Source: Dokdonia sinensis (GTDB lineage Bacteria > Bacteroidota > Bacteroidia > Flavobacteriales > Flavobacteriaceae). From it: a stretch of DNA of 64,000 nt. Shown here in pieces: positions 1 through 64,000 of the stretch. Below the pieces are notes generated by a model, which saw only the letters and a program-made list of their open reading frames with translations, made no database searches and was not told the origin of the DNA. The position numbers and the translations under genes are program-made. The stretch covers positions 1-64,000 of the forward strand of contig NZ_REFV01000016.1 of the NCBI RefSeq assembly GCF_003688895.1, in the 5' to 3' direction. The stretch's first letter is position 1, and each line of letters opens with the position of its first letter.

Positions 1-1052
1 AGCCCGCCAAGGACATCCATCTCACGGCTGGTAAGATCAAAAACCTCAAGACCATCCCCGTCAAAATCACAAAGAGCATAGTCGTCAGGAGTGTCATTGG
101 GCATTGGGGTGTCTAGAACGATGAGCTGAAATTGCTCCGTACTAAAACAACCCGTTGCTGGGTCTTCAATTCTGGCAAAAAACAACTCTACATCTATTGT
201 ATTGTTTATATATCCGTCAAATCGCTCATTAGTATCTTGCTCTGCATCTATAAGGGTTGGATGGTAGGAAACGTTTAATAATGGATTGCCCCCTGTGATT
301 GCAGTATTTTGATCTGTGAGAATGAAAGGTGCAAAGCCATCATTGTCCAGGTCACAAACTTCTAAATCAGGTGGTGTATTTGATAAAGGATTAGGTGTTA
401 CTGTGAGTGTAAATGATGCTACCGCAAAACATTGCATTGGGTTTGCACCATATCCAGCATTATCAACACGTGCCCAAATAGTTTCGCCACCCGCAGATGG
501 ATATGATGCAGGAGTCATAATTTCGGCAATGTCATTTTCTGCATCTCCCATTGAGGTATGATAACTCACTCGAAACTGCATTCCATTTTGACCATTAAGA
601 ATGAGATTAAAGTTATCATTGAGATTAAAATTTGCTATACCGTCATTCCATTGTGCTGGAGTATCTCCAATAGTGCGATCACATAACTCGAGGTCTATAG
701 GCACACCTATGGACGGCGGATTGAAAAAGAGTATATCAATCTCGTCAGTTCCTGTCATCCCCATTGCATCTGTTACTATTACACGAACACGTTCAAGACC
801 ATCCATATCGTCAACGACTTGAATAGAAGACATATTTGTTCCAACATTGACGTACATCATACTGGAAAAATTAAACTGCTGCCATTGATACGTAAACGTG
901 GGATCATTGGCAACATTTAGTATGACACGGTCGCCACATACTTGGTCTGAACCATCTGGTGTGGTTATAACGGGTACTGGTTGCGCATACGCTTTCGCGA
1001 AAGCGGAAAACAACAATAAAAATATGGATAAAAAGAGTAGGTTTCTTTTCAT
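1..1052 (-). CDS. Large secreted surface protein, N-terminal part (runs off window)
   Basis: An open frame runs from an ATG at 1052 to the window edge (350 codons) without a stop, so the C-terminus lies outside. Residues 1-24 form a signal peptide (MKRNLLFLSIFLLLFSAF) ending in AFAKAYAQ. The AFAKA stretch is encoded by a copy of the dispersed palindrome. The mature part has repeated acidic modules of the type LEVCDLDNDG and YALCDFDGDG followed by F-I/D-L-T. This is the pattern of large Flavobacteriaceae adhesin-like proteins that often end in a type IX secretion (T9SS) type B sorting domain. That C-terminal domain cannot be seen here, so export by T9SS is inferred. The function is probably cell-surface adhesion or binding; no enzyme motif is visible. 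Confidence 0.75.
   Translation of the reverse strand, partial: MKRNLLFLSIFLLLFSAFAKAYAQPVPVITTPDGSDQVCGDRVILNVANDPTFTYQWQQFNFSSMMYVNVGTNMSSIQVVDDMDGLERVRVIVTDAMGMTGTDEIDILFFNPPSIGVPIDLELCDRTIGDTPAQWNDGIANFNLNDNFNLILNGQNGMQFRVSYHTSMGDAENDIAEIMTPASYPSAGGETIWARVDNAGYGANPMQCFAVASFTLTVTPNPLSNTPPDLEVCDLDNDGFAPFILTDQNTAITGGNPLLNVSYHPTLIDAEQDTNERFDGYINNTIDVELFFARIEDPATGCFSTEQFQLIVLDTPMPNDTPDDYALCDFDGDGLEVFDLTSREMDVLGG
991..1004. repeat. Dispersed palindrome GCTTTCGCGAAAGC
   Basis: Perfect 14-bp copy inside the signal peptide of the surface protein, read as AFAKA. Confidence 0.9.
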
Positions 1053-1218
1053 ATCGCAGTAGGTAAATTTTTTAATGGGCGCGCAAATATATACAAATGC
1101 GCTTAAAATCAGCCATAAATCCAATGACTAACGCAGGGATAACGGCTTTTAGAAGTAAATATTGAATGGACCGCTGATTTTTTGAGTTTTAATTTTATGT
1201 CCTGGCGATTAGACTTAG

Positions 1219-1226
1219 TACCTTTG
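1219..1226 (+). promoter_or_regulatory. -7 box of the nifU-like gene
   Basis: TACCTTTG matches the Bacteroidota -7 consensus TAnnTTTG and lies 17 nt before the ATG at 1244. No convincing -33 TTTG is seen at the usual spacing, so the call is moderate. Confidence 0.45.
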
Positions 1227-1243
1227 TGACAAAATTAAAATAA

Positions 1244-2146
1244 ATGGCAACCTTTTCTATTACCGTAGAGAGCACTACAAATAGTGCGATCAAAAAGTTT
1301 CAAGCAAATGAATTCTTGGTTAATCACAACAGCTACGAATTTAAGAATATTGACGAGGCTGGTAATTCACCACTAGCACAACAGCTATTTTACTTACCTT
1401 TTGTAAAGACGGTCTATATCGCTCAAAACTTTGTAGCTATAGAAAAGTACAATATCGTGGAGTGGATTGATATTCAAGATGAAGTCGCAAATCAAATTGA
1501 AGATTTTCTTAATGACAATGGAGTGATCATCATTGAGGATATTGCCGCCAAGAAAATTCCTGTAACGGTTTATGCGGAAGCAACCCCAAATCCGTCAACA
1601 CTTAAATTTGTGGCAAACAAGAAGCTTGTTACGGCTCCATTTGAGTTTAAAACTATAGACGACACAAAAGAAGCTCCTCTTGCAAAAGCATTGTTTAGTT
1701 TTCCTTTTGTTAAAGAAGTGTTTATGGACGAAAACTATGTTTCTGTCCAGAAGTATGAAATTGCAGATTGGGATGAGGTTGTTACCGAAACAAGAGAATT
1801 TATACGCAATTTTATACACGAAGGAAAAGAAATCGTGACAGCTGCACAACTACAAACTCCAAAGGAAGTAGAAGCAAAAGCAGAAATTGCTTTTGAAGGA
1901 CTGGATGATATCTCAAAAGAAATTGTAAATATCATTGAGGAGTACGTGAAGCCTGCAGTCGCTAGTGATGGTGGGAATATTATGTTTAAAAGCTATGATA
2001 AGAAAACGCAAAATGTTGCTGTCGTACTGCAAGGTGCCTGTAGTGGCTGCCCCTCCTCTACATTTACCCTTAAAAACGGTATAGAAAACATGCTTAAACA
2101 AATGCTCCCTGGAAAAATTAATATGGTTGAGGCCATAAACGGTTAA
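1244..2146 (+). CDS. NifU/Nfu family Fe-S cluster carrier
   Basis: A 300-residue protein with two Nfu N-terminal-type domains (about residues 4-95 and 106-190) followed by a NifU C-terminal domain (about 222-298). The C-terminal domain carries the cluster-binding motif CSGC, with cysteines at residues 266 and 269, in the context GACSGCPSSTFTLKNG. Proteins of this family hold a labile [4Fe-4S] cluster and pass it to apo-enzymes in the cytoplasm. The duplicated N-terminal domain is the usual architecture in Bacteroidota. The ATG at 1244 follows a good -7 box at 1219. The next gene (dodecin) starts 75 nt downstream in the same direction. Confidence 0.9.
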   Translation: MATFSITVESTTNSAIKKFQANEFLVNHNSYEFKNIDEAGNSPLAQQLFYLPFVKTVYIAQNFVAIEKYNIVEWIDIQDEVANQIEDFLNDNGVIIIEDIAAKKIPVTVYAEATPNPSTLKFVANKKLVTAPFEFKTIDDTKEAPLAKALFSFPFVKEVFMDENYVSVQKYEIADWDEVVTETREFIRNFIHEGKEIVTAAQLQTPKEVEAKAEIAFEGLDDISKEIVNIIEEYVKPAVASDGGNIMFKSYDKKTQNVAVVLQGACSGCPSSTFTLKNGIENMLKQMLPGKINMVEAING

Positions 2147-2221
2147 GTTATTCATAACCTTTTTTATTACTCTCTGATTATTTGTAACTTACAGTCTAAA
2201 TTTTTAACTAAAAACAAGATT

Positions 2222-2422
2222 ATGGCAGTATTAAAAGTTATAGAAGTACTAGCAAGTTCTGAGAATAGCTGGGAAGAAGCAGCGGCAAATGCACTCGCAC
2301 ACGCAAGTAAAAGTGTTAAAAACATCAAATCTCTTTATGTAAATGAGCAAAATGCAGTTGTCTCTGATGGAAAAATCAAGGAGTACCGTATGAATTGCAA
2401 GATTACATTTGAGGTTAAATAA
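2222..2422 (+). CDS. Dodecin family flavin-binding protein
   Basis: The 66-residue product has the full dodecin length and pattern: VLKVIEVLASSENSWEEAA at the N-terminus, then ANALAHASKSVKNI, and an ending of CKITFEVK. Dodecins assemble into hollow dodecamers that bind and buffer flavins (riboflavin/FMN/FAD) in the cytoplasm. The gene is followed at once by a hairpin plus a T-run (2449-2477), so transcription ends here. It could share the upstream nifU-like promoter. Confidence 0.88.
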   Translation: MAVLKVIEVLASSENSWEEAAANALAHASKSVKNIKSLYVNEQNAVVSDGKIKEYRMNCKITFEVK

Positions 2423-2448
2423 AAATCTCACAAAACTAAAAATCCAAA

Positions 2449-2477
2449 AGTCTCACGATATCGTGCGACTTTTTTTT
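2449..2477 (+). terminator. Intrinsic terminator after dodecin
   Basis: Inverted repeat AGTCTCACGAT/ATCGTGCGACT with one mismatch, followed by seven or more T residues. Confidence 0.8.
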
Positions 2478-2494
2478 GTTCGTATTTTTGACCT

Positions 2495-4612
2495 ATGAAA
2501 TTTTGCACCCACCTAATCGCGACCGTTACAGCCTTATTACTCTGGAGCTGTACCAATCAACCAAAAAATGAAGAAATGCACCCATATACTAATGCCTTAA
2601 TAGATGAGACTAGTCCTTACCTCTTGCAGCACGCGCATAACCCAGTAAATTGGAAACCGTGGAATGAAGAAACGCTGGCAGAAGCTAAAAAGGAAAACAA
2701 ACTATTACTTATCAGTATAGGCTATTCATCATGTCATTGGTGCCATGTTATGGAGCACGAGAGCTTTGAAGACACCCTAGTAGCAAAATTTATGAATGAA
2801 AATTTCATTAACATAAAAGTAGATAGAGAAGAACGTCCGGATGTGGATAACGTATATATGAATGCAGTACAACTCATTACAGGAAGAGGAGGCTGGCCAC
2901 TTAATGCTATTGCTCTACCCGACGGAAGACCTGTATGGGGCGGAACGTACTTCCCAAAGGATGACTGGGTAAATGCTTTAAGTCAAGTCTCGACAATTTA
3001 TAATGATGACCCAAACAAGTTAACCGAATACGCCGAGAAGCTCGCTTCTGGCCTAGAAACGCTAGATGTTGTAACTCCTAATCCCAATAAACCAAAGTTT
3101 GAACAAGAAACCCTAACGAAAGCGATCGAGAGCTGGGCAAGAACTTGGGATACTCGTCAAGGAGGGTTAAATCGTGCCCCTAAATTTATGATGCCCAGCA
3201 ACTATCATTTTCTTTTACGTTATGCCCAGCAAACGCAGGACGAGGAGCTTATGGAATATGTGAATACGACACTCGAGCAAATTGCCTTTGGCGGTGTAAA
3301 CGATCACATAGGAGGAGGCTTTGCTCGATATAGTACAGATATGAAATGGCACGTCCCTCACTTTGAAAAGATGTTATACGACAATGCGCAACTCGTAAGT
3401 CTTTATAGTGATGCGTATCTCGCAACAAAAAATGAGCTCTACAAAGAAACTGTATATGAAACGCTCGATTATGTTGCACGAGAAATGACCACAGAAGCAG
3501 GAAGTTTTTACAGCGCACTAGACGCAGATAGCCTCACCGAAGAAGGTGAGCTGGAAGAAGGAGCCTATTATGTTTGGACTAAACCCGAGTTACAGGAATT
3601 GCTGGGTGAGGATTTTCTCCTATTTTCTGAATATTATAATGTGAATGACTTTGGGAAGTGGGAGAATGAAAATTATGTCCTGATTCGGCAAGATAATGAC
3701 ATCTCATTTGTAGAGGAACACAACATTTCGCTTCAGGAGTTTAAGGAGAAGAAAAAACAATGGCGTGGGGAATTATTGCGCTTTCGCGAAAGCAAAAAAA
3801 GCAAACCTCGCCTCGATAATAAAGTTTTGACTGGCTGGAATGGATTGATGATAAAAGGTTATGCAGATGCCTACCGAGTATTCCAAGAGCCGAAATTCTT
3901 AAAAGCCGCGCTAAAAAATGCTGATTTTATAAAAAACAATATGTTGCGCAGTGATGGTGGCCTTAACCGAACCTTTGCAGCCGAAAAATCAAAGACTAAT
4001 GCCTACCTTGAAGATTATGCTGCTGTAATAGATGCATTTATAACCCTATTTGAAATAACTGCTGACACTCAATGGCTTGAAACCGCAAAAAGGCTAACAG
4101 ACTATACCTTTGAGCACTTTCATAATCCAGAAAATAACATGTTCTATTTTACCTCTAATGAGGATACTGGACTCGTCTCGAGAAATACAGAGTACTATGA
4201 CAATGTAATTCCGGCTTCAAACTCAATGATGGCAAAAAACATATTTACTTTATCGCACTATTATCTCAATCGTAATTATACAAATACCGCAGCGGCGATG
4301 CTCAATAACATCCAATCGGATATTGAGCGTAGTCCAACTAGTTTTAGCAATTGGATGGATCTGATGCTCAACTACACAAATCCTTACTATGAACTTGTGG
4401 TTGTTGGTCCTGATGCTATTAAGATTCTAAATGAGCTTAATAAAAACTACCTTCCCAACAAGCTCATCGCAGCAAGCACAAGTGCTAGTAAGCAAGAGAT
4501 CTTTGAAGGTCGATTTTTAGAAGGAGAAACATTAATATATGTGTGTGTGAACAATGCCTGTAAGCTCCCTGTAAGAACTGTAGGTGAAGCGCTCGCGCTT
4601 ATTGAGAATTAA
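2495..4612 (+). CDS. DUF255 thioredoxin-fold lipoprotein (YyaL/SSP411 family)
   Basis: This is a 705-residue protein. The N-terminus is a lipoprotein signal (ALLLWSC, lipobox Cys19), so the protein is probably anchored in an envelope membrane. Residues about 30-190 form the DUF255 thioredoxin-like domain with HNPVNWKPW and the redox motif CHWC (Cys80, Cys83) in [14 protein letters not shown]. The rest is the long helical-barrel region of this family, related to N-acylglucosamine epimerase-type (alpha/alpha)6 folds, with [20 protein letters not shown] and [13 protein letters not shown]. The exact substrate of the family is not established. A dispersed palindrome at 3780 encodes RFRES in a linker. 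Confidence 0.88.
3780..3793. repeat. Dispersed palindrome GCTTTCGCGAAAGC
   Basis: Perfect copy inside the DUF255 gene, read as RFRES just before a Lys-rich linker. Confidence 0.9.
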
Positions 4613-4620
4613 CAGAATTT

Positions 4621-4628
4621 TAGCTTTG
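4621..4628 (+). promoter_or_regulatory. Candidate -7 box for first mscS gene
   Basis: TAGCTTTG matches TAnnTTTG and lies 9 nt after the preceding stop and about 50 nt before the ATG at 4678. Confidence 0.4.
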
Positions 4629-4677
4629 AAAATTGTGGATTGTCTGTCTATCACGAGAATTTTGCAAAAAATAAAAA

Positions 4678-5517
4678 ATGAAAGAATTGAATAACTATCA
4701 AGAACATATAGACAATGCAATTAAGTGGATCTGGGATTTTATTCCCGGATTTATAAGTGCCGTGCTCCTACTTTTTATAGGTTTGTGGATTATTAGAGTT
4801 ATTAAACGTTTAGTCAATAAATTTTTTACAAAAAAGGACTATGAACCGACTTTAGAGAAGTTTATCGCAGATCTAGTAAACTGGACTCTTAAAATTATAC
4901 TATTCGTTTTAGTCATTACTCAAGTAGGGGTGCAAACGACCTCCCTAGTTGCTATAATTGGAGCTGCAGGACTTGCTATAGGACTTGCATTACAAGGTTC
5001 TCTCGCAAACTTTGCTGGTGGTGTTTTGATTTTGCTTTTAAAACCCTTTAAAGTGGGTGATTTTATAAAAGCCCAAGGCCAGGAAGGGACCGTAAAAGAA
5101 ATTTCAATATTTCAAACTAAGCTCAATACCTTTGGCAATCAACTTGCCGTGATTCCTAACGGAAAATTATCTAATGAGACTATTGTAAACTTTACTTCTG
5201 AAGGTATTCGTAAAGAAGCGCTTACTTGGGGCATTTCGTATGACAGTAATATCAAAGAAGCAAAAGATATCCTTCTTGCCCTTACAAATGAGCAAGAGAC
5301 GGTCATACAAGAAGAAGGCAAGTTCCCTATGATCGTAGTAACGGAGCTTGCAGATAGCAGTGTAAATCTCTCGTTGCGCTACTGGGCAAAAAATGAAGAT
5401 TTCTGGAATTTAAGGTGGCTTATACTTGAAGAAGGTAAGAAGAGAATAGAAGCTGCAGGAATCGTGATTCCTTTCCCTCAGCGAGACGTACATATGTATA
5501 CCGAAAACGTATCCTAA
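4678..5517 (+). CDS. MscS family mechanosensitive channel (copy 1)
   Basis: A 279-residue small-conductance mechanosensitive channel homologue. It has membrane segments around residues 22-42 and 70-115, including the pore-lining helix with GAAGLAIGLALQGSLANFAGGVLIL and the following LLKPFKVGDFI. The C-terminal cytosolic beta domain (about 120-275) contains IPNGKLSNETIVNF. Such channels open under membrane tension to release solutes on hypo-osmotic shock. A strong terminator follows at 5541, and a second mscS homologue lies directly downstream with its own promoter. The two look like an old tandem duplication. Confidence 0.92.
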   Translation: MKELNNYQEHIDNAIKWIWDFIPGFISAVLLLFIGLWIIRVIKRLVNKFFTKKDYEPTLEKFIADLVNWTLKIILFVLVITQVGVQTTSLVAIIGAAGLAIGLALQGSLANFAGGVLILLLKPFKVGDFIKAQGQEGTVKEISIFQTKLNTFGNQLAVIPNGKLSNETIVNFTSEGIRKEALTWGISYDSNIKEAKDILLALTNEQETVIQEEGKFPMIVVTELADSSVNLSLRYWAKNEDFWNLRWLILEEGKKRIEAAGIVIPFPQRDVHMYTENVS

Positions 5518-5540
5518 TCAGAAACTTAATTAATAAAAAA

Positions 5541-5563
5541 ATCCCGCTCCTCGCGGGATTTTT
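5541..5563 (+). terminator. Intrinsic terminator between mscS copies
   Basis: Perfect stem ATCCCGC/GCGGGAT with a 5-nt loop followed by six T residues; A-rich on the upstream side. Confidence 0.9.
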
Positions 5564-5565
5564 TG

Positions 5566-5596
5566 TTTGTGGTAATCTGAAATCTCTGTATCTTTT
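5566..5596 (+). promoter_or_regulatory. Promoter of second mscS gene
   Basis: TTTG at 5566-5569, a 19-nt spacer and TATCTTTT at 5589-5596 fit the Bacteroidota -33/-7 layout with one mismatch. The start codon is about 30 nt downstream. Confidence 0.5.
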
Positions 5597-5625
5597 TGGC
5601 TTTAATAGCAATACAACCTCATCAG

Positions 5626-6444
5626 ATGGAAAAATATCAAAAATACCTAGAGAACATTTCAGAGTACGTAACACTATATGGAATGCGTATCGTAGGAGCT
5701 ATTCTTACTTGGATTATAGGCTCTTGGATCATTAAAAAGGTCTCTAAGTTTATGCGCGCAAAAATGATTGCAAATAAACGTATAGATGATACGATGACTG
5801 GGTTTCTTGTGAGCCTCATCACATCTGCTCTTAAGATAATGCTCATCATCGCTATATTAGGTAACCTTGGACTAGACACAACACAGTTTGCAGCTATCCT
5901 AGCAGCCGCTGGTCTTGCGATTGGACTTGCCTTACAAGGATCCTTGAGTAACTTTGCAGGAGGAGTTCTTATCCTCTTTTTTAAACCGTTTAAAGTAGGA
6001 GATCTAATTGAAGCGCAAGGAGAGATAGGAACCGTAACAAATATTCAAATCTTTAAAACACGTATTACAACTCCGGACAATAAGGAAATCATAATACCCA
6101 ACGGATCACTATCTAATGGAAACATTGCAAATTATACGCAATTGGGAAGACTACGAGTAGACCTTACCATAGGTGTATCTTATGATGCAGATATCAAACA
6201 AACAAAAGAGGTTCTGCTAGGAGCTATGACTTCCCAAGAGAAGGTACTCTCAGATCCTGCGCCCTTTGTCGGAGTGGGCGAGCTTGCAGATAGTTCTGTA
6301 AATTTTGAGGTGCGGCCTTGGGCTAAGCCAGAGGATTATTGGGATGTATATTTCCAAACGATTGAGAACTGTAAACTAGCACTAGATGCTGCTGGGATTG
6401 AGATTCCTTATCCACATAGTGTTGAGATACACAAAGAAGGGTAA
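5626..6444 (+). CDS. MscS family mechanosensitive channel (copy 2)
   Basis: A 272-residue paralogue of the preceding channel. It shares the pore helix (AAAGLAIGLALQGSLSNFAGGVLIL), the FFKPFKVGDLIEAQGEIGTV hinge and IPNGSLSNGNI of the cytosolic beta domain. I chose the ATG at 5626 (MEKYQKYLENIS) rather than an upstream TTG, because it follows a promoter and aligns in length with copy 1. A terminator separates the two copies, so they are probably transcribed independently. The gene converges on tsaB with only 77 nt between their ends. Confidence 0.92.
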   Translation: MEKYQKYLENISEYVTLYGMRIVGAILTWIIGSWIIKKVSKFMRAKMIANKRIDDTMTGFLVSLITSALKIMLIIAILGNLGLDTTQFAAILAAAGLAIGLALQGSLSNFAGGVLILFFKPFKVGDLIEAQGEIGTVTNIQIFKTRITTPDNKEIIIPNGSLSNGNIANYTQLGRLRVDLTIGVSYDADIKQTKEVLLGAMTSQEKVLSDPAPFVGVGELADSSVNFEVRPWAKPEDYWDVYFQTIENCKLALDAAGIEIPYPHSVEIHKEG

Positions 6445-6498
6445 AATCCTAACCTAAGATTTCATTTCTTACTAATGCGGTAGAAGCTTGATTTTTTT

Positions 6499-6512
6499 GC
6501 TTTCGCGAAAGC
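6499..6512. repeat. Dispersed palindrome GCTTTCGCGAAAGC
   Basis: Perfect copy in the gap between the convergent mscS copy 2 and tsaB genes. Confidence 0.9.
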
Positions 6513-6521
6513 AAAAGAAAA

Positions 6522-7211
6522 CTATTTCTTCTTTGGTTTACCAGCGATAAAGTCTTTGAGATAGTAAGGCTCAAAATATGCGACGTCTTCAAAGTTTTGA
6601 TTTTCAAACTTCGCCCAAGCAATGTCACAAAGCTCCTTTGCAGAAGGAAGTTTGCCTGAAATAAATCGAGCATTAGCGTGCTTACAAACGGCAGCAAACT
6701 TTTCTACGCCATTACCTATAAAATGAACTACCCCATCATTTAAAAAGCTTGTAAAGCTTTCTTCCGTTAGGACTTGGGCTTGTGTCTTTCTTATTTGCTT
6801 GAATGAAGTATCATATACTGCGCTGTATACTTCCATCCTACGTGCGTCTAGCATTGGGATAATAAGATCACCCTTAGATGGAGTTGCTTGCAAGGCGAGC
6901 GCATCAAGTGTCGGTATAGAAATTAGAGGAATATCTAAGGCAAAGCACAATCCTTTTGCCGCAGAAACGCCTATACGTAATCCTGTATAGCTCCCAGGAC
7001 CTTTGCTTATGGCAATGGCGCTCAGGTCATTTTTGGAAATTTTAGCGAAAGCGAGCACCTCTTCGATATAAATATGCAAGCGTTCTGCGTGAGAGTATTT
7101 TACGTCATAATCCTCTTTGATGGCGACTTGTTTACCCCCAAAAGACAAAGCCACCGAACAATTTGTGGTGGCTGTCTCTAAACAAAGTATGTACTTCTTA
7201 TTGTTACTCAT
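6522..7211 (-). CDS. tsaB: tRNA threonylcarbamoyladenosine biosynthesis protein TsaB
   Basis: A 229-residue ASKHA-fold protein starting MSNNKKYILCLETATTNCSV. It has the TsaB hallmarks ILCLETAT, VKYSHAERLH and ISKGPGSYTGLRIGVSAAKGL. TsaB pairs with TsaD (with TsaE and TsaC elsewhere in the genome) to make the t6A modification at position 37 of ANN-decoding tRNAs in the cytoplasm. I chose the ATG at 7211. It overlaps the stop of the upstream adaptor gene by 8 nt, which implies translational coupling and makes tsaB the last gene of the efflux operon. The Lys-rich end (GKPKKK) is normal. Confidence 0.9.
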   Translation of the reverse strand: MSNNKKYILCLETATTNCSVALSFGGKQVAIKEDYDVKYSHAERLHIYIEEVLAFAKISKNDLSAIAISKGPGSYTGLRIGVSAAKGLCFALDIPLISIPTLDALALQATPSKGDLIIPMLDARRMEVYSAVYDTSFKQIRKTQAQVLTEESFTSFLNDGVVHFIGNGVEKFAAVCKHANARFISGKLPSAKELCDIAWAKFENQNFEDVAYFEPYYLKDFIAGKPKKK

Positions 7212-8490
7212 CTTCACTATCTCCAGCATCTCCTGGAGCCGATTCTTCTTTTATTTTATCACCGGTTTTAAGTGTTTTGGTAACCAACTTGTATGGTCCT
7301 GTAATGATTTCCTCCCCTTCTTCTAAACCAGATAAAATTTCAATATTTTCATCATTTTGTATACCTGTTTTTACAACACGGAGCTTTGCCTCATCTCCAT
7401 TACGCACAAAAACACATTCAAACTTTTCTTTATCTCCACCAATAGACTCGTTAGATTTTGACCCTCGTGTGCTACTCGTATCTGTTTTTATAGTAATAGC
7501 ACTTATAGGCGCAGCAATTACATTTTCTTTTCTCGTAGTCACTATATCTACAGTAGCAGTCATACCCGGTCGGAATGGAGAATAAGTTGCCTTCTTCCCC
7601 TCTAGAAGATCCTTATATGACTCCTCAAGAATACGAATTTTTACTTTAAAATTTGTTACTTGATCTGCCGTAAGAGTTGCCTCGGCAGAGTTTGCAATCT
7701 CGGTAACCTCTCCTTTAAACTGCTTTTTTAAATAAGCATCTACCTCTACAATGGCTTCATCTCCAACTGATATTTTTACAATATCATTTTCGTTTACGTC
7801 TACCTCAACCTCCATATTATTTAAGTTTGCAACACGTACAATCTCTGTACCTGCCATTTGTGCTGTTCCCACCACACGCTCCCCTAGCTCCACATTAAGC
7901 ATTGAGATTGTCCCATCACGTGGGGCAAAAATAGAAGTACGACCTAGATTATCTCTAGCTTGTTTTACCTGAGCTGCTACGCTTTGTACGTTAAAATATG
8001 CACTCTCACGATTTGCCTTAGCAATATCATATTCTGCTTGCGCACGCTCAAAATCTGCTTTTGAGATTACTCCTTTTTCGAACAAAGGTTTGTTACGTTC
8101 AAAGGTAAGTTTAGACTGATTTAAACTTGCCTCAGCCTGTGCAAGACCCGCTCGACTGTTTTGTAGCGCTGCTTGAGTCTGGCTTACAGCCGCTTGAACT
8201 AAATCAGGATTAATTCTTACTAGAAGGTCGCCTTTCTTTACATCCTGTCCTTCGACTATTGGGAGGTCTATAATTTCTCCAGAGACCTCTGAAGAGAGCT
8301 TCACCTCAACCTCTGGTTGTATTTTTCCAGTTGCCGCCACCGTTTCTGTAATAGTAGTGCGCTGTACTTTTTCTAATGAAACCTCCTTAGAGTTATCATT
8401 TTCTCCTAACAAGCCAGTAAACTTTGCCCCCAAGAGACCTAGAATTAATAGTACTGCGACAATCAGAATTATTTTTAGAGTTTTATTCAT
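7204..8490 (-). CDS. HlyD/MacA-type efflux periplasmic adaptor (second adaptor)
   Basis: A 428-residue membrane-fusion protein. It has an N-terminal membrane anchor (residues 5-27), a biotinyl-lipoyl-like part (VKLSSEVSGEIIDLPIVEGQDVKKGDLLVRI), a coiled-coil hairpin (about 105-185, with FEKGVISKADFERAQAEYDIAKAN) and beta-barrel and membrane-proximal domains. Adaptors of this type bridge an inner-membrane pump and a TolC channel across the periplasm. The gene follows tolC by 5 nt and overlaps tsaB. It is the second adaptor in the cluster. The acidic C-terminal tail (APGDAGDSEDE) is unusual but not diagnostic. Confidence 0.88.
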   Translation of the reverse strand: MNKTLKIILIVAVLLILGLLGAKFTGLLGENDNSKEVSLEKVQRTTITETVAATGKIQPEVEVKLSSEVSGEIIDLPIVEGQDVKKGDLLVRINPDLVQAAVSQTQAALQNSRAGLAQAEASLNQSKLTFERNKPLFEKGVISKADFERAQAEYDIAKANRESAYFNVQSVAAQVKQARDNLGRTSIFAPRDGTISMLNVELGERVVGTAQMAGTEIVRVANLNNMEVEVDVNENDIVKISVGDEAIVEVDAYLKKQFKGEVTEIANSAEATLTADQVTNFKVKIRILEESYKDLLEGKKATYSPFRPGMTATVDIVTTRKENVIAAPISAITIKTDTSSTRGSKSNESIGGDKEKFECVFVRNGDEAKLRVVKTGIQNDENIEILSGLEEGEEIITGPYKLVTKTLKTGDKIKEESAPGDAGDSEDE

Positions 8491-8495
8491 TTTGG

Positions 8496-9827
8496 TTAGA
8501 ATTTAAGCTCCGTAGCAGGTACACCGTAAAACAACTCGAGTACCTTAATACGGAAAATGTAATCATATTTAGAACGCGCCAGTTCGATCTGAGCGTTATC
8601 ATATCTTAATTTACTCTGACTAAAGTCAAAGGCATTTGTAAGTCCCACATCGTAACGATCTGTTGCATACTGATAGGCAAGCTCTTGGGACTCTACCGCA
8701 ATCCTTGCAGCCTCGTAACTCTCTTTTGCAGCCTTAACAGCTGTGTAAGCTTGATACACATTAGCCTCTAGGTCTAATCTGGCCTGTTGTACTGCAACCT
8801 CATTGCTTTGTACATTAATCTTGTTACGACGTATCCCGTTACGTACAGAAAAACCGTTTAAAATAGGTATGTTCAGACTGAGTCCATAGTTTATACCATC
8901 ATTATTATAAATCTGGGTTTCAAATGGTATATCTATAAAATCATTAGTAGTAAATCGCGTATCATATCCAAAAAATGCTGAAAGCGTAGGATACCTAGCC
9001 CCTTTACTTATCTGTAAATCTTTCTTGGCTAATTCTAAATTTTGCTCTGCAATTTTTACTTCAAAACGATTTGTTCTTGCACTATCTATGATCGTACCTA
9101 CTGGCAAGTCCAAAATCTCATCGCCGAACACATCATACACCCCATCTACAACATCAAACGCCTGATAATTATCTACAGCAAGTAATTGCGCGAGACTTAT
9201 TCTCGATAATTCTACCGCATTTTCTGCTGCCACTATACGTTGTCTCTCTGTTGCAGCAGTAGCTCTAATTTCTAGCAAATCGCCTTTAGGCAATACTCCT
9301 CCATCTACCAATTGCTGGGTGCGTTCAATTTGCTCGAGCGTTATTTCATTTTGCGCCTTAATAGTCTTTAAATTTTCCTTGTTTAGGATAATGTCTAAAA
9401 ATGCGTTAGAAACGAGTAAGGCAATATCATCCTTTGCTCTTGCCAAGTTAAATTCTGAAGCTACCCTGTTAAGATCTGCTCGTTGCAATTGTCGTAAATT
9501 CCTTAGACCATCAAAGAGAGTATACCCTAGATTAATTCCGCCAGTAGCATTAAGAGTGGTAACCGTTTGTGGCTGGTTTGTTACTGGGTTAAAACTCAGA
9601 CCTGTGTTTTCTGATACATTTGCTCTTGCATTTACATTAGGAACAAAATTTCCGATAGCATCAGACTTGTCTATTGTTGCATTTAAAAGCGCAAGTTCAG
9701 ATTGTTGTATAGTAATATTATTATCTAATGCATATTGTACACATTCCTGAAGTGTCCATTTTTTATCCTGCCCAAAAGTTACTGTGGCAAGCATTGCTGT
9801 GATACAAAATAATAGTGCTTTTTTCAT
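8496..9827 (-). CDS. TolC family outer-membrane efflux protein
   Basis: A 443-residue protein with signal peptide MKKALLFCITAMLATVTFGQ and the internally repeated TolC/OEP architecture. Each half carries long heptad-rich helices (for example VELSRISLAQLLAVDN and IELARSKYDYIFRIKVLELFYG), and WTLQECVQYALDNN is the typical N-terminal motif. TolC trimers form the outer-membrane duct of tripartite pumps. The gene sits between two adaptors: a terminator and a dispersed palindrome separate it from the upstream one, while only 5 nt separate it from the downstream one. Confidence 0.9.
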   Translation of the reverse strand: MKKALLFCITAMLATVTFGQDKKWTLQECVQYALDNNITIQQSELALLNATIDKSDAIGNFVPNVNARANVSENTGLSFNPVTNQPQTVTTLNATGGINLGYTLFDGLRNLRQLQRADLNRVASEFNLARAKDDIALLVSNAFLDIILNKENLKTIKAQNEITLEQIERTQQLVDGGVLPKGDLLEIRATAATERQRIVAAENAVELSRISLAQLLAVDNYQAFDVVDGVYDVFGDEILDLPVGTIIDSARTNRFEVKIAEQNLELAKKDLQISKGARYPTLSAFFGYDTRFTTNDFIDIPFETQIYNNDGINYGLSLNIPILNGFSVRNGIRRNKINVQSNEVAVQQARLDLEANVYQAYTAVKAAKESYEAARIAVESQELAYQYATDRYDVGLTNAFDFSQSKLRYDNAQIELARSKYDYIFRIKVLELFYGVPATELKF

Positions 9828-9902
9828 AATCCTGATTGATGTCCAATATGACTATTGAATCTGTTTTATGTTACAATAAATGTTAATTATTTTTTTGAGT
9901 CC

Positions 9903-9916
9903 GCTTTCGCGAAAGC
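9903..9916. repeat. Dispersed palindrome GCTTTCGCGAAAGC
   Basis: Perfect copy between the first adaptor gene and tolC, beside a terminator hairpin. Confidence 0.9.
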
Positions 9917-9930
9917 GTAAAACCAAAGAA

Positions 9931-9952
9931 AAACGCCTCCTAAGAAGCGTTT
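9931..9952 (-). terminator. Intrinsic terminator after first adaptor gene
   Basis: On the minus strand AAACGC...GCGTTT closes a hairpin followed by a T-rich run. It lies 10 nt after the adaptor stop and would split the efflux cluster into two transcripts. Confidence 0.65.
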
Positions 9953-9961
9953 ATATTTCCC

Positions 9962-11128
9962 TTAGCCTCTACCGCCGAAGCCTGTAGGAGCCTTAATTTG
10001 ATTCCAGACCTTGATCTTATCATCTTTAGTAATACCACTTTTTACCTCGACAAAAATACCGTTACTCACGCCCATCTCAATATCACGACGTTCAAATTGC
10101 TGGTCACCTATCTCCACCTCTACAAAAGGTTTTTTGGTTTTTGGGTCATACTGTACTACCGCTTCCTTAACGGCCAGAACATCTTCTGCCTTTTGAAGAA
10201 TGATACTCGCATTTGCACTTAGTCCTGCACGTATGAATGTGGTAGAATCTGTCTTTTTAAGCGTCCCTTTAATTTCAAACTGGATGGCACCATTTTCGGC
10301 AACGCCTTTTGGAGCGATGTAATCTAGTGTTGCGTCAAAGGTTTTATTCTCTATTGCACCCACCGTAATTTCTAGTGGGAGATCCTCTTTAATCTTTCCT
10401 ACCTCACTCTCATCTACTTTACCTTCAAAAATCATCTTATCTACATCAGCAAGCGTGGCGACGGTCGTACCATCATTAAAGTTATTTGCCTCAATCACTT
10501 GATTCCCTGCTTTAACGGGTACGTCCAGAATCATCCCAGTAATGGTAGAACGTATCTGTGTGGTTGCAGCATTTCCTAAACCGCTTGTAGTTCCTGTCTT
10601 TATGATATCATAGTTCTGCGCAGCACTAGTATAATTTACCTGTTCTTGCTTCACACGTTGCTCTGCTTGATTGTAAGAATTCTGAATACCATCAAAATCA
10701 TTTGCCGATATAACTCCTTTTTCAAAAAGGGCTTTCTGGCGATCATAAATACTCTTCTGATTTTCAAAAGCTAACTTTGCGGTTTCAACGGCCGTTCTTG
10801 CAGCTGCAATATTATTTTTTGCATTTGTAAGAGAAGATACATTAGGCACTACTTCTATTTGGGCAATGAGGTCACCTGATTTAATATTATCGCCAGCCTC
10901 TACATAAATTTCTTTGATGATTCCTGAGATATTTGGCTTGATTAGGACCTCTTCTTTAGGGACTATGCTTCCCGTTGCCACAGTTTTTCTAACAATGGTT
11001 TGAATACTCGCTTGCTCCGTATCATAAACTACGGGATCTTGTTTATCCTTGAGCCATAAATATCGTATCCCAAAAAGGAAGGCTACGACTATAAATAATA
11101 AGAAAATGATGGTTCCGGTTCTTTTCAT
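9962..11128 (-). CDS. HlyD/MacA-type efflux periplasmic adaptor (first adaptor)
   Basis: A 388-residue membrane-fusion protein with an N-terminal anchor (residues 5-25), a lipoyl-like segment (IKPNISGIIKEIYVEAGDNIKSGDLIAQIEV), a coiled-coil hairpin (about 80-165, KALFEKGVISANDFDGIQNSYNQAEQR) and C-terminal beta domains, ending GGRG. It directly follows two MacB-type permeases and is the natural MacA partner for them. It shares about the same architecture as the second adaptor 1.5 kb downstream but is clearly diverged. A terminator follows its stop. Confidence 0.88.
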   Translation of the reverse strand: MKRTGTIIFLLFIVVAFLFGIRYLWLKDKQDPVVYDTEQASIQTIVRKTVATGSIVPKEEVLIKPNISGIIKEIYVEAGDNIKSGDLIAQIEVVPNVSSLTNAKNNIAAARTAVETAKLAFENQKSIYDRQKALFEKGVISANDFDGIQNSYNQAEQRVKQEQVNYTSAAQNYDIIKTGTTSGLGNAATTQIRSTITGMILDVPVKAGNQVIEANNFNDGTTVATLADVDKMIFEGKVDESEVGKIKEDLPLEITVGAIENKTFDATLDYIAPKGVAENGAIQFEIKGTLKKTDSTTFIRAGLSANASIILQKAEDVLAVKEAVVQYDPKTKKPFVEVEIGDQQFERRDIEMGVSNGIFVEVKSGITKDDKIKVWNQIKAPTGFGGRG

Positions 11129-11162
11129 TGTATTCTATTTTCTATTGATTGATTTTTCTACT

Positions 11163-12422
11163 TTATTCTATGCGCAAAGCGTCTATAGGTTTTATTTGTG
11201 TGGCCTTTACAGCAGGTATTAATCCAGCAAGTAATCCAGCAACTATAAGTATTCCGAGCGCAACTAGTGCTACGGTAACGTTTACTGAGGGATTTGCAAA
11301 GTTCTCCACTGCTCCCGATGGTCCCAGCGCATAGTTCATCACCCAGATCACTCCAGAGGCCACTGCAATACCAAACATACCAGAGATTAATGTGAGTACC
11401 ATTGATTCTTGTAAAATTTGTGAACGCACGTTCCAAGGACTCGCGCCTAGAGCGCGGCGCACCCCTATTTCTTTAGTTCGCTCCTTTACCACTATGAGCA
11501 TTATATTAATAATCCCGATAACTCCAGAGAGCAGGATAAGACCTCCTACTATATATCCTACTAGCGTCAGGATATCAAAAAGCCCTGTGATACGCCCAAA
11601 TGCTTCTGCTCTATCAAAATTACCTACTGCTCGTTCGTCATCTGGGTGGATCGTGCGTTGGGTTTTTAATATTTCAATAATACGCGGTTTGAGCTCTGTA
11701 ATACTCGTTTCATCAAAAGCTGTCAGCGCAAAAAACCCAACATTATCACCGCGATTGAAAGCTTGTGAAAATGTGGTAAACGGAATAAATATCGTATTTG
11801 CCTCTTCTTCCTCATTCCCGTTGCTATTGGCCGCTTGAAAAACACCCACCACCATAAAATTCACTCCATTAATCTCGATATATTCTCCCACGGGCTCCTC
11901 TCCGTAATCAAATAAACCTTTTACTACATCCTTCCCAATCACTGCAATCTTACGTTTCTCCTCTATATCAGAATAGCTTAGAAAACGTCCTGCGGTAATA
12001 TCCATAGGTTCTTGTTCTATAAACTCTGGATAATCTCCAGACACACTAAAAGCACCGGTCTTTTCTTTGCGCGTCACATTATTTGCTCCTTGGTACCCAC
12101 CTAGCTGATTGCGTGGTGATATGATTTTAAGCTCTGGCACTTGTTCTCTTAACGCGGCCGCGTCGTCTATTTTTAACTGGACTCGTCGTCCTTTAGGCAA
12201 ACCTTTATACGGCTTAGAGGTACTTTGCCCCCAGATAAACATCGAGTTAGACGCAAAGTTTCCAAAGTCGGCAGAGACTCCTTTTCTTAAACCATTAGTC
12301 AGTGCCAGTAGCAATACTAATATCAGAATCCCCCAAAAGACACCAAAAGCCGTCAATAGCGTTCGGAACCTATTAGCATTCAATGCTTCTAATATTTCTG
12401 ACCAGCGTTCTTTGTTAAACAT
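11163..12422 (-). CDS. MacB-type ABC transporter permease (second)
   Basis: A 419-residue permease with one N-terminal transmembrane helix (about 20-42), a large periplasmic MacB_PCD-like domain (about 45-270) and three C-terminal helices of the FtsX type. The cytosolic motif ERTKEIGVRRALGASPWNVRSQILQE is diagnostic. MacB-type permeases transmit force to the periplasm rather than moving substrate through the inner membrane. The gene lacks its own ATPase domain; the separate ATPase at 13727 presumably serves it. It starts 67 nt after the first permease, with a dispersed palindrome in the gap. Confidence 0.9.
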   Translation of the reverse strand: MFNKERWSEILEALNANRFRTLLTAFGVFWGILILVLLLALTNGLRKGVSADFGNFASNSMFIWGQSTSKPYKGLPKGRRVQLKIDDAAALREQVPELKIISPRNQLGGYQGANNVTRKEKTGAFSVSGDYPEFIEQEPMDITAGRFLSYSDIEEKRKIAVIGKDVVKGLFDYGEEPVGEYIEINGVNFMVVGVFQAANSNGNEEEEANTIFIPFTTFSQAFNRGDNVGFFALTAFDETSITELKPRIIEILKTQRTIHPDDERAVGNFDRAEAFGRITGLFDILTLVGYIVGGLILLSGVIGIINIMLIVVKERTKEIGVRRALGASPWNVRSQILQESMVLTLISGMFGIAVASGVIWVMNYALGPSGAVENFANPSVNVTVALVALGILIVAGLLAGLIPAVKATQIKPIDALRIE

Positions 12423-12465
12423 TCACTTATGTATTAATCAATCTTTGTTGTATTCTCTTTTTTAC

Positions 12466-12479
12466 GCTTTCGCGAAAGC
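12466..12479. repeat. Dispersed palindrome GCTTTCGCGAAAGC
   Basis: Perfect copy in the 67-nt gap between the two permease genes. Confidence 0.9.
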
Positions 12480-12489
12480 GTACCCACCA

Positions 12490-13734
12490 CTATTCATCCC
12501 TTAAAGCCTCAATAGGTCTAATATTTGCCGCGCGCCGTGCTGGAAAATATCCTGCTAGCGCACCTGCGATAACAATAATCATTACAATAGTTATTGATGT
12601 TGCAAAATTTACTCGTGGGAATTTTATAAAATCACTATCAATAAGCGGACTTGCAATATTGAGCGCTATGACGCCAAGAAAGAGTCCTGAAAATCCAGCA
12701 ATGGCAGTTATAAAAATAGCCTCTTGTAAGATCATCCCAATGATAGAACTAGGTAATGCTCCTAATGCTTTACGTATTCCTATCTCTTTAGTCCGTTCTT
12801 TTACCACAATGAGCATGATATTACCTACACCCACCACTCCTGCGATAATGGTTCCAATCCCGATAAACCAAAACACAGCTGCAATGGTATCAATAAGGCT
12901 ATAAATTTTACGGGCCTCCTCTAAAGTGTTGTTTACCCGTACGGCACTCCTATCATCTGGAGCGATACTATATTTTGTTTTTATATCGTCTTCAAAACTT
13001 TTTGCGAGCGCCATAGACATTCCCACGGCTTCGTCAAAGTTATCTGACATTTTGATTGTATATGCCATTGACCGTATGCGATCACTACCATTAAATACTT
13101 GCTGTGCCGTAGGCAACGGAATAAAAACACGGGTCTCCTCTCGTTCCCCTCCAGGATCAGAATATACACCGACCACCTTAAAGTTTATGCCGAAGACCTG
13201 AATCATCTCTCCTACAGCATCTTCATTTTTAAATAAGTCTTGCTTGATTTGGTTCCCTATAATGGCAATCTTACGGGATTCGGCTACGTCGTCCTCATTA
13301 ATAAAACGCCCAGCAACCATTGAAGCATTTTCAATAAATTGTTGTTCGGGATGCGCGCCTTCTATACGGTAATTCCCGTTTTCTCTTTTGTATGTCACTT
13401 GACCACCCCAGATGTTATAAATACCTGTTTTGTATTCTATTTGGTCTTCATACTTCGTATTGATTCCCTCAAAGTCTGAATTATGCATTTGGATGTAGCG
13501 GCCTGAGTTCAGTCCTTTATATTCCTTTGTAGTTACACCTGTACGTATAAAAATTCTATTCGTAGCATCTTGCTCAAACTGGCTTTTTACACCATTCTGT
13601 ATACCATTACTGAAACCAATAAGAATGATAAGAATAAGTACTCCAGAGAATACGGAGACCATTGTTAAGAATGTCTGTAGCTTATTCTTTCCAAGTGTCT
13701 CAAATATTTCTTGCCAGCGTTCGATATCAAACAT
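12490..13734 (-). CDS. MacB-type ABC transporter permease (first)
   Basis: A 414-residue permease paralogous to the next gene. It has one N-terminal helix, a periplasmic MacB_PCD-like domain and three C-terminal helices with the FtsX motif ERTKEIGIRKALGALPSSIIGMILQE. It overlaps the ATPase gene by 8 nt, which indicates translational coupling. Two different half-permeases beside a single ATPase suggest a heterodimeric membrane part. Confidence 0.9.
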   Translation of the reverse strand: MFDIERWQEIFETLGKNKLQTFLTMVSVFSGVLILIILIGFSNGIQNGVKSQFEQDATNRIFIRTGVTTKEYKGLNSGRYIQMHNSDFEGINTKYEDQIEYKTGIYNIWGGQVTYKRENGNYRIEGAHPEQQFIENASMVAGRFINEDDVAESRKIAIIGNQIKQDLFKNEDAVGEMIQVFGINFKVVGVYSDPGGEREETRVFIPLPTAQQVFNGSDRIRSMAYTIKMSDNFDEAVGMSMALAKSFEDDIKTKYSIAPDDRSAVRVNNTLEEARKIYSLIDTIAAVFWFIGIGTIIAGVVGVGNIMLIVVKERTKEIGIRKALGALPSSIIGMILQEAIFITAIAGFSGLFLGVIALNIASPLIDSDFIKFPRVNFATSITIVMIIVIAGALAGYFPARRAANIRPIEALRDE

Positions 13735-14428
13735 GAGTACTGGCTTTTACTTGATTTACAAGAGTATCATCTATTATGCGCCCGTCCTTGAGATTTACGA
13801 TACGCTTTGTCATTTCGGCGATGTCCGGTTCGTGGGTTACGACCAGTATTGTTTTTCCCTCGTCGTTTATACCTTGTATCAGCTCCATTACTTCGTAGGA
13901 AGTTTTAGTATCTAGTGCTCCTGTAGGCTCATCTGCCAGGAGGACTTTTGGGTCGCTGGCAAGTGCTCTTGCAATGGCAACACGTTGTTTCTGACCACCA
14001 GATAGTTCGCTAGGTAAGTGATGTGCCCATTGTGCTAAACCCACTTTCTCAAGATAGTGCATTGCTTTATCCGTGCGTTCTGAGCGTTTTACGCCTTGAT
14101 AATACAAGGGCATCGAGACATTATCCAGCGCGTTTTTATAATTGATAAGGTTAAAGGATTGGAAAATAAAGCCCAAGAATTTATTTCTGTATTGTGCGGC
14201 AATTTTCTCATTCAGATTTTTAATGAGGACCCCATCTAAGTCATATGAACCTTCGTCTGCCTCATCCAGCATCCCGAGGATATTAAGTAACGTCGATTTT
14301 CCCGATCCCGAAGAGCCCATTATAGACACAAGTTCACCTTCCTTCACAGAAAAGTCAATTCCCTTAAGTACGTGCAGAGAATTACTCCCCATCTGGTACG
14401 ATTTATGCAAATTTTGTATCTCAATCAT
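13727..14428 (-). CDS. LolD/MacB-type ABC transporter ATP-binding protein
   Basis: A 233-residue nucleotide-binding subunit with Walker A GSSGSGKST (about residues 38-46), the signature LSGGQKQRVAIARAL, Walker B VLLADEPTGALD and the H-loop VVTHEPDIAE. It is the first gene of the minus-strand cluster and overlaps the first permease by 8 nt. In this family the ATPase drives MacB/FtsX-like permeases in efflux of antibiotics, peptides or lipids, or in lipoprotein release. The TolC and MacA neighbours favour efflux. Confidence 0.92.
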   Translation of the reverse strand: MIEIQNLHKSYQMGSNSLHVLKGIDFSVKEGELVSIMGSSGSGKSTLLNILGMLDEADEGSYDLDGVLIKNLNEKIAAQYRNKFLGFIFQSFNLINYKNALDNVSMPLYYQGVKRSERTDKAMHYLEKVGLAQWAHHLPSELSGGQKQRVAIARALASDPKVLLADEPTGALDTKTSYEVMELIQGINDEGKTILVVTHEPDIAEMTKRIVNLKDGRIIDDTLVNQVKASTHV

Positions 14429-14742
14429 AAACAGCGCTTTATCCAGACAATATTAGTTATGAATAACTCAAATTGTGTGAAATCCTTGTTAAGACTATGT
14501 GGAGGGACTTTTGGTTAGCTTTCGGTATAGTCACTATTATAGACTACTTTAGGAATATTCTGTTACAGGCTGAGGTGTTAGGATTTTGTTAAAATAAGGT
14601 GGGTGGTGTTTTTTACGCAACTTCGACTCCGCTCAGCACAAGTTTTGTGAAAGCAAATTCATACAACTTTCACAAAGTATTCTTAAATGAAAACCGAGGC
14701 TCTTCTTAATACGTAATTCTTGTATTAACGAAGTAAAAGAAC
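14429..14742. promoter_or_regulatory. Divergent intergenic region with two inverted repeats
   Basis: This 314-bp gap separates the divergent efflux operon and the His-rich/TonB gene pair. It holds a STSAQ-type Bacteroidota repeat core (CTTCGACTCCGCTCAG, 14621-14636) and an inverted repeat TTTGTGAAAG/CTTTCACAAA (14644-14676). A second inverted repeat, CTTCTTAATAC/GTATTAACGAAG (14702-14733), ends 9 nt before the proposed start codon. I see no clean -33/-7 pair, so the promoter positions are unknown. Confidence 0.5.
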
Positions 14743-15183
14743 CTGAAGCCACTAAATTTCATATCAACAATAACCCGCATTCTTGCCCTAGGAATTGCTG
14801 TAATCTATCTATTATCGCCAGTAAAAGAACATATTGTTTCTTTAGCTCACGAGATATCTCACGAACTCTCAGATGGAGCCCTGAGTCATCACCATCATGA
14901 CAGTGGTTCTAATCACCATCATATTGACAATCAACATACAGGCATCATACAGCACGAGCACCATTTCTTAAAACTGATTGAGGACATTACGCAAGGAATT
15001 AAAACTTCAGAACACAATGCCATTGCAAAAAACCAAATTATAATAGACAAGCATATTCCATCTCGGGATGATGCGATATACTTTACCACCTACATTACAG
15101 TTCGAAAAGGACAACACTGGAATTATCAAATGATTCCATACACCGCCATTACTGCCGTTCCCACTGCACCTCCACAAGTCTAG
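14743..15183 (+). CDS. His-rich small membrane-anchored protein, CTG start
   Basis: The frame from a stop at 14734 to TAG at 15181 is open and gives a 146-residue product if translation starts at CTG (KPLNFISTITRILALGIAV follows). No ATG, GTG or TTG start gives the conserved-looking N-terminus, so CTG is my choice. Residues about 5-25 are a membrane or signal segment. The middle is rich in histidine: HHHHDSGSNHHHIDNQH, then HEHH. The gene is 88 nt upstream of a TonB-dependent receptor. Clustered histidines suggest binding of Zn, Cu, Ni or Co, but this is inferred. I do not recognise a named family. The coding call rests on frame length, composition and context. Confidence 0.6.
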   Translation: MKPLNFISTITRILALGIAVIYLLSPVKEHIVSLAHEISHELSDGALSHHHHDSGSNHHHIDNQHTGIIQHEHHFLKLIEDITQGIKTSEHNAIAKNQIIIDKHIPSRDDAIYFTTYITVRKGQHWNYQMIPYTAITAVPTAPPQV

Positions 15184-15271
15184 AGATTCTTACAAAAATC
15201 ACCTTATCCATTTTTAAAAAATCGGATACATCTTGTGATGCTCATTTACTATATCTAAAACCTAAATCATT

Positions 15272-17497
15272 ATGAAAATCATACTTGGAGTACTTCTTGT
15301 GCTCCTTTTAAGTCCGCTTTATGGACAAAACTTAAGCGGAAATGTGGAAAATCCCAAAGGGCTACCCATAGAAAACGCAAACATTTTTAATAAAACTTCT
15401 GGACAGCACAATCATACAAATGCCACAGGTTACTTTAAGCTGGCGAATACAAAAGCTGGGGACTCCATTTATTTTTCTAGCCTGGGATATGAAACACTTC
15501 TGTTTCAACCTACGACAGAGGAGATAAATGGATCAGTAACAATTATACTTGTCCCTCAATCTTTGTCCTTAGATCAAGTTGTCCTTGTTTCTGAAATCAA
15601 TCAATTGAGCAGGATTGTAGATATAGACACTAAGGTCAACCCTGTAAAGTCATCACAAGAAATCCTGCGCAAAGTCCCTGGACTCATCATAGGTCAACAC
15701 GCTGGTGGCGGGAAGGCCGAGCAAATTTTCCTGCGTGGTTTTGACATAGACCACGGTACAGATCTCTCTCTAAATGTGGACGGAATGCCTGTAAATATGG
15801 TGTCGCACGCCCACGGGCAGGGGTACTCAGACCTGCACTTTATAATTCCAGAAACGATTGAGAATATCGAATTTGGCAAAGGTCCTTTTTATGCAGATTA
15901 CGGAAACTTTGACACTGCCGGGTTTATAAACTTGCAACTGCGCGACGCAGTAGATGATAATTACATAGCACTGGAAGCAGGGCAGTTTGATACCCAGCGA
16001 CTGGTGGGAATGTTTCCTGTACTTAAAAAGGAATACAGCTCGGCTTATCTGGCATCAGAAATTTATTTTACAGACGGTCCTGTGGAGTCCCCTCAAAACT
16101 TCAACAGGATAAATATTTTAGGGAAATATCTATACAACAAACCTGGTGAAGAAAAACTGGATATTACCGCCTCTCACTTTCAGAGTAAGTGGGACGCCTC
16201 TGGACAGATACCTCAACGCGCAGTGGATGCGGGGTTGATAACACGTTTTGGAGCGATAGACGATACTGAAGGTGGAGAGACCAGCCGTACCAACCTGACA
16301 TTAGATTACGATAAAAATTTAGGGGGAAACGATTCCTCTAAAACCAATGCTTTTGTCTCTCATTATGATTTTGAGCTGTACTCTAACTTTACTTTTTTTC
16401 TGGAAGACCCCGTAAATGGCGACCAGATTAGACAGAAGGAAGATCGCTACATCATCGGGGCTAGCACGGCTTTTGAGCGTAAGAATATAGACTTGGGAAC
16501 TTTTGATGTAGAATTTGAAACCGGGGTAGGCTTTAGATATGACGATGTAAATGATGTAGAGCTATCCCGTACCAAAAACAGAAGAGAGACGCTGGAGAAT
16601 CTTTCCTTTGGCGATGTGGATGAGCTTAACGGTTACGGTTACTTTAATGCCGAGTTTGAAACAGGAGATTGGAAATTTAATCCCGCCTTACGATTGGATT
16701 ATTTTAAGTTTGACTATGTAAATGATTTGAGCGAGACGTACGACAATCGTAGTGAGGACAAGGTGGCTTTCAGTCCTAAGTTTAATATTCTCTATACCCC
16801 TTCTCCTAAAACTCAATTTTTCTTAAAATCTGGAATAGGCTTTCACTCAAATGACACCCGTGTAGTAGTGGCAAACGAAGGTGAGGATATCTTACCAGCC
16901 GCTTATGGACTTGATTTAGGAACTATCATTAAACCTGTTGACAGGCTTGTCCTCAATGCTGCCGTATGGAGTTTGTTTTTAGAGCAAGAGTTTGTTTACG
17001 TAGGAGATGCTGGAATCGTGGAGCCTAGCGGAAAATCTAGAAGATTGGGTGCAGAGGTAGGCGCGAGATACCAGCTCAACGACTGGCTTTATGCGTACAG
17101 TGACGTAAATTACACGTATGCTCGTAGTACTGAAGAACCCGAAGGAGCAGATTTTATCCCGCTCGCGCCAGACCTAACTGCTTCTGGAGGCCTCATTGTA
17201 GATGACCTAGGCCCTTTTTCTGGCTCGATGGTGTATCGTTACGTAGATGACCGTCCAGCAAATGAGGACGACTCTATAAATGCTGAAGGTTATTTTATCA
17301 CAGACCTCAACCTAAACTATACGAGAGGAAGCTGGACGTATGGTATCATAATAGAAAATCTTTTTGATACCGAATGGAACGAAACCCAGTTTGCCACAGA
17401 AAGTAGACTCTTCAACGAGCCAGAACCTGTTGAGGAAATCCACTTTACGCCAGGAACACCTTTTTTCATTCGTGGGAAGGTTTCGGTGCGGTTTTAA
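15272..17497 (+). CDS. TonB-dependent receptor with N-terminal carboxypeptidase-like domain
   Basis: A 741-residue outer-membrane receptor. It has signal peptide MKIILGVLLVLLLSPLYGQ, a CarboxypepD_reg-like beta domain (about 20-105), a plug domain (about 120-230, with IFLRGFDIDHGTDLSLNVDG) and a 22-strand barrel ending in VSVRF with the usual C-terminal Phe. His-containing segments occur in the N-terminal domain (GQHNHTN) and the plug (MVSHAHGQGYSDLHF). The gene is co-oriented with the His-rich protein 88 nt upstream. This points to uptake of a transition metal or metal chelate, energised by TonB-ExbBD. The substrate is not determinable from sequence alone. Confidence 0.9.
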   Translation: MKIILGVLLVLLLSPLYGQNLSGNVENPKGLPIENANIFNKTSGQHNHTNATGYFKLANTKAGDSIYFSSLGYETLLFQPTTEEINGSVTIILVPQSLSLDQVVLVSEINQLSRIVDIDTKVNPVKSSQEILRKVPGLIIGQHAGGGKAEQIFLRGFDIDHGTDLSLNVDGMPVNMVSHAHGQGYSDLHFIIPETIENIEFGKGPFYADYGNFDTAGFINLQLRDAVDDNYIALEAGQFDTQRLVGMFPVLKKEYSSAYLASEIYFTDGPVESPQNFNRINILGKYLYNKPGEEKLDITASHFQSKWDASGQIPQRAVDAGLITRFGAIDDTEGGETSRTNLTLDYDKNLGGNDSSKTNAFVSHYDFELYSNFTFFLEDPVNGDQIRQKEDRYIIGASTAFERKNIDLGTFDVEFETGVGFRYDDVNDVELSRTKNRRETLENLSFGDVDELNGYGYFNAEFETGDWKFNPALRLDYFKFDYVNDLSETYDNRSEDKVAFSPKFNILYTPSPKTQFFLKSGIGFHSNDTRVVVANEGEDILPAAYGLDLGTIIKPVDRLVLNAAVWSLFLEQEFVYVGDAGIVEPSGKSRRLGAEVGARYQLNDWLYAYSDVNYTYARSTEEPEGADFIPLAPDLTASGGLIVDDLGPFSGSMVYRYVDDRPANEDDSINAEGYFITDLNLNYTRGSWTYGIIIENLFDTEWNETQFATESRLFNEPEPVEEIHFTPGTPFFIRGKVSVRF

Positions 17498-17520
17498 CAA
17501 CTGTTTATTTATAATTAGAG

Positions 17521-17556
17521 AAGGACATCCGTTTTTGAAGCAGATGTCCTTTTGTT
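17521..17556 (+). terminator. Terminator after TonB receptor
   Basis: AAGGACATC/GATGTCCTT stem with a 13-nt loop followed by TTGTTT. It lies 24 nt after the receptor stop, between convergent genes. Confidence 0.75.
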
Positions 17557-17559
17557 TAT

Positions 17560-17574
17560 GCTTCCGCGAAAGCG
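17560..17574. repeat. Dispersed palindrome, variant copy
   Basis: GCTTCCGCGAAAGCG between the convergent TonB receptor and histidine kinase genes, with one centre base changed (TTCC for TTTC). Confidence 0.6.
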
Positions 17575-17585
17575 TGTACCCAAAA

Positions 17586-19559
17586 TTAAACAGTTTTTGG
17601 TATTGTAAATTCAACCTTCGTCCCACTGTAATCTATTGATAAAATAGTGAGATCGCCATTTACATCTTTTATACGCTTTTTCATATTATTTAAGCCGTTC
17701 CCCAAGGCCGGTTGCCCAGTATCAAAGCCTTGACCATTATCTATGATGTTAATTCTAAATTGAGAAGGTTCTTGATGGATGTTTACACTTATTTCTTTAT
17801 TTGATGCCGCTTTCGCGAAAGCGTATTTCAAACCATTATTTACACTTTCTTGAATCACCCGATATAAATTGATCCCCTCTACCGAGGTAAATGCGTACTG
17901 CTTATCAATATCCCCATCTATATTAAATTTAAAAGCTACATCTGACGCAGCTTTGCGGGCACTATCTATAAAATTTGAAATACGGCTTTGTAGGTCTTCA
18001 AAGGTGATTTCCTCCTTGTTCATCGCCCAGATGGTATCCCGTAATTCGTTTATGGTAGTTTTTGTGAAATGGGCAATATCGCTAAGCTTATCAGTCACGT
18101 TAGAATCTGCATCCTTAAGCCCATATTTTAAGGTATCTAATGACGAAATGATAAATGTAAGCTGGCTTCCTATATTATCGTGCAGATCACGAGAAATACG
18201 CAGGCGTTGCTCTTGCAGGCGGTTTTGAGTCTCGATTTTCGCCAGCGCCGTTTGGAGTTCGCTTTCCTTTTTAAGCTGGCGATTCTTGAGACGTTGCTGG
18301 TTGTAAACCAGATAGCCTAAAAGTCCGAGTAACACGGCAACAGCGATAGCCCCATAGATAAGGTTGTTTTTCCTACGGATGCTCAGTTCATTTTCGGCGA
18401 GCTGGGCGCGTTGCTCTAGGATTTGATTTTCTTTTTTTTCGGTTTGGTATTTTGTTTCCATCTCAGTTACTTCAGAGAGGGTCTGTTTCTGGCTAAAAGC
18501 CTGACTTGCAATTATGTAATCCGTAAGATACTTTTCAGCTTTCTGCCAGTCCTCCTGACCATAGGCAGTACGTGTGAGCGCTTCGTAGGTTAGAGCGATC
18601 TGGTCTAATTTACCTTCCCTTTTAAATACGGAAAGTGCTTCCGTTAATTCCTTTTCTCCCTTCTTATATTCCTCTAGTCCTAAATGAGCAATGCCCAGAG
18701 ACAGTTGAGAACTTGCTATATCTAAAGCAGCTTGATTAGACTGTCTAATGGCTAAGCCTTTAAGAATTAAATCCTTCGCTTTTTTAAACTCTTGACGATC
18801 ATTATAAATTACAGCTAGATTATTTATCGAAGCGGCTACTGATGGCAAATATCCTATACGCTCTGCCATTGCGAGACCTTTTTCTAAATTTTCAATAGCC
18901 TTTGTCTCTATTTTTTGTTTTACATAAACATTCCCAGTATTTATATAGGTGTTTGCAAGAAATTGCGAATCCCCAAATTGTTGAAAGAAAATCTCATTAT
19001 CCTTATAATACTCAAGAGCACTCTCATAATCTTGCATTTCCATTTTTATAGCCCCTACATTCCCACGCAATCGTGCTGCTAATTGCTCTTGTCCTCTGTC
19101 CTCGTATATCTTTATAGCATCTATGTAGTATTTTGTAGCACTATCAAATAGTGTTTGTTTGAAGTAAATATTTGCAACCTTGCCATATACAGAGGCTACA
19201 CCCATAGTATCTTTTAATGCCCTCCTTAATTTCAGAGCCCTCTCATAATAGGACATCGACTCCGTATTGTTACCAGCCACATATTCAGCTATTCCGAGAT
19301 CGTTGTATGCTTGCGCTATTGCAACAGAATCTTCTATTTTCTTAGCAAACTCTAGAGATTGTAAGCCATAAACACGGGAACTATCTGCAGAAATCATCGA
19401 GTAATACCAAGTCGCATCCCCTAGTAGCTTTACCTTTCGTTCGTCCAAAGGATTTTTAGATAACTCGATTTTAATACTATCTACTATCTCTTGAGGAGTT
19501 TGAGCCTTTAGAAGGATGCTCGCACAAAAAGAAAGAGCAACGAGTAAAAATGTTTTCAT
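17586..19559 (-). CDS. TPR-containing sensor histidine kinase (HisKA_3 type)
   Basis: A 657-residue protein. It has signal peptide MKTFLLVALSFCASILLKAQ, then about seven TPR repeats (for example ASVYGKVANIYFKQTLFDSATKYY) filling the exported half. A coiled linker and a membrane helix near residue 410 (YGAIAVAVLLGLLGYLVYN) follow. The cytosolic kinase has the H-box RISRDLHDNIGSQL, the N-box VIQESVNNGLKYA and the G-box DNGQGFD. HisKA_3 kinases usually pair with NarL/LuxR-type response regulators, but no response regulator gene is adjacent. I chose the ATG at 19559 because it gives a clean signal peptide. A dispersed palindrome encodes AFAKA within the N-box region. Confidence 0.92.
   Translation of the reverse strand: MKTFLLVALSFCASILLKAQTPQEIVDSIKIELSKNPLDERKVKLLGDATWYYSMISADSSRVYGLQSLEFAKKIEDSVAIAQAYNDLGIAEYVAGNNTESMSYYERALKLRRALKDTMGVASVYGKVANIYFKQTLFDSATKYYIDAIKIYEDRGQEQLAARLRGNVGAIKMEMQDYESALEYYKDNEIFFQQFGDSQFLANTYINTGNVYVKQKIETKAIENLEKGLAMAERIGYLPSVAASINNLAVIYNDRQEFKKAKDLILKGLAIRQSNQAALDIASSQLSLGIAHLGLEEYKKGEKELTEALSVFKREGKLDQIALTYEALTRTAYGQEDWQKAEKYLTDYIIASQAFSQKQTLSEVTEMETKYQTEKKENQILEQRAQLAENELSIRRKNNLIYGAIAVAVLLGLLGYLVYNQQRLKNRQLKKESELQTALAKIETQNRLQEQRLRISRDLHDNIGSQLTFIISSLDTLKYGLKDADSNVTDKLSDIAHFTKTTINELRDTIWAMNKEEITFEDLQSRISNFIDSARKAASDVAFKFNIDGDIDKQYAFTSVEGINLYRVIQESVNNGLKYAFAKAASNKEISVNIHQEPSQFRINIIDNGQGFDTGQPALGNGLNNMKKRIKDVNGDLTILSIDYSGTKVEFTIPKTV
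17809..17822. repeat. Dispersed palindrome GCTTTCGCGAAAGC
   Basis: Perfect copy inside the ATPase domain of the histidine kinase, read as AFAKA on the minus strand. Confidence 0.9.
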
Positions 19560-19584
19560 ACGTAAATGGTTAGTTGCAAGAAAA

Positions 19585-19827
19585 TTACAAAATAATTTCA
19601 TGTTGCGGGATAAGGGCTTCGTCCAGATTATATTTGAGTAAATGATATTTACTTAAATGATCGTTACGCTGGGCTATTTGGCGTTTGTGCTGTTGGATTT
19701 TGGCAATGCTTCTTTTGACTAATTCTTCGTGTTGCACTTTGATTTTAGTTTTCTTTCGGCTTAAGTTGTAGGATATACACAAGGCTATTGTGGAAAAGGA
19801 CAAAAGTATAAGTTGAGAAATAGACAT
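19585..19827 (-). CDS. Small single-pass membrane protein, unknown
   Basis: An 80-residue frame starting MSISQLILLSFSTIALCISYN, one membrane helix, followed by a basic helical tail (SRKKTKIKVQHEELVKRSIAKIQQHKRQIAQRN). It sits 25 nt upstream of the histidine kinase start and is likely cotranscribed with it. I do not recognise a family. A membrane helix followed by a coiled-coil-like tail would suit a small modulator of the kinase, but this is only inferred from position. Confidence 0.55.
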   Translation of the reverse strand: MSISQLILLSFSTIALCISYNLSRKKTKIKVQHEELVKRSIAKIQQHKRQIAQRNDHLSKYHLLKYNLDEALIPQHEIIL

Positions 19828-19856
19828 TGTGATTCTGAGTTGGTGGTGTAAAGTTC

Positions 19857-19870
19857 GCTTTCGCGAAAGC
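19857..19870. repeat. Dispersed palindrome GCTTTCGCGAAAGC
   Basis: Perfect copy 30 nt upstream of the small membrane protein start. Confidence 0.9.
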
Positions 19871-19904
19871 GTAATCCTATACGTCACCTGCCCTATTTTA
19901 TTAA

Positions 19905-20028
19905 GCAAAAAAGGCCGCGCACAGCACGACCTTTTCTTATTAGAAGTTCATAAATCCCCCAATTTATAAACTACCATACTTCCAAACACTTAATATTAAA
20001 AAAACTTATTACGGTTTCATTTTTCTTA
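19905..20028 (-). ncRNA. Candidate short transcript (sRNA or leader peptide RNA)
   Basis: On the minus strand a -7 box TATATTTG (20034-20041) predicts a start near 20027. About 95 nt later comes a GC-rich hairpin ending in a run of T (19911-19932). The resulting RNA of about 120 nt contains no long frame. It has only a nine-codon frame, MVVYKLGDL (19977-19948), plus shorter ones. The promoter carries the shared 20-bp operator. Alternatively the hairpin could be an attenuator and transcription may continue into the small membrane protein and kinase genes. Confidence 0.4.
19911..19936 (-). terminator. GC-rich terminator hairpin
   Basis: On the minus strand AAGGTCGTGC/GCGCGGCCTT pairs with two G-U pairs and is followed by six T residues. 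It lies downstream of the DUF6498 gene and of the operator-bearing promoter. Confidence 0.75.
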
Positions 20029-20033
20029 CAAGA

Positions 20034-20082
20034 CAAATATACAAGAGCACCACTCACATATCCGTGGGGCAAATGCCCTATT
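20034..20082 (-). promoter_or_regulatory. Operator-promoter A (shared palindrome + -7 box)
   Basis: The 20-bp near-palindrome at 20063-20082 (minus: AATAGGGCATTTGCCCCACG) is separated by exactly 21 nt from the -7 box TATATTTG (20034-20041). Two other promoters in this block have the same layout. It drives the short transcript described above and perhaps the kinase operon. Confidence 0.6.
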
Positions 20083-20809
20083 CTGAAATTTTCTGTAGTA
20101 CCGTCTCAATTTCCTCAACAGATTGTTCGGGACGCTTTACGTACAAGGCTATATTCCGCATCATTGTGCTACCTTCTTTAAAAGCAGCTATGATTAAATC
20201 AATAATTGTCCTAAATAACACCAGTAAAACACCCGCAGCAAAGCCAGAAGAAAACACAATCATAAAAAAACCTGATAGAATTACTACAAACTGCTGCACA
20301 AAAATTCTTACGTATGGTGTAATCATTAAATCTGCTACCGTGTAATCCTTATACTTTCCTTTAGACAAGAAATTGTTCAAAAAATAGCCTAAATTACCTG
20401 CGATTATGGATCCCAGCACCCAACCCATACCATTAAATTGAAGCACCTTCTGGTAATTACCTAAAATGTCGAGACTATCTGTTATAACACCATCCCCAGC
20501 TACTTCAAACAATGAAAATCCCAGAATACTCTGAATGGCTACAAAAGCTCCATAATGAATTATAAAAAATGGGATCGCAGCGATCCCTCCTTTATCCTTT
20601 CTTGTAGATCTTAGGTGGGTAGGGCTATACGACACAACGATGTACATCTTTACAACATTGAGAATTCCTATGACAATCGTCTCAAGAAAGTAACCAAATA
20701 CCACGGTAATGGGCGCAATCACTCCTATCGCCATCATTGTTAAAAGGAAGGCCGCATTGATATAAATAAACAGGTTCCCTTTATTAGGGTAAAACAAATC
20801 TCTAAGCAT
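20078..20809 (-). CDS. DUF6498-like integral membrane protein
   Basis: A 243-residue polytopic protein with about six hydrophobic helices. It begins MLRDLFYPNKGNLFIYINAAF and contains VFGYFLETIVIGILNVVKM, the conserved first-helices pattern I associate with DUF6498. Function unknown. I chose the ATG at 20809 because a GAGGAG stretch precedes it and the family N-terminus starts there. An in-frame ATG at 20821 and GTG at 20863 are alternatives. It follows the secreted-protein gene by a short gap and is probably in the same operator-controlled transcript. Its stop overlaps operator A. Confidence 0.75.
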   Translation of the reverse strand: MLRDLFYPNKGNLFIYINAAFLLTMMAIGVIAPITVVFGYFLETIVIGILNVVKMYIVVSYSPTHLRSTRKDKGGIAAIPFFIIHYGAFVAIQSILGFSLFEVAGDGVITDSLDILGNYQKVLQFNGMGWVLGSIIAGNLGYFLNNFLSKGKYKDYTVADLMITPYVRIFVQQFVVILSGFFMIVFSSGFAAGVLLVLFRTIIDLIIAAFKEGSTMMRNIALYVKRPEQSVEEIETVLQKISE

Positions 20810-20891
20810 ATCTCCTCGCATTAAAAAGCCGAAGTAACCTAACAAAAAGTTTCTCCGGCTCACGTAAAAACCTCAACATTGTGAGACCTTT

Positions 20892-21965
20892 TTACTTTTT
20901 AAAACTAAAAAACTGATTAATCTGATCTGAAAGAAAGGCATTGCTCGATTCATAAAGCGCATCTGCAAGTCTCTCACCATCTACCTCTACAAATTTTGCA
21001 TTCTCGCTTATAGAACTTCTCCACTCTGTAACTCTGTATAAATTTCCTATATCGTAGGTTGTGCTTGCTTTACCCTTATCATAGGTGCTCACCTTAGTAT
21101 TTTCTACCACGCTTCCTATATACAAGGGTTTCTTTAGTATACCCTCTGAAGTTACTCTTTTGAGGCCAGAGCCTTGATAAAACCCGATTCTGGTAGGAAT
21201 CCTATAGGTGCTTTCTTGCCCTTTCATACGCAAACCCTTTTTTACTGGAGCGGCAACGGTATGCGTTCCTAGCATAAGATTTGTCTTTATCTGCGCATTT
21301 GCAGCCCCTATGGATTTAAACCATGAGGATCCAGCTTCGCTATAATTGAGTGCAAGATCTACTTCAATAACAAGAACGTCGTCTAAATCTTTAGAAAGTT
21401 GGTTAGGGCCGGACAATGCTTTTCCCACAGCTTTGAAACCGCTTAAAAATCCGTCTTTCTTTGACGCCTTACCCTCTGCCTCTCTCTTGCTTACATAAAA
21501 GGTTGCTCCAGAAGGTATGCATTCTATATATCCCGGGTTTGCACTTTCTCTCAATGAGGGTCCCTCCATCACTACGGCATTTTTAAAATAATCTGTTCCT
21601 GAAGCGACGTTTCCCGCAAGCACTTCCATTCCGTTATTTTCTAGTTGGCTAACAAAATCTGCATAAAGAGCATCCACCTTAGCCTGAATTGCCTCCGTAT
21701 TTACGCCTTTTAGTCCAAGGGCCGCCATTGCCTTTGCTTCTCCACGACCTTTTCCTCTAAAGCTACTTTTTGCTTTATAATCTACATCCTCTCTATAAAC
21801 TTCTACTAGGACATTAAAAGAGGCAATGTATGCCTTGGAGGGCATTTTTTTTGAAGGTTTTTGTTGCGTGTGAGAAAGCTTCGTGTTGAGTTCCCCGAGA
21901 GTTTGTGCTTGAGCAGTTATTGTTCCTAAGACCAATAGAATTCCGATTAATAATTTTGTTTTCAT
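20892..21965 (-). CDS. Secreted protein of unknown family (operator B target)
   Basis: A 357-residue protein with signal peptide MKTKLLIGILLVLGTITAQAQ. The mature part includes YIASFNVLVEVYREDVDYKAK near the start and a central IECIPSGATFYVSKREAEGKA. It has no Cys pairs, no HExxH and no recognisable catalytic motif. I do not recognise the family. The ATG at 21965 was chosen over one 30 nt upstream because it begins the signal peptide and lies about 21 nt after the predicted transcription start. Operator-promoter B is directly upstream, and the DUF6498 gene follows in the same direction. Confidence 0.8.
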   Translation of the reverse strand: MKTKLLIGILLVLGTITAQAQTLGELNTKLSHTQQKPSKKMPSKAYIASFNVLVEVYREDVDYKAKSSFRGKGRGEAKAMAALGLKGVNTEAIQAKVDALYADFVSQLENNGMEVLAGNVASGTDYFKNAVVMEGPSLRESANPGYIECIPSGATFYVSKREAEGKASKKDGFLSGFKAVGKALSGPNQLSKDLDDVLVIEVDLALNYSEAGSSWFKSIGAANAQIKTNLMLGTHTVAAPVKKGLRMKGQESTYRIPTRIGFYQGSGLKRVTSEGILKKPLYIGSVVENTKVSTYDKGKASTTYDIGNLYRVTEWRSSISENAKFVEVDGERLADALYESSNAFLSDQINQFFSFKK

Positions 21966-21992
21966 AATGATTAGTTTAAGATTTTTACACTT

Positions 21993-22041
21993 CAAATGTC
22001 ATATTTTGAACGCCCTAGTTCAATAGGGCAATTGCCGTATT
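21993..22041 (-). promoter_or_regulatory. Operator-promoter B (shared palindrome + -7 box)
   Basis: The palindrome AATAGGGCAATTGCCGTATT (22022-22041, one mismatched pair) lies exactly 21 nt upstream of GACATTTG (21993-22000), a -7 box with one mismatch. No -33 TTTG is present; the palindrome occupies that position, as expected for an activator site. Confidence 0.65.
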
Positions 22042-22081
22042 CTGTCTTATATGCATTTAACTTATTGAAAATTCGGTGTTC

Positions 22082-22095
22082 GCTTTCGCGAAAGC
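22082..22095. repeat. Dispersed palindrome GCTTTCGCGAAAGC
   Basis: Perfect copy between operator B and the terminator of the DUF6252 gene. Confidence 0.9.
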
Positions 22096-22104
22096 GAAGT
22101 AAAA

Positions 22105-22129
22105 AAAAGCAGTCCCGAAGACTGCTTTT
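22105..22129 (-). terminator. Terminator after DUF6252 lipoprotein gene
   Basis: Stem AAAAGCAGTC/GACTGCTTTT with a 5-nt loop. On the minus strand it is followed by further T residues. Confidence 0.85.
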
Positions 22130-22150
22130 AAACATTATTTTATTGTTAGT

Positions 22151-22669
22151 CTAAAGGTCAAGATTAAACGACCCATTCGTCACGCTTACTGTAGACTCAT
22201 CGTCTGGATTTCTCGCAGTAAACTCAAAAGTTCCTTCGATTTTAGAATCTGTTATAGTAACGATGTTTACTTCTCCGGAAGCGTTCTCATCAAAAGGCGC
22301 AGACCATATTTGAGTATCCGTAGGATTGCTGGCATTAGCCTCAATATAGGAAGCCACGATTGAGATATTTGCTCCGCCGCCGATGATGTAGGTACCCTCT
22401 GCGTCGACTCCCTGTAGTGTTAGTGTGATGTTACGACTGCTGGAAAATTCGTTAGAGGTGATAAGTGTAGTGGTCATTCCGTTTGCGGTCACTTGGCTCA
22501 CAGAGGTTCCCATTGCATCAGACGTATAGCTAGCACCGTCTACAGAAGCGGTTACCGTTCCGTTAGAAGCGCTTCCCGCATCGCCGCCATCATCGTCAGA
22601 TTTACAGGATTGAAGTGAAAGTACTGTGGTCGCTATAAAAGCAACCATTAAAAATTTAAGAGTTTTCAT
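22151..22669 (-). CDS. DUF6252-type lipoprotein (operator C target)
   Basis: A 172-residue lipoprotein with signal MKTLKFLMVAFIATTVLSLQSC (lipobox Cys22), an acidic linker KSDDDGGDAG and a beta-rich domain starting VTASVDGASYTSD and ending VSVTNGSFNLDL. That is the DUF6252 pattern common in Flavobacteriaceae. Function unknown; location probably the outer membrane or periplasm. The gene has its own terminator and is preceded by operator-promoter C, with about 22 nt of leader. Confidence 0.85.
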   Translation of the reverse strand: MKTLKFLMVAFIATTVLSLQSCKSDDDGGDAGSASNGTVTASVDGASYTSDAMGTSVSQVTANGMTTTLITSNEFSSSRNITLTLQGVDAEGTYIIGGGANISIVASYIEANASNPTDTQIWSAPFDENASGEVNIVTITDSKIEGTFEFTARNPDDESTVSVTNGSFNLDL

Positions 22670-22697
22670 AATGAGGTTTTTAGTAATTAGTATGGCA

Positions 22698-22746
22698 CAA
22701 AATTGCCGTAATTACCACCTCAAATCAATACGGCAGTTGCCGTATT
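22698..22746 (-). promoter_or_regulatory. Operator-promoter C (shared palindrome + -7 box)
   Basis: The perfect palindrome AATACGGCAGTTGCCGTATT (22727-22746) lies exactly 21 nt upstream of CAATTTTG (22698-22705), a -7 box with one mismatch. It abuts the stop codon of the GSCFA gene. A weaker half-site (minus TACGGCA) sits just before the -7 box. Confidence 0.65.
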
Positions 22747-23715
22747 CTACTTAAAATCAATGTATGGATATTGTTTCTGAAGATTTTCCATACGCTCATT
22801 GAGTTTCATCAAAAAAGATTTGTGTTGCTCACTTTCGGTATTAAATGGTCTGTGGGAAAGCCCTGCTTGGATGATTCCCACTTCTTTTAGGGTGTCATAG
22901 GTTTTCGTACTTCGGCTACGCTCAGTATAAACTCCAGCATATACCTCCAAAAACTTTTCCCAAATATAGTCCACCGCCTGCTCTGAAGGGTGTAACATAT
23001 CGCTTGCATAAAAACGATAGTCCCGCAACTCATCCATCATCAGCTCATAAGCTGGAAAATAGCTCGCACTCCCAGATTCACAAACTTCGTGTATCGCCGA
23101 AAGTAAGTGCGCTTTACTTCTATTGTTCTCCACAAAACCATCCTTAAGATGTCTTACAGGAGAAACGGTAAATACAATTTGAGCCTTAGGATTCAGCTTT
23201 TTTATGAACGCTATCTGTCGCTCGAGACTTGCCGTGATTTCAGAAATAGGAAGTAAGCCTTTAGCAAACTGGTTTTGTGGTATTTTATGACAGTTGGCAA
23301 CCAGAACACCCGTAGGCGTGTGTTGATATGCCCAAGCTGTTCCCAGCGTAATGAAGATGTGCGAAGCCTCTTTAACAGTATTTCTTAGTTGCGACTTTGC
23401 ATTATTCAATCTATCCAACAGCACTCCACGAGAGGTTGCATTTAATCTACTGTGCGCCACAAAGGATTTCCAAACACCGTCCAACTCAAAGATAGTCTCC
23501 TCCATATCTCTATCTTCACAAGCATCCAGCAATACCCGTTCTATCGCCAGAGGGTGAAATAAAATTCCAAACGGATTTGTCGTTGCCTGAAATTTATAGT
23601 ATTCTAATTTCTGCCCAATATTCTCAGCAAAGCAGGAGCCTAAGAGTAAGAGCTTATCCTTGTAACCGAATTGGTTTTTTGAAGAGGTTAGCGGGATTTT
23701 TGTTTGTAGGTTCAT
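22747..23715 (-). CDS. GSCFA family protein
   Basis: A 322-residue protein with the defining motif LLLGSCFAENIG (about residues 24-35), a central FITLGTAWAY and VFTVSPVRHLKDG, and SDMLHPSEQAVDYIWEKF near the end. This is the SGNH-like hydrolase layout of GSCFA proteins, whose substrate is unknown. Near the C-terminus the segment YTERSRST is encoded by a copy of a dispersed Bacteroidota repeat (22907-22929) that seems to have been inserted in frame. The stop codon touches operator C of the next gene. Confidence 0.88.
   Translation of the reverse strand: MNLQTKIPLTSSKNQFGYKDKLLLLGSCFAENIGQKLEYYKFQATTNPFGILFHPLAIERVLLDACEDRDMEETIFELDGVWKSFVAHSRLNATSRGVLLDRLNNAKSQLRNTVKEASHIFITLGTAWAYQHTPTGVLVANCHKIPQNQFAKGLLPISEITASLERQIAFIKKLNPKAQIVFTVSPVRHLKDGFVENNRSKAHLLSAIHEVCESGSASYFPAYELMMDELRDYRFYASDMLHPSEQAVDYIWEKFLEVYAGVYTERSRSTKTYDTLKEVGIIQAGLSHRPFNTESEQHKSFLMKLNERMENLQKQYPYIDFK
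22907..22929. repeat. Dispersed TERSRS-type repeat inside GSCFA gene
   Basis: The core ACTGAGCGTAGCCGAAGT on the minus strand is an imperfect palindrome of a kind found widely in Bacteroidota genomes. It is read here in frame as YTERSRST. A related core lies at 14621-14636. Confidence 0.7.
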
Positions 23716-23770
23716 CTGGCAAAGAAAAATTGGTTTCTCACAAAGTCACAAAGACACTAAGGATTAGCGC

Positions 23771-24175
23771 TTATAATTCTCCATTTATAATTCTTGTAAT
23801 ACCGTTCTTGATTAGTGCGCTATTAAAGTTAATTAGTAATCCCAGTTTTAAATCTGCAAGTTTAAGATACGTAAGTAACTGTTTACAATGAACAGGATTG
23901 ATTTGTTGAACCGATTTGATTTCAACTATAACCTTATTTTCTACTATCAAGTCCGTACGAAAGCCCAACTCCATCTTTCTTCCTTTCCAAATCACAGGCA
24001 TAGCCTGCTGGCGCGTAACTTTCAAACCAATATTAGTCAATTCGTGATACAATATTTCCTCATAGACCGACTCAAGTAACCCTGGCCCTAGACCTACGTG
24101 AATATGGTAAGAGGCATCAACAATAATGGAAGCCAAGTCATTCTCCCAAAATTCATCATTTTCATTATCATCCAT
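23771..24175 (-). CDS. GxxExxY family protein
   Basis: The 134-residue product has the family signature GLGPGLLESVYEEILYHEL (about residues 28-46) followed by RTDLIVENKVIVEIKSV and KQLLTYLKLADLKLGLLINF. The second part is the D...ExK core of PD-(D/E)XK nuclease-like folds. Function unknown. Members are often found as lone insertions between unrelated genes, as here between a GSCFA gene and alaS. Confidence 0.9.
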   Translation of the reverse strand: MDDNENDEFWENDLASIIVDASYHIHVGLGPGLLESVYEEILYHELTNIGLKVTRQQAMPVIWKGRKMELGFRTDLIVENKVIVEIKSVQQINPVHCKQLLTYLKLADLKLGLLINFNSALIKNGITRIINGEL

Positions 24176-24225
24176 AATTCTTTGTGCCTTTGTGCCTCCG
24201 TGAGAAAACTAAAGCAACAGTAAAC

Positions 24226-26844
24226 TTACTCCTTCAAAAACTCCCTAACCGCCTCAAGCGCCTCATCAATCCCTTCAGGTTTTTTACCTCCTGCAGTTGC
24301 AAAGAAAGGCTGACCGCCTCCTCCGCCTTGAATGTATTTTCCGAGTTCGCGTACCACGGTTCCAGCGTTTAGGTCTTTGGATTTCACAAGGGCTTTTGAA
24401 ATATAACAGCTTAAGAGTGCTTTGCCATTTTGTTCTGTCCCGAAGAGGAGGAAGACATCGTCTTTGCCTTCTCCCAGTTTGAATGCTAGGTCTTTTATCG
24501 CTCCAGCATCTAGGTCTACTTTTTTTGCTAGGAATTGAATACCATTTATGGTTTCAAATTCTTTTTCTAGGTCACCGCCTAAGTTTTGAGCTTTTTCTTT
24601 AATGAGGGCTTCCACCTGCTTTTTGAGCGCGGTGTTTTCTTCCATTAAGCCGGAGATGGCTTTTACTGGATCTTGGTTTCCTTTGAGGGTAGCTTTTACT
24701 TGGTTGTAGGCTTCGGTTTCTGAAGTGAAATAATCCTTAGCCGAATCATTAGTTATTGCCTCGATACGACGTATTCCTGATGCCACAGCACCTTCTGAGG
24801 TAATTTTAAAGTGCCAGATATCACCCGTTTGCTTTACGTGTGTTCCACCACAAAGTTCCATCGATTTCCCGAAGCGGATGGTTCGTACCACATCTCCATA
24901 CTTCTCTCCAAAAAGCGCAATCGCTCCTTCGTCAATCGCTTGTTCGTAAGCAATCCCTCGCTGTTCTTCTAGTGGAAGGTTTTCGCGGATTCTCGCGTTT
25001 ACAAAATCTTCTACCTCACGCAGTTCTTCTGATGTTACCTTTGAGAAATGGGAAAAGTCAAAACGTAGGTTTCGGCTATGTACCATACTTCCTTTTTGCT
25101 CTACGTGGGTTCCTAAAACTTTACGCAGGGCTTGGTGCAGTAGGTGTGTTGCACTATGGTTTGCATTGGTTCGGTTGCGTTGTTTTGTGTCTACCACGGC
25201 CTTAAATGTTCCGTCTGTGGAGCGTGGAAGATTTTTGGCTAGATGAATAATCAGGTTATTTTCCTTCTTCGTATCGACGATGTAGACGACCTCTCCGTTG
25301 GGCGCTTCGAGATATCCTTTATCGCCTACTTGTCCTCCACCTTCTGGATAGAAAGGTGTGAGGTTAAATACGAGTTGGAACAACTCACCGTCCTTTTTAC
25401 TTTCGGTCTTTCGGTAGCGGGTGATTTTTACGTTTGTTTCTAAGGTATCGTAACCTATGAATTCTTCTTCGGCGTCTTCTTGTAGGATATTCCAATCGCC
25501 CGTTTCTACCTTACCAGCAGAGCGGGAACGGTCTTTTTGTTTTTGTAATTCGGCTTCGAAGCCTTTTTCATCCAATTTATATCCCTTTTCAGATAAGATA
25601 AGTGCCGTTAAATCTATCGGAAACCCAAAGGTGTCATACAATTCGAATGCTTTTTCTCCAGAAAGACTATCCCCTTTCGCGAAAGCGGAAATCATCCCAT
25701 CCAGCATCACAAGACCTTGTTCTAACGTCCTTAAGAAAGAAGCTTCCTCCTCACGAATTACGTTTGTGATTAAATTTTTCTGAGCCTCAAGTTCTGGGAA
25801 GGCATCGCCCATTTGGCTCACAAGTGTCGCAACGAGCTTGTAAATAAAAGGTTCTTTAGTATCTAGAAATGTGAATCCGTAACGGATGGCACGACGCAAT
25901 ATTCGGCGTATGACGTAGCCTGCCCCTGTGTTGCTGGGCAACTGCCCATCTGCAATAGAAAATGAGACAGCGCGCACGTGGTCTGCAATGACGCGTACGG
26001 CAATATCTACCTCCTCGTCGTTACCACATTTTGAGTTTGTGATGGTTTCTATCTCGCGCATCAAAGGCGTAAAAACATCCGTATCATAGTTGGACTGCAC
26101 TCCCTGAAGCACCATACACAGGCGCTCAAAGCCCATTCCCGTGTCCACGTGTTGCGCAGGAAGTTTTATGAGCGAACCGTCTGCCATACGATTGTACTGC
26201 ATAAAAACGAGGTTCCAAATCTCAATAACCTGTGGGTGATCTTCATTTACGAGCGTACGCCCGTCTACTGCCTTTTTTTCTTCTTCTGAGCGTATATCTG
26301 CGTGTATTTCTGAACAAGGACCGCAAGGACCTTGTGCTCCCATTTCCCAAAAGTTGTCTTTTTTGTTTCCGTTAAGAATACGGTCTTCGGCAATGTGCTG
26401 TTTCCAGAAATTATATGCCTCAGTATCTCTATCTAAATCCTCGCCTTTATCGCCTTCAAAAATGGTCACGTACAGGCTGTCTTTTGAAATTCCGTAGACT
26501 TCAGTCAGCAATTCCCACGCCCAGGCAATTGCTTCTTCTTTAAAGTAATCGCCAAAACTCCAGTTGCCCAACATCTCAAACATCGTGTGATGATACGTGT
26601 CCTTCCCCACTTCCTCTAGATCGTTGTGTTTTCCAGAAACACGCAAGCATTTTTGAGTATCTGTAAGCCGGGTGTTTTTTGGCGTTCCATTTCCTAAGAA
26701 ATACTCCTTAAACGGCACCATTCCTGCGTTTGTAAACATAAGCGTAGGATCATCCTTGAGCACCATTGGGGCAGATGGGACGATGGTATGCTTTTTAGAT
26801 TCAAAAAACTCGAGGAACTTTTGGCGTATTTCTTGCGATTTCAT
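24226..26844 (-). CDS. alaS: Alanyl-tRNA synthetase
   Basis: An 872-residue protein charging tRNA-Ala with alanine. The N-terminal catalytic domain starts [19 protein letters not shown] and has the motif [11 protein letters not shown]. The editing domain has [16 protein letters not shown] and CGGTH, and the C-terminal DHHA1 part has [17 protein letters not shown] chose the ATG at 26844. The frame is open for 43 codons upstream, but that stretch includes a composite palindrome insertion and is not alaS-like. A dispersed palindrome variant encodes SAFAKGDS at 25674. The gene is divergent from the M23 peptidase gene. Confidence 0.97.
25674..25685. repeat. Dispersed palindrome, 12-bp copy
   Basis: CTTTCGCGAAAG inside alaS, read as FAK on the minus strand in SAFAKGDS. 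The outer G/C pair is lost. Confidence 0.8.
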
Positions 26845-26902
26845 ATCGGGAAAGGTTCGGATAATAATGGTTATATTTGAACGTTGTGTCAAGGGATAGT
26901 GG

Positions 26903-26938
26903 CGCTCCTGCCTGCCGGCAGGCAGGTTCGCGAAAGCG
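26903..26938. repeat. Composite palindrome: 20-bp insert in the dispersed palindrome
   Basis: The 16-bp palindrome CGCTTTCGCGAAAGCG is split as CGCT (26903-26906) and TTCGCGAAAGCG (26927-26938). The perfect palindrome CCTGCCTGCCGGCAGGCAGG lies between them. No base of the target is lost or duplicated. It lies in the divergent alaS/M23 intergenic region. Confidence 0.85.
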
Positions 26939-26981
26939 TAAAAACCCCAAAAACATCCCGCAAAAATACACATTTTAACTT

Positions 26982-27953
26982 ATGTCGAAGGTTAAATATT
27001 ATTACGATAGCGAGACGCTATCTTACCGAAAAGTAGCCAAAAAGAAAGGGCGTACTCTAGGTGCTATTGTCATATTTCTTACCGCCTCTGCATTAATGGG
27101 GCTCATTATTACGATTACCGTTTTTAACTCCGGAGTAGATACTCCAAAAGAGCGCCGTCTAGAACGCGAGCTCGCCGAAAAAGACTTACAGACGGAAATC
27201 CAACAACAACGCCTAGAGCAGATAGAACAGGTGCTGGCAGACATCCAGCAACGGGACAACAATATTTATAGAGTACTCTTTGAAACAAATCCTATCTCGC
27301 CAGAAATAAGGGAAGCAGGTTTTGGTGGAGTAAATCGTTACAAAGAGCTGGAGAAAATGAGCAACGGTAAGCTCATTGTAGAAAATGCAAAGAAAATAGA
27401 CAAAATCTCAAAACAGCTAGTGGTACAATCCAAGTCCCTAGATGAAATCGTACAACTCGCAGAAGAAAAGGAAGAACTTCTTAAAACGATTCCTGCGATT
27501 ATGCCGGTGCAAAACGAGGATTTAACTCGTGTGGCTTCTGGTTACGGAATGCGGGTGCACCCTATCTTGAAGTATCGCCGTATGCACAACGGGATGGACT
27601 TTACTGCTCCTCCAGGAACGCCAATTTATGCAACAGGCGATGGAAAAGTATCGAAAGTGGGCTTAGGTTCTGGTTACGGGAAAATGATCATCATTGAGCA
27701 CGGTTTTGGCTACAAAACTTATTATGCGCATTTGAGCAAATACAACACCAAAGTAGGGCGCAATGTAAAGCGTGGTGAAATCATAGGCTACGTAGGAAAC
27801 AGTGGCCTTTCATCAGGACCACACCTGCACTACGAAGTTTGGAAAAACGGAGTGGTGATGAACCCCGTAAACTTTTACCATAATGACCTCACTCCTGAGG
27901 AGTACGATATTATGCTGGCTAAGGCATCTATAGAAAATCAATCGCTAGACTAA
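26982..27953 (+). CDS. M23 family metallopeptidase (LytM-type)
   Basis: A 323-residue protein with a membrane anchor (about residues 26-47), a coiled coil (about 55-95, ERRLERELAEKDLQTEIQQQ) and a C-terminal M23 domain. The zinc ligands are recognisable in MHNGMDFTAPPGTPIYATGDG and PHLHYEVWKNG. The family cuts peptidoglycan cross-bridges, or activates amidases when degenerate; here the H...D and HxH sites are intact. Its stop overlaps the start of the MerR gene by one base (TAATG), so the two are translationally coupled. Confidence 0.92.
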   Translation: MSKVKYYYDSETLSYRKVAKKKGRTLGAIVIFLTASALMGLIITITVFNSGVDTPKERRLERELAEKDLQTEIQQQRLEQIEQVLADIQQRDNNIYRVLFETNPISPEIREAGFGGVNRYKELEKMSNGKLIVENAKKIDKISKQLVVQSKSLDEIVQLAEEKEELLKTIPAIMPVQNEDLTRVASGYGMRVHPILKYRRMHNGMDFTAPPGTPIYATGDGKVSKVGLGSGYGKMIIIEHGFGYKTYYAHLSKYNTKVGRNVKRGEIIGYVGNSGLSSGPHLHYEVWKNGVVMNPVNFYHNDLTPEEYDIMLAKASIENQSLD

Positions 27954-28282
27954 TGCACATCGACCTTCCAGAAAAATTGTATTACAGCATAGGCGAGGTC
28001 GCAAAGGCCTTTGACGTCAATGCTTCCTTACTGCGTTTCTGGGAAAAGGAATTTGACGTGCTCCAACCAAAAAAAAATGCCAAGGGTACTCGTAAGTTTA
28101 CGCCTGCAGATATTAAAAACCTTGAACTTATCTACCATCTCGTAAAAGAGCGTGGCTTCACGCTGGAAGGTGCAAAGATTCACCTCAAAGAAGGTAAGAA
28201 AGAGATTTTATCCAACTTCGACATTATCCGAAAGCTGGAAAGTGTAAAAGCGCAGTTGCTGGAGGTTAAAGGGAGTTTGTAA
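27953..28282 (+). CDS. MerR family transcriptional regulator
   Basis: A 109-residue protein with a MerR winged-helix domain: YYSIGEVAKAFDVNASLLRFWEKEF followed by RKFTPADIKNLELIYHLVKERGFTLEGAKIHL. It has a short C-terminal helix and no visible effector-binding domain or cysteines. It is coupled to the M23 peptidase, an arrangement common in Flavobacteriaceae; the regulated genes are unknown. Confidence 0.9.
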   Translation: MHIDLPEKLYYSIGEVAKAFDVNASLLRFWEKEFDVLQPKKNAKGTRKFTPADIKNLELIYHLVKERGFTLEGAKIHLKEGKKEILSNFDIIRKLESVKAQLLEVKGSL

Positions 28283-28620
28283 AAATTACATCGCTTTAAT
28301 ATCACAGGTACGGAATTAATTCTGCACCTGTGAGATAAATAACAAGTAAGCGAAAAAGCTTTCCCCCGACCCTGAAGGGTGGCTTTTTCTCAATTAAGCT
28401 AATTTCCACTCCCTTTAGGGACGGGGAAAATGGAAATTAGCGACATTAAAATTCCTAACTACCACATTCTAGAAAATGGCCTTCTGAAGAGGGGTTGGGG
28501 AGATGTTAACGCACAACTTTAAAACGAACCCCACTCATTAAACTTCTCCCATCTTTTCTTAACTTGCAATAACCTTAAAAGAGATTGTAACAATTACCAT
28601 CAATTTATAACTAACCCATT
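28283..28620. repeat. Intergenic region with two long inverted repeats
   Basis: This 338-bp gap has no gene. At 28302-28333 is a 32-nt imperfect palindrome (arms TCACAGGT...ACCTGTGA, core GAATTAATTC) just after the MerR stop, which could end transcription or bind a protein. At 28398-28441, arms GCTAATTTCCA/TGGAAATTAGC enclose CTCCCTTTAGGGACGGGG, a GC-rich hairpin of the kind dispersed in Bacteroidota intergenic DNA. No clear promoter is recognised before lemA. Confidence 0.6.
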
Positions 28621-29223
28621 ATGAAAAAAGGATTAATCATATTACTAGTCATTGTAGGCGTCGCGCTATTAATAGGCGCTTGGTTTGCCCGAGTAAATAA
28701 TAATCTTGTACCGCTAGACGAAAGCGTGAGTGCGCAATGGGGGAATGTGGAGAGTGCCTACCAGCGCCGAGCAGACCTTATCCCGAATATTGTGAGTACA
28801 GCCAAAGCCTACGCAGAGTACGAGCAAGAGACTTTCGTCAAAGTGACCGAAGCACGGTCAAAAGCGACTTCTATACAGATAGATCCTTCTAACATCACTC
28901 CGGAGCAATTGGCGCAGTTCCAAAAAGCGCAGTCCGGACTCACCTCTGCCCTATCCCGATTACTGGCGACCTTTGAACGTTATCCAGACCTACAAGCAAA
29001 CGACAACTTCAGAGAGTTGATAAACGAACTGGAGCGTACAGAAAACAGAATAAATGTAGAGCGCAACCGTTTTAACGAGCAGGCTAAAGCACTAAATTCT
29101 GAAATCAGAAAATTCCCTACAAACTTTATTGCGGGCATATTAGGGTTTGAAAAGCGCGCTTATTTTGAAGCCGACGAAGGTTCTGAAGATGCGCCTAACG
29201 TGGGTGAAATGTTTGACAGCTAG
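28621..29223 (+). CDS. LemA family protein
   Basis: The 200-residue product has an N-terminal membrane helix (LIILLVIVGVALLIGAW) and the LemA helical domain, with VSAQWGNVESAYQRRADLIPNIVSTAKAYA and ENRINVERNRFNEQAKALN. LemA proteins are membrane-anchored, and their role is not well defined. The gene heads a three-gene operon with two TPM-domain genes, the usual LemA-TPM association. The first TPM gene starts directly after its stop. Confidence 0.93.
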   Translation: MKKGLIILLVIVGVALLIGAWFARVNNNLVPLDESVSAQWGNVESAYQRRADLIPNIVSTAKAYAEYEQETFVKVTEARSKATSIQIDPSNITPEQLAQFQKAQSGLTSALSRLLATFERYPDLQANDNFRELINELERTENRINVERNRFNEQAKALNSEIRKFPTNFIAGILGFEKRAYFEADEGSEDAPNVGEMFDS

Positions 29224-29664
29224 ATGAAATCCACCGTAGAATCTTTCCTAACAGCTTCCGAGGAGGAGCAAATTATAAACGCCATACGCTCGGCAGAGCT
29301 TAAGACGTCTGGAGAGATACGCGTACATCTGGAACATCATACGGAATTGCGACCCTTGGAACGAGCACGCGAAGTCTTTCACCTGCTCAAAATGGACAAC
29401 ACCAAAGATGAAAATGGCGTCCTAATCTATGTAGCCGTGGACGACCACTTGCTGGCGATAATAGGCGACTCGGGCATCAACAAAGCTGTTCCCGTTAATT
29501 TTTGGCAAGAGACCATAGACCGTATGCTCACTTTTTTTAAGAAAAACCAATTTGCAGATGGCCTCGTGCTAGGCGTAAAAGAAGCAGGCCATAAACTCTC
29601 CACCTACTTCCCTTGGGAACACGGCGACAAGAATGAGCTTTCTGATGAAATATCTGTAGGATGA
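29224..29664 (+). CDS. TPM domain protein (short)
   Basis: This is a 146-residue soluble protein with a TPM (TLP18.3/Psb32/MOLO-1) fold: EIRVHLEHHT near residue 32, NGVLIYVAVDDHLLAIIGDSGINKAV in the middle and a final helical part. It has no signal peptide. It lies between lemA and the second TPM gene, overlapping the latter by 4 nt, so the three are cotranscribed. The function of the set is uncertain, possibly envelope maintenance. Confidence 0.88.
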   Translation: MKSTVESFLTASEEEQIINAIRSAELKTSGEIRVHLEHHTELRPLERAREVFHLLKMDNTKDENGVLIYVAVDDHLLAIIGDSGINKAVPVNFWQETIDRMLTFFKKNQFADGLVLGVKEAGHKLSTYFPWEHGDKNELSDEISVG

Positions 29665-30542
29665 TGGGGTTGGAATTACGCTTTCGCGAAAAGCAAAACA
29701 GCACCTCTGGAAATCGAAATCGAAATCAAAATCGAAAATGGATTGCGGGAAAGCTTGCGCTTTCTTTGTTTCTTATTGTGAGTTGCTACTCGGTAAGTAT
29801 TGGACAATACGATATTCCAGAAAAACCTTCCCGAAACTCAGAACAAACAGCCTTTTATGACTACGGAGTAAATCTACTTTCTCCAGCGCAACGCCAAAGT
29901 CTCGAGCAAAAACTAATAAAATATGCCGATACTACCTCAACACAAATTGTGGTGGTCGTCATCCCATCTACTAAAGGCGAAGACATCTCAATGCTGGGCG
30001 CCAAATGGCTAGCCAAATGGGGCATAGGCGACGCTAAAAAGGACAACGGAATCCTTATTACCGTTGCCAAAGATGACCGCCAAGTAGACATTAACACCAG
30101 TTACGGCATAGAATACCTGATCTCAGATCGTGATGCAGAGCGTATCATAAATCGCATCATTGTACCCAACTTTAAAGCGGGACAGTTTTACAGAGGTCTG
30201 GACGAGAGCACCACAGCGATGATGCAAATGCTCGCTGGAAACTACAAAGGCACTCGTGAGAACAACAGGTCTGACTTCCCTATTGAACCTATCATAATGT
30301 TCATCGTCTTCATAGTCATCATCTTTATCCTAAGCCGAAACAACCATCGTGGCGGTGGCCGTGGTGGTAGGCGTAATGTTGCTGGCTCACTTCTCGATGT
30401 TATCATCCTAAGCAATATGGGCCGTGGCAGTTTTGGCGGTGGTTCCAGTTGGGGCGGTGGCGGAGGCTTCGGTGGTGGTGGTTTTGGAGGAGGCTTCGGT
30501 GGCGGAATGGGCGGTGGCGGAGGTGCTTCTGGGGGGTGGTAA
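29661..30542 (+). CDS. TPM domain protein with Gly-rich tail
   Basis: A 293-residue protein with an N-terminal membrane or signal segment after a basic Asn/Arg-rich leader. It has a TPM domain (about 65-190, with STQIVVVVIPSTKGEDISML and INTSYGIEYLISDRDAERI), a transmembrane helix (IIMFIVFIVIIFIL) and a C-terminal tail almost entirely Gly, Phe and Ser. This is the YgcG-like architecture. The leader includes RFRE encoded by a dispersed palindrome (29680). An internal start after that leader is possible. Confidence 0.88.
   Translation: MMGLELRFREKQNSTSGNRNRNQNRKWIAGKLALSLFLIVSCYSVSIGQYDIPEKPSRNSEQTAFYDYGVNLLSPAQRQSLEQKLIKYADTTSTQIVVVVIPSTKGEDISMLGAKWLAKWGIGDAKKDNGILITVAKDDRQVDINTSYGIEYLISDRDAERIINRIIVPNFKAGQFYRGLDESTTAMMQMLAGNYKGTRENNRSDFPIEPIIMFIVFIVIIFILSRNNHRGGGRGGRRNVAGSLLDVIILSNMGRGSFGGGSSWGGGGGFGGGGFGGGFGGGMGGGGGASGGW
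29680..29694. repeat. Dispersed palindrome, one-base insertion copy
   Basis: GCTTTCGCGAAAAGC within the 5' end of the second TPM gene, read as LRFREK. Confidence 0.8.
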
Positions 30543-30597
30543 CTTGGACAACCAAAAAACGTTAATTATTCCTAACTAGAGTTCATAACATTCTTTT

Positions 30598-31554
30598 ATG
30601 AAGTTTATAAAATTGCTTTTCGCTCTCACTATTCTTACATCCTGTACAGAAACTTATGAAGCTGAAAATAGCTTATGGTCTTGCGTAACCGAAAAAACAG
30701 CGGATCTAAGTATTGACATCAACAAAGAAATAGCGCTTCACGAGGAGTTTCTTATTAAGGAAGGATATTTTAAAGATAATAGTGGAGCCTCTTACATTGA
30801 GAATATAAAGAGTATGGTGGAAACCGGTGAGTTAAAATATGCTCCCGAAAACTCAAGGTGGAGAAAAATGCTGGTAGAAATTTACAAAGATTTCAATCTA
30901 CAAGAAAAATGCTATGCAAAAGGTGGTTTCTATCAGACTAAAGCATATAATGTTGTTTTTGAAATGAGCAATATTCTTCAAAAAAGTAAGAATATCAATC
31001 AGCAAAAAATGTTGAAACCTTGGATAAAGCATTATGAAGCCAATGACTTTAATCATCCGTTTTATAAGTTTACTTATTTCCTAAGTTTTACTGTTCGAGA
31101 ACAAGAAGCTAGTATAGATGAAACACAACTATTTCTCCAAAATTTTGATAGGCAAGATATTATTACGCTTAAATTAGATAATCAAGAGAACCTTTTTATT
31201 AATGAAGAAAAGACCACTGTTTCTGAATTACCTCGTAAGCTAAAAAAATTTATGATAAATGAAGAAACTTTAGAAAGTATCAAGGAATTAGATAAAGGGA
31301 TGTTGTCAACTTTTGATTATCTCGTATTAATGGAAAAGGCTATAACCATAGTTGCAAGTAGGAATGCATCTTATGAAAGCTACCTCAATCTGCAAAATGC
31401 GATTTCAGAAACATACTCGTACATTTATCAATTAAGCTCAAAAGAAATTTTTCAATTGGATTTTGACAGTCTAAGCATACCACAACAAAAGATAATAAAA
31501 GGTATGTTTCCTAAGCACCATTTCAATTCCGAACCAAATCACCTGGATGAATAG
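30598..31554 (+). CDS. Lipoprotein of unknown function
   Basis: A 318-residue protein with a lipoprotein signal (MKFIKLLFALTILTSC, lipobox Cys16). The rest is mostly helical and charged, with ENSLWSCVTEKTADLSIDIN near the start and IQFLDFDSLSI-like segments near the end. I recognise no domain. The AT-rich composition and the following toxin-antitoxin genes suggest an accessory patch. Confidence 0.7.
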   Translation: MKFIKLLFALTILTSCTETYEAENSLWSCVTEKTADLSIDINKEIALHEEFLIKEGYFKDNSGASYIENIKSMVETGELKYAPENSRWRKMLVEIYKDFNLQEKCYAKGGFYQTKAYNVVFEMSNILQKSKNINQQKMLKPWIKHYEANDFNHPFYKFTYFLSFTVREQEASIDETQLFLQNFDRQDIITLKLDNQENLFINEEKTTVSELPRKLKKFMINEETLESIKELDKGMLSTFDYLVLMEKAITIVASRNASYESYLNLQNAISETYSYIYQLSSKEIFQLDFDSLSIPQQKIIKGMFPKHHFNSEPNHLDE

Positions 31555-31556
31555 AG

Positions 31557-31706
31557 ATGAACAACTTGAACAAAAATCAACTTGATTTCCTCAGAGCGAA
31601 ATTTTCTAAAGCAGAGAAAAGCGGTTTTACTTCAGAGAGTCAAGTAGAAATTCTAGCACAAGCAAAAAAATCTTCGAAATTTCAAAAAAATGTAATAACT
31701 TTGTAG
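31557..31706 (+). CDS. Small ORF, possible antitoxin fragment
   Basis: A 49-codon frame starts 2 nt after the lipoprotein stop, and its TAG lies one base past the mazE -7 box. The product (MNNLNKNQLDFLRAKFSKAE at the start, then KSGFTSESQVEIL) resembles the C-terminal half of ParD/CopG-type antitoxins (AEKSGF). There is no DNA-binding half and no cognate ParE. It may be a relic or a small independent protein. Confidence 0.35.
   Translation: MNNLNKNQLDFLRAKFSKAEKSGFTSESQVEILAQAKKSSKFQKNVITL
31696..31703 (+). promoter_or_regulatory. -7 box of mazEF
   Basis: TAACTTTG fits TAnnTTTG and lies 17 nt before the mazE ATG. Confidence 0.45.
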
Positions 31707-31720
31707 CTACATTTAAAATT

Positions 31721-31966
31721 ATGGAAACAGCAATTATTAAAATAGGAAACTCTAAAGGCTTACGACTAAGTAAAACCATTCTTGAAAAATACAATATCAA
31801 GGATAAGGTTGAGATGATACTTGAAAAGGGCCGTATCATTCTTAAACCTATTGATAATCCAAGACAAGATTGGGAAAAAGCCTTTAAAGAAATGGCTGAG
31901 AATAAAGATGATCAGTTATTGATGGACGACATTTTTGAAGATGAAACTCTTGAAGAATGGAACTAA
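31721..31966 (+). CDS. MazE/AbrB-type antitoxin
   Basis: An 81-residue protein with a SpoVT/AbrB DNA-binding domain (AIIKIGNSKGLRLSKTILEKY, then KVEMILEKGRIILKPI) and an acidic C-terminal tail (DWEKAFKEMAENKDDQLLMD) that in this family wraps around the toxin. It overlaps the toxin gene by 10 nt. MazE-type antitoxins neutralise the partner and repress the operon. Confidence 0.88.
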   Translation: METAIIKIGNSKGLRLSKTILEKYNIKDKVEMILEKGRIILKPIDNPRQDWEKAFKEMAENKDDQLLMDDIFEDETLEEWN

Positions 31967-32280
31967 AACAATACTCCATCGTTCTTGTAAATCTCGACCC
32001 AACCATCGGTAGCGAAATCAAAAAAACTCGACCTTGTGTTATTGTATCTCCTGATGAGATAAACAAATATTTACGGACTATTGTTGTCGCTCCTATGACG
32101 ACTAACACAAAAGACTATCCTACCCGCATTCCAGTAAAGTATAACAAGAAAAATGGAATGATTGCGATAGACCAAATTCGTACCATCGATAAATCTCGTA
32201 TCATCAAAAAATTTGAGCATCTTTCTAAGCCTGAAATTCAACAATGTAAGGACATTATTAAGGAGACTTTTGTAGACTAA
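31957..32280 (+). CDS. MazF/PemK-type endoribonuclease toxin
   Basis: The 107-residue product has the PemK/MazF barrel motifs YSIVLVNLDPTIGSEIKKTRPCVIVS, TIVVAPMTTNTKDYPTRIPV and GMIAIDQIRTIDKSRI. These toxins cut mRNA at short sequences when the labile antitoxin is lost. All conserved parts appear intact, so the pair is probably functional. Confidence 0.9.
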   Translation: MELKQYSIVLVNLDPTIGSEIKKTRPCVIVSPDEINKYLRTIVVAPMTTNTKDYPTRIPVKYNKKNGMIAIDQIRTIDKSRIIKKFEHLSKPEIQQCKDIIKETFVD

Positions 32281-32387
32281 AAAGTTTTTTTGCTTGAGAA
32301 TAAAAATTCGCAACCACTTCCTAAATTTTCCCAAAACCCACCCCTTTGGCATCCCAATTGCATTAATTTTGTCCCAAACCATCAGAA

Positions 32388-33827
32388 ATGACAAAGTTTA
32401 TTACTGCAATTCTCATATTACTTGTTTCATTCACCAGCTGTGCGCAAGTTGCATTTACGGAGCAAAATGTGGCGATAGACGATTCGCTTAATATTGCTGT
32501 GATTCACATTCCTAAGGATGCCTCTTTGAGTAAAACGACGGCCATTCCGTTAGAGAATGAAAATTATACACTCACGCTTTCCAAAACCAAAAACCTAACT
32601 ACAATAGCCCACAAACTAAAAAGCGCCAGCGGAAAAAAATACATAGCTTACCTCACTACCTTTCCCCTCTTTCAAATCGATGCGCCTAATGGTATTGTAA
32701 ACGAACCCAAACGAATGTCCACTATTCACTACGCAGAGAAAGACACTACTTTTACCGCCTACGCTGGTATCGAATTGCGCGGGAGCAGTTCCATTGTGTT
32801 TGCTAAAAAAACGTATGATCTCAACTTCTATACAGACAGCACAGGGACCGAAAATCTGGATGTAAAATTGGCTGGAATGCGCAAGGACGACGACTGGATT
32901 CTGGATGGATTATACAATGAGCCTTTGCGTATGCGCTCTTATATCTCGCTCAATCTCTGGAACGACATTTATGAGCCGTATTACCTAGACCGTGAACCTA
33001 AAGCCAAAGCCGGAGCAACTGCAAAGTATGCCGAGGTTTTTGTAAACGGTCGTTACAAAGGTGTTTTCCTCCTCTCTGAACAAGTAGACCGTAAACTCAC
33101 CAAAATTAAAAAAATGGATGAGGGCGACATCATCCGTGGCGAACTCTTCCAAGGAGCCCGTTACCTAGGGGCGAGTTCTTTTGACTCCGTACCTAAGAAA
33201 AAGAATTTCCTCGCCAGTTGGGGTGGTTATGACATAAAATATCCCGTGCCTACGAATCAGTTTTGGGACAATGTGCATCCCTTTACAGATTTTGTGGTGA
33301 ATAGTGATGATGACGCTTTCGCGAAAGCGATCTCCCAAAAATTCTACCTCCCTAATGCAATGGATTATTTCCTATACATAAATGCCGTGCGCGCGCCAGA
33401 TAACTTAGGGAAAAACTTATACCTGATACGCTACGACGACGGTGAACCTTATTTTTATGCGCCTTGGGACCTCGACGGAAGCTTAGGCACCATCTTTAGC
33501 GGAAAGCGAATCGCCACTACAGACGACTGGCTGGACAATGGATTACTGAGAAGACTCCTAGCCACAGACGCCGAAGGTTTCGTAACCAAATTCAAATCGC
33601 GCTGGATCGCACTTAGAGCAGATCAATTAAGCACGGAACGTTTATTAGAGAAACAGGCTAAAACCTACAGAAAACTCAAAGACAATCTTATTTTTGAACG
33701 CGAAGCTAAAGCTTGGGACAACTTCAAGTATGATGAGGAAGGTCTAGAATATATGCAGGAATGGACAACAAAGCGATTGGAATTTCTAGATGGATATATT
33801 GAGAAGCTAAATCCTAAAACTGACTAA
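32388..33827 (+). CDS. CotH kinase-family lipoprotein
   Basis: A 479-residue protein with a lipoprotein signal (LILLVSFTSC, lipobox Cys18). It has the CotH fold: GIELRGSSSIVFAKKTYDLNFY, LAGMRKDDDWILDGLYNEPLRMR, YAEVFVNGRYKGVFLLSEQVDRKL and the active-site-like YFYAPWDLDGSLGT. CotH proteins are atypical kinases that phosphorylate other proteins, or surface proteins of unclear role in Bacteroidota. Its 3' end overlaps the convergent folK-dNK gene by 14 nt. A dispersed palindrome encodes DAFAKAIS at 33315. Confidence 0.9.
   Translation: MTKFITAILILLVSFTSCAQVAFTEQNVAIDDSLNIAVIHIPKDASLSKTTAIPLENENYTLTLSKTKNLTTIAHKLKSASGKKYIAYLTTFPLFQIDAPNGIVNEPKRMSTIHYAEKDTTFTAYAGIELRGSSSIVFAKKTYDLNFYTDSTGTENLDVKLAGMRKDDDWILDGLYNEPLRMRSYISLNLWNDIYEPYYLDREPKAKAGATAKYAEVFVNGRYKGVFLLSEQVDRKLTKIKKMDEGDIIRGELFQGARYLGASSFDSVPKKKNFLASWGGYDIKYPVPTNQFWDNVHPFTDFVVNSDDDAFAKAISQKFYLPNAMDYFLYINAVRAPDNLGKNLYLIRYDDGEPYFYAPWDLDGSLGTIFSGKRIATTDDWLDNGLLRRLLATDAEGFVTKFKSRWIALRADQLSTERLLEKQAKTYRKLKDNLIFEREAKAWDNFKYDEEGLEYMQEWTTKRLEFLDGYIEKLNPKTD
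33315..33328. repeat. Dispersed palindrome GCTTTCGCGAAAGC
   Basis: Perfect copy inside the CotH gene, read as AFAKA. Confidence 0.9.
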
Positions 33828-34926
33828 TAATCTTCAAATAATCCTCTCGACGCTTTACAAAATCTAGATCAGAAATATCAATAATCTTAACATTTAGATT
33901 GTGCTGTGACTTGATAAAATCCAGATAACCTTGATTTATTTTTTCAAGATATGCAGGGTCCATATCTTTCTCATAGCTTCGGCCACGCTTTTTGATGTTT
34001 GAGAGGAGGCGCTCCGTGTTTTGATAGAGGTACACATACAAATCTGGCTGTGGCATCTCTTTGTACATCATCTCGTGCAAGCGTTTGTAGAGCACATATT
34101 CTTCTTCCTGCAAGGTTACTTGAGCAAAAATGAGCGACTTATAGCGGTCATAATCTGCAATCATAAAGTCCTTAAAAAGATCATACTGCCCGATGTCATC
34201 CAGAAGTTGCTGGTACCTATCGGCCAGAAATGACATTTCTAGTGGGAAGGCATACCGCTCTGGTTCCTTATAAAACTTGGGCAAAAAAGGATTATCCTTA
34301 AAACGTTCTAGAATGAGCTTTGCATTAAACTCTTTGGCAATCATCGTGGCAAGGCTTGTTTTCCCCGCACCTATGTTCCCTTCGATGGTGATGTAATTGT
34401 AGTTACCTATTTCAAAACTATCCTTTGGGTTTTTAAGCCATTTGGGTTGTTTGGTCAGGACACTTTCATCTTTACAGTCTAGAAGTAGTTCTGAGTACGC
34501 TTTCGCGAAAGCGGAATGAATTTCCTCACCAGCAATATCACTTAGCGGTTGTAACACGAACTTGCGCTGTAACATCAATGGATGCGGAATTGTCAAAGTG
34601 TTACCCTCCTTTACAACATCGTCATAAAGCAATATATCTATATCAATACTTCGAGACTGATACCCCTCGGCTGGCTCACGTTTTCTACCGAGAAAATTTT
34701 CAATGCGTTGTACCGCGTCCAGAAGTTTGGTCGGACTCAGACCCGTTTCCATTTTTACCACACAATTATGAAAATCTGGTGCCTCAAAACCCCAAGCGGG
34801 ACTTTGATACACCGGCGAGATCCTAACCACAGCACCCACCTGCTCAAACAGCAACTGAATGGCATTATTGAGATACTCATAGGTATTTCCCTGATTACTC
34901 CCTAAAGATAAATACGTGATAGGCAA
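33814..34926 (-). CDS. folK: FolK-deoxynucleoside kinase fusion
   Basis: A 370-residue two-domain protein. Residues 1-135 are 6-hydroxymethyl-7,8-dihydropterin pyrophosphokinase (YLSLGSNQGN, then SRSIDIDILLYDD and HPLMLQRKFVLQPL), a folate synthesis step. Residues 176-370 are a deoxynucleoside kinase with Walker A EGNIGAGKTS, an ERFKDNPFLP loop and a lid-like RGRSYEKDMDPAYL, salvaging deoxynucleosides to dNMPs. The linker carries AFAKA (residues 139-143) encoded by a dispersed palindrome. The fusion is known in Bacteroidota and joins folate and dNTP supply. Confidence 0.92.
   Translation of the reverse strand: MPITYLSLGSNQGNTYEYLNNAIQLLFEQVGAVVRISPVYQSPAWGFEAPDFHNCVVKMETGLSPTKLLDAVQRIENFLGRKREPAEGYQSRSIDIDILLYDDVVKEGNTLTIPHPLMLQRKFVLQPLSDIAGEEIHSAFAKAYSELLLDCKDESVLTKQPKWLKNPKDSFEIGNYNYITIEGNIGAGKTSLATMIAKEFNAKLILERFKDNPFLPKFYKEPERYAFPLEMSFLADRYQQLLDDIGQYDLFKDFMIADYDRYKSLIFAQVTLQEEEYVLYKRLHEMMYKEMPQPDLYVYLYQNTERLLSNIKKRGRSYEKDMDPAYLEKINQGYLDFIKSQHNLNVKIIDISDLDFVKRREDYLKIISQF
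34499..34512. repeat. Dispersed palindrome GCTTTCGCGAAAGC
   Basis: Perfect copy in the interdomain linker of folK-dNK, read as AFAKA. Confidence 0.9.
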
Positions 34927-35022
34927 AGGTCTAGTATGGGTGTTAGAACGTTAACATTTAGCAACAAATTAAGGAAATCAAAATCACAATGACTTAATTT
35001 TGACGTTGAAGTTATCAAGAAA

Positions 35023-35736
35023 ATGAGTGAGACAACGACTACCCTGACTCCTAAAGATATAAGAGTAGCTTTCAGGATTTATTTTATTCTGGGCGCCCTT
35101 TTTATTTGTGCCCTTGTGGTCTCAAATTTGATTTTCCAGAAGTTCTTTGAGTGGAACCCTTTTGGGATTTACAATTTCCAGATTTCCGTGGGATTACTTC
35201 CCTACCCGATTACGTTTCTTATCACAGACCTTGTGAGTGAGATTTATGGGAGAAAAAAGGCAAACCAGATGGTTACGACTGGGATTTTTGCCTCTCTTTT
35301 TTCACTTATTATAGTGTATGTGGCAGATGCTGTTCCCGCAATGGAACAAAGCGCATTAGACAATGAGTTGTTTACTAAAGTCTTTGGAGCAACAGCGCTG
35401 GCGGTTTTTGCGAGTATGAGCGCTTACCTCCTTGCACAGTATGTGGATATTCACATATACCACTTCTGGAAAAGGATTACTAAGGGAAAACACCTCTGGT
35501 TACGTAACAACTTCTCGACCTTTGTGTCGCAATTTATAGACACCTTTAGTGTGACGTTTTTGCTGTGCTCGTTTGGGATTTTAGATTGGTCGCTTTTCCC
35601 CAAACTACTGGAAGCAGGCGTTTTATTTAAGATTATTGTGGCTCTTCTAGACACGCCTTTATTATATCTAGGTGTATGGGGTTTTAGGAAGCGTTTTAAA
35701 CTGGCGCAGGGTGAGGAGATTATGTTGCCTGTTTAG
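35023..35736 (+). CDS. Queuosine precursor transporter (YhhQ/VUT family)
   Basis: A 237-residue polytopic protein with about six helices. It has the family motifs ALFICALVVSNLIFQKFF, LLPYPITFLITDLVSEIYGRKKA and SQFIDTFSVTFLLCSFG. Members import queuosine precursors (preQ0/preQ1) for tRNA wobble modification. A candidate -7 box TAATTTTG lies at 34995-35002. The gene is divergent from folK-dNK. Confidence 0.92.
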   Translation: MSETTTTLTPKDIRVAFRIYFILGALFICALVVSNLIFQKFFEWNPFGIYNFQISVGLLPYPITFLITDLVSEIYGRKKANQMVTTGIFASLFSLIIVYVADAVPAMEQSALDNELFTKVFGATALAVFASMSAYLLAQYVDIHIYHFWKRITKGKHLWLRNNFSTFVSQFIDTFSVTFLLCSFGILDWSLFPKLLEAGVLFKIIVALLDTPLLYLGVWGFRKRFKLAQGEEIMLPV

Positions 35737-35753
35737 ACGTAGCGGATAAGTGC

Positions 35754-35823
35754 GCTTTCGCGAAAATGGAATATGGAAGATGGAAGTTGGAGGTTGGAAG
35801 TTGGGAGTTGGGAGTTGGGAGAT
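35754..35823. repeat. Half palindrome plus heptamer tandem repeat
   Basis: A truncated dispersed palindrome (GCTTTCGCGAAAA) is followed, after 9 nt, by about six imperfect 7-bp units of the type GAAGTTG/GGAGTTG up to 35823. It lies between the queuosine transporter and AsmA genes. Confidence 0.75.
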
Positions 35824-35867
35824 AATGAAGAATTAATAATGAGATACCCTCTTAATTGGGTACGACA

Positions 35868-38576
35868 ATGAAGAATATGAAAAAGATATTAAAAATAACA
35901 GGAGTGACCGTTTTAGTGCTAGCCATATTGCTCGCACTTGCTCCTATGTTGTTTAAGGGCAAAATAGAAGATTTGGTCAAGAAGACCATAAACAACAATG
36001 TAAATGCTCAGGTAGAATGGGCAGACCTTGACTTGAGTCTTTTCAGAAGTTTTCCAGATGCCACGGTTGTTATAAATGACTTTACGGTGATAAACAATGC
36101 ACCTTTTGCAGGAGATACACTCGCTTCGGGCAAACGCTTGCAAATAGATATGGGCGTGATGCAACTTTTTAAAAACGCATCAGATGACCCTATAAGCGTG
36201 GATGCCTTAAAACTCGATGAGGCGCTGGTAAACATCAAAATAGATTCCGTAGGAAATGCAAACTATGATATTGCAAAGGAAACAAATGATTCCGCTTCCG
36301 CGAAACCCGTACTGAGCAGGGAAACTGCTTCTAAACCTTTTGTATTTGACTTACAGCAGTATGAGATTACTGACTCAAAAATCAACTATCAAGATGAATC
36401 AAACAAAACATACCTCAAACTCACCGAGGTAAATCACGAAGGACAAGGAGATTTCTCGGCAGTTTCAAGTGATTTGGATACGGAGACGACTGCTAAGGTT
36501 TCTTTTGACTATGACGGTATCAATTACCTAGACAATCACGACCTTGATCTGACTGCGGTTATTCAGATGGATCTCGAGAATCAGAAGTACACCTTTAAGG
36601 AAAACAGCGGGCACATCAATGCCTTGCCCCTAACCTTTGACGGTTTTGTTCAGGTGATTGAAGAAGGTTCGGATATCGATCTATCGTTTCAAACGCCAGA
36701 TTCAGACTTTAAAAACTTTCTAGCGGTCATCCCAAAGACCTATGCAAAGAATCTGGACGGAGTGGAGACGAGTGGCGATTTTCGCGTAAGCGGAAAAATA
36801 AGTGGTAAAGCAACGGAAACTACCATACCACAACTGGATATTGAGATTCTTTCAAACAATGCATCATTTAATTATCCGCAACTACCAAAACGGATGGATA
36901 ATATTGATATCGATGTAAAAATAAAGAACGAAACAGGCAATGCAGATGATACATACATCGCGATTAATGCGCTCAAATTTAGAATAGACGACGATATTTT
37001 TCAAGCGAACGGAACGCTACGTAATCTTACAGCAAATATGCTCGTAAATCTTGCGATAAAGGGAGCACTAGATTTAAAAAGCATAGAGCAAGTATATCCA
37101 TTGAATCTTGATACCCCACTTCAAGGGCGCCTTGTGGCAGATGTGACGACGGCTTTTGATATGAATTCTGTAGAAAAACAGCAGTATCAAAATATTAAAA
37201 GTAATGGTACGGCGAGTCTGTCAAACTTTGAATACAAAACGCCAGAGTTACCAAATCCTATTAAAATTTCCAATGCAAATGTGAAGTTTAATCCTGGGAC
37301 GATTACACTTAATGAATTTACCGCCACAAGCGGGAAAACAGATATGAATGCCACGGGAAGTATCGAGAATTTGATTCCGTTTATTATGTCTAAGGAAGAT
37401 TTAAAAGGACGGTTCAATGTAAAATCAAAAGTGTTTAACCTAAACGACTTTGCTGTTGCAGAAACCAAACCAACTACAAAATCAAGTGGCTCTGGCACAA
37501 TCAATGGGACTAACACTACTGGAGAAAAAAGTGTCAAAATTCCAGATTTTCTAGATGCTTCACTCAGCTTTCAGGCAGATAAGGTCATTTATGACAACCT
37601 CGAACTGACCAATGCCAAAGGAACGGTTGCTATTGCCAATGAAGAAGCGCAAATTTCTGGATTGAACTCGGGGATTTTTGGCGGAGACGCAGGACTTTCT
37701 GGAAATGTAAAAACACGTGACGGAAAGCCCACATTTGATATGACGCTCGACCTGAGCAGTATTGATATAGATCGTTCTTTTAAAGAACTGGATATGCTCA
37801 AAGGGCTTGCTCCTGTAGCCAAAGCACTTCAAGGTGCGTTTAATACAAGGATTAATCTTAAAGGACAGCTCGATGAGAATTTTAGCCCGATTTTGAGTAC
37901 GATTGCTGGAGATGCCTTTGCACAAATTTTAACCGCACAAGTAAATCCAGAACAAATGCCACTACTCGCACAACTGGACAGTAAGCTAGATTTTATCAAC
38001 CTGAACGACCTAAATCTGGACAAACTAAAAACTACGCTCACTTTTAATAATGGGCAGGTGCAGGTCAATCCTTTTGACTTTAAAGTAAAAGATATCGTAG
38101 TAAATGTAAGCGGTGGGCATAGTTTTGAAAACGTAATGAACTACAATTTAAAATTAGATATTCCCGCAAAATATTTAGGAAGCGACGTGAGCGGATTACT
38201 ATCTAAGCTTACGGCTGAGGAAAAAGAGAACCTTTCTGTAAATCTCCCTGTTTCCCTAGGCGGTAGTTTTGCATCTCCGCAAGTGAGTCTCAACACCCAA
38301 AGTGCAATAAGTAGTCTCACTACAAAAATTGTCGATATACAAAAACAAAGGGCCAAAGATCAAGTAGAAGATAAACTAGACGATATTTTAGGAGGGATTT
38401 TAGGTGGCAACAAACCTAAAGACAGCACAGCGACACAAGGCAACGGACAAACCACAGATAAACCAAAAACCGACGAAGTCATTAAAGACGTCGCAACCGA
38501 TATTCTAGGCGGACTTTTTGGAAAGAAAAAGAAAAAGGAGACAGCTGGGGCTAAAAAGGATAGTGTGAATAATTAA
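35868..38576 (+). CDS. AsmA family protein
   Basis: A 902-residue protein with an N-terminal membrane anchor (ILKITGVTVLVLAILLALAPML), then KIEDLVKKTINNNVNAQVEWADLDLSLFRSFP, the AsmA N-terminal pattern. A very long beta-rich region follows, of the bridge-like type now linked to phospholipid transport between membranes. The AsmA C-terminal region (about 690-840) includes GNVKTRDGKPTFDMTLDLSSI and QVNPFDFKVKDIVVNVSGGH. The C-terminus is Lys/Asp-rich with GGILGG repeats. I chose the ATG at 35868; another at 35877 is equally possible. It converges on the DUF3857 gene. Confidence 0.88.
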   Translation: MKNMKKILKITGVTVLVLAILLALAPMLFKGKIEDLVKKTINNNVNAQVEWADLDLSLFRSFPDATVVINDFTVINNAPFAGDTLASGKRLQIDMGVMQLFKNASDDPISVDALKLDEALVNIKIDSVGNANYDIAKETNDSASAKPVLSRETASKPFVFDLQQYEITDSKINYQDESNKTYLKLTEVNHEGQGDFSAVSSDLDTETTAKVSFDYDGINYLDNHDLDLTAVIQMDLENQKYTFKENSGHINALPLTFDGFVQVIEEGSDIDLSFQTPDSDFKNFLAVIPKTYAKNLDGVETSGDFRVSGKISGKATETTIPQLDIEILSNNASFNYPQLPKRMDNIDIDVKIKNETGNADDTYIAINALKFRIDDDIFQANGTLRNLTANMLVNLAIKGALDLKSIEQVYPLNLDTPLQGRLVADVTTAFDMNSVEKQQYQNIKSNGTASLSNFEYKTPELPNPIKISNANVKFNPGTITLNEFTATSGKTDMNATGSIENLIPFIMSKEDLKGRFNVKSKVFNLNDFAVAETKPTTKSSGSGTINGTNTTGEKSVKIPDFLDASLSFQADKVIYDNLELTNAKGTVAIANEEAQISGLNSGIFGGDAGLSGNVKTRDGKPTFDMTLDLSSIDIDRSFKELDMLKGLAPVAKALQGAFNTRINLKGQLDENFSPILSTIAGDAFAQILTAQVNPEQMPLLAQLDSKLDFINLNDLNLDKLKTTLTFNNGQVQVNPFDFKVKDIVVNVSGGHSFENVMNYNLKLDIPAKYLGSDVSGLLSKLTAEEKENLSVNLPVSLGGSFASPQVSLNTQSAISSLTTKIVDIQKQRAKDQVEDKLDDILGGILGGNKPKDSTATQGNGQTTDKPKTDEVIKDVATDILGGLFGKKKKKETAGAKKDSVNN

Positions 38577-38599
38577 CCTATCAGTATTGAATTTTACAC

Positions 38600-41239
38600 T
38601 TACAATGGCTTGAAGCGGTCATTATCATCTTCGGTTTCTGTCGTTTCTCTTAAAATATCTGTTTGAACGGTTGATATTAATTTTTCTGTTTGCTCTTGAT
38701 AATTGGGGCCGTAATGAACAAAAGTATCCTTTACCCTTTCGGAAATTATAAAGTATGGAATCCATATAGCGCAAGCTATAAATGCCCTTCCAATTTCTTT
38801 CGCATTCTCTGCCCAATCTGCGGGAGTCATTGCTTCGCTCACAAGAATATTTACCAAGACTGCGTCTATCATTAAGAATAGTAAAGTACTTGCGTAGAAA
38901 ACAATCATTAACCTAGGTACTATGGTACGTTTCTCAAAGAAAAGAATGATAATAAGAGCTGTGAAAATGATCCTCAGAATATTCACTATAAGTTCAAATA
39001 TTACCACAAGCAACAATGGTTTACCTTGAATCCCTTCTGTGTTCCAAAGGGTTTTCCAAGTATAGGCATCCACAAAACTAAGCTCGGTGATAAAGCCATA
39101 TAGAATGACTATTGGGGTAAGTATTAATCCTATAGAAACTAAAATTAACCAGCCACCCAATGGTTTTCCTTTTGCCCTAGAAGAGCGAGCTGGAACATCA
39201 TAACTTTGATAGATTTTGTAAGCTCCATAAACACCTAACACTAACGTAAGAAGTATTATGACAATACTGATCCAACTTATACCTGGGGTTTCCGCCATTT
39301 GACTTAAACCTAAATCGTACGTTATAAAATATGACAAATCATCTCTTATTTTATTATGGTCCGCAATATATTTAGGCACATCATCTGCCTTTACAAATTC
39401 TTTAAAATGCTGGTAATCATATGATATTACTAACTTTTTAAGATAATAGCTGATTTCTTGACTATAAGAAAAGTAATCGCTTTTGATCTCTTGATTGTAA
39501 TCTTCAAATGACCATTTTTCAGGTAAATTTACAGCGATATCATAATTAAGATTTACTGGATATCCTATACTATAAGGGCCAGAACGCTCTGGAGATTTTG
39601 GAGGGTTTACAAAGTTCTCTAACGTAAGAGGATAAATTTCTATGTAAATCAATTTGTCGTTATCTGGAGATTTAGACCATATAGAATCAACTATATAAGA
39701 TTCTCTAACAACTAATTTGTTTCCATCTAATTTATTATCTTCTATTGTAATTTTCCTGTTTTCCTTTATTGTCGGAAATAAAGCACTATAAAATTGTAAA
39801 TAATCGGTTTGTATGGCCGCAGTACTGCGCTGAGCAAAATCAGATCTTATATTATCTGCATTGGTTCCAGTATATGTTGTTACGATAGTGAGTTCTCCAC
39901 TCCCGTTAATCTTATTAATATCATAAATTTCCTGAATATCGATACCACTTATAGTCTTATTTGGAATTGAAACTAATTCCTTTTCGCCAGACTTTAGGAT
40001 TAGACCCTTTTTATAATCTGGAAAATTACGTTTCTTGTTTATAAGTCCCTGATTAGACATAGTGGGGTCCACAAAATACTGAGTGCCCTCAAGCTTATAG
40101 CTCACAACACAATGATCAAAAAGGTTTGGATTAGGCAACTTATCATCAATGACCCCTCCATTGTAACTATGCACAAGCATAGGGTGAGCCTCTACTCCAT
40201 ACAAATTAAGCAATTCACTCAACAAGAAAGATTTTCCTTTACAATCACCATAGCGTTGCTCTAGCACTTTTAATGGAGACTCTGGAAGGTGAGAATTCAG
40301 ACCATTTTCAAATCCGAAATATCTTACTTCATCTTGTACAAAATCGATAAGTGAATTGACCAATTCTTCCTTATTTGAAGAAAGATCATCTTGATGTGAG
40401 GAAAACTCAGTAGTCACAAGCTCTTTGAGCTTAACTTTATCTGCCGAGTTTAAGGTATAAAGGGATACATATTGATTTACAATAGATTCCCAAGAGTCAT
40501 AATTACTTATTTCAACATAAGGAAAGTCATCATACCAAATAGGTGTATTTACATCATAATATTTATAATCCACATTATCCAGATTCCAAGAATATTCGAG
40601 ATTATTATCCTTTTCAATAATCTCGGCTTTTGGTGCGCCATTGTAGTATTCAAAATTAAAGTCTTCACCCTTGGGCACGATAAATTTACAACGCATCTCA
40701 CCCACAGGAATCGTGAACTGAAAATAAGCTTGTCCGGCATAACCACCTTCATAAATTGGATTTTCACCTATAATGGAATACGAATAATCCAATATATCGC
40801 CCTCACGAATATCTCTTAGATTAATAAGGCTAGTAAGTCTTCCGTCATAAAGTTTGCGCTCGAGATTAGATTCTCTTTGAATGGTTTGAACATTACTAAG
40901 GTTAAGCTTGTTTATACGTTCTCCATTCCTTATTACATCAATATTATGTAAAACAAGATTCTCATAGGTAGGATCAAAATCTAAAGTTATGTCAGACATT
41001 TGGGTAATCCCCTCAGTATTGAGCACCTTGATAGCGAGATGAATATATGTTGTCTCCTTTGGTATATGATATTGTCTGTCAGACAAGAGATAATAAAATC
41101 CGCTTTGATCTTCTTGGTCTTTTACCGTTGTATTATATGGAGGACTCTCGACCCAATCTGGAATTTTACCTATGGTAGGTTTTTGTGAGAAAGCGTTAAG
41201 ACTAAATAGAAAGACAAAGAAAATGAGTAGGTAGCGCAA
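38600..41239 (-). CDS. DUF3857/transglutaminase-like protein with DUF2569 membrane domain
   Basis: This is an 879-residue protein. It has a signal peptide (MRYLLIFFVFLFSLNAFSQ) and a DUF3857 beta domain (about 50-240). A transglutaminase-like core (about 270-400) follows, with the Cys of LEQRYGDCKGKSFLLSELLNL, the His of FDHCVVSYKL and an Asp in YFVDPTMS. A DUF3858-like part leads to a C-terminal membrane region of several helices starting GKPLGGWLILVSIGLILTPI, which matches DUF2569. The Cys-His-Asp triad appears intact, though the substrate is unknown. The enzymatic part probably faces the periplasm. Confidence 0.88.
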   Translation of the reverse strand: MRYLLIFFVFLFSLNAFSQKPTIGKIPDWVESPPYNTTVKDQEDQSGFYYLLSDRQYHIPKETTYIHLAIKVLNTEGITQMSDITLDFDPTYENLVLHNIDVIRNGERINKLNLSNVQTIQRESNLERKLYDGRLTSLINLRDIREGDILDYSYSIIGENPIYEGGYAGQAYFQFTIPVGEMRCKFIVPKGEDFNFEYYNGAPKAEIIEKDNNLEYSWNLDNVDYKYYDVNTPIWYDDFPYVEISNYDSWESIVNQYVSLYTLNSADKVKLKELVTTEFSSHQDDLSSNKEELVNSLIDFVQDEVRYFGFENGLNSHLPESPLKVLEQRYGDCKGKSFLLSELLNLYGVEAHPMLVHSYNGGVIDDKLPNPNLFDHCVVSYKLEGTQYFVDPTMSNQGLINKKRNFPDYKKGLILKSGEKELVSIPNKTISGIDIQEIYDINKINGSGELTIVTTYTGTNADNIRSDFAQRSTAAIQTDYLQFYSALFPTIKENRKITIEDNKLDGNKLVVRESYIVDSIWSKSPDNDKLIYIEIYPLTLENFVNPPKSPERSGPYSIGYPVNLNYDIAVNLPEKWSFEDYNQEIKSDYFSYSQEISYYLKKLVISYDYQHFKEFVKADDVPKYIADHNKIRDDLSYFITYDLGLSQMAETPGISWISIVIILLTLVLGVYGAYKIYQSYDVPARSSRAKGKPLGGWLILVSIGLILTPIVILYGFITELSFVDAYTWKTLWNTEGIQGKPLLLVVIFELIVNILRIIFTALIIILFFEKRTIVPRLMIVFYASTLLFLMIDAVLVNILVSEAMTPADWAENAKEIGRAFIACAIWIPYFIISERVKDTFVHYGPNYQEQTEKLISTVQTDILRETTETEDDNDRFKPL

Positions 41240-41342
41240 TGGAATATCAGAGTTAATTCAATAAGCGCCACAAGATAATATGATTATCCCTACTATAAAA
41301 ATGCATCTCTATAATCACGTAGAAAAATTCAAGTAATTCTGA

Positions 41343-42257
41343 TTAATCATCCACCTCCTTAATCTCGTTAAGCTCGACATTTTTATATTTTGCATAGTCA
41401 AAACCACTCTGCCACCAAGCTTGCATCTTTTCTTTGTTGAACACTAGTGAGTTTGTAGTAAGCACCGTCGGTGTGTAGTAAAAATTGATAATCGCATCAG
41501 TATTATTGGCTGCGTACTTGCCTATAGCGATATTTTGCTTTTCGATACGGTCCATCATATAACCGTGGAGATTACTCAACAAAGAAAATACATTAGTAGA
41601 TGGAAGATTATTGTAGTACGTGACTTCTGTTTCCAATACGATCACATCTATTTCCGTCGCACCTCGATCTACGGCTTCCTTTATGGGTACCAAACTACCA
41701 AAACCACCGTCTGCATACTCACAGCCGTTCTTTTTGGCAAGACTCATAAATGGAATATAGTTGCACGACATCCAGATCCATTCACAGAAATCTTCGTAGG
41801 TTTCTTCATTACTGGATTTATATTCTGTTTTGTGCAAAGAGAGGTTGGAAACCGTTACGATGACTTCCTTGCCACTTGCCTGCAACTTTTCAAAATCTGA
41901 TTTTGGGAACGTGTCGGTAATTAAGGTTTTAAGCTTTTTACTTTCGCCAAATGTCTTAGAACCCCGCATAAAATTGCGCAACACACTAAAATGGTCTATA
42001 GCAATGGTCTCCTGCCCCCATTTATCCATTTTTACATTAAAAGGACAACGGCTAAAAATCGCCTTTTGATTTACCGACGTATAAACGTGTTTTATCTTCT
42101 CAATCTCATTAGTAGCTAGATGAGGAACGAGCAAACTCCCAGTAGATGTCCCGATGAGCAAATCGTAATTACGGCCCAGCTCCTCGATAAGGTACTGCGC
42201 CACACCACCTCCAAAAGCGCCTTTACTTCCTCCTCCAGATATAACAAGTGCCCGCAT
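41343..42257 (-). CDS. Patatin-like phospholipase family protein
   Basis: The 304-residue protein has the oxyanion-hole motif SGGGSKGAFGGGVAQYL (about residues 7-23), the nucleophile elbow GTSTGS (about 37-42) and the dyad Asp in ADGGFGSLVPI. These are the parts of a Ser-Asp lipid acyl hydrolase. There is no signal peptide, so it is probably cytoplasmic or membrane-associated. It is followed in the same direction by the DUF3857 gene, with about 100 nt between. Confidence 0.9.
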   Translation of the reverse strand: MRALVISGGGSKGAFGGGVAQYLIEELGRNYDLLIGTSTGSLLVPHLATNEIEKIKHVYTSVNQKAIFSRCPFNVKMDKWGQETIAIDHFSVLRNFMRGSKTFGESKKLKTLITDTFPKSDFEKLQASGKEVIVTVSNLSLHKTEYKSSNEETYEDFCEWIWMSCNYIPFMSLAKKNGCEYADGGFGSLVPIKEAVDRGATEIDVIVLETEVTYYNNLPSTNVFSLLSNLHGYMMDRIEKQNIAIGKYAANNTDAIINFYYTPTVLTTNSLVFNKEKMQAWWQSGFDYAKYKNVELNEIKEVDD

Positions 42258-42560
42258 TTTTTACTAGTCGTTTGTTTATATGCAACTTAATAAATTTAAA
42301 TGAAGGGTACGCTTTCGCGAAAAAGAAATTTGGAAGTGGGAAGTGGGAAGTGGGAAGTGGGAAGTGGGAAGTGGGAAGTGGGAAGTGGGAAGTGGGAAGT
42401 GGGAATATATTAATTAAAAAAAACAAAAAAATGAGTGGTTGAGTGATTTTATATGAAGTGGTAGCCCAATTTAGAATCGTATGGAACTACCAGAAACGGA
42501 GGATAATGTTGGGTGTTGGGTGTTGGGTGTTGGGTGTTGGGTGTTAAAATGATAAACGTA
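42258..42560. repeat. Repeat-filled intergenic region
   Basis: This 303-bp gap has no gene. A truncated dispersed palindrome (42311-42323) is followed by ten perfect copies of the 7-bp unit GTGGGAA (42336-42405). A second array of five GTTGGGT units lies at 42508-42542. Both strands can be read as short frames, but these only translate the repeats (for example FPLPTSH). Confidence 0.85.
42311..42323. repeat. Dispersed palindrome, truncated copy
   Basis: GCTTTCGCGAAAA: the left arm and centre are intact, and the right arm runs into a heptamer repeat. Confidence 0.8.
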
Positions 42561-42854
42561 CTATTCTTCGCCAAGCTCATTTCTACTTTCTTTTGATGCC
42601 TTCCGCGACTTGTAGATAATGTAGAACACGCCTCCTACTAGGATATAAGGAATCACCATCAAGTATTTGATGCCGTTATTAACTCCTTTGGCAGTACTGT
42701 TATCTTCCTCAGATTGCAGGACGGCACGGCACATAGCGCATTGGGTTGTCGCTGTGGTCGATGCGTAGCTGTCTGCTTTCGCGCCTGCCTGTCCGGTAGG
42801 CAGGAAAGCGGAAAAAAGAAACACAATCAATATTACAGTCCTCAAATTCTTCAT
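42561..42854 (-). CDS. Small exported membrane protein of cytochrome oxidase cluster, with in-frame repeat insertion
   Basis: A 97-residue protein starting MKNLRTVILIVFLFSAF, with a CAMCR motif and a C-terminal membrane helix (YLMVIPYILVGGVFYIIYK). It overlaps the stop of the DUF420 gene (TAATG). The signal peptide region contains LPTGQAG, encoded by a 21-bp GC-rich near-palindrome inserted inside a dispersed palindrome. Removing it restores AFAKA, the sequence the uninterrupted palindrome encodes in this frame. The CxxC-like motif and the SCO/DUF420 neighbours suggest a role in oxidase assembly, but this is inferred. Confidence 0.75.
   Translation of the reverse strand: MKNLRTVILIVFLFSAFLPTGQAGAKADSYASTTATTQCAMCRAVLQSEEDNSTAKGVNNGIKYLMVIPYILVGGVFYIIYKSRKASKESRNELGEE
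42775..42810. repeat. Composite palindrome: 21-bp insert in the dispersed palindrome
   Basis: GCTTTCGCG (42775-42783) and AAAGCG (42805-42810) are separated by a 21-bp near-palindrome (42784-42804). The reading frame of the host gene is preserved and gains seven residues. Confidence 0.85.
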
Positions 42855-43399
42855 TAATGCACGTAATATGGTGATATCATAAGATACACAATTACTCCAG
42901 TAATAGCAACATACAACCAAATAGGAAATGTTATACGCGCTAGTTTTTTGTGTTTATCAAAACGTTGTGCAAGCGCTCTCACATAAGTGATGAGTACCAT
43001 AGGAATAATCCCAATGGACAACAGAATATGGGAAATCAATAGGAAGAAATATACGTATCTGATTGCTCCTTCTCCGCCAAATTTGGTAGAATCTGCAGTC
43101 ATATGGTATGCCACGTACATCAATAAAAACACCACAGAGAGGAATATCGCAAACTTCATTAATCGCTCGTGCGTGGTGCGATTACCTTTTTTGATGGCGA
43201 GCACCGCGAGAATCAATACGATTGCCGTAAGGCCATTTATACTCGCATATATAGGAGGTAAAAATGTGAGTGGCTCTACGTCCAATCCAAAATCTTTTAA
43301 CTTTATGGTAAATAGAACCGCAACGGCTACTGGAATTATTATGGATAAGGCGATAATCCAGCCCTTGTATTTTTGTTCGGTTTTGGAAAGCGTACTCAT
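42854..43399 (-). CDS. DUF420 family membrane protein
   Basis: The 181-residue protein has five hydrophobic helices and the DUF420 His-containing pattern (HERLMKFAIFLSVVFLLMYVAYH and LLISHILLSIGIIPMVLITYVRA). DUF420 proteins (CtaG-like context) accompany heme-copper oxidase assembly genes. It sits 1 nt after the SCO gene and overlaps the small CAMCR protein, so all three are cotranscribed. Confidence 0.9.
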   Translation of the reverse strand: MSTLSKTEQKYKGWIIALSIIIPVAVAVLFTIKLKDFGLDVEPLTFLPPIYASINGLTAIVLILAVLAIKKGNRTTHERLMKFAIFLSVVFLLMYVAYHMTADSTKFGGEGAIRYVYFFLLISHILLSIGIIPMVLITYVRALAQRFDKHKKLARITFPIWLYVAITGVIVYLMISPYYVH

Positions 43400-43400
43400 A

Positions 43401-44138
43401 TTACTTCAATAACTTTTTTATGTCTTCTATTAAAATATCAATTTCTGGTTGTTCTTCATCCTCTGCTAGCTGCGCGTCCATAGGAACGTGACCTCGATAA
43501 TACGGTTTTGGATTTCCGTAAGGATCAAGGCGAGAGCGTATAAAGCCGTTTTGATCTATTAGGGCAAATAGGCCTGAGTGATATAAATCTACGTGCTCTA
43601 CCTCTCCTAAATTAGTGGCGAGGTAAAAGCCTTCATTTGCAAGTTTGCGCATTTCCTCACGGTCTCCTGTCATGAAATGCCAATTGGGATTGGTCACTCC
43701 ATAATCCTGAGCATACTTTTTCAGCACTTTGGGCTGGTCGTGCTCTGGGTCTATGGAGAAAGAGGCGATGCCAAAATTAGGATTTCCCTCAAACTCTTGG
43801 GCAATCGCTTGTAAGTTGTGATTCATTGGGATACAAATGTCCGTACATCTGGTAAAAAAGAATTCTACGAGATACACTTTTCCTTTATAATCTGCATTTG
43901 TAATGGTGTCATTGTCTTGATTTACAAACTCAAACGGTGGTACTTTACGGTCTACTCCGTTTTGATTGATGTAAACTAGACCATCTGGAGCTTCATCTTC
44001 TTGTTCACCACCCACGGCGTGCATCCTACCACCCCGAGTGACATCATCGTTTACTAATCGCTTAAAGATTTTTGGGATAAATATGATCCCAAAAATGAGG
44101 ACTATGGCCGCGATTCCTATATATGTATTCTTGCGCAT
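43401..44138 (-). CDS. SCO family copper chaperone
   Basis: A 245-residue protein with an N-terminal membrane anchor and a thioredoxin-like SCO domain. It has the copper-binding CTDIC motif in FFFTRCTDICIPMNHN and the distal His in DLYHSGLFALID. SCO proteins deliver copper to the CuA site of cytochrome c oxidase. It lies 2 nt downstream of a 230-residue paralogue-like protein and upstream of DUF420. Confidence 0.93.
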   Translation of the reverse strand: MRKNTYIGIAAIVLIFGIIFIPKIFKRLVNDDVTRGGRMHAVGGEQEDEAPDGLVYINQNGVDRKVPPFEFVNQDNDTITNADYKGKVYLVEFFFTRCTDICIPMNHNLQAIAQEFEGNPNFGIASFSIDPEHDQPKVLKKYAQDYGVTNPNWHFMTGDREEMRKLANEGFYLATNLGEVEHVDLYHSGLFALIDQNGFIRSRLDPYGNPKPYYRGHVPMDAQLAEDEEQPEIDILIEDIKKLLK

Positions 44139-44140
44139 CC

Positions 44141-44833
44141 TTAATTTTCTTTTGTAGGTCTACGTTGTTCTAATTTTGGACTGGCATTATTATTTTTACG
44201 TAACGCCTTACGATATTCGGCCAAGACAACTTTAATATCATCTTTTAGGTAACCTGTCTCTACAGCTTGAGTGAGATCGTAACCGTAAATGTTAGTTTTC
44301 TTTTTGTCATCGTCACGACTTCTTACATTGAGTTCTTTATCGACGATAAATACATAAGGCGAATATCCCCGCATAGTCGCTGCAAGTGGAGTTCCCAGAC
44401 TATCAAAATGCTTGCGCGCTTCTTCTGGAGTTATCTCAACAATATGAAATTTTTTGACATCTGTTACTCGGGCGAGTTCTTCTTTAAGCTCTTCCGCCTG
44501 GGCCGTGCTCCCTTCGTTTACAAAGAAAATGGCTTGAAATTCTTCAAAACCCTGATAGTATTTGTAAACGGTTAGGTTAAGATTTGCTGTGAGGCCAACA
44601 TTTTTCTTTAGTTCGTCGCCTAAATAGCCTACAATGGTAACTCTGTCCTTTAACTGTAGCGACTCATCACCATTGTAAGGTGTATCAATTTCAGCAAAAG
44701 TGTAACCGTCAAGATCATCTACTCCTTCCAAAACGACAGGAAGGGAGTCAAAATTATAAACCCCAGAGGCAAAGAAGATATAAGCCACCACGGGAAGTAC
44801 AAAAAGCGAGATAAGTACAAATTTCTTTTTCAT
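44141..44833 (-). CDS. SCO-like membrane-anchored protein lacking the CxxxC motif
   Basis: A 230-residue protein with an N-terminal membrane anchor (FVLISLFVLPVVAYIFFASG). The domain layout resembles redoxin/SCO proteins (KDRVTIVGYLGDELKK near residue 60, then VFIVDKELNVRSRDDD near 165). There is no cysteine pair, so copper or disulfide chemistry is unlikely. It is 2 nt upstream of the SCO gene and follows a terminator. It may be a structural partner in oxidase assembly. Confidence 0.65.
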   Translation of the reverse strand: MKKKFVLISLFVLPVVAYIFFASGVYNFDSLPVVLEGVDDLDGYTFAEIDTPYNGDESLQLKDRVTIVGYLGDELKKNVGLTANLNLTVYKYYQGFEEFQAIFFVNEGSTAQAEELKEELARVTDVKKFHIVEITPEEARKHFDSLGTPLAATMRGYSPYVFIVDKELNVRSRDDDKKKTNIYGYDLTQAVETGYLKDDIKVVLAEYRKALRKNNNASPKLEQRRPTKEN

Positions 44834-44850
44834 AGGGTAGAGCGCTAAAA

Positions 44851-44880
44851 AAAGGCGGTTTTTTCAAACCGCCTTTTTCA
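44851..44880 (-). terminator. Strong hairpin inside the oxidase cluster
   Basis: AAAAAGGCGGTTT/AAACCGCCTTTTT with a short loop and flanking T-run. It lies 11 nt downstream of coxIV and would separate the oxidase subunits from the SCO/DUF420 part. Confidence 0.85.
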
Positions 44881-44891
44881 ATATGTTTTTC

Positions 44892-45275
44892 TTAGAAATC
44901 CCAACTTTGGAATCCTGTATTGTAGACGTCAAAAATATAATCTCCTTCGGTCAGTAAAATAAAGACCAGATAACAGATCAGGAATACTGCCGTCCAGACC
45001 ACTGCTCGACGCAGGCCTTTTACTTCATCACGCATGTGCATAAAGTCCCAAGTGATATAATAAGCCTTAAATATGGTCAACAGGATAAAAATCCAGTTAA
45101 GGAGTTTCATACGGATAAATGTTGTCTCCGTAAGAATTTCTGGCTTTATGATACCCAATACAACCTCAATCGCCGTAACGATAGATAGGATGATAAGGAT
45201 ACCCCAGATTTTTGTAATATTAGATTTGAACTTAAGTGTTCCTCTGAATATTGCTAATTTATGTTCGTGTGCCAT
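44892..45275 (-). CDS. Cytochrome c oxidase subunit IV family protein
   Basis: A 127-residue protein with three helices (IWGILIILSIVTAIEVVLGII, LLNWIFILLTIFKAYYITWDFMHM and AVFLICYLVFILLTEGDYI). It matches the short prokaryotic subunit IV family that stabilises the oxidase. It is downstream of two coxIII genes and followed by a strong terminator. Confidence 0.9.
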   Translation of the reverse strand: MAHEHKLAIFRGTLKFKSNITKIWGILIILSIVTAIEVVLGIIKPEILTETTFIRMKLLNWIFILLTIFKAYYITWDFMHMRDEVKGLRRAVVWTAVFLICYLVFILLTEGDYIFDVYNTGFQSWDF

Positions 45276-45368
45276 AGCTTATGCTACTTATGTTATATTA
45301 TTTTTATCTCAAAATGCTTTCCCTCTCAAAACGTGAATCTCTTGATGAGATTTCAGCCTCTGCAGGAA

Positions 45369-46349
45369 TTAAACTAGGTAGAAGAAGGTAAATACAAATA
45401 CCCAAACTAAATCTACAAAGTGCCAGTACAATCCTACTTTTTCTACCATCTCATAGTGACCACGGCGCTCGTAAGTACCCAACAATACATTAAAGAAGAT
45501 GATAATATTTATCACAACTCCTGAAAATACGTGAAAACCGTGAAAGCCTGTGATAAAGAAAAAGAAATCTGCAAATAGTGGCGTACCGTACTCATTATGA
45601 TACAGATTTGCCCCCTCTACAACGCCCACAGCATCTCTATTAATTTTGGCCAGAGACTCTTCTCTATTTAAAACTATTTTTTCACCTTTCTCGTTAAGCT
45701 CTTGAACACGGATCAATAAGTCTGGATTTGCGACAAATCCTGCTTTTACCTCTTCAATATTGTACGTAGTGGGTGTTCCTTCTTCATAATACCACACCCC
45801 GTTTTTTTTCAAGTGTTGCTCACGCTCACTTACTCCGGCTATTGCAAACTCACTTAATGCAACGCGCTCTCCATCTACATTCTGGAACTGAAGTATTTTA
45901 CCTCCCTTAGTCTCTACCGCTCCATAATCCCCCTGAATGAATGTTGCCCATTCCCAAGCCTGTGACCCTACGAATATTGCTCCCCCGATGATCGTGAGAA
46001 ACATATAGAACGTCACTTTTTTCTTGTTCATGTGATGACCAGCGTCTACAGCAAGTACCATTGTAACTGACGACATAATAAGTATGAATGTCATAAACGC
46101 CACATAATACATCGGGGCATTTACACCGTGTAATCCTGGAAAGTGAGTAAACACTTCATCTGCAATAGGCCAAGAGTCTATAAATTTGAATCTAGAAAAT
46201 CCATAAGCGGCAAGAAATCCTGAGAACGTAAGTGCATCAGAAACGATGAAAAACCACATCATCAATTTTCCATAACTTGCTCTAAGTGGCTGGTTACCAC
46301 CTCCCCAAGTGTTTTCTCCTGTATCAGTACTTGTCACGGTCGTGCTCAT
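45369..46349 (-). CDS. Cytochrome c oxidase subunit III (long form)
   Basis: The 326-residue protein has the coxIII helices (FFIVSDALTFSGFLAAYGF, FFITGFHGFHVFSGVVINII and GLYWHFVDLVWVFVFTFFYL). A soluble insert of about 100 residues sits between helices (from KGGKILQFQNVDGERVALS to EGANLYHNEYGTP). Such inserted long forms occur in Bacteroidota. Subunit III is a non-catalytic core subunit of the aa3/caa3 oxidase in the inner membrane. A good promoter is at 46379-46410. Confidence 0.92.
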   Translation of the reverse strand: MSTTVTSTDTGENTWGGGNQPLRASYGKLMMWFFIVSDALTFSGFLAAYGFSRFKFIDSWPIADEVFTHFPGLHGVNAPMYYVAFMTFILIMSSVTMVLAVDAGHHMNKKKVTFYMFLTIIGGAIFVGSQAWEWATFIQGDYGAVETKGGKILQFQNVDGERVALSEFAIAGVSEREQHLKKNGVWYYEEGTPTTYNIEEVKAGFVANPDLLIRVQELNEKGEKIVLNREESLAKINRDAVGVVEGANLYHNEYGTPLFADFFFFITGFHGFHVFSGVVINIIIFFNVLLGTYERRGHYEMVEKVGLYWHFVDLVWVFVFTFFYLV

Positions 46350-46378
46350 AGTAGCGTAATTGGTTATAATATTGTTTG

Positions 46379-46410
46379 CAAAAATAAGTATTTTCTAATC
46401 GTATTTCAAA
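46379..46410 (-). promoter_or_regulatory. Promoter of long coxIII
   Basis: On the minus strand TTTG (46407-46410), a 20-nt spacer and TATTTTTG (46379-46386) give a full Bacteroidota promoter match 30 nt before the start codon. Confidence 0.65.
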
Positions 46411-46440
46411 CCTTGAAGCTCGATTTATAATGGGTCTAAT

Positions 46441-46460
46441 TACGCTTTGGCAAAAGCGTA
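46441..46460. repeat. Degenerate dispersed palindrome
   Basis: TACGCTTTGGCAAAAGCGTA keeps the arms of the dispersed palindrome with an altered centre. Confidence 0.5.
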
Positions 46461-46496
46461 CTAGAAAAAATCACAATAAGTTCCCAGATTCTCCTA

Positions 46497-47105
46497 TTAA
46501 GCACAAGCCGTCCACTCGCACCAGTGGCGCGTACAGTACAACAACAAGAATAAAAACACCCAAAGAATATCCAGAAAATGCCAAAAGGTAACACCTAGCG
46601 TCAACCCCAGGTGACTTTCGTTAGTGTACTTTCCTTGAAATTGTTTTACCACCATCACAACTAGTGAAACAAATCCTGCAAAAACGTGTACTGCGTGTAC
46701 CACTCCGATAAGCGTGATAAATGTTCCAGTTATATTACTCACGGGGCCAGTAAAATATAAGCCTTGAGCTGTAAGCTGTCCATAACCTTGGACTTGCGAA
46801 ATAACAAATGTAATCCCTAGTCCAAGTGTAACAAACATAAGCAGAGTTCCTTGGGATTTATTACCAGCTAGAATTGCTTTTTTTGATAAATGAATAGTGA
46901 TACTGCTTACAATAATAATTATCGTAGACCAAATAAGCGCCTCTGGAAAATCATAAGTACTATTCCAATCTCTGCGTTCCATACTCACGATGTAGGCACT
47001 TGTAAGCCCAGCAAAGGTCATACAAAGACTAATAATACCAAACCAGAGCATCTGCTTTTTAGAGCGTTCCCTCTTAAATCGTTCTGTTCCTTGCGTGTAA
47101 TCCAT
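46497..47105 (-). CDS. Cytochrome c oxidase subunit III (short form)
   Basis: A 202-residue protein with the coxIII/heme-copper oxidase fold: MLWFGIISLCMTFAGLTSAYIV, FITLIGVVHAVHVFAGFVSLVVM and GVTFWHFLDILWVFLFLLLY. It starts directly after cyoE and differs from the long coxIII by lacking the soluble insert. Two coxIII genes in tandem are typical of Bacteroidota oxidase loci. Confidence 0.92.
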   Translation of the reverse strand: MDYTQGTERFKRERSKKQMLWFGIISLCMTFAGLTSAYIVSMERRDWNSTYDFPEALIWSTIIIIVSSITIHLSKKAILAGNKSQGTLLMFVTLGLGITFVISQVQGYGQLTAQGLYFTGPVSNITGTFITLIGVVHAVHVFAGFVSLVVMVVKQFQGKYTNESHLGLTLGVTFWHFLDILWVFLFLLLYCTRHWCEWTACA

Positions 47106-47999
47106 CTAGCGTAAAAATTTATCCACTACAAAAACAATTTGTAGCAAGGTAATGTATGTGACGCTGGAGAGCATCAATCGTTTTGCAGTTTTTGCATCCC
47201 GATTTTGATAAAGTTTGATAGCCCAGTACAACATAAACAAGCCAAGACCACCAACTATAATTGCTGCAGCTGGAGATAGGAAAAGATTCCCTGTGTATCC
47301 AAAAGCAGGAATAATCGATATCAATATCGTCCACACTGTGTATAAAATAACTTGCGTTGCGGTTCCTTTATCTCGTTTTCCCGTAGGCAACATAAAAAAA
47401 CCTCCTTTTTTATAATCGTCATACAAGAACCATCCTATTGCCCAAAAATGTGGAAACTGCCAGAAAAACTGAATCATAAACAGCGTCCCAGGCTCAATAC
47501 CAAAGTCGTTTGTTGCGGCTACCCAACCTAACATAAAAGGAATTGCTCCAGGAAAAGCACCCACAAAAACAGAAAGCGGTGTCTTCGTTTTGAGCGGTGT
47601 ATAGAGCAACACATACATAAATATGGAAATCCCTCCAAACATTGCCGTTTGTGGATTGATGTAAAATAAAGTGAGTAATCCGAGGATTGTAAAAGCAATT
47701 GCGATGGCCATTGCCACGGTAGTAGACATACGTCCAGAGGCAACAGGCCTATTCTTCGTGCGATCCATAAGAGCATCGAGATCACGCTCCAATACCTGAT
47801 TGTATGCGTTAGAAGCACCAACCATAAGGTAACCCCCTACAGAGAGTAGCAGTACAATTCCCCAATCTATAATCTCGGCACCCAGAAAATAACCTGCCAC
47901 ACTAGAAAATACAACGCTTATAGAAAGGCGCATCTTTGTGATTTCCTTGAAATCTTGCCAGGGAGAAACAGCAATGGTATGGGTAGAAACTTCGCTCAA
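47106..47999 (-). CDS. cyoE: Heme o synthase (protoheme IX farnesyltransferase)
   Basis: An integral membrane prenyltransferase that adds farnesyl to heme b. It has the Asp-rich motif NQVLERDLDALMDRTKNRP, the second YTPLKTKTPLSVFVGAFPGAIP and later DDYKKGGFFMLP. The frame is open up to 48074, but no ATG is near. I chose the TTG at 47999, giving MSEVSTHTIAVSPWQDFKEI with 297 residues, because a promoter with -7 at 48034-48041 lies inside the longer frame. It is the first gene of the oxidase cluster. Confidence 0.9.
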   Translation of the reverse strand: MSEVSTHTIAVSPWQDFKEITKMRLSISVVFSSVAGYFLGAEIIDWGIVLLLSVGGYLMVGASNAYNQVLERDLDALMDRTKNRPVASGRMSTTVAMAIAIAFTILGLLTLFYINPQTAMFGGISIFMYVLLYTPLKTKTPLSVFVGAFPGAIPFMLGWVAATNDFGIEPGTLFMIQFFWQFPHFWAIGWFLYDDYKKGGFFMLPTGKRDKGTATQVILYTVWTILISIIPAFGYTGNLFLSPAAAIIVGGLGLFMLYWAIKLYQNRDAKTAKRLMLSSVTYITLLQIVFVVDKFLR

Positions 48000-48033
48000 A
48001 AGGGCTTGAAAATTAGCAATCTTTAATTTTGTG

Positions 48034-48064
48034 CAAAGATACTCGCTAGTGTTCTTTTGCACAA
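48034..48064 (-). promoter_or_regulatory. Promoter of cyoE
   Basis: On the minus strand TTG (48062-48064), a 20-nt spacer and TATCTTTG (48034-48041). The predicted transcription start is near 48027, which supports the downstream TTG start codon. Confidence 0.55.
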
Positions 48065-48097
48065 GATAATACAAAGCTTAAATGAGTGTTAAAATTA

Positions 48098-48132
48098 CGC
48101 TTTCGCGAACCTGCCTGCCGGCAGGCAGGAGC
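48098..48132. repeat. Composite palindrome: 20-bp insert in the dispersed palindrome
   Basis: CGCTTTCGCGAA (48098-48109), then the perfect palindrome CCTGCCTGCCGGCAGGCAGG (48110-48129), then AGC. It has the same structure as 26903-26938 in the opposite orientation, and it ends just upstream of the -7 box of the metallo-hydrolase gene. Confidence 0.85.
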
Positions 48133-48176
48133 AAAAAAACTATCTTTAAAATATTAAAGTTAAAAAACCTCCCATT

Positions 48177-49070
48177 ATGAAATCACTACTTTCCCTATGT
48201 ATCTTTACTATTTCCCTTATGGCCACTGCCCAAGGTCGTTTTGATAATGTTCAAATAAAGGTTGAACCCGTAGGGGATGATATTTATATGCTAGTGGGAG
48301 CTGGCGGAAACATTGGGATTTCTGTGGGCGAAGACGGTGTTTTTATGATAGACGACCAGTTTGCACCGCTCAGTGATAAGATTATGGCAGCGATAAAAAC
48401 GGTATCTGATAAGCCCGTAAAATTTCTGGTAAACACCCACTTTCACGGAGATCACTCCGGTGGCAATGCAAATTTTGAGGCCGCTGGCGCAATGATTGTG
48501 GCTCACGACAATGTGCGCAAGCGACTCGCCGAAAATGAAAAAACAGCCGATGCTGGCCTGCCTGTCATCACCTTTTCTGAAGACGCAACCTTTTATATGA
48601 ACGGAAACGATATTTTTATCACTCACGTGCACGAGGCACATACAGATGGTGATGCGCTTATCTATTTTGCCCAAAGCAATGTGCTTCACACAGGAGACAC
48701 TTTTTTTAACGGAAGATTCCCTTATATAGATCTTGCGCGAGGTGGAAGTATTACCGGCGACATCGCTGCTGCCGCAAAAGGGCTGATGCTTATTAATGAT
48801 GAGACAAAGATTATTCCAGGTCACGGACCAATGGGAACAAAAGAAGATTACAAGAAGTACAACACGATGCTCAAAACAGTCGCTGGCAATATCTCAGACG
48901 CTATACAAGCAGGAAAAACCGAAGATCAAGTCGTTGCAGATGGATCTCTTACAAATGATTTCTTTACAGACGAAGAGACCAAAGACGACTTCATATCTGG
49001 GGAAAAATTTCGCCGTACGATCTATCAAAGTCTCATAAAAGAAAAGGAAACGAACATCATAGAGGACTAA
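48177..49070 (+). CDS. MBL-fold metallo-hydrolase, exported
   Basis: A 297-residue protein with signal peptide MKSLLSLCIFTISLMATAQ and the metallo-beta-lactamase fold: zinc motif THFHGDHSGG, then HVHEAHTDGDALIYF, THTGDTFFNG-like LHTGDTFFNGRFP and IIPGHGP. It probably acts in the periplasm; the substrate is unknown. A -7-like TATCTTTA (48141-48148) lies upstream, with the composite palindrome occupying the -33 area. The VOC gene follows after 1 nt. Confidence 0.92.
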   Translation: MKSLLSLCIFTISLMATAQGRFDNVQIKVEPVGDDIYMLVGAGGNIGISVGEDGVFMIDDQFAPLSDKIMAAIKTVSDKPVKFLVNTHFHGDHSGGNANFEAAGAMIVAHDNVRKRLAENEKTADAGLPVITFSEDATFYMNGNDIFITHVHEAHTDGDALIYFAQSNVLHTGDTFFNGRFPYIDLARGGSITGDIAAAAKGLMLINDETKIIPGHGPMGTKEDYKKYNTMLKTVAGNISDAIQAGKTEDQVVADGSLTNDFFTDEETKDDFISGEKFRRTIYQSLIKEKETNIIED

Positions 49071-49071
49071 A

Positions 49072-49440
49072 ATGAAGCCTGCTGTAAAATCCATACGACC
49101 ATTTGTAGGATCTAAAGACTTTCAAGAATCTAAACGATTTTATGAACGTATAGGTTTTATCGAAAATTGGGCAGGACACAACATGTCCTTTTTGGGACTA
49201 GGAGATTTTGGGTTCTATCTTCAAGATGCTTATGTGAGGGACTGGGTAGACAACACGATGCTTTTTCTAGAAGTAGCAGACCCCGATACCTTTCTTGCTC
49301 ATCTGGAATCACTCGATCTTTCAGTTCATTTCCCTAAAGTGCGCCTATCTAAAATGGTCATAAACGACTGGGGGCGGGAGTTTTTCCTTCACGATCCTAG
49401 TGGGGTGTTGTGGCATATTGGGGGATTTAGTAGAAATTAA
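49072..49440 (+). CDS. VOC/glyoxalase-fold protein
   Basis: A 122-residue protein with one VOC module pair: RPFVGSKDFQESKRFYERIGF, then NNTMLFLEVADPDTFLAHL-type TMLFLEVADPDTF and REFFLHDPSGVLWHIGGF. It resembles bleomycin-resistance/glyoxalase family proteins, with unknown ligand. It is coupled to the MBL hydrolase (1-nt gap). Its last 19 or so codons are repeated as a relic at 52129-52185, marking a tandem duplication. Confidence 0.88.
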   Translation: MKPAVKSIRPFVGSKDFQESKRFYERIGFIENWAGHNMSFLGLGDFGFYLQDAYVRDWVDNTMLFLEVADPDTFLAHLESLDLSVHFPKVRLSKMVINDWGREFFLHDPSGVLWHIGGFSRN

Positions 49441-49478
49441 TGACCCAATCCAAAAAAAACTAATATTTAAATAGATAA

Positions 49479-50135
49479 TTAAATTTTCAATGGCCCTATT
49501 GGTTTCCACCAAATTCCATCCATTTTCTTTAAGAGAAAAAAATTCACTCTACCGTGATTCACTCCCATGTGAACGTGGTTGTAAGGAATAATTGCTACGG
49601 TTTTATTTTCATTTAGCAAGCAACCATAAATTCTTAAACTTGGGTATTCATCAATATTAGGATTACCATCATACCTATTATAGTCTAGCGCATTATAAAA
49701 TTGTTCAGAGTGTTTTTTGAGGCTTTGTACATTTTCACCCCACAACGTATCCAATGGCAGTTTTGATGGCAAGGTGAGGTGAAATTTATCAAAATTATTA
49801 AGTATATAAAACAAATCGTCTTCATTAAGAAGGTTTTCATAAATGGAAAAACTGTCTTTTATAGGACAATAAAATTTGAGTTCATACGTATCCTTGCTTG
49901 TACCGCATATTTTATCGGCAGTTCTATAAAGACTCCTAGCTTTCCTATAACGCCCTACAAATTTTTTAATTCCAGTAACCTTAATCACATTTTCATCAAC
50001 AAAAGTGTATGATTTTTGATTGTTGAGAAAAACTCTAAGTGCATCCCTTTTATTTTGATCGAATTCTTGTATTGTCGCCTTCTGTGCAACACAGGATGTA
50101 GTTATAAACAAAAAAACTAGACATAATATTTTCAT
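49479..50135 (-). CDS. Secreted small protein A1 (duplicated module)
   Basis: A 218-residue protein starting MKILCLVFLFITTSC (lipoprotein-like signal, CVAQ). The mature domain has FVGRYRKARSLYRTADKIC, LKFYCPIKDSFSIYENLL, YDGNPNIDEYPSLRIYG and a conserved ending FLLKKMDGIWWKPIGPLKI. I do not recognise the family. It is a diverged duplicate of A2 (52239-52898) and lies 7 nt after the zincin lipoprotein B1, so A and B are cotranscribed. The ATG at 50135 gives the signal; an upstream start overlaps B1. Confidence 0.75.
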   Translation of the reverse strand: MKILCLVFLFITTSCVAQKATIQEFDQNKRDALRVFLNNQKSYTFVDENVIKVTGIKKFVGRYRKARSLYRTADKICGTSKDTYELKFYCPIKDSFSIYENLLNEDDLFYILNNFDKFHLTLPSKLPLDTLWGENVQSLKKHSEQFYNALDYNRYDGNPNIDEYPSLRIYGCLLNENKTVAIIPYNHVHMGVNHGRVNFFLLKKMDGIWWKPIGPLKI

Positions 50136-50142
50136 AACAAAT

Positions 50143-51867
50143 TTATTGACAAGAATCACCCAATGGCAAAATATCTTCTTGAGGAGAATTACTATCCTCA
50201 GCAATGTTAGTACGAAGTATTCTTGTATAACTCTCAGAATCTTCTGGATACAAATCTATAAAAGTACTTGTTTCGTACAGGGCTCCCCAAGCTAAGTCCT
50301 CATAATACCGACTAGACTGTTGATTATTGTCCCACTCACGTAGAGCATCCCTCATAGGAGTTATGAACTTTTCAGCCATTTGTTGATGCTGAACGGCTTC
50401 TGGATCATCATTATATAAATCCGCCATTACTGCGTCCCAAAGTACAGGAAGCTCTGCAATATTCACTGGCACTTGAGCATCTCCATCATCAACTTTAGAA
50501 AGCATATAAGCGTGAAGAATCTCGTGAAGTATAGTCCTCGCAATTGCAATTGTGGTAGCTTGATCAGTATAACTATTTCTCAATACAGTTACATAATTTT
50601 TAGGTAGCGCATTACCGTTTACGTCATAATACCAATCAGTTTCGGCTTGATGGAGTGGGTTTGAAGGAACGCCGGTTTGCATAACCAAATTATACCCGGA
50701 AGCAGGCGCGCCAAATCTATAAATTATATTCGCAATATCATTTTGTTGTAAATTTTTGAGTTGTGTTAAAATATTATTAGAACACGGATCCAGATTTACA
50801 GAGTTGATATTATCCTCTATTTCATTAGCGATTATATATTCCTCTAAATCAACATTCACCCCTACCTCATCATTCTCAATTTCCTCTTCTTCTTCAGGTA
50901 AGCATCCACAATTTTCATCAAAACCAAATTCACAATCGTTCTGCTGGTTACAGTCATCTGGTGTCTCACAGCCAGGGTTTCTCATTACCTCGCCTAAATT
51001 GCGCGAGGTAGTCATCTCATCACCCTCAAATTTTATATCAATCACAAATTCAATCCCGCAATCAGGATGGGTGCAAGGAGCGGTCTGGTGGTCCACTTGA
51101 TGCTCGGGATGTGAGCAAGGAACTTCAATCTCGCAGTTCTCTACGGTGGTTATACTTATAATACCGCCAGTACCACCGCCTGTGTCCCCATCAGCTCCTG
51201 TATCACTATCACCACCAGTATCTCCAGTTCCTGTATCCCACGTACCGGTGCCGTTATCTGTATTTCCATCACTATCGCTGCCTCCATCTCCACAAGGGTC
51301 ATTTAGAAAATAGTCTGTTGCCGTACCGTTATCCATACTAACATCACCTACATAAGCTCCTGTGTCTGTATAAAAAACAAGCTCCCCTGTAAATGTCGTC
51401 ATATTAAGACTTCCTGTCTGGGTTCCTACCCAGTCCCTAGTCATACGATACTCAGCAATATAAGCATAGACTCCTCTAAGGGTCTCCTTTACTACAAGAT
51501 TAAAATAGGAGATATAGATAGGGTTTCTTTCATTAAAGGTCTCTAGCTTAAACGAATAGTTTTTCCTGTCGTAGCTATTTATAGATTCTAAAATCTCATC
51601 CATCTGGGCTTCACCCAGAATCAAATCTGGTTCTATAGACCGTGTATCATTATTATAAGATTGAATTTCAAAACGCATCGTACCACTTGTTCTTTTTTTG
51701 AGGTAATCTATAATGTGGGGAATTTTATCGCTCGCTATTTTTTTCGTTTCATTTTTTAGCTCCTGAGAGTCAATGACGGTAACTGCGTCTATTGTGACAT
51801 CATCTTTTGTACAAGATACGATAGAAATTAAGAATACGAGGATAAGCAATTTTAGTGTGTTAGGCAT
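50143..51867 (-). CDS. Zincin-like lipoprotein B1 (duplicated module)
   Basis: A 574-residue lipoprotein (signal MPNTLKLLILVFLISIVSC, lipobox Cys19). The N-terminal beta domain has SYDRKNYSFKLETF and a YAYIAEYRMTRDW segment. A Gly/Asp/Thr-rich linker follows (about 200-245), then a Cys-rich stretch (CETPDDCNQQNDCEFGFDEN) and a C-terminal domain with HEILHAY, an HExxH zinc metallopeptidase motif (about residue 455), and EDLAWGALYETSTF. The HExxH suggests protease activity, which is inferred. The gene is followed by partner A1. The promoter has TATGTTTG preceded by a G9 tract. Confidence 0.8.
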   Translation of the reverse strand: MPNTLKLLILVFLISIVSCTKDDVTIDAVTVIDSQELKNETKKIASDKIPHIIDYLKKRTSGTMRFEIQSYNNDTRSIEPDLILGEAQMDEILESINSYDRKNYSFKLETFNERNPIYISYFNLVVKETLRGVYAYIAEYRMTRDWVGTQTGSLNMTTFTGELVFYTDTGAYVGDVSMDNGTATDYFLNDPCGDGGSDSDGNTDNGTGTWDTGTGDTGGDSDTGADGDTGGGTGGIISITTVENCEIEVPCSHPEHQVDHQTAPCTHPDCGIEFVIDIKFEGDEMTTSRNLGEVMRNPGCETPDDCNQQNDCEFGFDENCGCLPEEEEEIENDEVGVNVDLEEYIIANEIEDNINSVNLDPCSNNILTQLKNLQQNDIANIIYRFGAPASGYNLVMQTGVPSNPLHQAETDWYYDVNGNALPKNYVTVLRNSYTDQATTIAIARTILHEILHAYMLSKVDDGDAQVPVNIAELPVLWDAVMADLYNDDPEAVQHQQMAEKFITPMRDALREWDNNQQSSRYYEDLAWGALYETSTFIDLYPEDSESYTRILRTNIAEDSNSPQEDILPLGDSCQ

Positions 51868-51887
51868 CGGTTTATTTTTAGATGGCT

Positions 51888-51911
51888 CAAACATACACAT
51901 TACCCCCCCCC
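51888..51911 (-). promoter_or_regulatory. B1 promoter with G9 tract
   Basis: On the minus strand the -7 box TATGTTTG (51888-51895) is preceded, 7 nt upstream, by nine consecutive G (51903-51911), inside the interval normally separating -33 and -7. No -33 match is seen. A predicted leader of about 14 nt precedes the ATG. The region is nearly identical to that of B2. Confidence 0.6.
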
Positions 51912-51962
51912 GATATTTTAGGGGCATTCGCCCCTTAATTTCTCACAAATGCCCCTCTTACC

Positions 51963-52065
51963 TTAATCCACAATATACTCCAGCGCTTCATAAACGAGGG
52001 TGGCGCCATAATCGGTTTTGCTTTCGCGAAAGCGTAACCCTATCGATTGCGCACCCCGGTAGCCT
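51963..52065 (-). pseudogene. Truncated relic of the downstream lipoprotein gene
   Basis: About 100 bp nearly identical to the 3' end of the lipoprotein gene at 54693-55103, encoding GLRFRESKTDYGATLVYEAL in the same frame and its stop. The rest of the gene is absent, and similarity fades beyond about 52065. It marks the left side of the tandem duplication junction. Confidence 0.85.
52020..52033. repeat. Dispersed palindrome GCTTTCGCGAAAGC
   Basis: Perfect copy inside the lipoprotein relic, read as RFRES. Duplicate of the copy at 54750. Confidence 0.9.
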
Positions 52066-52128
52066 TTGTTTTAATCTAGTATCATTTAGTACGTCTCTAT
52101 GTTGGGAGTAAAGAATTATGGAAAGTAG

Positions 52129-52185
52129 TTTTTCCCTCACGACCCTAGTGGGGTGTTGTGGCATATAGGGAAGTTTGATCCTTGA
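52129..52185 (+). pseudogene. Truncated relic of the VOC gene 3' end
   Basis: The frame FFPHDPSGVLWHIGKFDP followed by TGA matches the end of the VOC protein (FFLHDPSGVLWHIGGFSRN). It lies just before protein A2, exactly as the intact VOC gene lies before A1, and marks the right side of the duplication junction. Confidence 0.85.
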
Positions 52186-52238
52186 AATCAATGAACCCTA
52201 TCCAAAAATTAACCAATAATCTATATTTACATAAAGGA

Positions 52239-52898
52239 CTAAATTTTCAATGGCCCTATTGGTTTCCACCAGATGTCATCCATTTTCTTTAAGAGAAAAT
52301 AACTTGCTCGTCCGTGCCTGATACCCGGCCCTTCTGTTACATAAACTATAATTGCGACGTCCTCGTTTTTAGTAATGTAATAATCTAATACACGAATACT
52401 TGGAAACTCATCTATTTTTGGGACTCCATCATATCTTGTATAATCCACTTGTTCATAGTAAATGTCAGAATGTTTTAACAACGGTATGGTTTGCGAAATA
52501 ATAGATTCAACATTTAATTCTCGAGGTTTTCTACTCGATTCATATTCCGCTCTAAGGTATTCAAAATCCGAAGCATCGAGCAAGCCTTCAAATCGTGAAA
52601 AAGAGTCTGCAAGAGGACAGTAAAATTTAAGTCTTTCTAAATCTTGATCTTTCTTGCAAATACTGTCTGCAGTTCTATAAAACTTTATATTGTGTTTATA
52701 TCTACCTATGAAATTTAAAATTAAATCTGCCCCCATAACATTCTTATCAATATAAGAATACATTTTTTGAGTATTAAAAAAGGTAACAAATGCCTCTGTG
52801 TCTTTTTCTTTTATAGAAAGTCTGCTAGCCGAATTTTGAGATTTGCATTGCGCTGTTGAGAGCAACAGACAAATAATAAAGATGTTTTTAATCTTCAT
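52239..52898 (-). CDS. Secreted small protein A2 (duplicated module)
   Basis: A 219-residue protein with a lipoprotein-like signal (IFIICLLLSTAQC). It is a diverged copy of A1: it shares FIGRYKHNIKFYRTADSIC, LKFYCPLADSFSRFEGLL, YDGVPKIDEFPSIRV and the nearly invariant end FLLKKMDDIWWKPIGPLKI, while the middle third differs strongly. It starts 1 nt after the B2 stop. Its partner B2 is broken by a nonsense codon, so A2 may be expressed without a functional B. Confidence 0.75.
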   Translation of the reverse strand: MKIKNIFIICLLLSTAQCKSQNSASRLSIKEKDTEAFVTFFNTQKMYSYIDKNVMGADLILNFIGRYKHNIKFYRTADSICKKDQDLERLKFYCPLADSFSRFEGLLDASDFEYLRAEYESSRKPRELNVESIISQTIPLLKHSDIYYEQVDYTRYDGVPKIDEFPSIRVLDYYITKNEDVAIIVYVTEGPGIRHGRASYFLLKKMDDIWWKPIGPLKI

Positions 52899-52899
52899 A

Positions 52900-54597
52900 T
52901 TAACATGGGTTGCTTTTAGGCGTCACGCCGTTTTGAACTGAATTAGTATCTTCAGCCATATTAGTATTTATTATTCGATTCTTTGCGACCAGATCATTCT
53001 GAAAAACATAATTAAATGTTGATGTCTCAAATAATGCACCCCAAGCTAGATCTCTATAATATTGATCTGATTCTTGGGAATTATCCCACTCTTTTAGGGC
53101 ATCTTCAATAGGCTCAATGAATTTTCGGGCAATAATTTCGTGCTGTAATTGATTAGGGTTATCATCGTATGTCTCTGTTAATAAGGCATTCCACAGTAAG
53201 GGGAAATTTGTCACTTCATTTGATCCTGTTAGAACTGAATCATCAACCAAACTAATTAAATGAGCGTGTACTAGTTCGTGTAAAATAGATCTTGCTATGG
53301 ACATCTTCGTAGCCTGACCAGCATAAGCGGGTTGAATATGCGTTACATAATTATAATCCATTGGCTCTCCAATTTCATCCCTTTTCCAATCTGTTTCTCC
53401 CGCATTATTTGGATTTATTGGAGGAACACCCGTGAGTATTTGCCAAATGTATGGTAAATCAGGCGCGCCAAATCTATAAATTATGTTAGCAATATCATTT
53501 TGTTGTAAATTTTTGAGTTGGGTTAAAATGTTATTTGAACAAGGGTCTAAATTTGTTGAAGTGATATTATCCTCAATCTCCACGGCTATCAAGTATTCAT
53601 CAATATCAACATTCATACCTACATCTTCATTCTCAATCTCCTCTTCCTCCTCTGGCAGGCACCCACAGTTTGCATCAAAACCAAATTCGCAATCGTTTTG
53701 CTGGTTACAATCATCTGGTGTCTCGCAGGCAGGGTTTCTAAGAATATCTTCAATTGTCTTTTGATCATCGGTTTCATCCCCTGGACAAATTACCACAGTT
53801 GTTGGAATACAATTGCACTCCCCGTCACCATAAATATACCATTCACAGCTGTCGCCTATTGGACCACCATCGTCTTCGCCACTCGTTCCTGTGTTTCCAG
53901 AATCTCCATTTCCAAAATCTCCATTTCCAGAATCACCATTTCCAGAATCTCCAGTTCCAATATCTCCAGAAGTACCTCCATCATCATTAGATCCTCCTCC
54001 GTTAGAGCTACCGCCGTCATCACAAGGGTCGTTCAAAAAAGATGTGAACCCTTGACCGTCTGCCATTTCTACAGTACCCACAAACTGTCCAATGTCTGTA
54101 TAATAAAGTAATTCTCCTGTATACGTAGACCAATCAACCCCACCAGACTGAGTTTGAACCCAATTTGTTGTAAATCTATATTCTGTAATATAAGAATAAG
54201 TCCCTCGCAACGTTTCCTTCACTACAAGATTATATCTTGAAATGTAACCCGGGACACCACCATTAATTGTATTCAATTTAAACGTATAATTTTTCCTGTC
54301 ATAACTGTTTATGGACTCCAGAATCTCCTCCATCTGCGTGTCTCCCAATATTAAATTTGGCTCTACAGACCTCGTGTCACTATTATAGGATTGTATTTCA
54401 AAACGCATCGTCCCGTTTGTTCTGTCTTTTAGATAGTCGATTATGTGAGGTATTTTATCACTCGCGATTTTTCTGGTGGTGTTTTTTGTTTCTTGAGGTA
54501 AGGTGATATTTGTATCATCAACGATAACATCGTCCTAGGTACAAGATACAATAGAAATAAGAATTAAAAGGATAAGAGATTTGAGGGTGTTTTGCAT
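52900..54597 (-). pseudogene. Zincin-like lipoprotein B2, interrupted by an early stop
   Basis: Reading from the ATG at 54597 gives the lipoprotein signal MQNTLKSLILLILISIVSC-T, then TAG at 54537-54535. B1 has Lys at this position (SCTKDD). After the TAG the frame stays open to 52900 and aligns with B1 throughout, including the Gly-rich linker, CETPDDCNQQNDCEFGFDAN and the zincin motif HELVHAH. Only one base change is needed to restore the gene. An ATG at 54408 could start a 502-residue product without a signal peptide. Sequencing error or recent inactivation are both possible. Confidence 0.8.
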
Positions 54598-54617
54598 CGG
54601 TTTATTTTTAGATGGCT

Positions 54618-54641
54618 CAAACATACACATTACCCCCCCCC
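54618..54641 (-). promoter_or_regulatory. B2 promoter with G9 tract
   Basis: Same layout as B1: TATGTTTG at 54618-54625 and nine G at 54633-54641 on the minus strand. The roughly 70 bp around it is almost identical to the B1 promoter. Confidence 0.6.
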
Positions 54642-54692
54642 GATATTTTAGGGGCATTCGCCCCATAATTTCTCATAAATACCCCTCTTACC

Positions 54693-55103
54693 TTAATCCA
54701 CAATATACTCCAGCGCCTCATAAACGAGGGTGGCGCCATAGTCGGTTTTGCTTTCGCGAAAGCGTAACCCTATCAACTGCGCGCCACGGTAGCCTTTGTT
54801 TTCGTCTAGATGCATCTGTTGCGCATCTTCTTCTGAAATGACGAGGCACAACTTCCCACAAAAGGCATCTCCATAAGCATTTACCACCAAAAAAATCTGA
54901 CCCATAATTTCTTCTCGAGTTTCAAAATAGTAATCAACTTCTGAGCTTTCCTTGATGAGCCTGTACAGTTCTGCCTGATATACTTTAGTATTGTATTGAT
55001 TTGCACCCAATACCTCGTTATGCTGAGACTTGTAACAGCTTTCTTCTTTACAGGAACACAGCAACAACACCGCCATCCCCAGAGCAGCGATTTTTAATAA
55101 CAT
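54693..55103 (-). CDS. Small lipoprotein of unknown function
   Basis: A 136-residue lipoprotein (signal MLLKIAALGMAVLLLCSC) with KEESCYKSQHNEVLG after the lipobox, a central EEIMGQIFLVVNAYGDAF and the end GLRFRESKTDYGATLVYEAL. RFRES is encoded by a dispersed palindrome. I recognise no family. It lies upstream of B2 in the same direction. Its 3' end is duplicated as a relic at 51963-52065, showing that the ancestral order was VOC - A - B - this gene. Confidence 0.75.
   Translation of the reverse strand: MLLKIAALGMAVLLLCSCKEESCYKSQHNEVLGANQYNTKVYQAELYRLIKESSEVDYYFETREEIMGQIFLVVNAYGDAFCGKLCLVISEEDAQQMHLDENKGYRGAQLIGLRFRESKTDYGATLVYEALEYIVD
54750..54763. repeat. Dispersed palindrome GCTTTCGCGAAAGC
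   Basis: Perfect copy in the small lipoprotein gene, read as RFRES. Confidence 0.9.
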
Positions 55104-55287
55104 AGTTTGTGATAAATGTGAGGTAGTTGTGTGCTCTTGTATAACGAATTTTCTTTATGAAATCGTATGAACGGAAATTCAAATAGAACTTGAATTTTAA
55201 AGTGCTGGGTGATCTAAGAATAACAAAACTAAGGTGGTTGAGTGATCCGCCTTTCCGGGGGATTGTATCATAACCTCCGAAATCTGA

Positions 55288-56340
55288 CTAAAATTTCTTC
55301 GGGAACCTTGCGATATCGATTTCTTCAGGTAACGGGACATCGTTTTCTAAATGCTCAAAAAGATATTGGGCCAGCGTGGGGCCAGCCATTATACCACGAG
55401 TTCCTAATCCATTAAGTGTTGCTAGTTGCGGGAATTTAGGATGCTTTCCAAGCAATGCCCGCCTATCACCTGTGGTGGGACGTATACCTGCTTGCTGACT
55501 TACAATCTCATAATTGCAAGTGATTAAGGCGTCTAGCTTTTCTACAAGTTCAGCCCGGGCCGGCTCAGAAGGAATATTATCTTTATCTGTCCAGTTAAAG
55601 GTAGCTCCGACTTTATAACAATCGTTCCCAAGAGGAACGATAAAGAAAGAAGATTTTACCGCTGCTTGCTGTTGCAGTTCGGCAGCTTTAATAATGATAT
55701 ACTCCCCCTTATTACCTACTAGAGGCAGTTTATTAAAATAAGGATTGTATTTGATCCCATAGCCTTCTGCAAAGATTATGTATTTTGCTTGCACTCCGTC
55801 GTACATCACCGTATCCCCATCAATTTGGATATCGTTGTGGCGGAATTCCGCTTTCGCGAAAGCGTGCATCTCAACCAAGTACGTTTCATATAGTCGTTGA
55901 AGTTTAACAATATCAACACGACCTGTTTCTAGAACTTCTCCGTAGTCAAAGGGGGCAATAATCTGGGAATTGTCATCTCGAACTATTTGCGGCTTCATAA
56001 AACGCTGTAATTCCAAATGGTCTGAAGCCGAAAACCAATTGTTTTGATCTTCAACTGAAGAAAAAACCTTACGCACAGGCATAGGATGCACTAGCTTAGT
56101 TTCCAACTTCTGCTCAAGTTTTTTGAAATAAGGAATCGCTAAATCAAACTGCTCTGTAGATTTCCACGGTAGGGTATATCTTTTTAAAATAACAGGATTG
56201 TACAAACCTGCAGCCACGCGACTTGCACCAGCTCCTCCTTTATCGTAAACCAGAAAAGTCTTTCCCGCAGCGAGGCATTGCTCACAAAAAGCAATACCAG
56301 CGAGACCTAGTCCTACTATGATATAATCCACCTTTTTCAC
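55288..56340 (-). CDS. FAD-dependent oxidoreductase (DAO family)
   Basis: A 350-residue protein with an N-terminal Rossmann FAD motif (IIVGLGLAGIAFCEQCLA, then FLVYDKGGAGASRVAAGLYNP) and the C-terminal QQAGIRPTTGDRRALLG and GTRGIMAGPTLAQYL. It belongs to the glycine/D-amino-acid oxidase (DAO) superfamily. The substrate is unknown, and no signal peptide is visible. A dispersed palindrome encodes HAFAKAEF at 55850. The gene stands alone, with 230 nt to gldN. Confidence 0.88.
   Translation of the reverse strand: MKKVDYIIVGLGLAGIAFCEQCLAAGKTFLVYDKGGAGASRVAAGLYNPVILKRYTLPWKSTEQFDLAIPYFKKLEQKLETKLVHPMPVRKVFSSVEDQNNWFSASDHLELQRFMKPQIVRDDNSQIIAPFDYGEVLETGRVDIVKLQRLYETYLVEMHAFAKAEFRHNDIQIDGDTVMYDGVQAKYIIFAEGYGIKYNPYFNKLPLVGNKGEYIIIKAAELQQQAAVKSSFFIVPLGNDCYKVGATFNWTDKDNIPSEPARAELVEKLDALITCNYEIVSQQAGIRPTTGDRRALLGKHPKFPQLATLNGLGTRGIMAGPTLAQYLFEHLENDVPLPEEIDIARFPKKF
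55850..55863. repeat. Dispersed palindrome GCTTTCGCGAAAGC
   Basis: Perfect copy inside the DAO-family gene, read as AFAKA. Confidence 0.9.
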
Positions 56341-56524
56341 AATGGCAAATATAGGCCTCTGAGGATAAACAATAATCTAAAGACTCTTTTAAACTTGAAT
56401 GGGTTACATGGAGTTTTGTGGTAATTTTTATAACTGAACCATTCTTAAAATATTAGGGATGCCTTTGAGATGTATCTTGAATTTGTCTCACAGATAGCTT
56501 AGAAACTTATATTTAGAAATAAAA

Positions 56525-56551
56525 AAACCGCTGGACGTAGCCCAGCGGTTT
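56525..56551 (-). terminator. Terminator of the gldKLMN operon
   Basis: AAACCGCTGG/CCAGCGGTTT with a short loop and a T-run on the minus strand, 22 nt after the gldN stop. Confidence 0.88.
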
Positions 56552-56573
56552 CTAAATATTAATTACTTAGATT

Positions 56574-57464
56574 TTAGTAATTCCAGAGATCTTGCTCAAT
56601 ATCGCGTATTTGCTCCTTGATACGATTAGACTCCAACAATTGCATCATTGCATTGTTGTTTATATAATCTTTTACCTGACGATCTCCTTGAACGTTATCC
56701 TCTTTGTACACAATACCGCTAAAACGCCTACTGTTTAAGAGATGATCAAAGGAAATAGGCATCGAGGTGTTTTTCCTATTAAAAGCTTTTGCCTCGTGCA
56801 AGATATCGCGTACTCCTGGGAACCATACCCAGAAAAGCTCAATACCCGGTTGCGTAGGATCATCTAAAAAGTTTACATCAGGAACTACTGGCGCAAATCC
56901 TAAAAGACGATACTTTAACTCACCCTGACGCTTATCTATGTACCAATAACCGCGGATATTGTACGCTTGTACATCGTATGCCGTAATTGAACGTCTTTCG
57001 ATATTATAATCAGAGATTGGTTCTCCCGCATTGTATTGAGAATAACCAGCATCTGTAGTATCTACACGTTCAACAGAAGCGCGTATATCATCTAGCGTGA
57101 TTTTCTCTGTAAAATAAGAGTCGTTGTAAATTGCATCTATCGTACCGTCTTTAACGTTCTTCATAATAACGTCAAACAATGAGCGGCGATCTGAACCTAT
57201 GTTCATCGTATCAATAGGATAATACAATGGGAAATTTACGCGCTCATCAAGATCGACAGTTTCCCAAGTGTTTTTTGCCCACAACACATCACGTTTCTCC
57301 ACATAACCGTAAGGCAATGGATTATCGTTATCGTTTGCTTTTTGCCCATCTGTTGTCTCAAACATCTCTTCTGGACTTTTTGCATTGAGGATATTTCCTT
57401 GTGCAAAAGCCTGAGAAGTTATTAAAACAACAACTGCAAGAATTAATACATTTTTCAACTTCAT
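56574..57464 (-). CDS. gldN: Gliding motility / type IX secretion protein GldN
   Basis: A 296-residue periplasmic protein with signal peptide MKLKNVLILAVVVLITSQAFAQ. It has the GldN/PorN pattern LPYGYVEKRDVLWAKNTWETVDLDERVNFPLYYPID, then AYDVQAYNIRGYWYIDKRQGELKYRLLGFAP. GldN forms, with the lipoprotein GldK, the periplasmic ring of the type IX secretion system. It is the last gene of the gldKLMN operon, 11 nt after gldM, and is followed by a strong terminator. Confidence 0.96.
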   Translation of the reverse strand: MKLKNVLILAVVVLITSQAFAQGNILNAKSPEEMFETTDGQKANDNDNPLPYGYVEKRDVLWAKNTWETVDLDERVNFPLYYPIDTMNIGSDRRSLFDVIMKNVKDGTIDAIYNDSYFTEKITLDDIRASVERVDTTDAGYSQYNAGEPISDYNIERRSITAYDVQAYNIRGYWYIDKRQGELKYRLLGFAPVVPDVNFLDDPTQPGIELFWVWFPGVRDILHEAKAFNRKNTSMPISFDHLLNSRRFSGIVYKEDNVQGDRQVKDYINNNAMMQLLESNRIKEQIRDIEQDLWNY

Positions 57465-57475
57465 AATTTTGTTTA

Positions 57476-59050
57476 TTAGTTACTCAACTCAATGAATACT
57501 GGAGAAACCTTAGGAAGCCTATAATTAGAATTTCCTTGGATGCTCGCTTTGATATCAAAGATTTGAACAGAAGATCCACGCTTAGCTTTCTGCAAAGCAC
57601 TTTTTGCCTGCGCATTAAGACGTGATCCATTTACTTGAACAGTTCCTGCTCCTGCAACTTTAAACTTAAAGCTACTTACATTTAATGTTAGGTCAAAATC
57701 AAAGTCAGGCAACGCAGCACCTACAGGTGACTGTTCTAATGCCTCTCTCGTCATTTTCATATCTCCAGAGTCATCACCTCTTACGGTTCCTACTGGACGA
57801 GGAATGTCCTTAATACGGAAGGTTGCCTTGTCAGAAACAGGACCTCCACCGTTAGGTAAGGTCGCATTAACGCTAATCGTCACCTCACGTCCAGTACCTG
57901 GATTCATTGTATAGGAAGTGCCAGATTTTTTTGATAAACCTGGTGCGCTAGCATTTACCTTGCTAGGATCAATCCCAGCGAAATCAATAGTCATAGGATT
58001 TGCAACACCACGATACACGACATTCATTTTATCTGCAGCAATTGTCGCTGAGTTAGGCTTACCGATGGTCGTATAGCTTTTTTCCACAGGTACAATAACT
58101 TCCTCACCATCTTGTAAGAAAACTAGGTTACCTGTAATCTTGTGCTCACCAACGCTACCTGCACCTAATTTAAGGGCTACTCTACCGCCTTTAAATTCAT
58201 ACTGATCTTCACGGATATCTCTACCATCTATTTTAAGCTCTACTCTTTCTGGCTTTGTAGTTTCATCTACACGTCCTAAAGATATAATACCATCAAAGCT
58301 ATCACTTGAGTAATAAGCCCCCTTAGTAGTAGTCATTACAGTCTCATAATTAGCCTCAGAGATGTTTGTAAGTGCTTTTAGGTCTCCCGCGAGCAACTTA
58401 GATAAATATTCATTCTCAACAGAACGGATGTCATTTTGCGTCTGAGTCATTTTTGTCAATGAAGAAACAGATGGAAAACCTACGTAGTGATAGCTTATGT
58501 AATCTTGAGTAGTTTTATTTCCTTCTCCTTCACCAGTGGTAATAGGCTCTGTAGAAAAATCTGATTCTAATTGCTCTGCAAGCACTGGATTATTACCATC
58601 CATTAATGCAAGCATTCCGGTACGATATTTATCCATCTGAGCTAAGTATTCTTTACCAGCTTCAGTAAGTTGACCACCTTCATAATACAATTCGTCAAGA
58701 AAGTTAGACTTATCCATAGTCTCATAATCTGTCGGATCATCTACTTCACCTAAAAGTAAATCTTTTTGTGATTGTAAATAACTGTAGTATTCATTAGATA
58801 ATTCGTGAGCTTGCTGCGCCTTAGCTGCAGTTGCCTCTGCTTTTTTATTTGCTGAAGCATTTTCTCTCAGACCTGCTAGAGCCAAGTCGTTTTTAGACTC
58901 AAAGTTTGCGTTAGAACGCGTTAATTTCTCATTAATCGACCCAAAAGCCGATAGTACTTCTTTTGACATATTTAATGCAAGCATTGCGATAAATACTAAA
59001 TACATCAAATTAATCATTTTCTGCCTTGCGGATAATTTTCCTCCTGCCAT
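57476..59050 (-). CDS. gldM: Gliding motility / type IX secretion motor protein GldM
   Basis: A 524-residue protein with one N-terminal membrane helix (MINLMYLVFIAMLALNMSKEV) and a long periplasmic part made of an alpha-helical domain and three beta domains (for example LKIDGRDIREDQYEFKGGRVALK and VSPVFIELSN at the end). With GldL it forms the proton-driven rotary motor that powers T9SS export and gliding. The GldM helix Glu (NMSKEV) faces the GldL pore. Neighbours gldL and gldN are in the same operon. Confidence 0.97.
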   Translation of the reverse strand: MAGGKLSARQKMINLMYLVFIAMLALNMSKEVLSAFGSINEKLTRSNANFESKNDLALAGLRENASANKKAEATAAKAQQAHELSNEYYSYLQSQKDLLLGEVDDPTDYETMDKSNFLDELYYEGGQLTEAGKEYLAQMDKYRTGMLALMDGNNPVLAEQLESDFSTEPITTGEGEGNKTTQDYISYHYVGFPSVSSLTKMTQTQNDIRSVENEYLSKLLAGDLKALTNISEANYETVMTTTKGAYYSSDSFDGIISLGRVDETTKPERVELKIDGRDIREDQYEFKGGRVALKLGAGSVGEHKITGNLVFLQDGEEVIVPVEKSYTTIGKPNSATIAADKMNVVYRGVANPMTIDFAGIDPSKVNASAPGLSKKSGTSYTMNPGTGREVTISVNATLPNGGGPVSDKATFRIKDIPRPVGTVRGDDSGDMKMTREALEQSPVGAALPDFDFDLTLNVSSFKFKVAGAGTVQVNGSRLNAQAKSALQKAKRGSSVQIFDIKASIQGNSNYRLPKVSPVFIELSN

Positions 59051-59096
59051 TTTCTAATTTTTAGTTGTTAGTTAGTGTTTTAGCTTCTAACTAAAA

Positions 59097-59726
59097 TTAG
59101 TTTTTTGACATTGCAGATAGCATACCTCCATACACACCATTCAAGGAAGAAAGGTTTGTTGCAAGACTTGCCATTTGATCTTTAAGTGCTCCTGCATTCT
59201 GAGCAACTTGCTCATTAATCTCTGCTTGACGACTTGTAGACTCCACCTGAACTTTGTACAGACTATTAAGTGATTCCATTTGAGCAGCAGCAAGTGCCAT
59301 CTCTTCAGAATATTTTTTTGTAGAGCTCATGGCATCTGCAGTAGGTGCAATTCCTTTTGCAGCCCCTTCAAAGTTACGGATGCTGTTTCCTAAGCTAGCC
59401 ATTAAATCTCCATCGATTTTGGCTTCTTTCAACATATTATCTAATTTTTTAGAAAGTTGCCCTTCTGCATCTTGAGGTGCAGCTTTCTTTCCTGATGCTT
59501 GTCCTCCAGCTAATTCTGGGTATACAAGAGACCAATCTAGGTCAGTATCAACAGGCTCAAAAGCAGAAATTGCAAATACTATTGCCTCTGTAACAAGACC
59601 GATGATAAGCATTAAATTTCCATAAGGCCAATGCATAATTTTAAATAATGCTCCGATGATTACGATTGCAGCCCCGAGACCGTATACCATATTCATTAAT
59701 TTCTTTCCAGTTTTTGACTGTGCCAT
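59097..59726 (-). CDS. gldL: Gliding motility / type IX secretion motor protein GldL
   Basis: The 209-residue protein has two N-terminal membrane helices (NMVYGLGAAIVIIGALFKIMHWPYG, then LIIGLVTEAIVFAISAF). The Lys and Glu in them are expected to take part in proton conduction. The cytoplasmic helical tail includes GKKAAPQDAEGQLSKKLDNML. GldL makes the pentameric stator of the T9SS motor around GldM. It lies between gldK and gldM. Confidence 0.96.
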   Translation of the reverse strand: MAQSKTGKKLMNMVYGLGAAIVIIGALFKIMHWPYGNLMLIIGLVTEAIVFAISAFEPVDTDLDWSLVYPELAGGQASGKKAAPQDAEGQLSKKLDNMLKEAKIDGDLMASLGNSIRNFEGAAKGIAPTADAMSSTKKYSEEMALAAAQMESLNSLYKVQVESTSRQAEINEQVAQNAGALKDQMASLATNLSSLNGVYGGMLSAMSKN

Positions 59727-59803
59727 AATAAGTAGTTTTAGTTTAGTTAAGTAATTTAGTTAGTTAAGTTTAATTATAATTTGGGATAATTGTAATTCGG
59801 GTA

Positions 59804-61174
59804 TTACTTTGGAGCCTTTTTAAGATTGACTTTTTCGTCAAGCCCCATAAAATCCTGTACAGTTCTGAAACCGATGTAGCTACGTGCAGAATCTTGATAT
59901 TCATAATCACGTGAACTCACCTGTAGGAAGTAAGCAACATCTTTCCAAGAACCACCACGTATTACTTTACGTCTATTCTGGACGTCATTTACGTTAGGAT
60001 TAATCGTAGACATATATTCATAAGAGTTAGGATCGTAAGAAGATGCAACCCACTCAGACACATTACCTGCCATATTAAAGAGATTATAATCATTAGGCTC
60101 AAAAGACTCAGCCTCTACTGTGTATAGTGCTTGATCTGCCCCATAATCACCTCTTAAAGGCTTAAAGTTTGCAAGGAAACAACCTCTGTCATTTTTTGCA
60201 TAAGGACCTCCCCAAGGAAAATCTGCACCTTCAAGACCACCACGTGCTGCAAACTCCCACTCTGCTTCACCAGGAAGACGGAAACGGTTTACAAACTGAC
60301 GGTTTCTTTCTTTTTGATAAGCGTTTTTATAGAGCGTTCTCCACTCACAAAAAGCTTTTGCTTGCATCCAAGAAACTCCTACTACTGGATAATCTCCATA
60401 AGCATCGTGCCAGAAGTAATCGTTATGCATAGGCTCATTGTAAGAATATGCAAAATCTTTAATCCATACTGTAGTATCTGGATAAATCTTTACTTTTTCT
60501 GTTTTAATGAAATCTTTACGTTTACCATTTTTCTTACGAGCGGCCTCTTCAATATCAAGATATGTATAGCGGAACTCTAATTTATCTACATCAATGGTAC
60601 GCTGACCGTTGTATGCTTCTTCCAAAGGAATGTACATTGTATCCATAACTTCAGAGTAGTACTCATCAGGATATTCTGAAGTGTCCCAAATAATATCAAT
60701 GTCTTTATTGAGCTTACGTCCTTCATAGCCTGTCTCCCCTAATCCGTAATAATTATCGTACATATATTGCTCGTACGGGGTCATATTATCTGGATCTGCA
60801 TCTGCAAAAGCAAATTCACCTATCCCGTCATTCCCCGGAGTCTCCCCTAGTTCATCAGCAAGAATAGCGAGGCGCGTACGCACAACAGAATCGCGGACCC
60901 ACTCTACAAATTGTCTGTATTCAGAATTTGTTACTTCAGTCTCGTCCATATAGAACGAACGCACCGTTACAGTTTTGGTAGGAGCGTCCTGCACAGCAGC
61001 AAGATCGTCATCGCTCTTACCCATAATAAAAGCACCACCAGAGACAAGCGTCATTCCAAATGGTTTTTCAGGGTGCCAGCTTTTACCTTTGGCACCGACG
61101 AGTTCTCCTCGGTCGCCTTTGCCACAGCTGTATAACAAAGCCACTATCGCAATAAATGCAACAAACTTTTTCAT
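59804..61174 (-). CDS. gldK: Gliding motility lipoprotein GldK
   Basis: A 456-residue lipoprotein (signal MKKFVAFIAIVALLYSC, lipobox Cys17) with a formylglycine-generating-enzyme (FGE/SUMF1-like) fold: FGMTLVSGGAFIMGKSDDD, YPVVGVSWMQAKAFCEWRT, LPGEAEWEFAARGG and NLFNMAGNVSEWVASSY. The fold is used structurally, not catalytically. GldK forms the outer-membrane-linked ring with GldN in T9SS. It is the first gene of the operon, with a promoter at 61209-61239. Confidence 0.96.
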   Translation of the reverse strand: MKKFVAFIAIVALLYSCGKGDRGELVGAKGKSWHPEKPFGMTLVSGGAFIMGKSDDDLAAVQDAPTKTVTVRSFYMDETEVTNSEYRQFVEWVRDSVVRTRLAILADELGETPGNDGIGEFAFADADPDNMTPYEQYMYDNYYGLGETGYEGRKLNKDIDIIWDTSEYPDEYYSEVMDTMYIPLEEAYNGQRTIDVDKLEFRYTYLDIEEAARKKNGKRKDFIKTEKVKIYPDTTVWIKDFAYSYNEPMHNDYFWHDAYGDYPVVGVSWMQAKAFCEWRTLYKNAYQKERNRQFVNRFRLPGEAEWEFAARGGLEGADFPWGGPYAKNDRGCFLANFKPLRGDYGADQALYTVEAESFEPNDYNLFNMAGNVSEWVASSYDPNSYEYMSTINPNVNDVQNRRKVIRGGSWKDVAYFLQVSSRDYEYQDSARSYIGFRTVQDFMGLDEKVNLKKAPK

Positions 61175-61208
61175 AGGGTATAGGTTAAGTATTCTAGATT
61201 TAAGGCGG

Positions 61209-61239
61209 TAAACCTATTTATTTAATTCCAAATAAACAA
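61209..61239 (-). promoter_or_regulatory. Promoter of gldKLMN
   Basis: On the minus strand TTG (61237-61239), a 20-nt spacer and TAGGTTTA (61209-61216), one mismatch from TAnnTTTG, lie 35 nt before the gldK start. Confidence 0.5.
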
Positions 61240-61283
61240 TTAATTTACAATAAACCTCAAATCTATTTTTAAGTTACTAACGG

Positions 61284-62450
61284 TTAAATTTCATTCTTTT
61301 TACGCGCCTTAAACCAGCGCTCTGGAATACTTTGGTTACAAGCATCCAGATATTCTTGGTAGGTGCAAGGTAATAACGTGCGCCTTTTTAATTTATTATT
61401 CAATCCCGAAATAAATGGAATTTCTATCCACCAGCGTTCGGTTTTATCACTTTTATAAAACGTAAGTACCTCATTATCAATAGGCACTTGATATGTTAAA
61501 AAATTACCTTTTTCAATATCCATATTTTCGCTTGCGCGAAAATTGACTCCTTCGATAAAATACCAGAGGATTTGAGCCACTAACATCGCTGCCGTTTCTT
61601 CTTGGGTATCATTCTTATATTCAAAGATACCAAAACAGCTTACCTTATCACTTATACCAGCATATCGAGCGATAGCACAAATCTCTTTCCCATCAAACCC
61701 GTTGGGCATTTTACTATATTTATAACTTAGTTCGCTACTTTTTATTGCGCCCATATCGATGGCAACAATATCCGCATCGCGCATTACGGGCTCTACACTA
61801 CTCAAACTAGCAGTGACGTTTCCTAATCTGTAAGCATCAAAATATAGACGATCCATCAGATCTATTTCTTCCTGAGGATTAAAATATGTTTGATATCCTA
61901 GGTTGCTGTAATTGAATAAATTATAAGGTTGGTCTACAATAATTTTTCCTACATAAGAGATATTATCGATAGGTTGAGTGGAATCTCCCATATCAAAACG
62001 ACTGTCCACATTGACCAAATTCACCATCTGATCCAGATTGTCATAGGCTCGATACAAAGGATAGACAAGGTCTTGACTGCCACCCAAGAAAACAGGAATG
62101 ATTTGCTGCTTTATGAGTACTTCAGACAATGTCCGAACGGCAAAATAAGTATCTTCCACCGTCTCTCCTTTATCAATATCGCCCAGATCTGCAATAATGG
62201 TGTTCCAATTGCCTGGAAAAAGCTCGTAAAAAGCGCGTCGTATTTCGGTAAAGGTTAATTTCTCGCCTAAGTGGTTGCGGTCGTTACGATTTTCGCGTAA
62301 GCAAACTAATGCTATTTGTACACCATCTAGATCAGGGAAACCATTGTGGTCGCTATGAACACGTATGGAATTACCGATGCATTGTGGGTGCAATAATTGA
62401 ATGTGCGCGACAGCAACATCTGCCACAGGCTTTAACACCTCATAAGCCAT
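61284..62450 (-). CDS. Arginase/formimidoylglutamase-family protein with altered metal site
   Basis: A 388-residue protein of the ureohydrolase (arginase/agmatinase/HutG) fold, lying between topA and gldK. The canonical metal ligands are changed. The GGDHS motif is GGSQDL, the DAHxD motif is VDSRFD and the SxDxD motif is VAIDMGAI. It therefore probably does not bind the two Mn ions and may be a structural or regulatory relative. The 109-nt gap to gldK contains a separate promoter. Its persistence next to T9SS genes in this group hints at a linked role, but this is only inference. Confidence 0.8.
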   Translation of the reverse strand: MAYEVLKPVADVAVAHIQLLHPQCIGNSIRVHSDHNGFPDLDGVQIALVCLRENRNDRNHLGEKLTFTEIRRAFYELFPGNWNTIIADLGDIDKGETVEDTYFAVRTLSEVLIKQQIIPVFLGGSQDLVYPLYRAYDNLDQMVNLVNVDSRFDMGDSTQPIDNISYVGKIIVDQPYNLFNYSNLGYQTYFNPQEEIDLMDRLYFDAYRLGNVTASLSSVEPVMRDADIVAIDMGAIKSSELSYKYSKMPNGFDGKEICAIARYAGISDKVSCFGIFEYKNDTQEETAAMLVAQILWYFIEGVNFRASENMDIEKGNFLTYQVPIDNEVLTFYKSDKTERWWIEIPFISGLNNKLKRRTLLPCTYQEYLDACNQSIPERWFKARKKNEI

Positions 62451-62453
62451 AAA

Positions 62454-64000
62454 TTACTTCTTTTTTGCAGTAGTTTTTTTCTTTGGAGCAGTCTTTTTCT
62501 TAGGCGCCGCTTTCTTTTTTACAGCCTTCTTCTTAGGTGCTTTTTTTGCAATAATATCTTGTACTTCTTCTAGCGTAAGTGCTGCCGCATCTACAGTTTT
62601 AGGAAGTTCAATTTTTGTTTTCCCTTTTATGATATTTGAACGTCCCCAGCGCGCTTTCTCCACACGAATACCTTCTTCCTCGAAGTTATGAATGACTTTG
62701 TCAATCTCCTTTTGTTTCTTAACCTCGATAAGCTCTACGATATCTTCATCGCTCAAGTTATCGAAATCGTACTTCTTGTTCACATTAATGAACATACCAT
62801 TCCACTTAATAAAAGGTCCGAAACGTCCAGTTCCTTTCTGGACAGGAAGATCTTCGTACATATATATAGGAGCATCCGCCTTTTGCTTTTCCTTGATATA
62901 TTCGATAGCTTCCTCAAGATCTACATCCATAGGATCGCGACCCTTGGGCAAGGAAACAAATGTTTCGCCAAATTTCACATAAGGTCCATAGCGGCCATTA
63001 TTTACAGCAACATCCATATCTTCATACTTACCTAAGTCCTTAGGCAGTTTAAACAGGTCCATTGCTTGCTCATAGGTAATGTTGCTCAGATTTTGATCTG
63101 GGCCTAAACTTGCAAACTGTGGCTTCTCATCATCCTCTACACTTCCTATTTGAACCATAGGGCCAAATTTCCCTAATCGCACACTCACAGGCTTCCCAGT
63201 TGCGGGATCCGTACCTAGGACACGTTCTCCCACCTCACGATCTGCGTGTTCCTCCACGTGTTTTACTTGCGGGTGGAAATCTTTATAGAAGTCCTTCATC
63301 ATCTCCGTCCACTCCTGCTTACCCTCTGCTATATCATCAAAATCTTGTTCAACCTTTGCTGTAAAGTTATAATCAAGGATATTCTTAAAGTGCTGTACCA
63401 AGAAATCATTTACCACCATTCCTACATCTGTAGGAACAAGTTTTCCTTTATCTGAACCTACCGTTTCTGTAAGTTGCTTTTCTGAAACTTTGTCATTTTC
63501 TAAAGTAAGCTGAGCATATTTACGCTCAGTACCATCTACAGAACCTTTCTCTACATATTTTCGATTCTGAATTGTGGTAATCGTAGGCGCGTAAGTAGAT
63601 GGTCTACCGATGCCTAGCTCTTCCAGTTTCTTAACTAGAGAAGCCTCTGTATATCGATACGGAGGTCTTGTAAATCGTTCGGTTGCGGTAATGTAATTAT
63701 TAAGGAGTGTTTCCCCCTTGCGTAGAGCAGGAAGTAATCCTGTTTCCTCTTCATCTTCATCATCGTGACCTTCTAGATACACCTTTAAAAAGCCTTCAAA
63801 TTTCAGTACCTCCCCATTTGCCGTAAGATTATCTGTTCCTGCAGATGATGCAATTTGCACATTTGTTCGTTCTAACTGCGCCTCACTCATTTGAGAAGCA
63901 ATGGCACGTTTCCAGATAAGCTCATATAATCTTGCCTGATCTCGATCTATATTCACACGATGCTTTGCAAAATCTGTAGGGCGAATCGCCTCGTGAGCCT
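62454..64000 (-). CDS. topA: DNA topoisomerase I, C-terminal part (runs off window)
   Basis: The 3' part of topA. The frame is open to the window edge and contains AHEAIRPTDF near the edge, YTEASLVKKLEELGIGRPSTYA and TTIQNRKYVEKG of the type IA core. After that come zinc-free C-terminal repeats of the type GRYGPYVKFGETFVSLPKG and GRFGPFIKWNGMFINV. The protein ends in a Lys/Ala/Pro-rich tail (AVKKKAAPKKKTAPKKK), common in Bacteroidota topA. The enzyme relaxes negative supercoils. The catalytic Tyr lies outside the window. The next gene starts 3 nt downstream. Confidence 0.95.
   Translation of the reverse strand, partial: AHEAIRPTDFAKHRVNIDRDQARLYELIWKRAIASQMSEAQLERTNVQIASSAGTDNLTANGEVLKFEGFLKVYLEGHDDEDEEETGLLPALRKGETLLNNYITATERFTRPPYRYTEASLVKKLEELGIGRPSTYAPTITTIQNRKYVEKGSVDGTERKYAQLTLENDKVSEKQLTETVGSDKGKLVPTDVGMVVNDFLVQHFKNILDYNFTAKVEQDFDDIAEGKQEWTEMMKDFYKDFHPQVKHVEEHADREVGERVLGTDPATGKPVSVRLGKFGPMVQIGSVEDDEKPQFASLGPDQNLSNITYEQAMDLFKLPKDLGKYEDMDVAVNNGRYGPYVKFGETFVSLPKGRDPMDVDLEEAIEYIKEKQKADAPIYMYEDLPVQKGTGRFGPFIKWNGMFINVNKKYDFDNLSDEDIVELIEVKKQKEIDKVIHNFEEEGIRVEKARWGRSNIIKGKTKIELPKTVDAAALTLEEVQDIIAKKAPKKKAVKKKAAPKKKTAPKKKTTAKKK

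Follow-up and report, generated by a model that had tools for sequence, protein, structure and literature searches.

A palindrome at fixed distance from -7 promoters as probable operator of a TPR-kinase/NarL-type two-component system in Dokdonia sinensis and its relatives

Excerpts of two reports (PMC9314961, PMC7419079) describe the 7-2-7 operator layout as two inverted 7-bp elements, 2 bp apart. According to the second excerpt, which concerns Escherichia coli, a single 7-2-7 just 5' of the -35 element of yeaR is enough for NarL activation, the NarL II site at ogt is centred at -44.5, and NarL/NarP dependence is seen in an ogt derivative whose single improved site lies at this position, though with activity uncoupled from nitrate (PMC7419079). 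The system considered here resembles NarX/NarQ–NarL in having a REC-GerE regulator and 7-2-7 inverted elements, which are predicted to be centred near -43.5 rather than -44.5 and in both cases adjoin the -35/-33 region. It differs in its operator, TACGGCA-NN-TGCCGTA, in its TPR-protein sensor and in its Bacteroidota -7 promoter; natural ogt, moreover, requires two NarL sites. The regulator scores 133.5 bits with the NarL orthologue model NF007935, whose cut-off is 250.

Two further systems offer partial parallels. In the available excerpt on FimS–FimR of Porphyromonas gingivalis, the sensor kinase has a periplasmic TPR region and the regulator positively controls an envelope structure (PMC11053733). 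The likeness here is drawn through the kinase, no fimbrial genes are among the targets named below, and the kinase scores 90.4 bits against a cut-off of 600 with the FimS model NF053520. Among relatives of the regulator with a solved structure, VraR scores best (5hev, 3.4e-38), and the outputs look envelope-directed, as in the VraSR and LiaSR envelope stress systems of Firmicutes. The sensor architecture and operator of these systems differ from those found here; the LiaS model NF052531 gives 72.6 bits against a cut-off of 450.

The window, a 64-kb stretch of the D. sinensis genome, contains the features collected in Table 1. The initial annotation had described three promoters in which the edge of a palindrome lies exactly 21 nt from a -7 box. 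Re-derivation returned the same coordinates, letters and spacing for all three, as well as the same grading of the palindromes: operator 1 is symmetric throughout except for the central NN, operator 2 has one mismatched pair and operator 3 is weaker. A pattern scan and scoring of the window raised the count to four by adding operator 4, which had been overlooked. With up to three mismatches allowed, these four palindromes compare with 0.07 expected, and none of 100 shuffles reached four. A scan of the window for a single exact -7 variant stayed at chance level (2 versus 1.4 expected). The sites at 19878 and 20063 are weak; one like the latter also lies at the end of a DUF6498 gene in a relative (L051). 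Box GAACTTTA matches at four of six positions if C or T is allowed as first base, and operator 4 is 50 nt from the small ORF heading the kinase operon. Searching plasmids with the 61 bases around site 1 as query gave no match.

Table 1. Features of the window, and the response-regulator gene on another contig of the same genome
Feature	Position	Strand	Remarks
Operator 1, AATACGGCAACTGCCGTATT	22727..22746	-	5' of DUF6252 lipoprotein gene; PSSM 29.5
-7 box, CAATTTTG	22698..22705	-	21-nt distance to operator 1; transcription predicted to start at ~22693
DUF6252 lipoprotein gene	22151..22669	-	Pfam PF19765, 5e-11
Operator 2, AATACGGCAATTGCCCTATT	22022..22041	-	One mismatched pair; PSSM 29.6
-7 box, GACATTTG	21993..22000	-	21-nt distance to operator 2; transcription predicted to start at ~21988
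357-aa protein gene	20892..21965	-	Hydrophobic N-terminus (Pfam search, hydrophobicity)
DUF6498 gene	20078..20863	-	PF20108, 4.4e-39
Operator 3, AATAGGGCATTTGCCCCACG	20063..20082	-	Weaker, 6/10 pairs; PSSM 15.3; overlaps DUF6498 stop codon
-7 box, TATATTTG	20034..20041	-	21-nt distance to operator 3; transcription predicted to start at ~20029
Predicted short RNA, ~125 nt	19905..20029	-	Fold z -4.1
Operator 4, AATAGGGCAGGTGACGTATA	19878..19897	-	PSSM 20.8; precedes kinase operon
-7 box, GAACTTTA	19849..19856	-	21-nt distance to operator 4; transcription predicted to start at ~19844
Small protein gene, 80 aa	19585..19827	-	Hydrophobic N-terminus; heads kinase operon
TPR-HisKA_3-HATPase_c sensor kinase gene	17586..19601	-	Pfam, hydrophobicity
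NarL/LuxR response-regulator gene	G000:C23:182776-183423		PF00072, 2.7e-24; PF00196, 1.6e-18

We put at roughly 85% the probability that a NarL/LuxR-type regulator uses the palindrome as its operator, has the TPR-HisKA_3 kinase of the window as cognate sensor, and activates the genes of this pair together with a small envelope regulon. The operator, its rigid geometry, its co-occurrence with the regulator and the pairing of kinase and regulator are each supported by comparative sequence.

Promoter geometry is conserved in relatives. In 22 regions, 35 of 52 sites show at least five of the six defined positions of TAnnTTTG at offset 21, as against four at offset 20 and three at offset 22. Across 79 loci, 163 palindrome/-7 matches were found and one in the reversed control; 141 of the 163 had exactly 21 nt. 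With starts predicted from the published placement of the -7 box at -12 to -5 (excerpt of PMC9723704), these counts correspond to a class II-type position, in which a fixed operator abuts or overlaps the -33/-35 element. The initial annotation held that none of the promoters has a -33 TTTG; this is correct only in part, since both strong sites of the window have ATTG at roughly -36 to -33. There it consists of the last ATT of the palindrome and the next base, as it does at 70 of 137 sites in the 79 loci, so that operator and partial -33 element are fused. At 67 of the 137, C replaces T as the first base of the -7 box. The consensus of 18 sites upstream of regulator genes, AATACGGCAATTGCCGTATT, can be read as TACGGCA-NN-TGCCGTA, in the 7-2-7 layout.

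A regulator whose gene tracks the motif, as the initial annotation had proposed to seek, was found in the Response_reg–GerE protein encoded on contig C23. Nine places in the D. sinensis genome match the core with at most one mismatch; only two of the intergenic ones lie outside the window, both on C23, and one is directly 5' of the regulator gene (TAGGGCAATTGCCCTA, followed 21 nt on by TATTTTTA). A palindrome with at most two mismatches occurs within 400 nt 5' of the regulator at 16 of 30 loci, this one included. Among 148 genomes the exact palindrome was present in 24 of the 31 that encode the regulator and in 10 of the other 117 (Fisher 7e-14), in a test that was not blind because the exact pattern was drawn up after inspection of 20 regions from regulator-positive genomes. 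Sites and control matches numbered 68 and 1 in the former group, 11 and 14 in the latter. The stricter pattern replaced a looser 18-mer scan with two mismatches, which matched 113 of the 148 genomes and separated the groups poorly. The seven regulator-positive genomes that lack the exact canonical site comprise three with a variant site (G055, G061, G087) and four in which neither exact pattern matched (G026, G032, G134, G139). At 11 of the 79 loci no site was found, five of them having Algoriphagus/Cyclobacteriaceae-type regulators with S-P-K-T helices. Judged from sequence, the palindrome centre covaries with the recognition helix of the regulator: it is CA..TG at 70 of 74 sites where the regulator is of the S-x-S-T type and at 13 of 70 where it is S-x-G-T. 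A tree-based independent-contrast test of helix against site, underpowered with two pairs on supported branches, was not significant.

The kinase has hydrophobic stretches near residues 13-33 and 413-433 with the TPRs between them, so the TPR domain is probably periplasmic. Such kinases are present in 28 of the 148 genomes, D. sinensis included, and in 25 of these 28 the gene lies less than 1 kb from that of the NarL/LuxR regulator, which strengthens the earlier suggestion that the nearby kinase is a candidate controller. In D. sinensis the two genes are split between contigs; one genome (G074) has the kinase and no regulator match.

Activation we infer from operator position alone, and the same regulator could instead repress from the same operator if the palindrome over the -33 region blocked polymerase. 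Its contact or overlap with the -33 element (ATTG, 70/137) would suit a repressor, and negative autoregulation is possible. Repressors, however, are tolerant of variable operator positions, whereas the spacing here is fixed; together with the frequent C in the -7 box (67/137), this rigidity fits contact-dependent activation. The sufficiency of a single 7-2-7 for NarL activation at E. coli yeaR and the NarL/NarP dependence of the ogt derivative point the same way (PMC7419079), and we regard repression as unlikely.

Binding by another, unlinked transcription factor, with the two-component genes merely among its targets, seems to us more improbable still. Many loci have several sites, so that being a target does not prove a gene to encode the regulator, but the sites track the regulator across genomes, often stand 5' of its gene and have a centre that follows its recognition-helix type. 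Chance palindromes or a mobile repeat might be suspected from the 57 matches to the 16-bp core at up to two mismatches in the D. sinensis genome, against 29 in the control; the fixed spacing, the conservation across genera, the co-occurrence with the regulator and the reversed control (163 matches against 1) rule this out for practical purposes.

Under the favoured reading, activation by the kinase–regulator pair, the targets would be mostly exported proteins. ORFs next to sites have a hydrophobic N-terminus in 119 of 141 cases, compared by a crude test with 658 of 1324 local ORFs. Among the targets recognised in relatives, the DUF6252 lipoprotein is the most frequent (37 of 141 promoter calls, 79 loci). 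The 357-aa protein has no Pfam match at 0.1 and a single homologue (G017) among 20 relative regions, where a PQQ_2 beta-propeller cluster of 15 proteins occupies its place; from gene order, its gene is likely co-transcribed with the DUF6498 gene. Homologues of the 80-aa protein adjoin the kinase or regulator in eight of the 20 regions (a cluster of nine with the window copy).

The short RNA that the initial annotation placed upstream of the kinase operon is plausible: a predicted hairpin with TTGGGGGA at its loop precedes a terminator hairpin and T-run, and similar RNAs occur in three genomes of the genus (G007, G011, G017). The hairpin at 19905-19930 comes from folding and was not listed by the terminator scan; the sigma-70 consensus scan does not cover the -7/-33 promoter type. 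Only the hairpin was aligned among the four RNAs, whole-RNA MAFFT having misaligned the window copy. Rfam returned nothing at 19700-22900 besides one sub-threshold Leu_leader match (19907-19977; 25.1 against 50 bits, E 0.032), which we take as chance. Tentatively, and with more doubt than confidence, we suggest that the regulator fires this conserved terminated RNA, whose UUGGGGGA loop is exposed, immediately 5' of the genes for its own sensor, so that envelope proteins and an sRNA would be paired outputs, and that specificity has been re-tuned across Bacteroidota through the start of the recognition helix.

In the proposed circuit, an envelope signal would reach the periplasmic TPR domain and the kinase would phosphorylate the regulator, a dimer of which would bind the 7-2-7 inverted repeat beside or over the -33 element and contact RNA polymerase, activating promoters that often have a weak -7 box. 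Its outputs would include the regulator and kinase themselves, as feedback, the small membrane protein, the lipoprotein, the beta-propeller, a peptidase and further proteins, most of them exported; some genomes would add the short terminated RNA. All its parts belong to familiar kinds, and the circuit itself appears to be without earlier description: the operator, the TPR kinase/LuxR pair and DUF6252 were nowhere described in the titles and abstract openings among the literature matches listed. To our knowledge, operators are known for few regulators of Flavobacteriaceae. Here sensor, regulator, operator, promoter geometry and target list were obtained together and are conserved over many genera; in flavobacteria and some of their relatives, the genes under control of the pair appear to be few and mainly to concern the cell surface. 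The system would serve as a worked example of how transcription from the -7/-33 promoters of Bacteroidota depends on an activator, and would supply a natural series of regulator–operator variants for mapping the DNA specificity of the NarL family.

The three minus-strand palindromes and −7 boxes described in the initial annotation are present in the window sequence as reported there; a fourth palindrome (operator 4) had been missed. A pattern scan of the window allowing up to three mismatches returned four palindromes, as compared with 0.07 expected. The repeat TTCGCTTTCGCGAAAGCG occurs at 19854-19871 and 22079-22096, one copy spanning the 21-nt spacer of operator 4.

Positions of the operators, predicted short RNAs and other operator-core loci
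Feature	Position	Strand	Remarks
Operator 1	22727-22746	−	
Operator 2	22022-22041	−	
Operator 3	20063-20082	−	
Operator 4	19878-19897	−	GAACTTTA 21 nt away; small ORF heading the kinase operon downstream
Predicted short RNA from operator 3	~20029-19905	−	Strong terminal hairpin and T-run
Similar RNAs, three same-genus genomes	L049 12646-12755; L048 6937-7042; L074 2470-2582		Downstream of operator, before kinase genes
Papain-like peptidase (DUF4384) gene, then WD40-caspase gene	L016 3737-8523	−	Operator in front
Core matches internal to long ORFs, own genome	L004, L007, L009		

For scoring, a weight matrix was derived from 18 sites lying upstream of the regulator in relatives, with no D. sinensis site included; operators 1, 2, 4 and 3 scored 29.5, 29.6, 20.8 and 15.3, respectively. 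In 22 regions (a slice of the window, the D. sinensis contig C23 and 20 relatives), distinct sites scoring at least 16 and no more than 450 nt from the start of a gene numbered 52, a set that includes the training sites and from which the site at 20063 (15.3) falls out. The 21-nt spacing proposed from the window proved to be conserved in relatives: 35 of the 52 sites had at least 5/6 of TAnnTTTG at 21 nt, as compared with four at 20 nt and three at 22 nt, while each other offset from 5 to 44 accounted for at most two. This peak is not built in, because the matrix leaves out the −7 region. In 79 loci gathered by regulator alignment, the pattern ATAVG-N8-CBTAT followed at 20–22 nt by a −7 box matching in at least 5/6 positions (C or T first) gave 163 strand-specific matches (151 distinct palindromes) and a single match in reversed sequences. 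Spacing was exactly 21 nt in 141 of the 163; 66 loci had at least one such site and 11 had no site. These loci partly overlap the 148-genome set used below (L097, for example, matches the G017 locus), so the two are not fully independent. Locus L113 (4832-14319) has a pair of canonical sites ahead of the regulator and, past it, two ATTTC-centred sites, of which the first precedes a 90-aa protein; a second copy of the system, differing in specificity, is perhaps present there.

The search for a NarL/LuxR-type regulator co-occurring with the site, as the initial annotation had advised, identified a candidate. Orthologues of a response regulator encoded on C23 were found in 31 of the 148 genomes, D. 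sinensis included (E ≤1e-40). The exact pattern ATAVGNCANNTGNCBTAT, drafted once 20 regulator-bearing regions had been read, occurred in 24 of these 31 (68 sites, 1 control match) and in 10 of the 117 others (11 sites, 14 control matches), the latter thus being at background level (Fisher p 7e-14 overall; 5e-11 within the family). The variant ATACGNNATTCNNCGTAT was present in 6 of 31 (11 sites) and 4 of 117 (4 sites), with no control matches; G055, G061 and G087 carry it and lack the canonical form.

Orthologues of the window kinase were found in 28 of the 148 genomes, again including D. sinensis (E ≤1e-60), 27 of which also have the regulator. The two genes lie less than 1 kb apart in 25 of the 28. 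Of the three exceptions, D. sinensis and G007, whose assembly has 1020 contigs, carry them on different contigs, and G074 lacks a match to the regulator. As judged from these genomes, kinase and regulator are a pair. Many of 20 relative regions share the order alaS, GSCFA, DUF6252 lipoprotein, PQQ_2 beta-propeller, kinase and small membrane protein (either order), regulator. In D. sinensis the kinase remains beside alaS and GSCFA, and the regulator lies on C23 with DUF4230 and other neighbours shared with relatives. Because each gene retains part of the relatives' neighbourhood, we infer that one ancestral locus has come apart in this genome. Two adjacent kinase matches lie near one regulator in G022, G029, G032 and G046 (L055, L051 and L056; G032:C49), which suggests tandem duplication.

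Across the D. sinensis genome a degenerate 16-bp core with up to two mismatches yielded at least 57 matches and the control 29, so the loose core is weak by itself. With at most one core mismatch, nine places appeared among the matches listed: four in the window, two on C23 and three within long ORFs. In 15 loci we looked 21 nt to each side of the core for a −7 box matching in 4/6 positions or better, accepting C or T as its first base; the four window sites, both C23 sites and L007 passed; L007, located in a coding gene, was taken as chance. One C23 site follows the end of a gene that by eye is outer-membrane-receptor-like and precedes the gene for the regulator, which has Response_reg and GerE domains. 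Since the transcript start predicted from coordinates falls within one or two bases of the regulator's ATG, this transcript may be leaderless. The other C23 site precedes a Peptidase_C1-DUF4384 gene and then a WD40-caspase gene; by eye, a similar-looking pair with an operator occurs in G029 (L185).

The 141 offset-21 matches of the 79 loci, four of whose palindromes are counted on both strands, were treated as promoter calls. The next gene encoded a DUF6252 protein in 37, the regulator in 19, the PQQ propeller in 8, the small membrane protein and the kinase in 6 each, DUF6498 and a 357-aa type in 2 each, and others in 61, at least 12 of these being, by eye, proteins of ~90 aa with hydrophobic N-termini; three assigned ORFs more than 1 kb from the site are doubtful. 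By a crude test, a hydrophobic N-terminus is present in 119 of these 141 downstream ORFs, as compared with 658 of 1324 ORFs of the same loci. Elsewhere in relatives (20 stretches, by eye), sites often lie upstream of putative exported proteins, such as the G029 peptidase/WD40-like pair; several others in these stretches look unlike this promoter type, for example in G014 and at G044 C2:86755, the latter inside an ORF.

The four predicted short RNAs, from the window and three same-genus genomes, have TTGGGGGA invariant at the hairpin loop while stem letters vary, and all have a terminator (fold z-scores −4.1, −3.0, −4.9 and −4.5). Some other loci have, after the site, a terminator-like hairpin that differs from this one. 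Either a free sRNA or an attenuated leader would fit the predicted RNA.

Where the recognition helix of the regulator, whose residue numbering we take to match that of NarL, begins with S-x-S-T, 70 of 74 operators are centred on CA..TG, as compared with 13 of 70 where it begins with S-x-G-T (Mann-Whitney p 1.5e-9 at locus level); the constancy of the outer TACG/CGTA is largely imposed by the search pattern. By locus, 29 were S/canonical, 26 G/variant, 8 G/canonical and 1 S/variant. On a tree with helix residues masked there were six helix-type and eight site-type changes, and the two independent contrasts on supported branches are too few for significance; over 200 pairings, the site shifted the same way 1.7 times on average and the opposite way 0.0 times. 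We regard the covariation of regulator and operator as suggestive.

The initial annotation had found no −33 TTTG, which holds only in part. Of 137 sites, 81 have a G directly after the palindrome and 70 thereby read ATTG, so that the palindrome often runs into a partial −33 element. At the first position of the −7 box 67 of these sites have C and 54 have T, the search having favoured those two bases. According to mapping in F. psychrophilum (PMC9723704), the sigma-A −7 box extends from −12 to −5; a 21-nt gap would then put the palindrome at about −53 to −34, centred near −43.5. According to an Escherichia coli study (PMC7419079), one 7-2-7 site immediately upstream of the −35 element is enough for NarL to activate yeaR. 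Natural ogt requires two sites, one at −77.5 and one at −44.5; an ogt derivative carrying one improved site at −44.5 depends on NarL/NarP but is not nitrate-coupled. By analogy with these promoters, whose yeaR and −44.5 ogt sites resemble the predicted placement here, activation by the bound regulator is our preferred reading.
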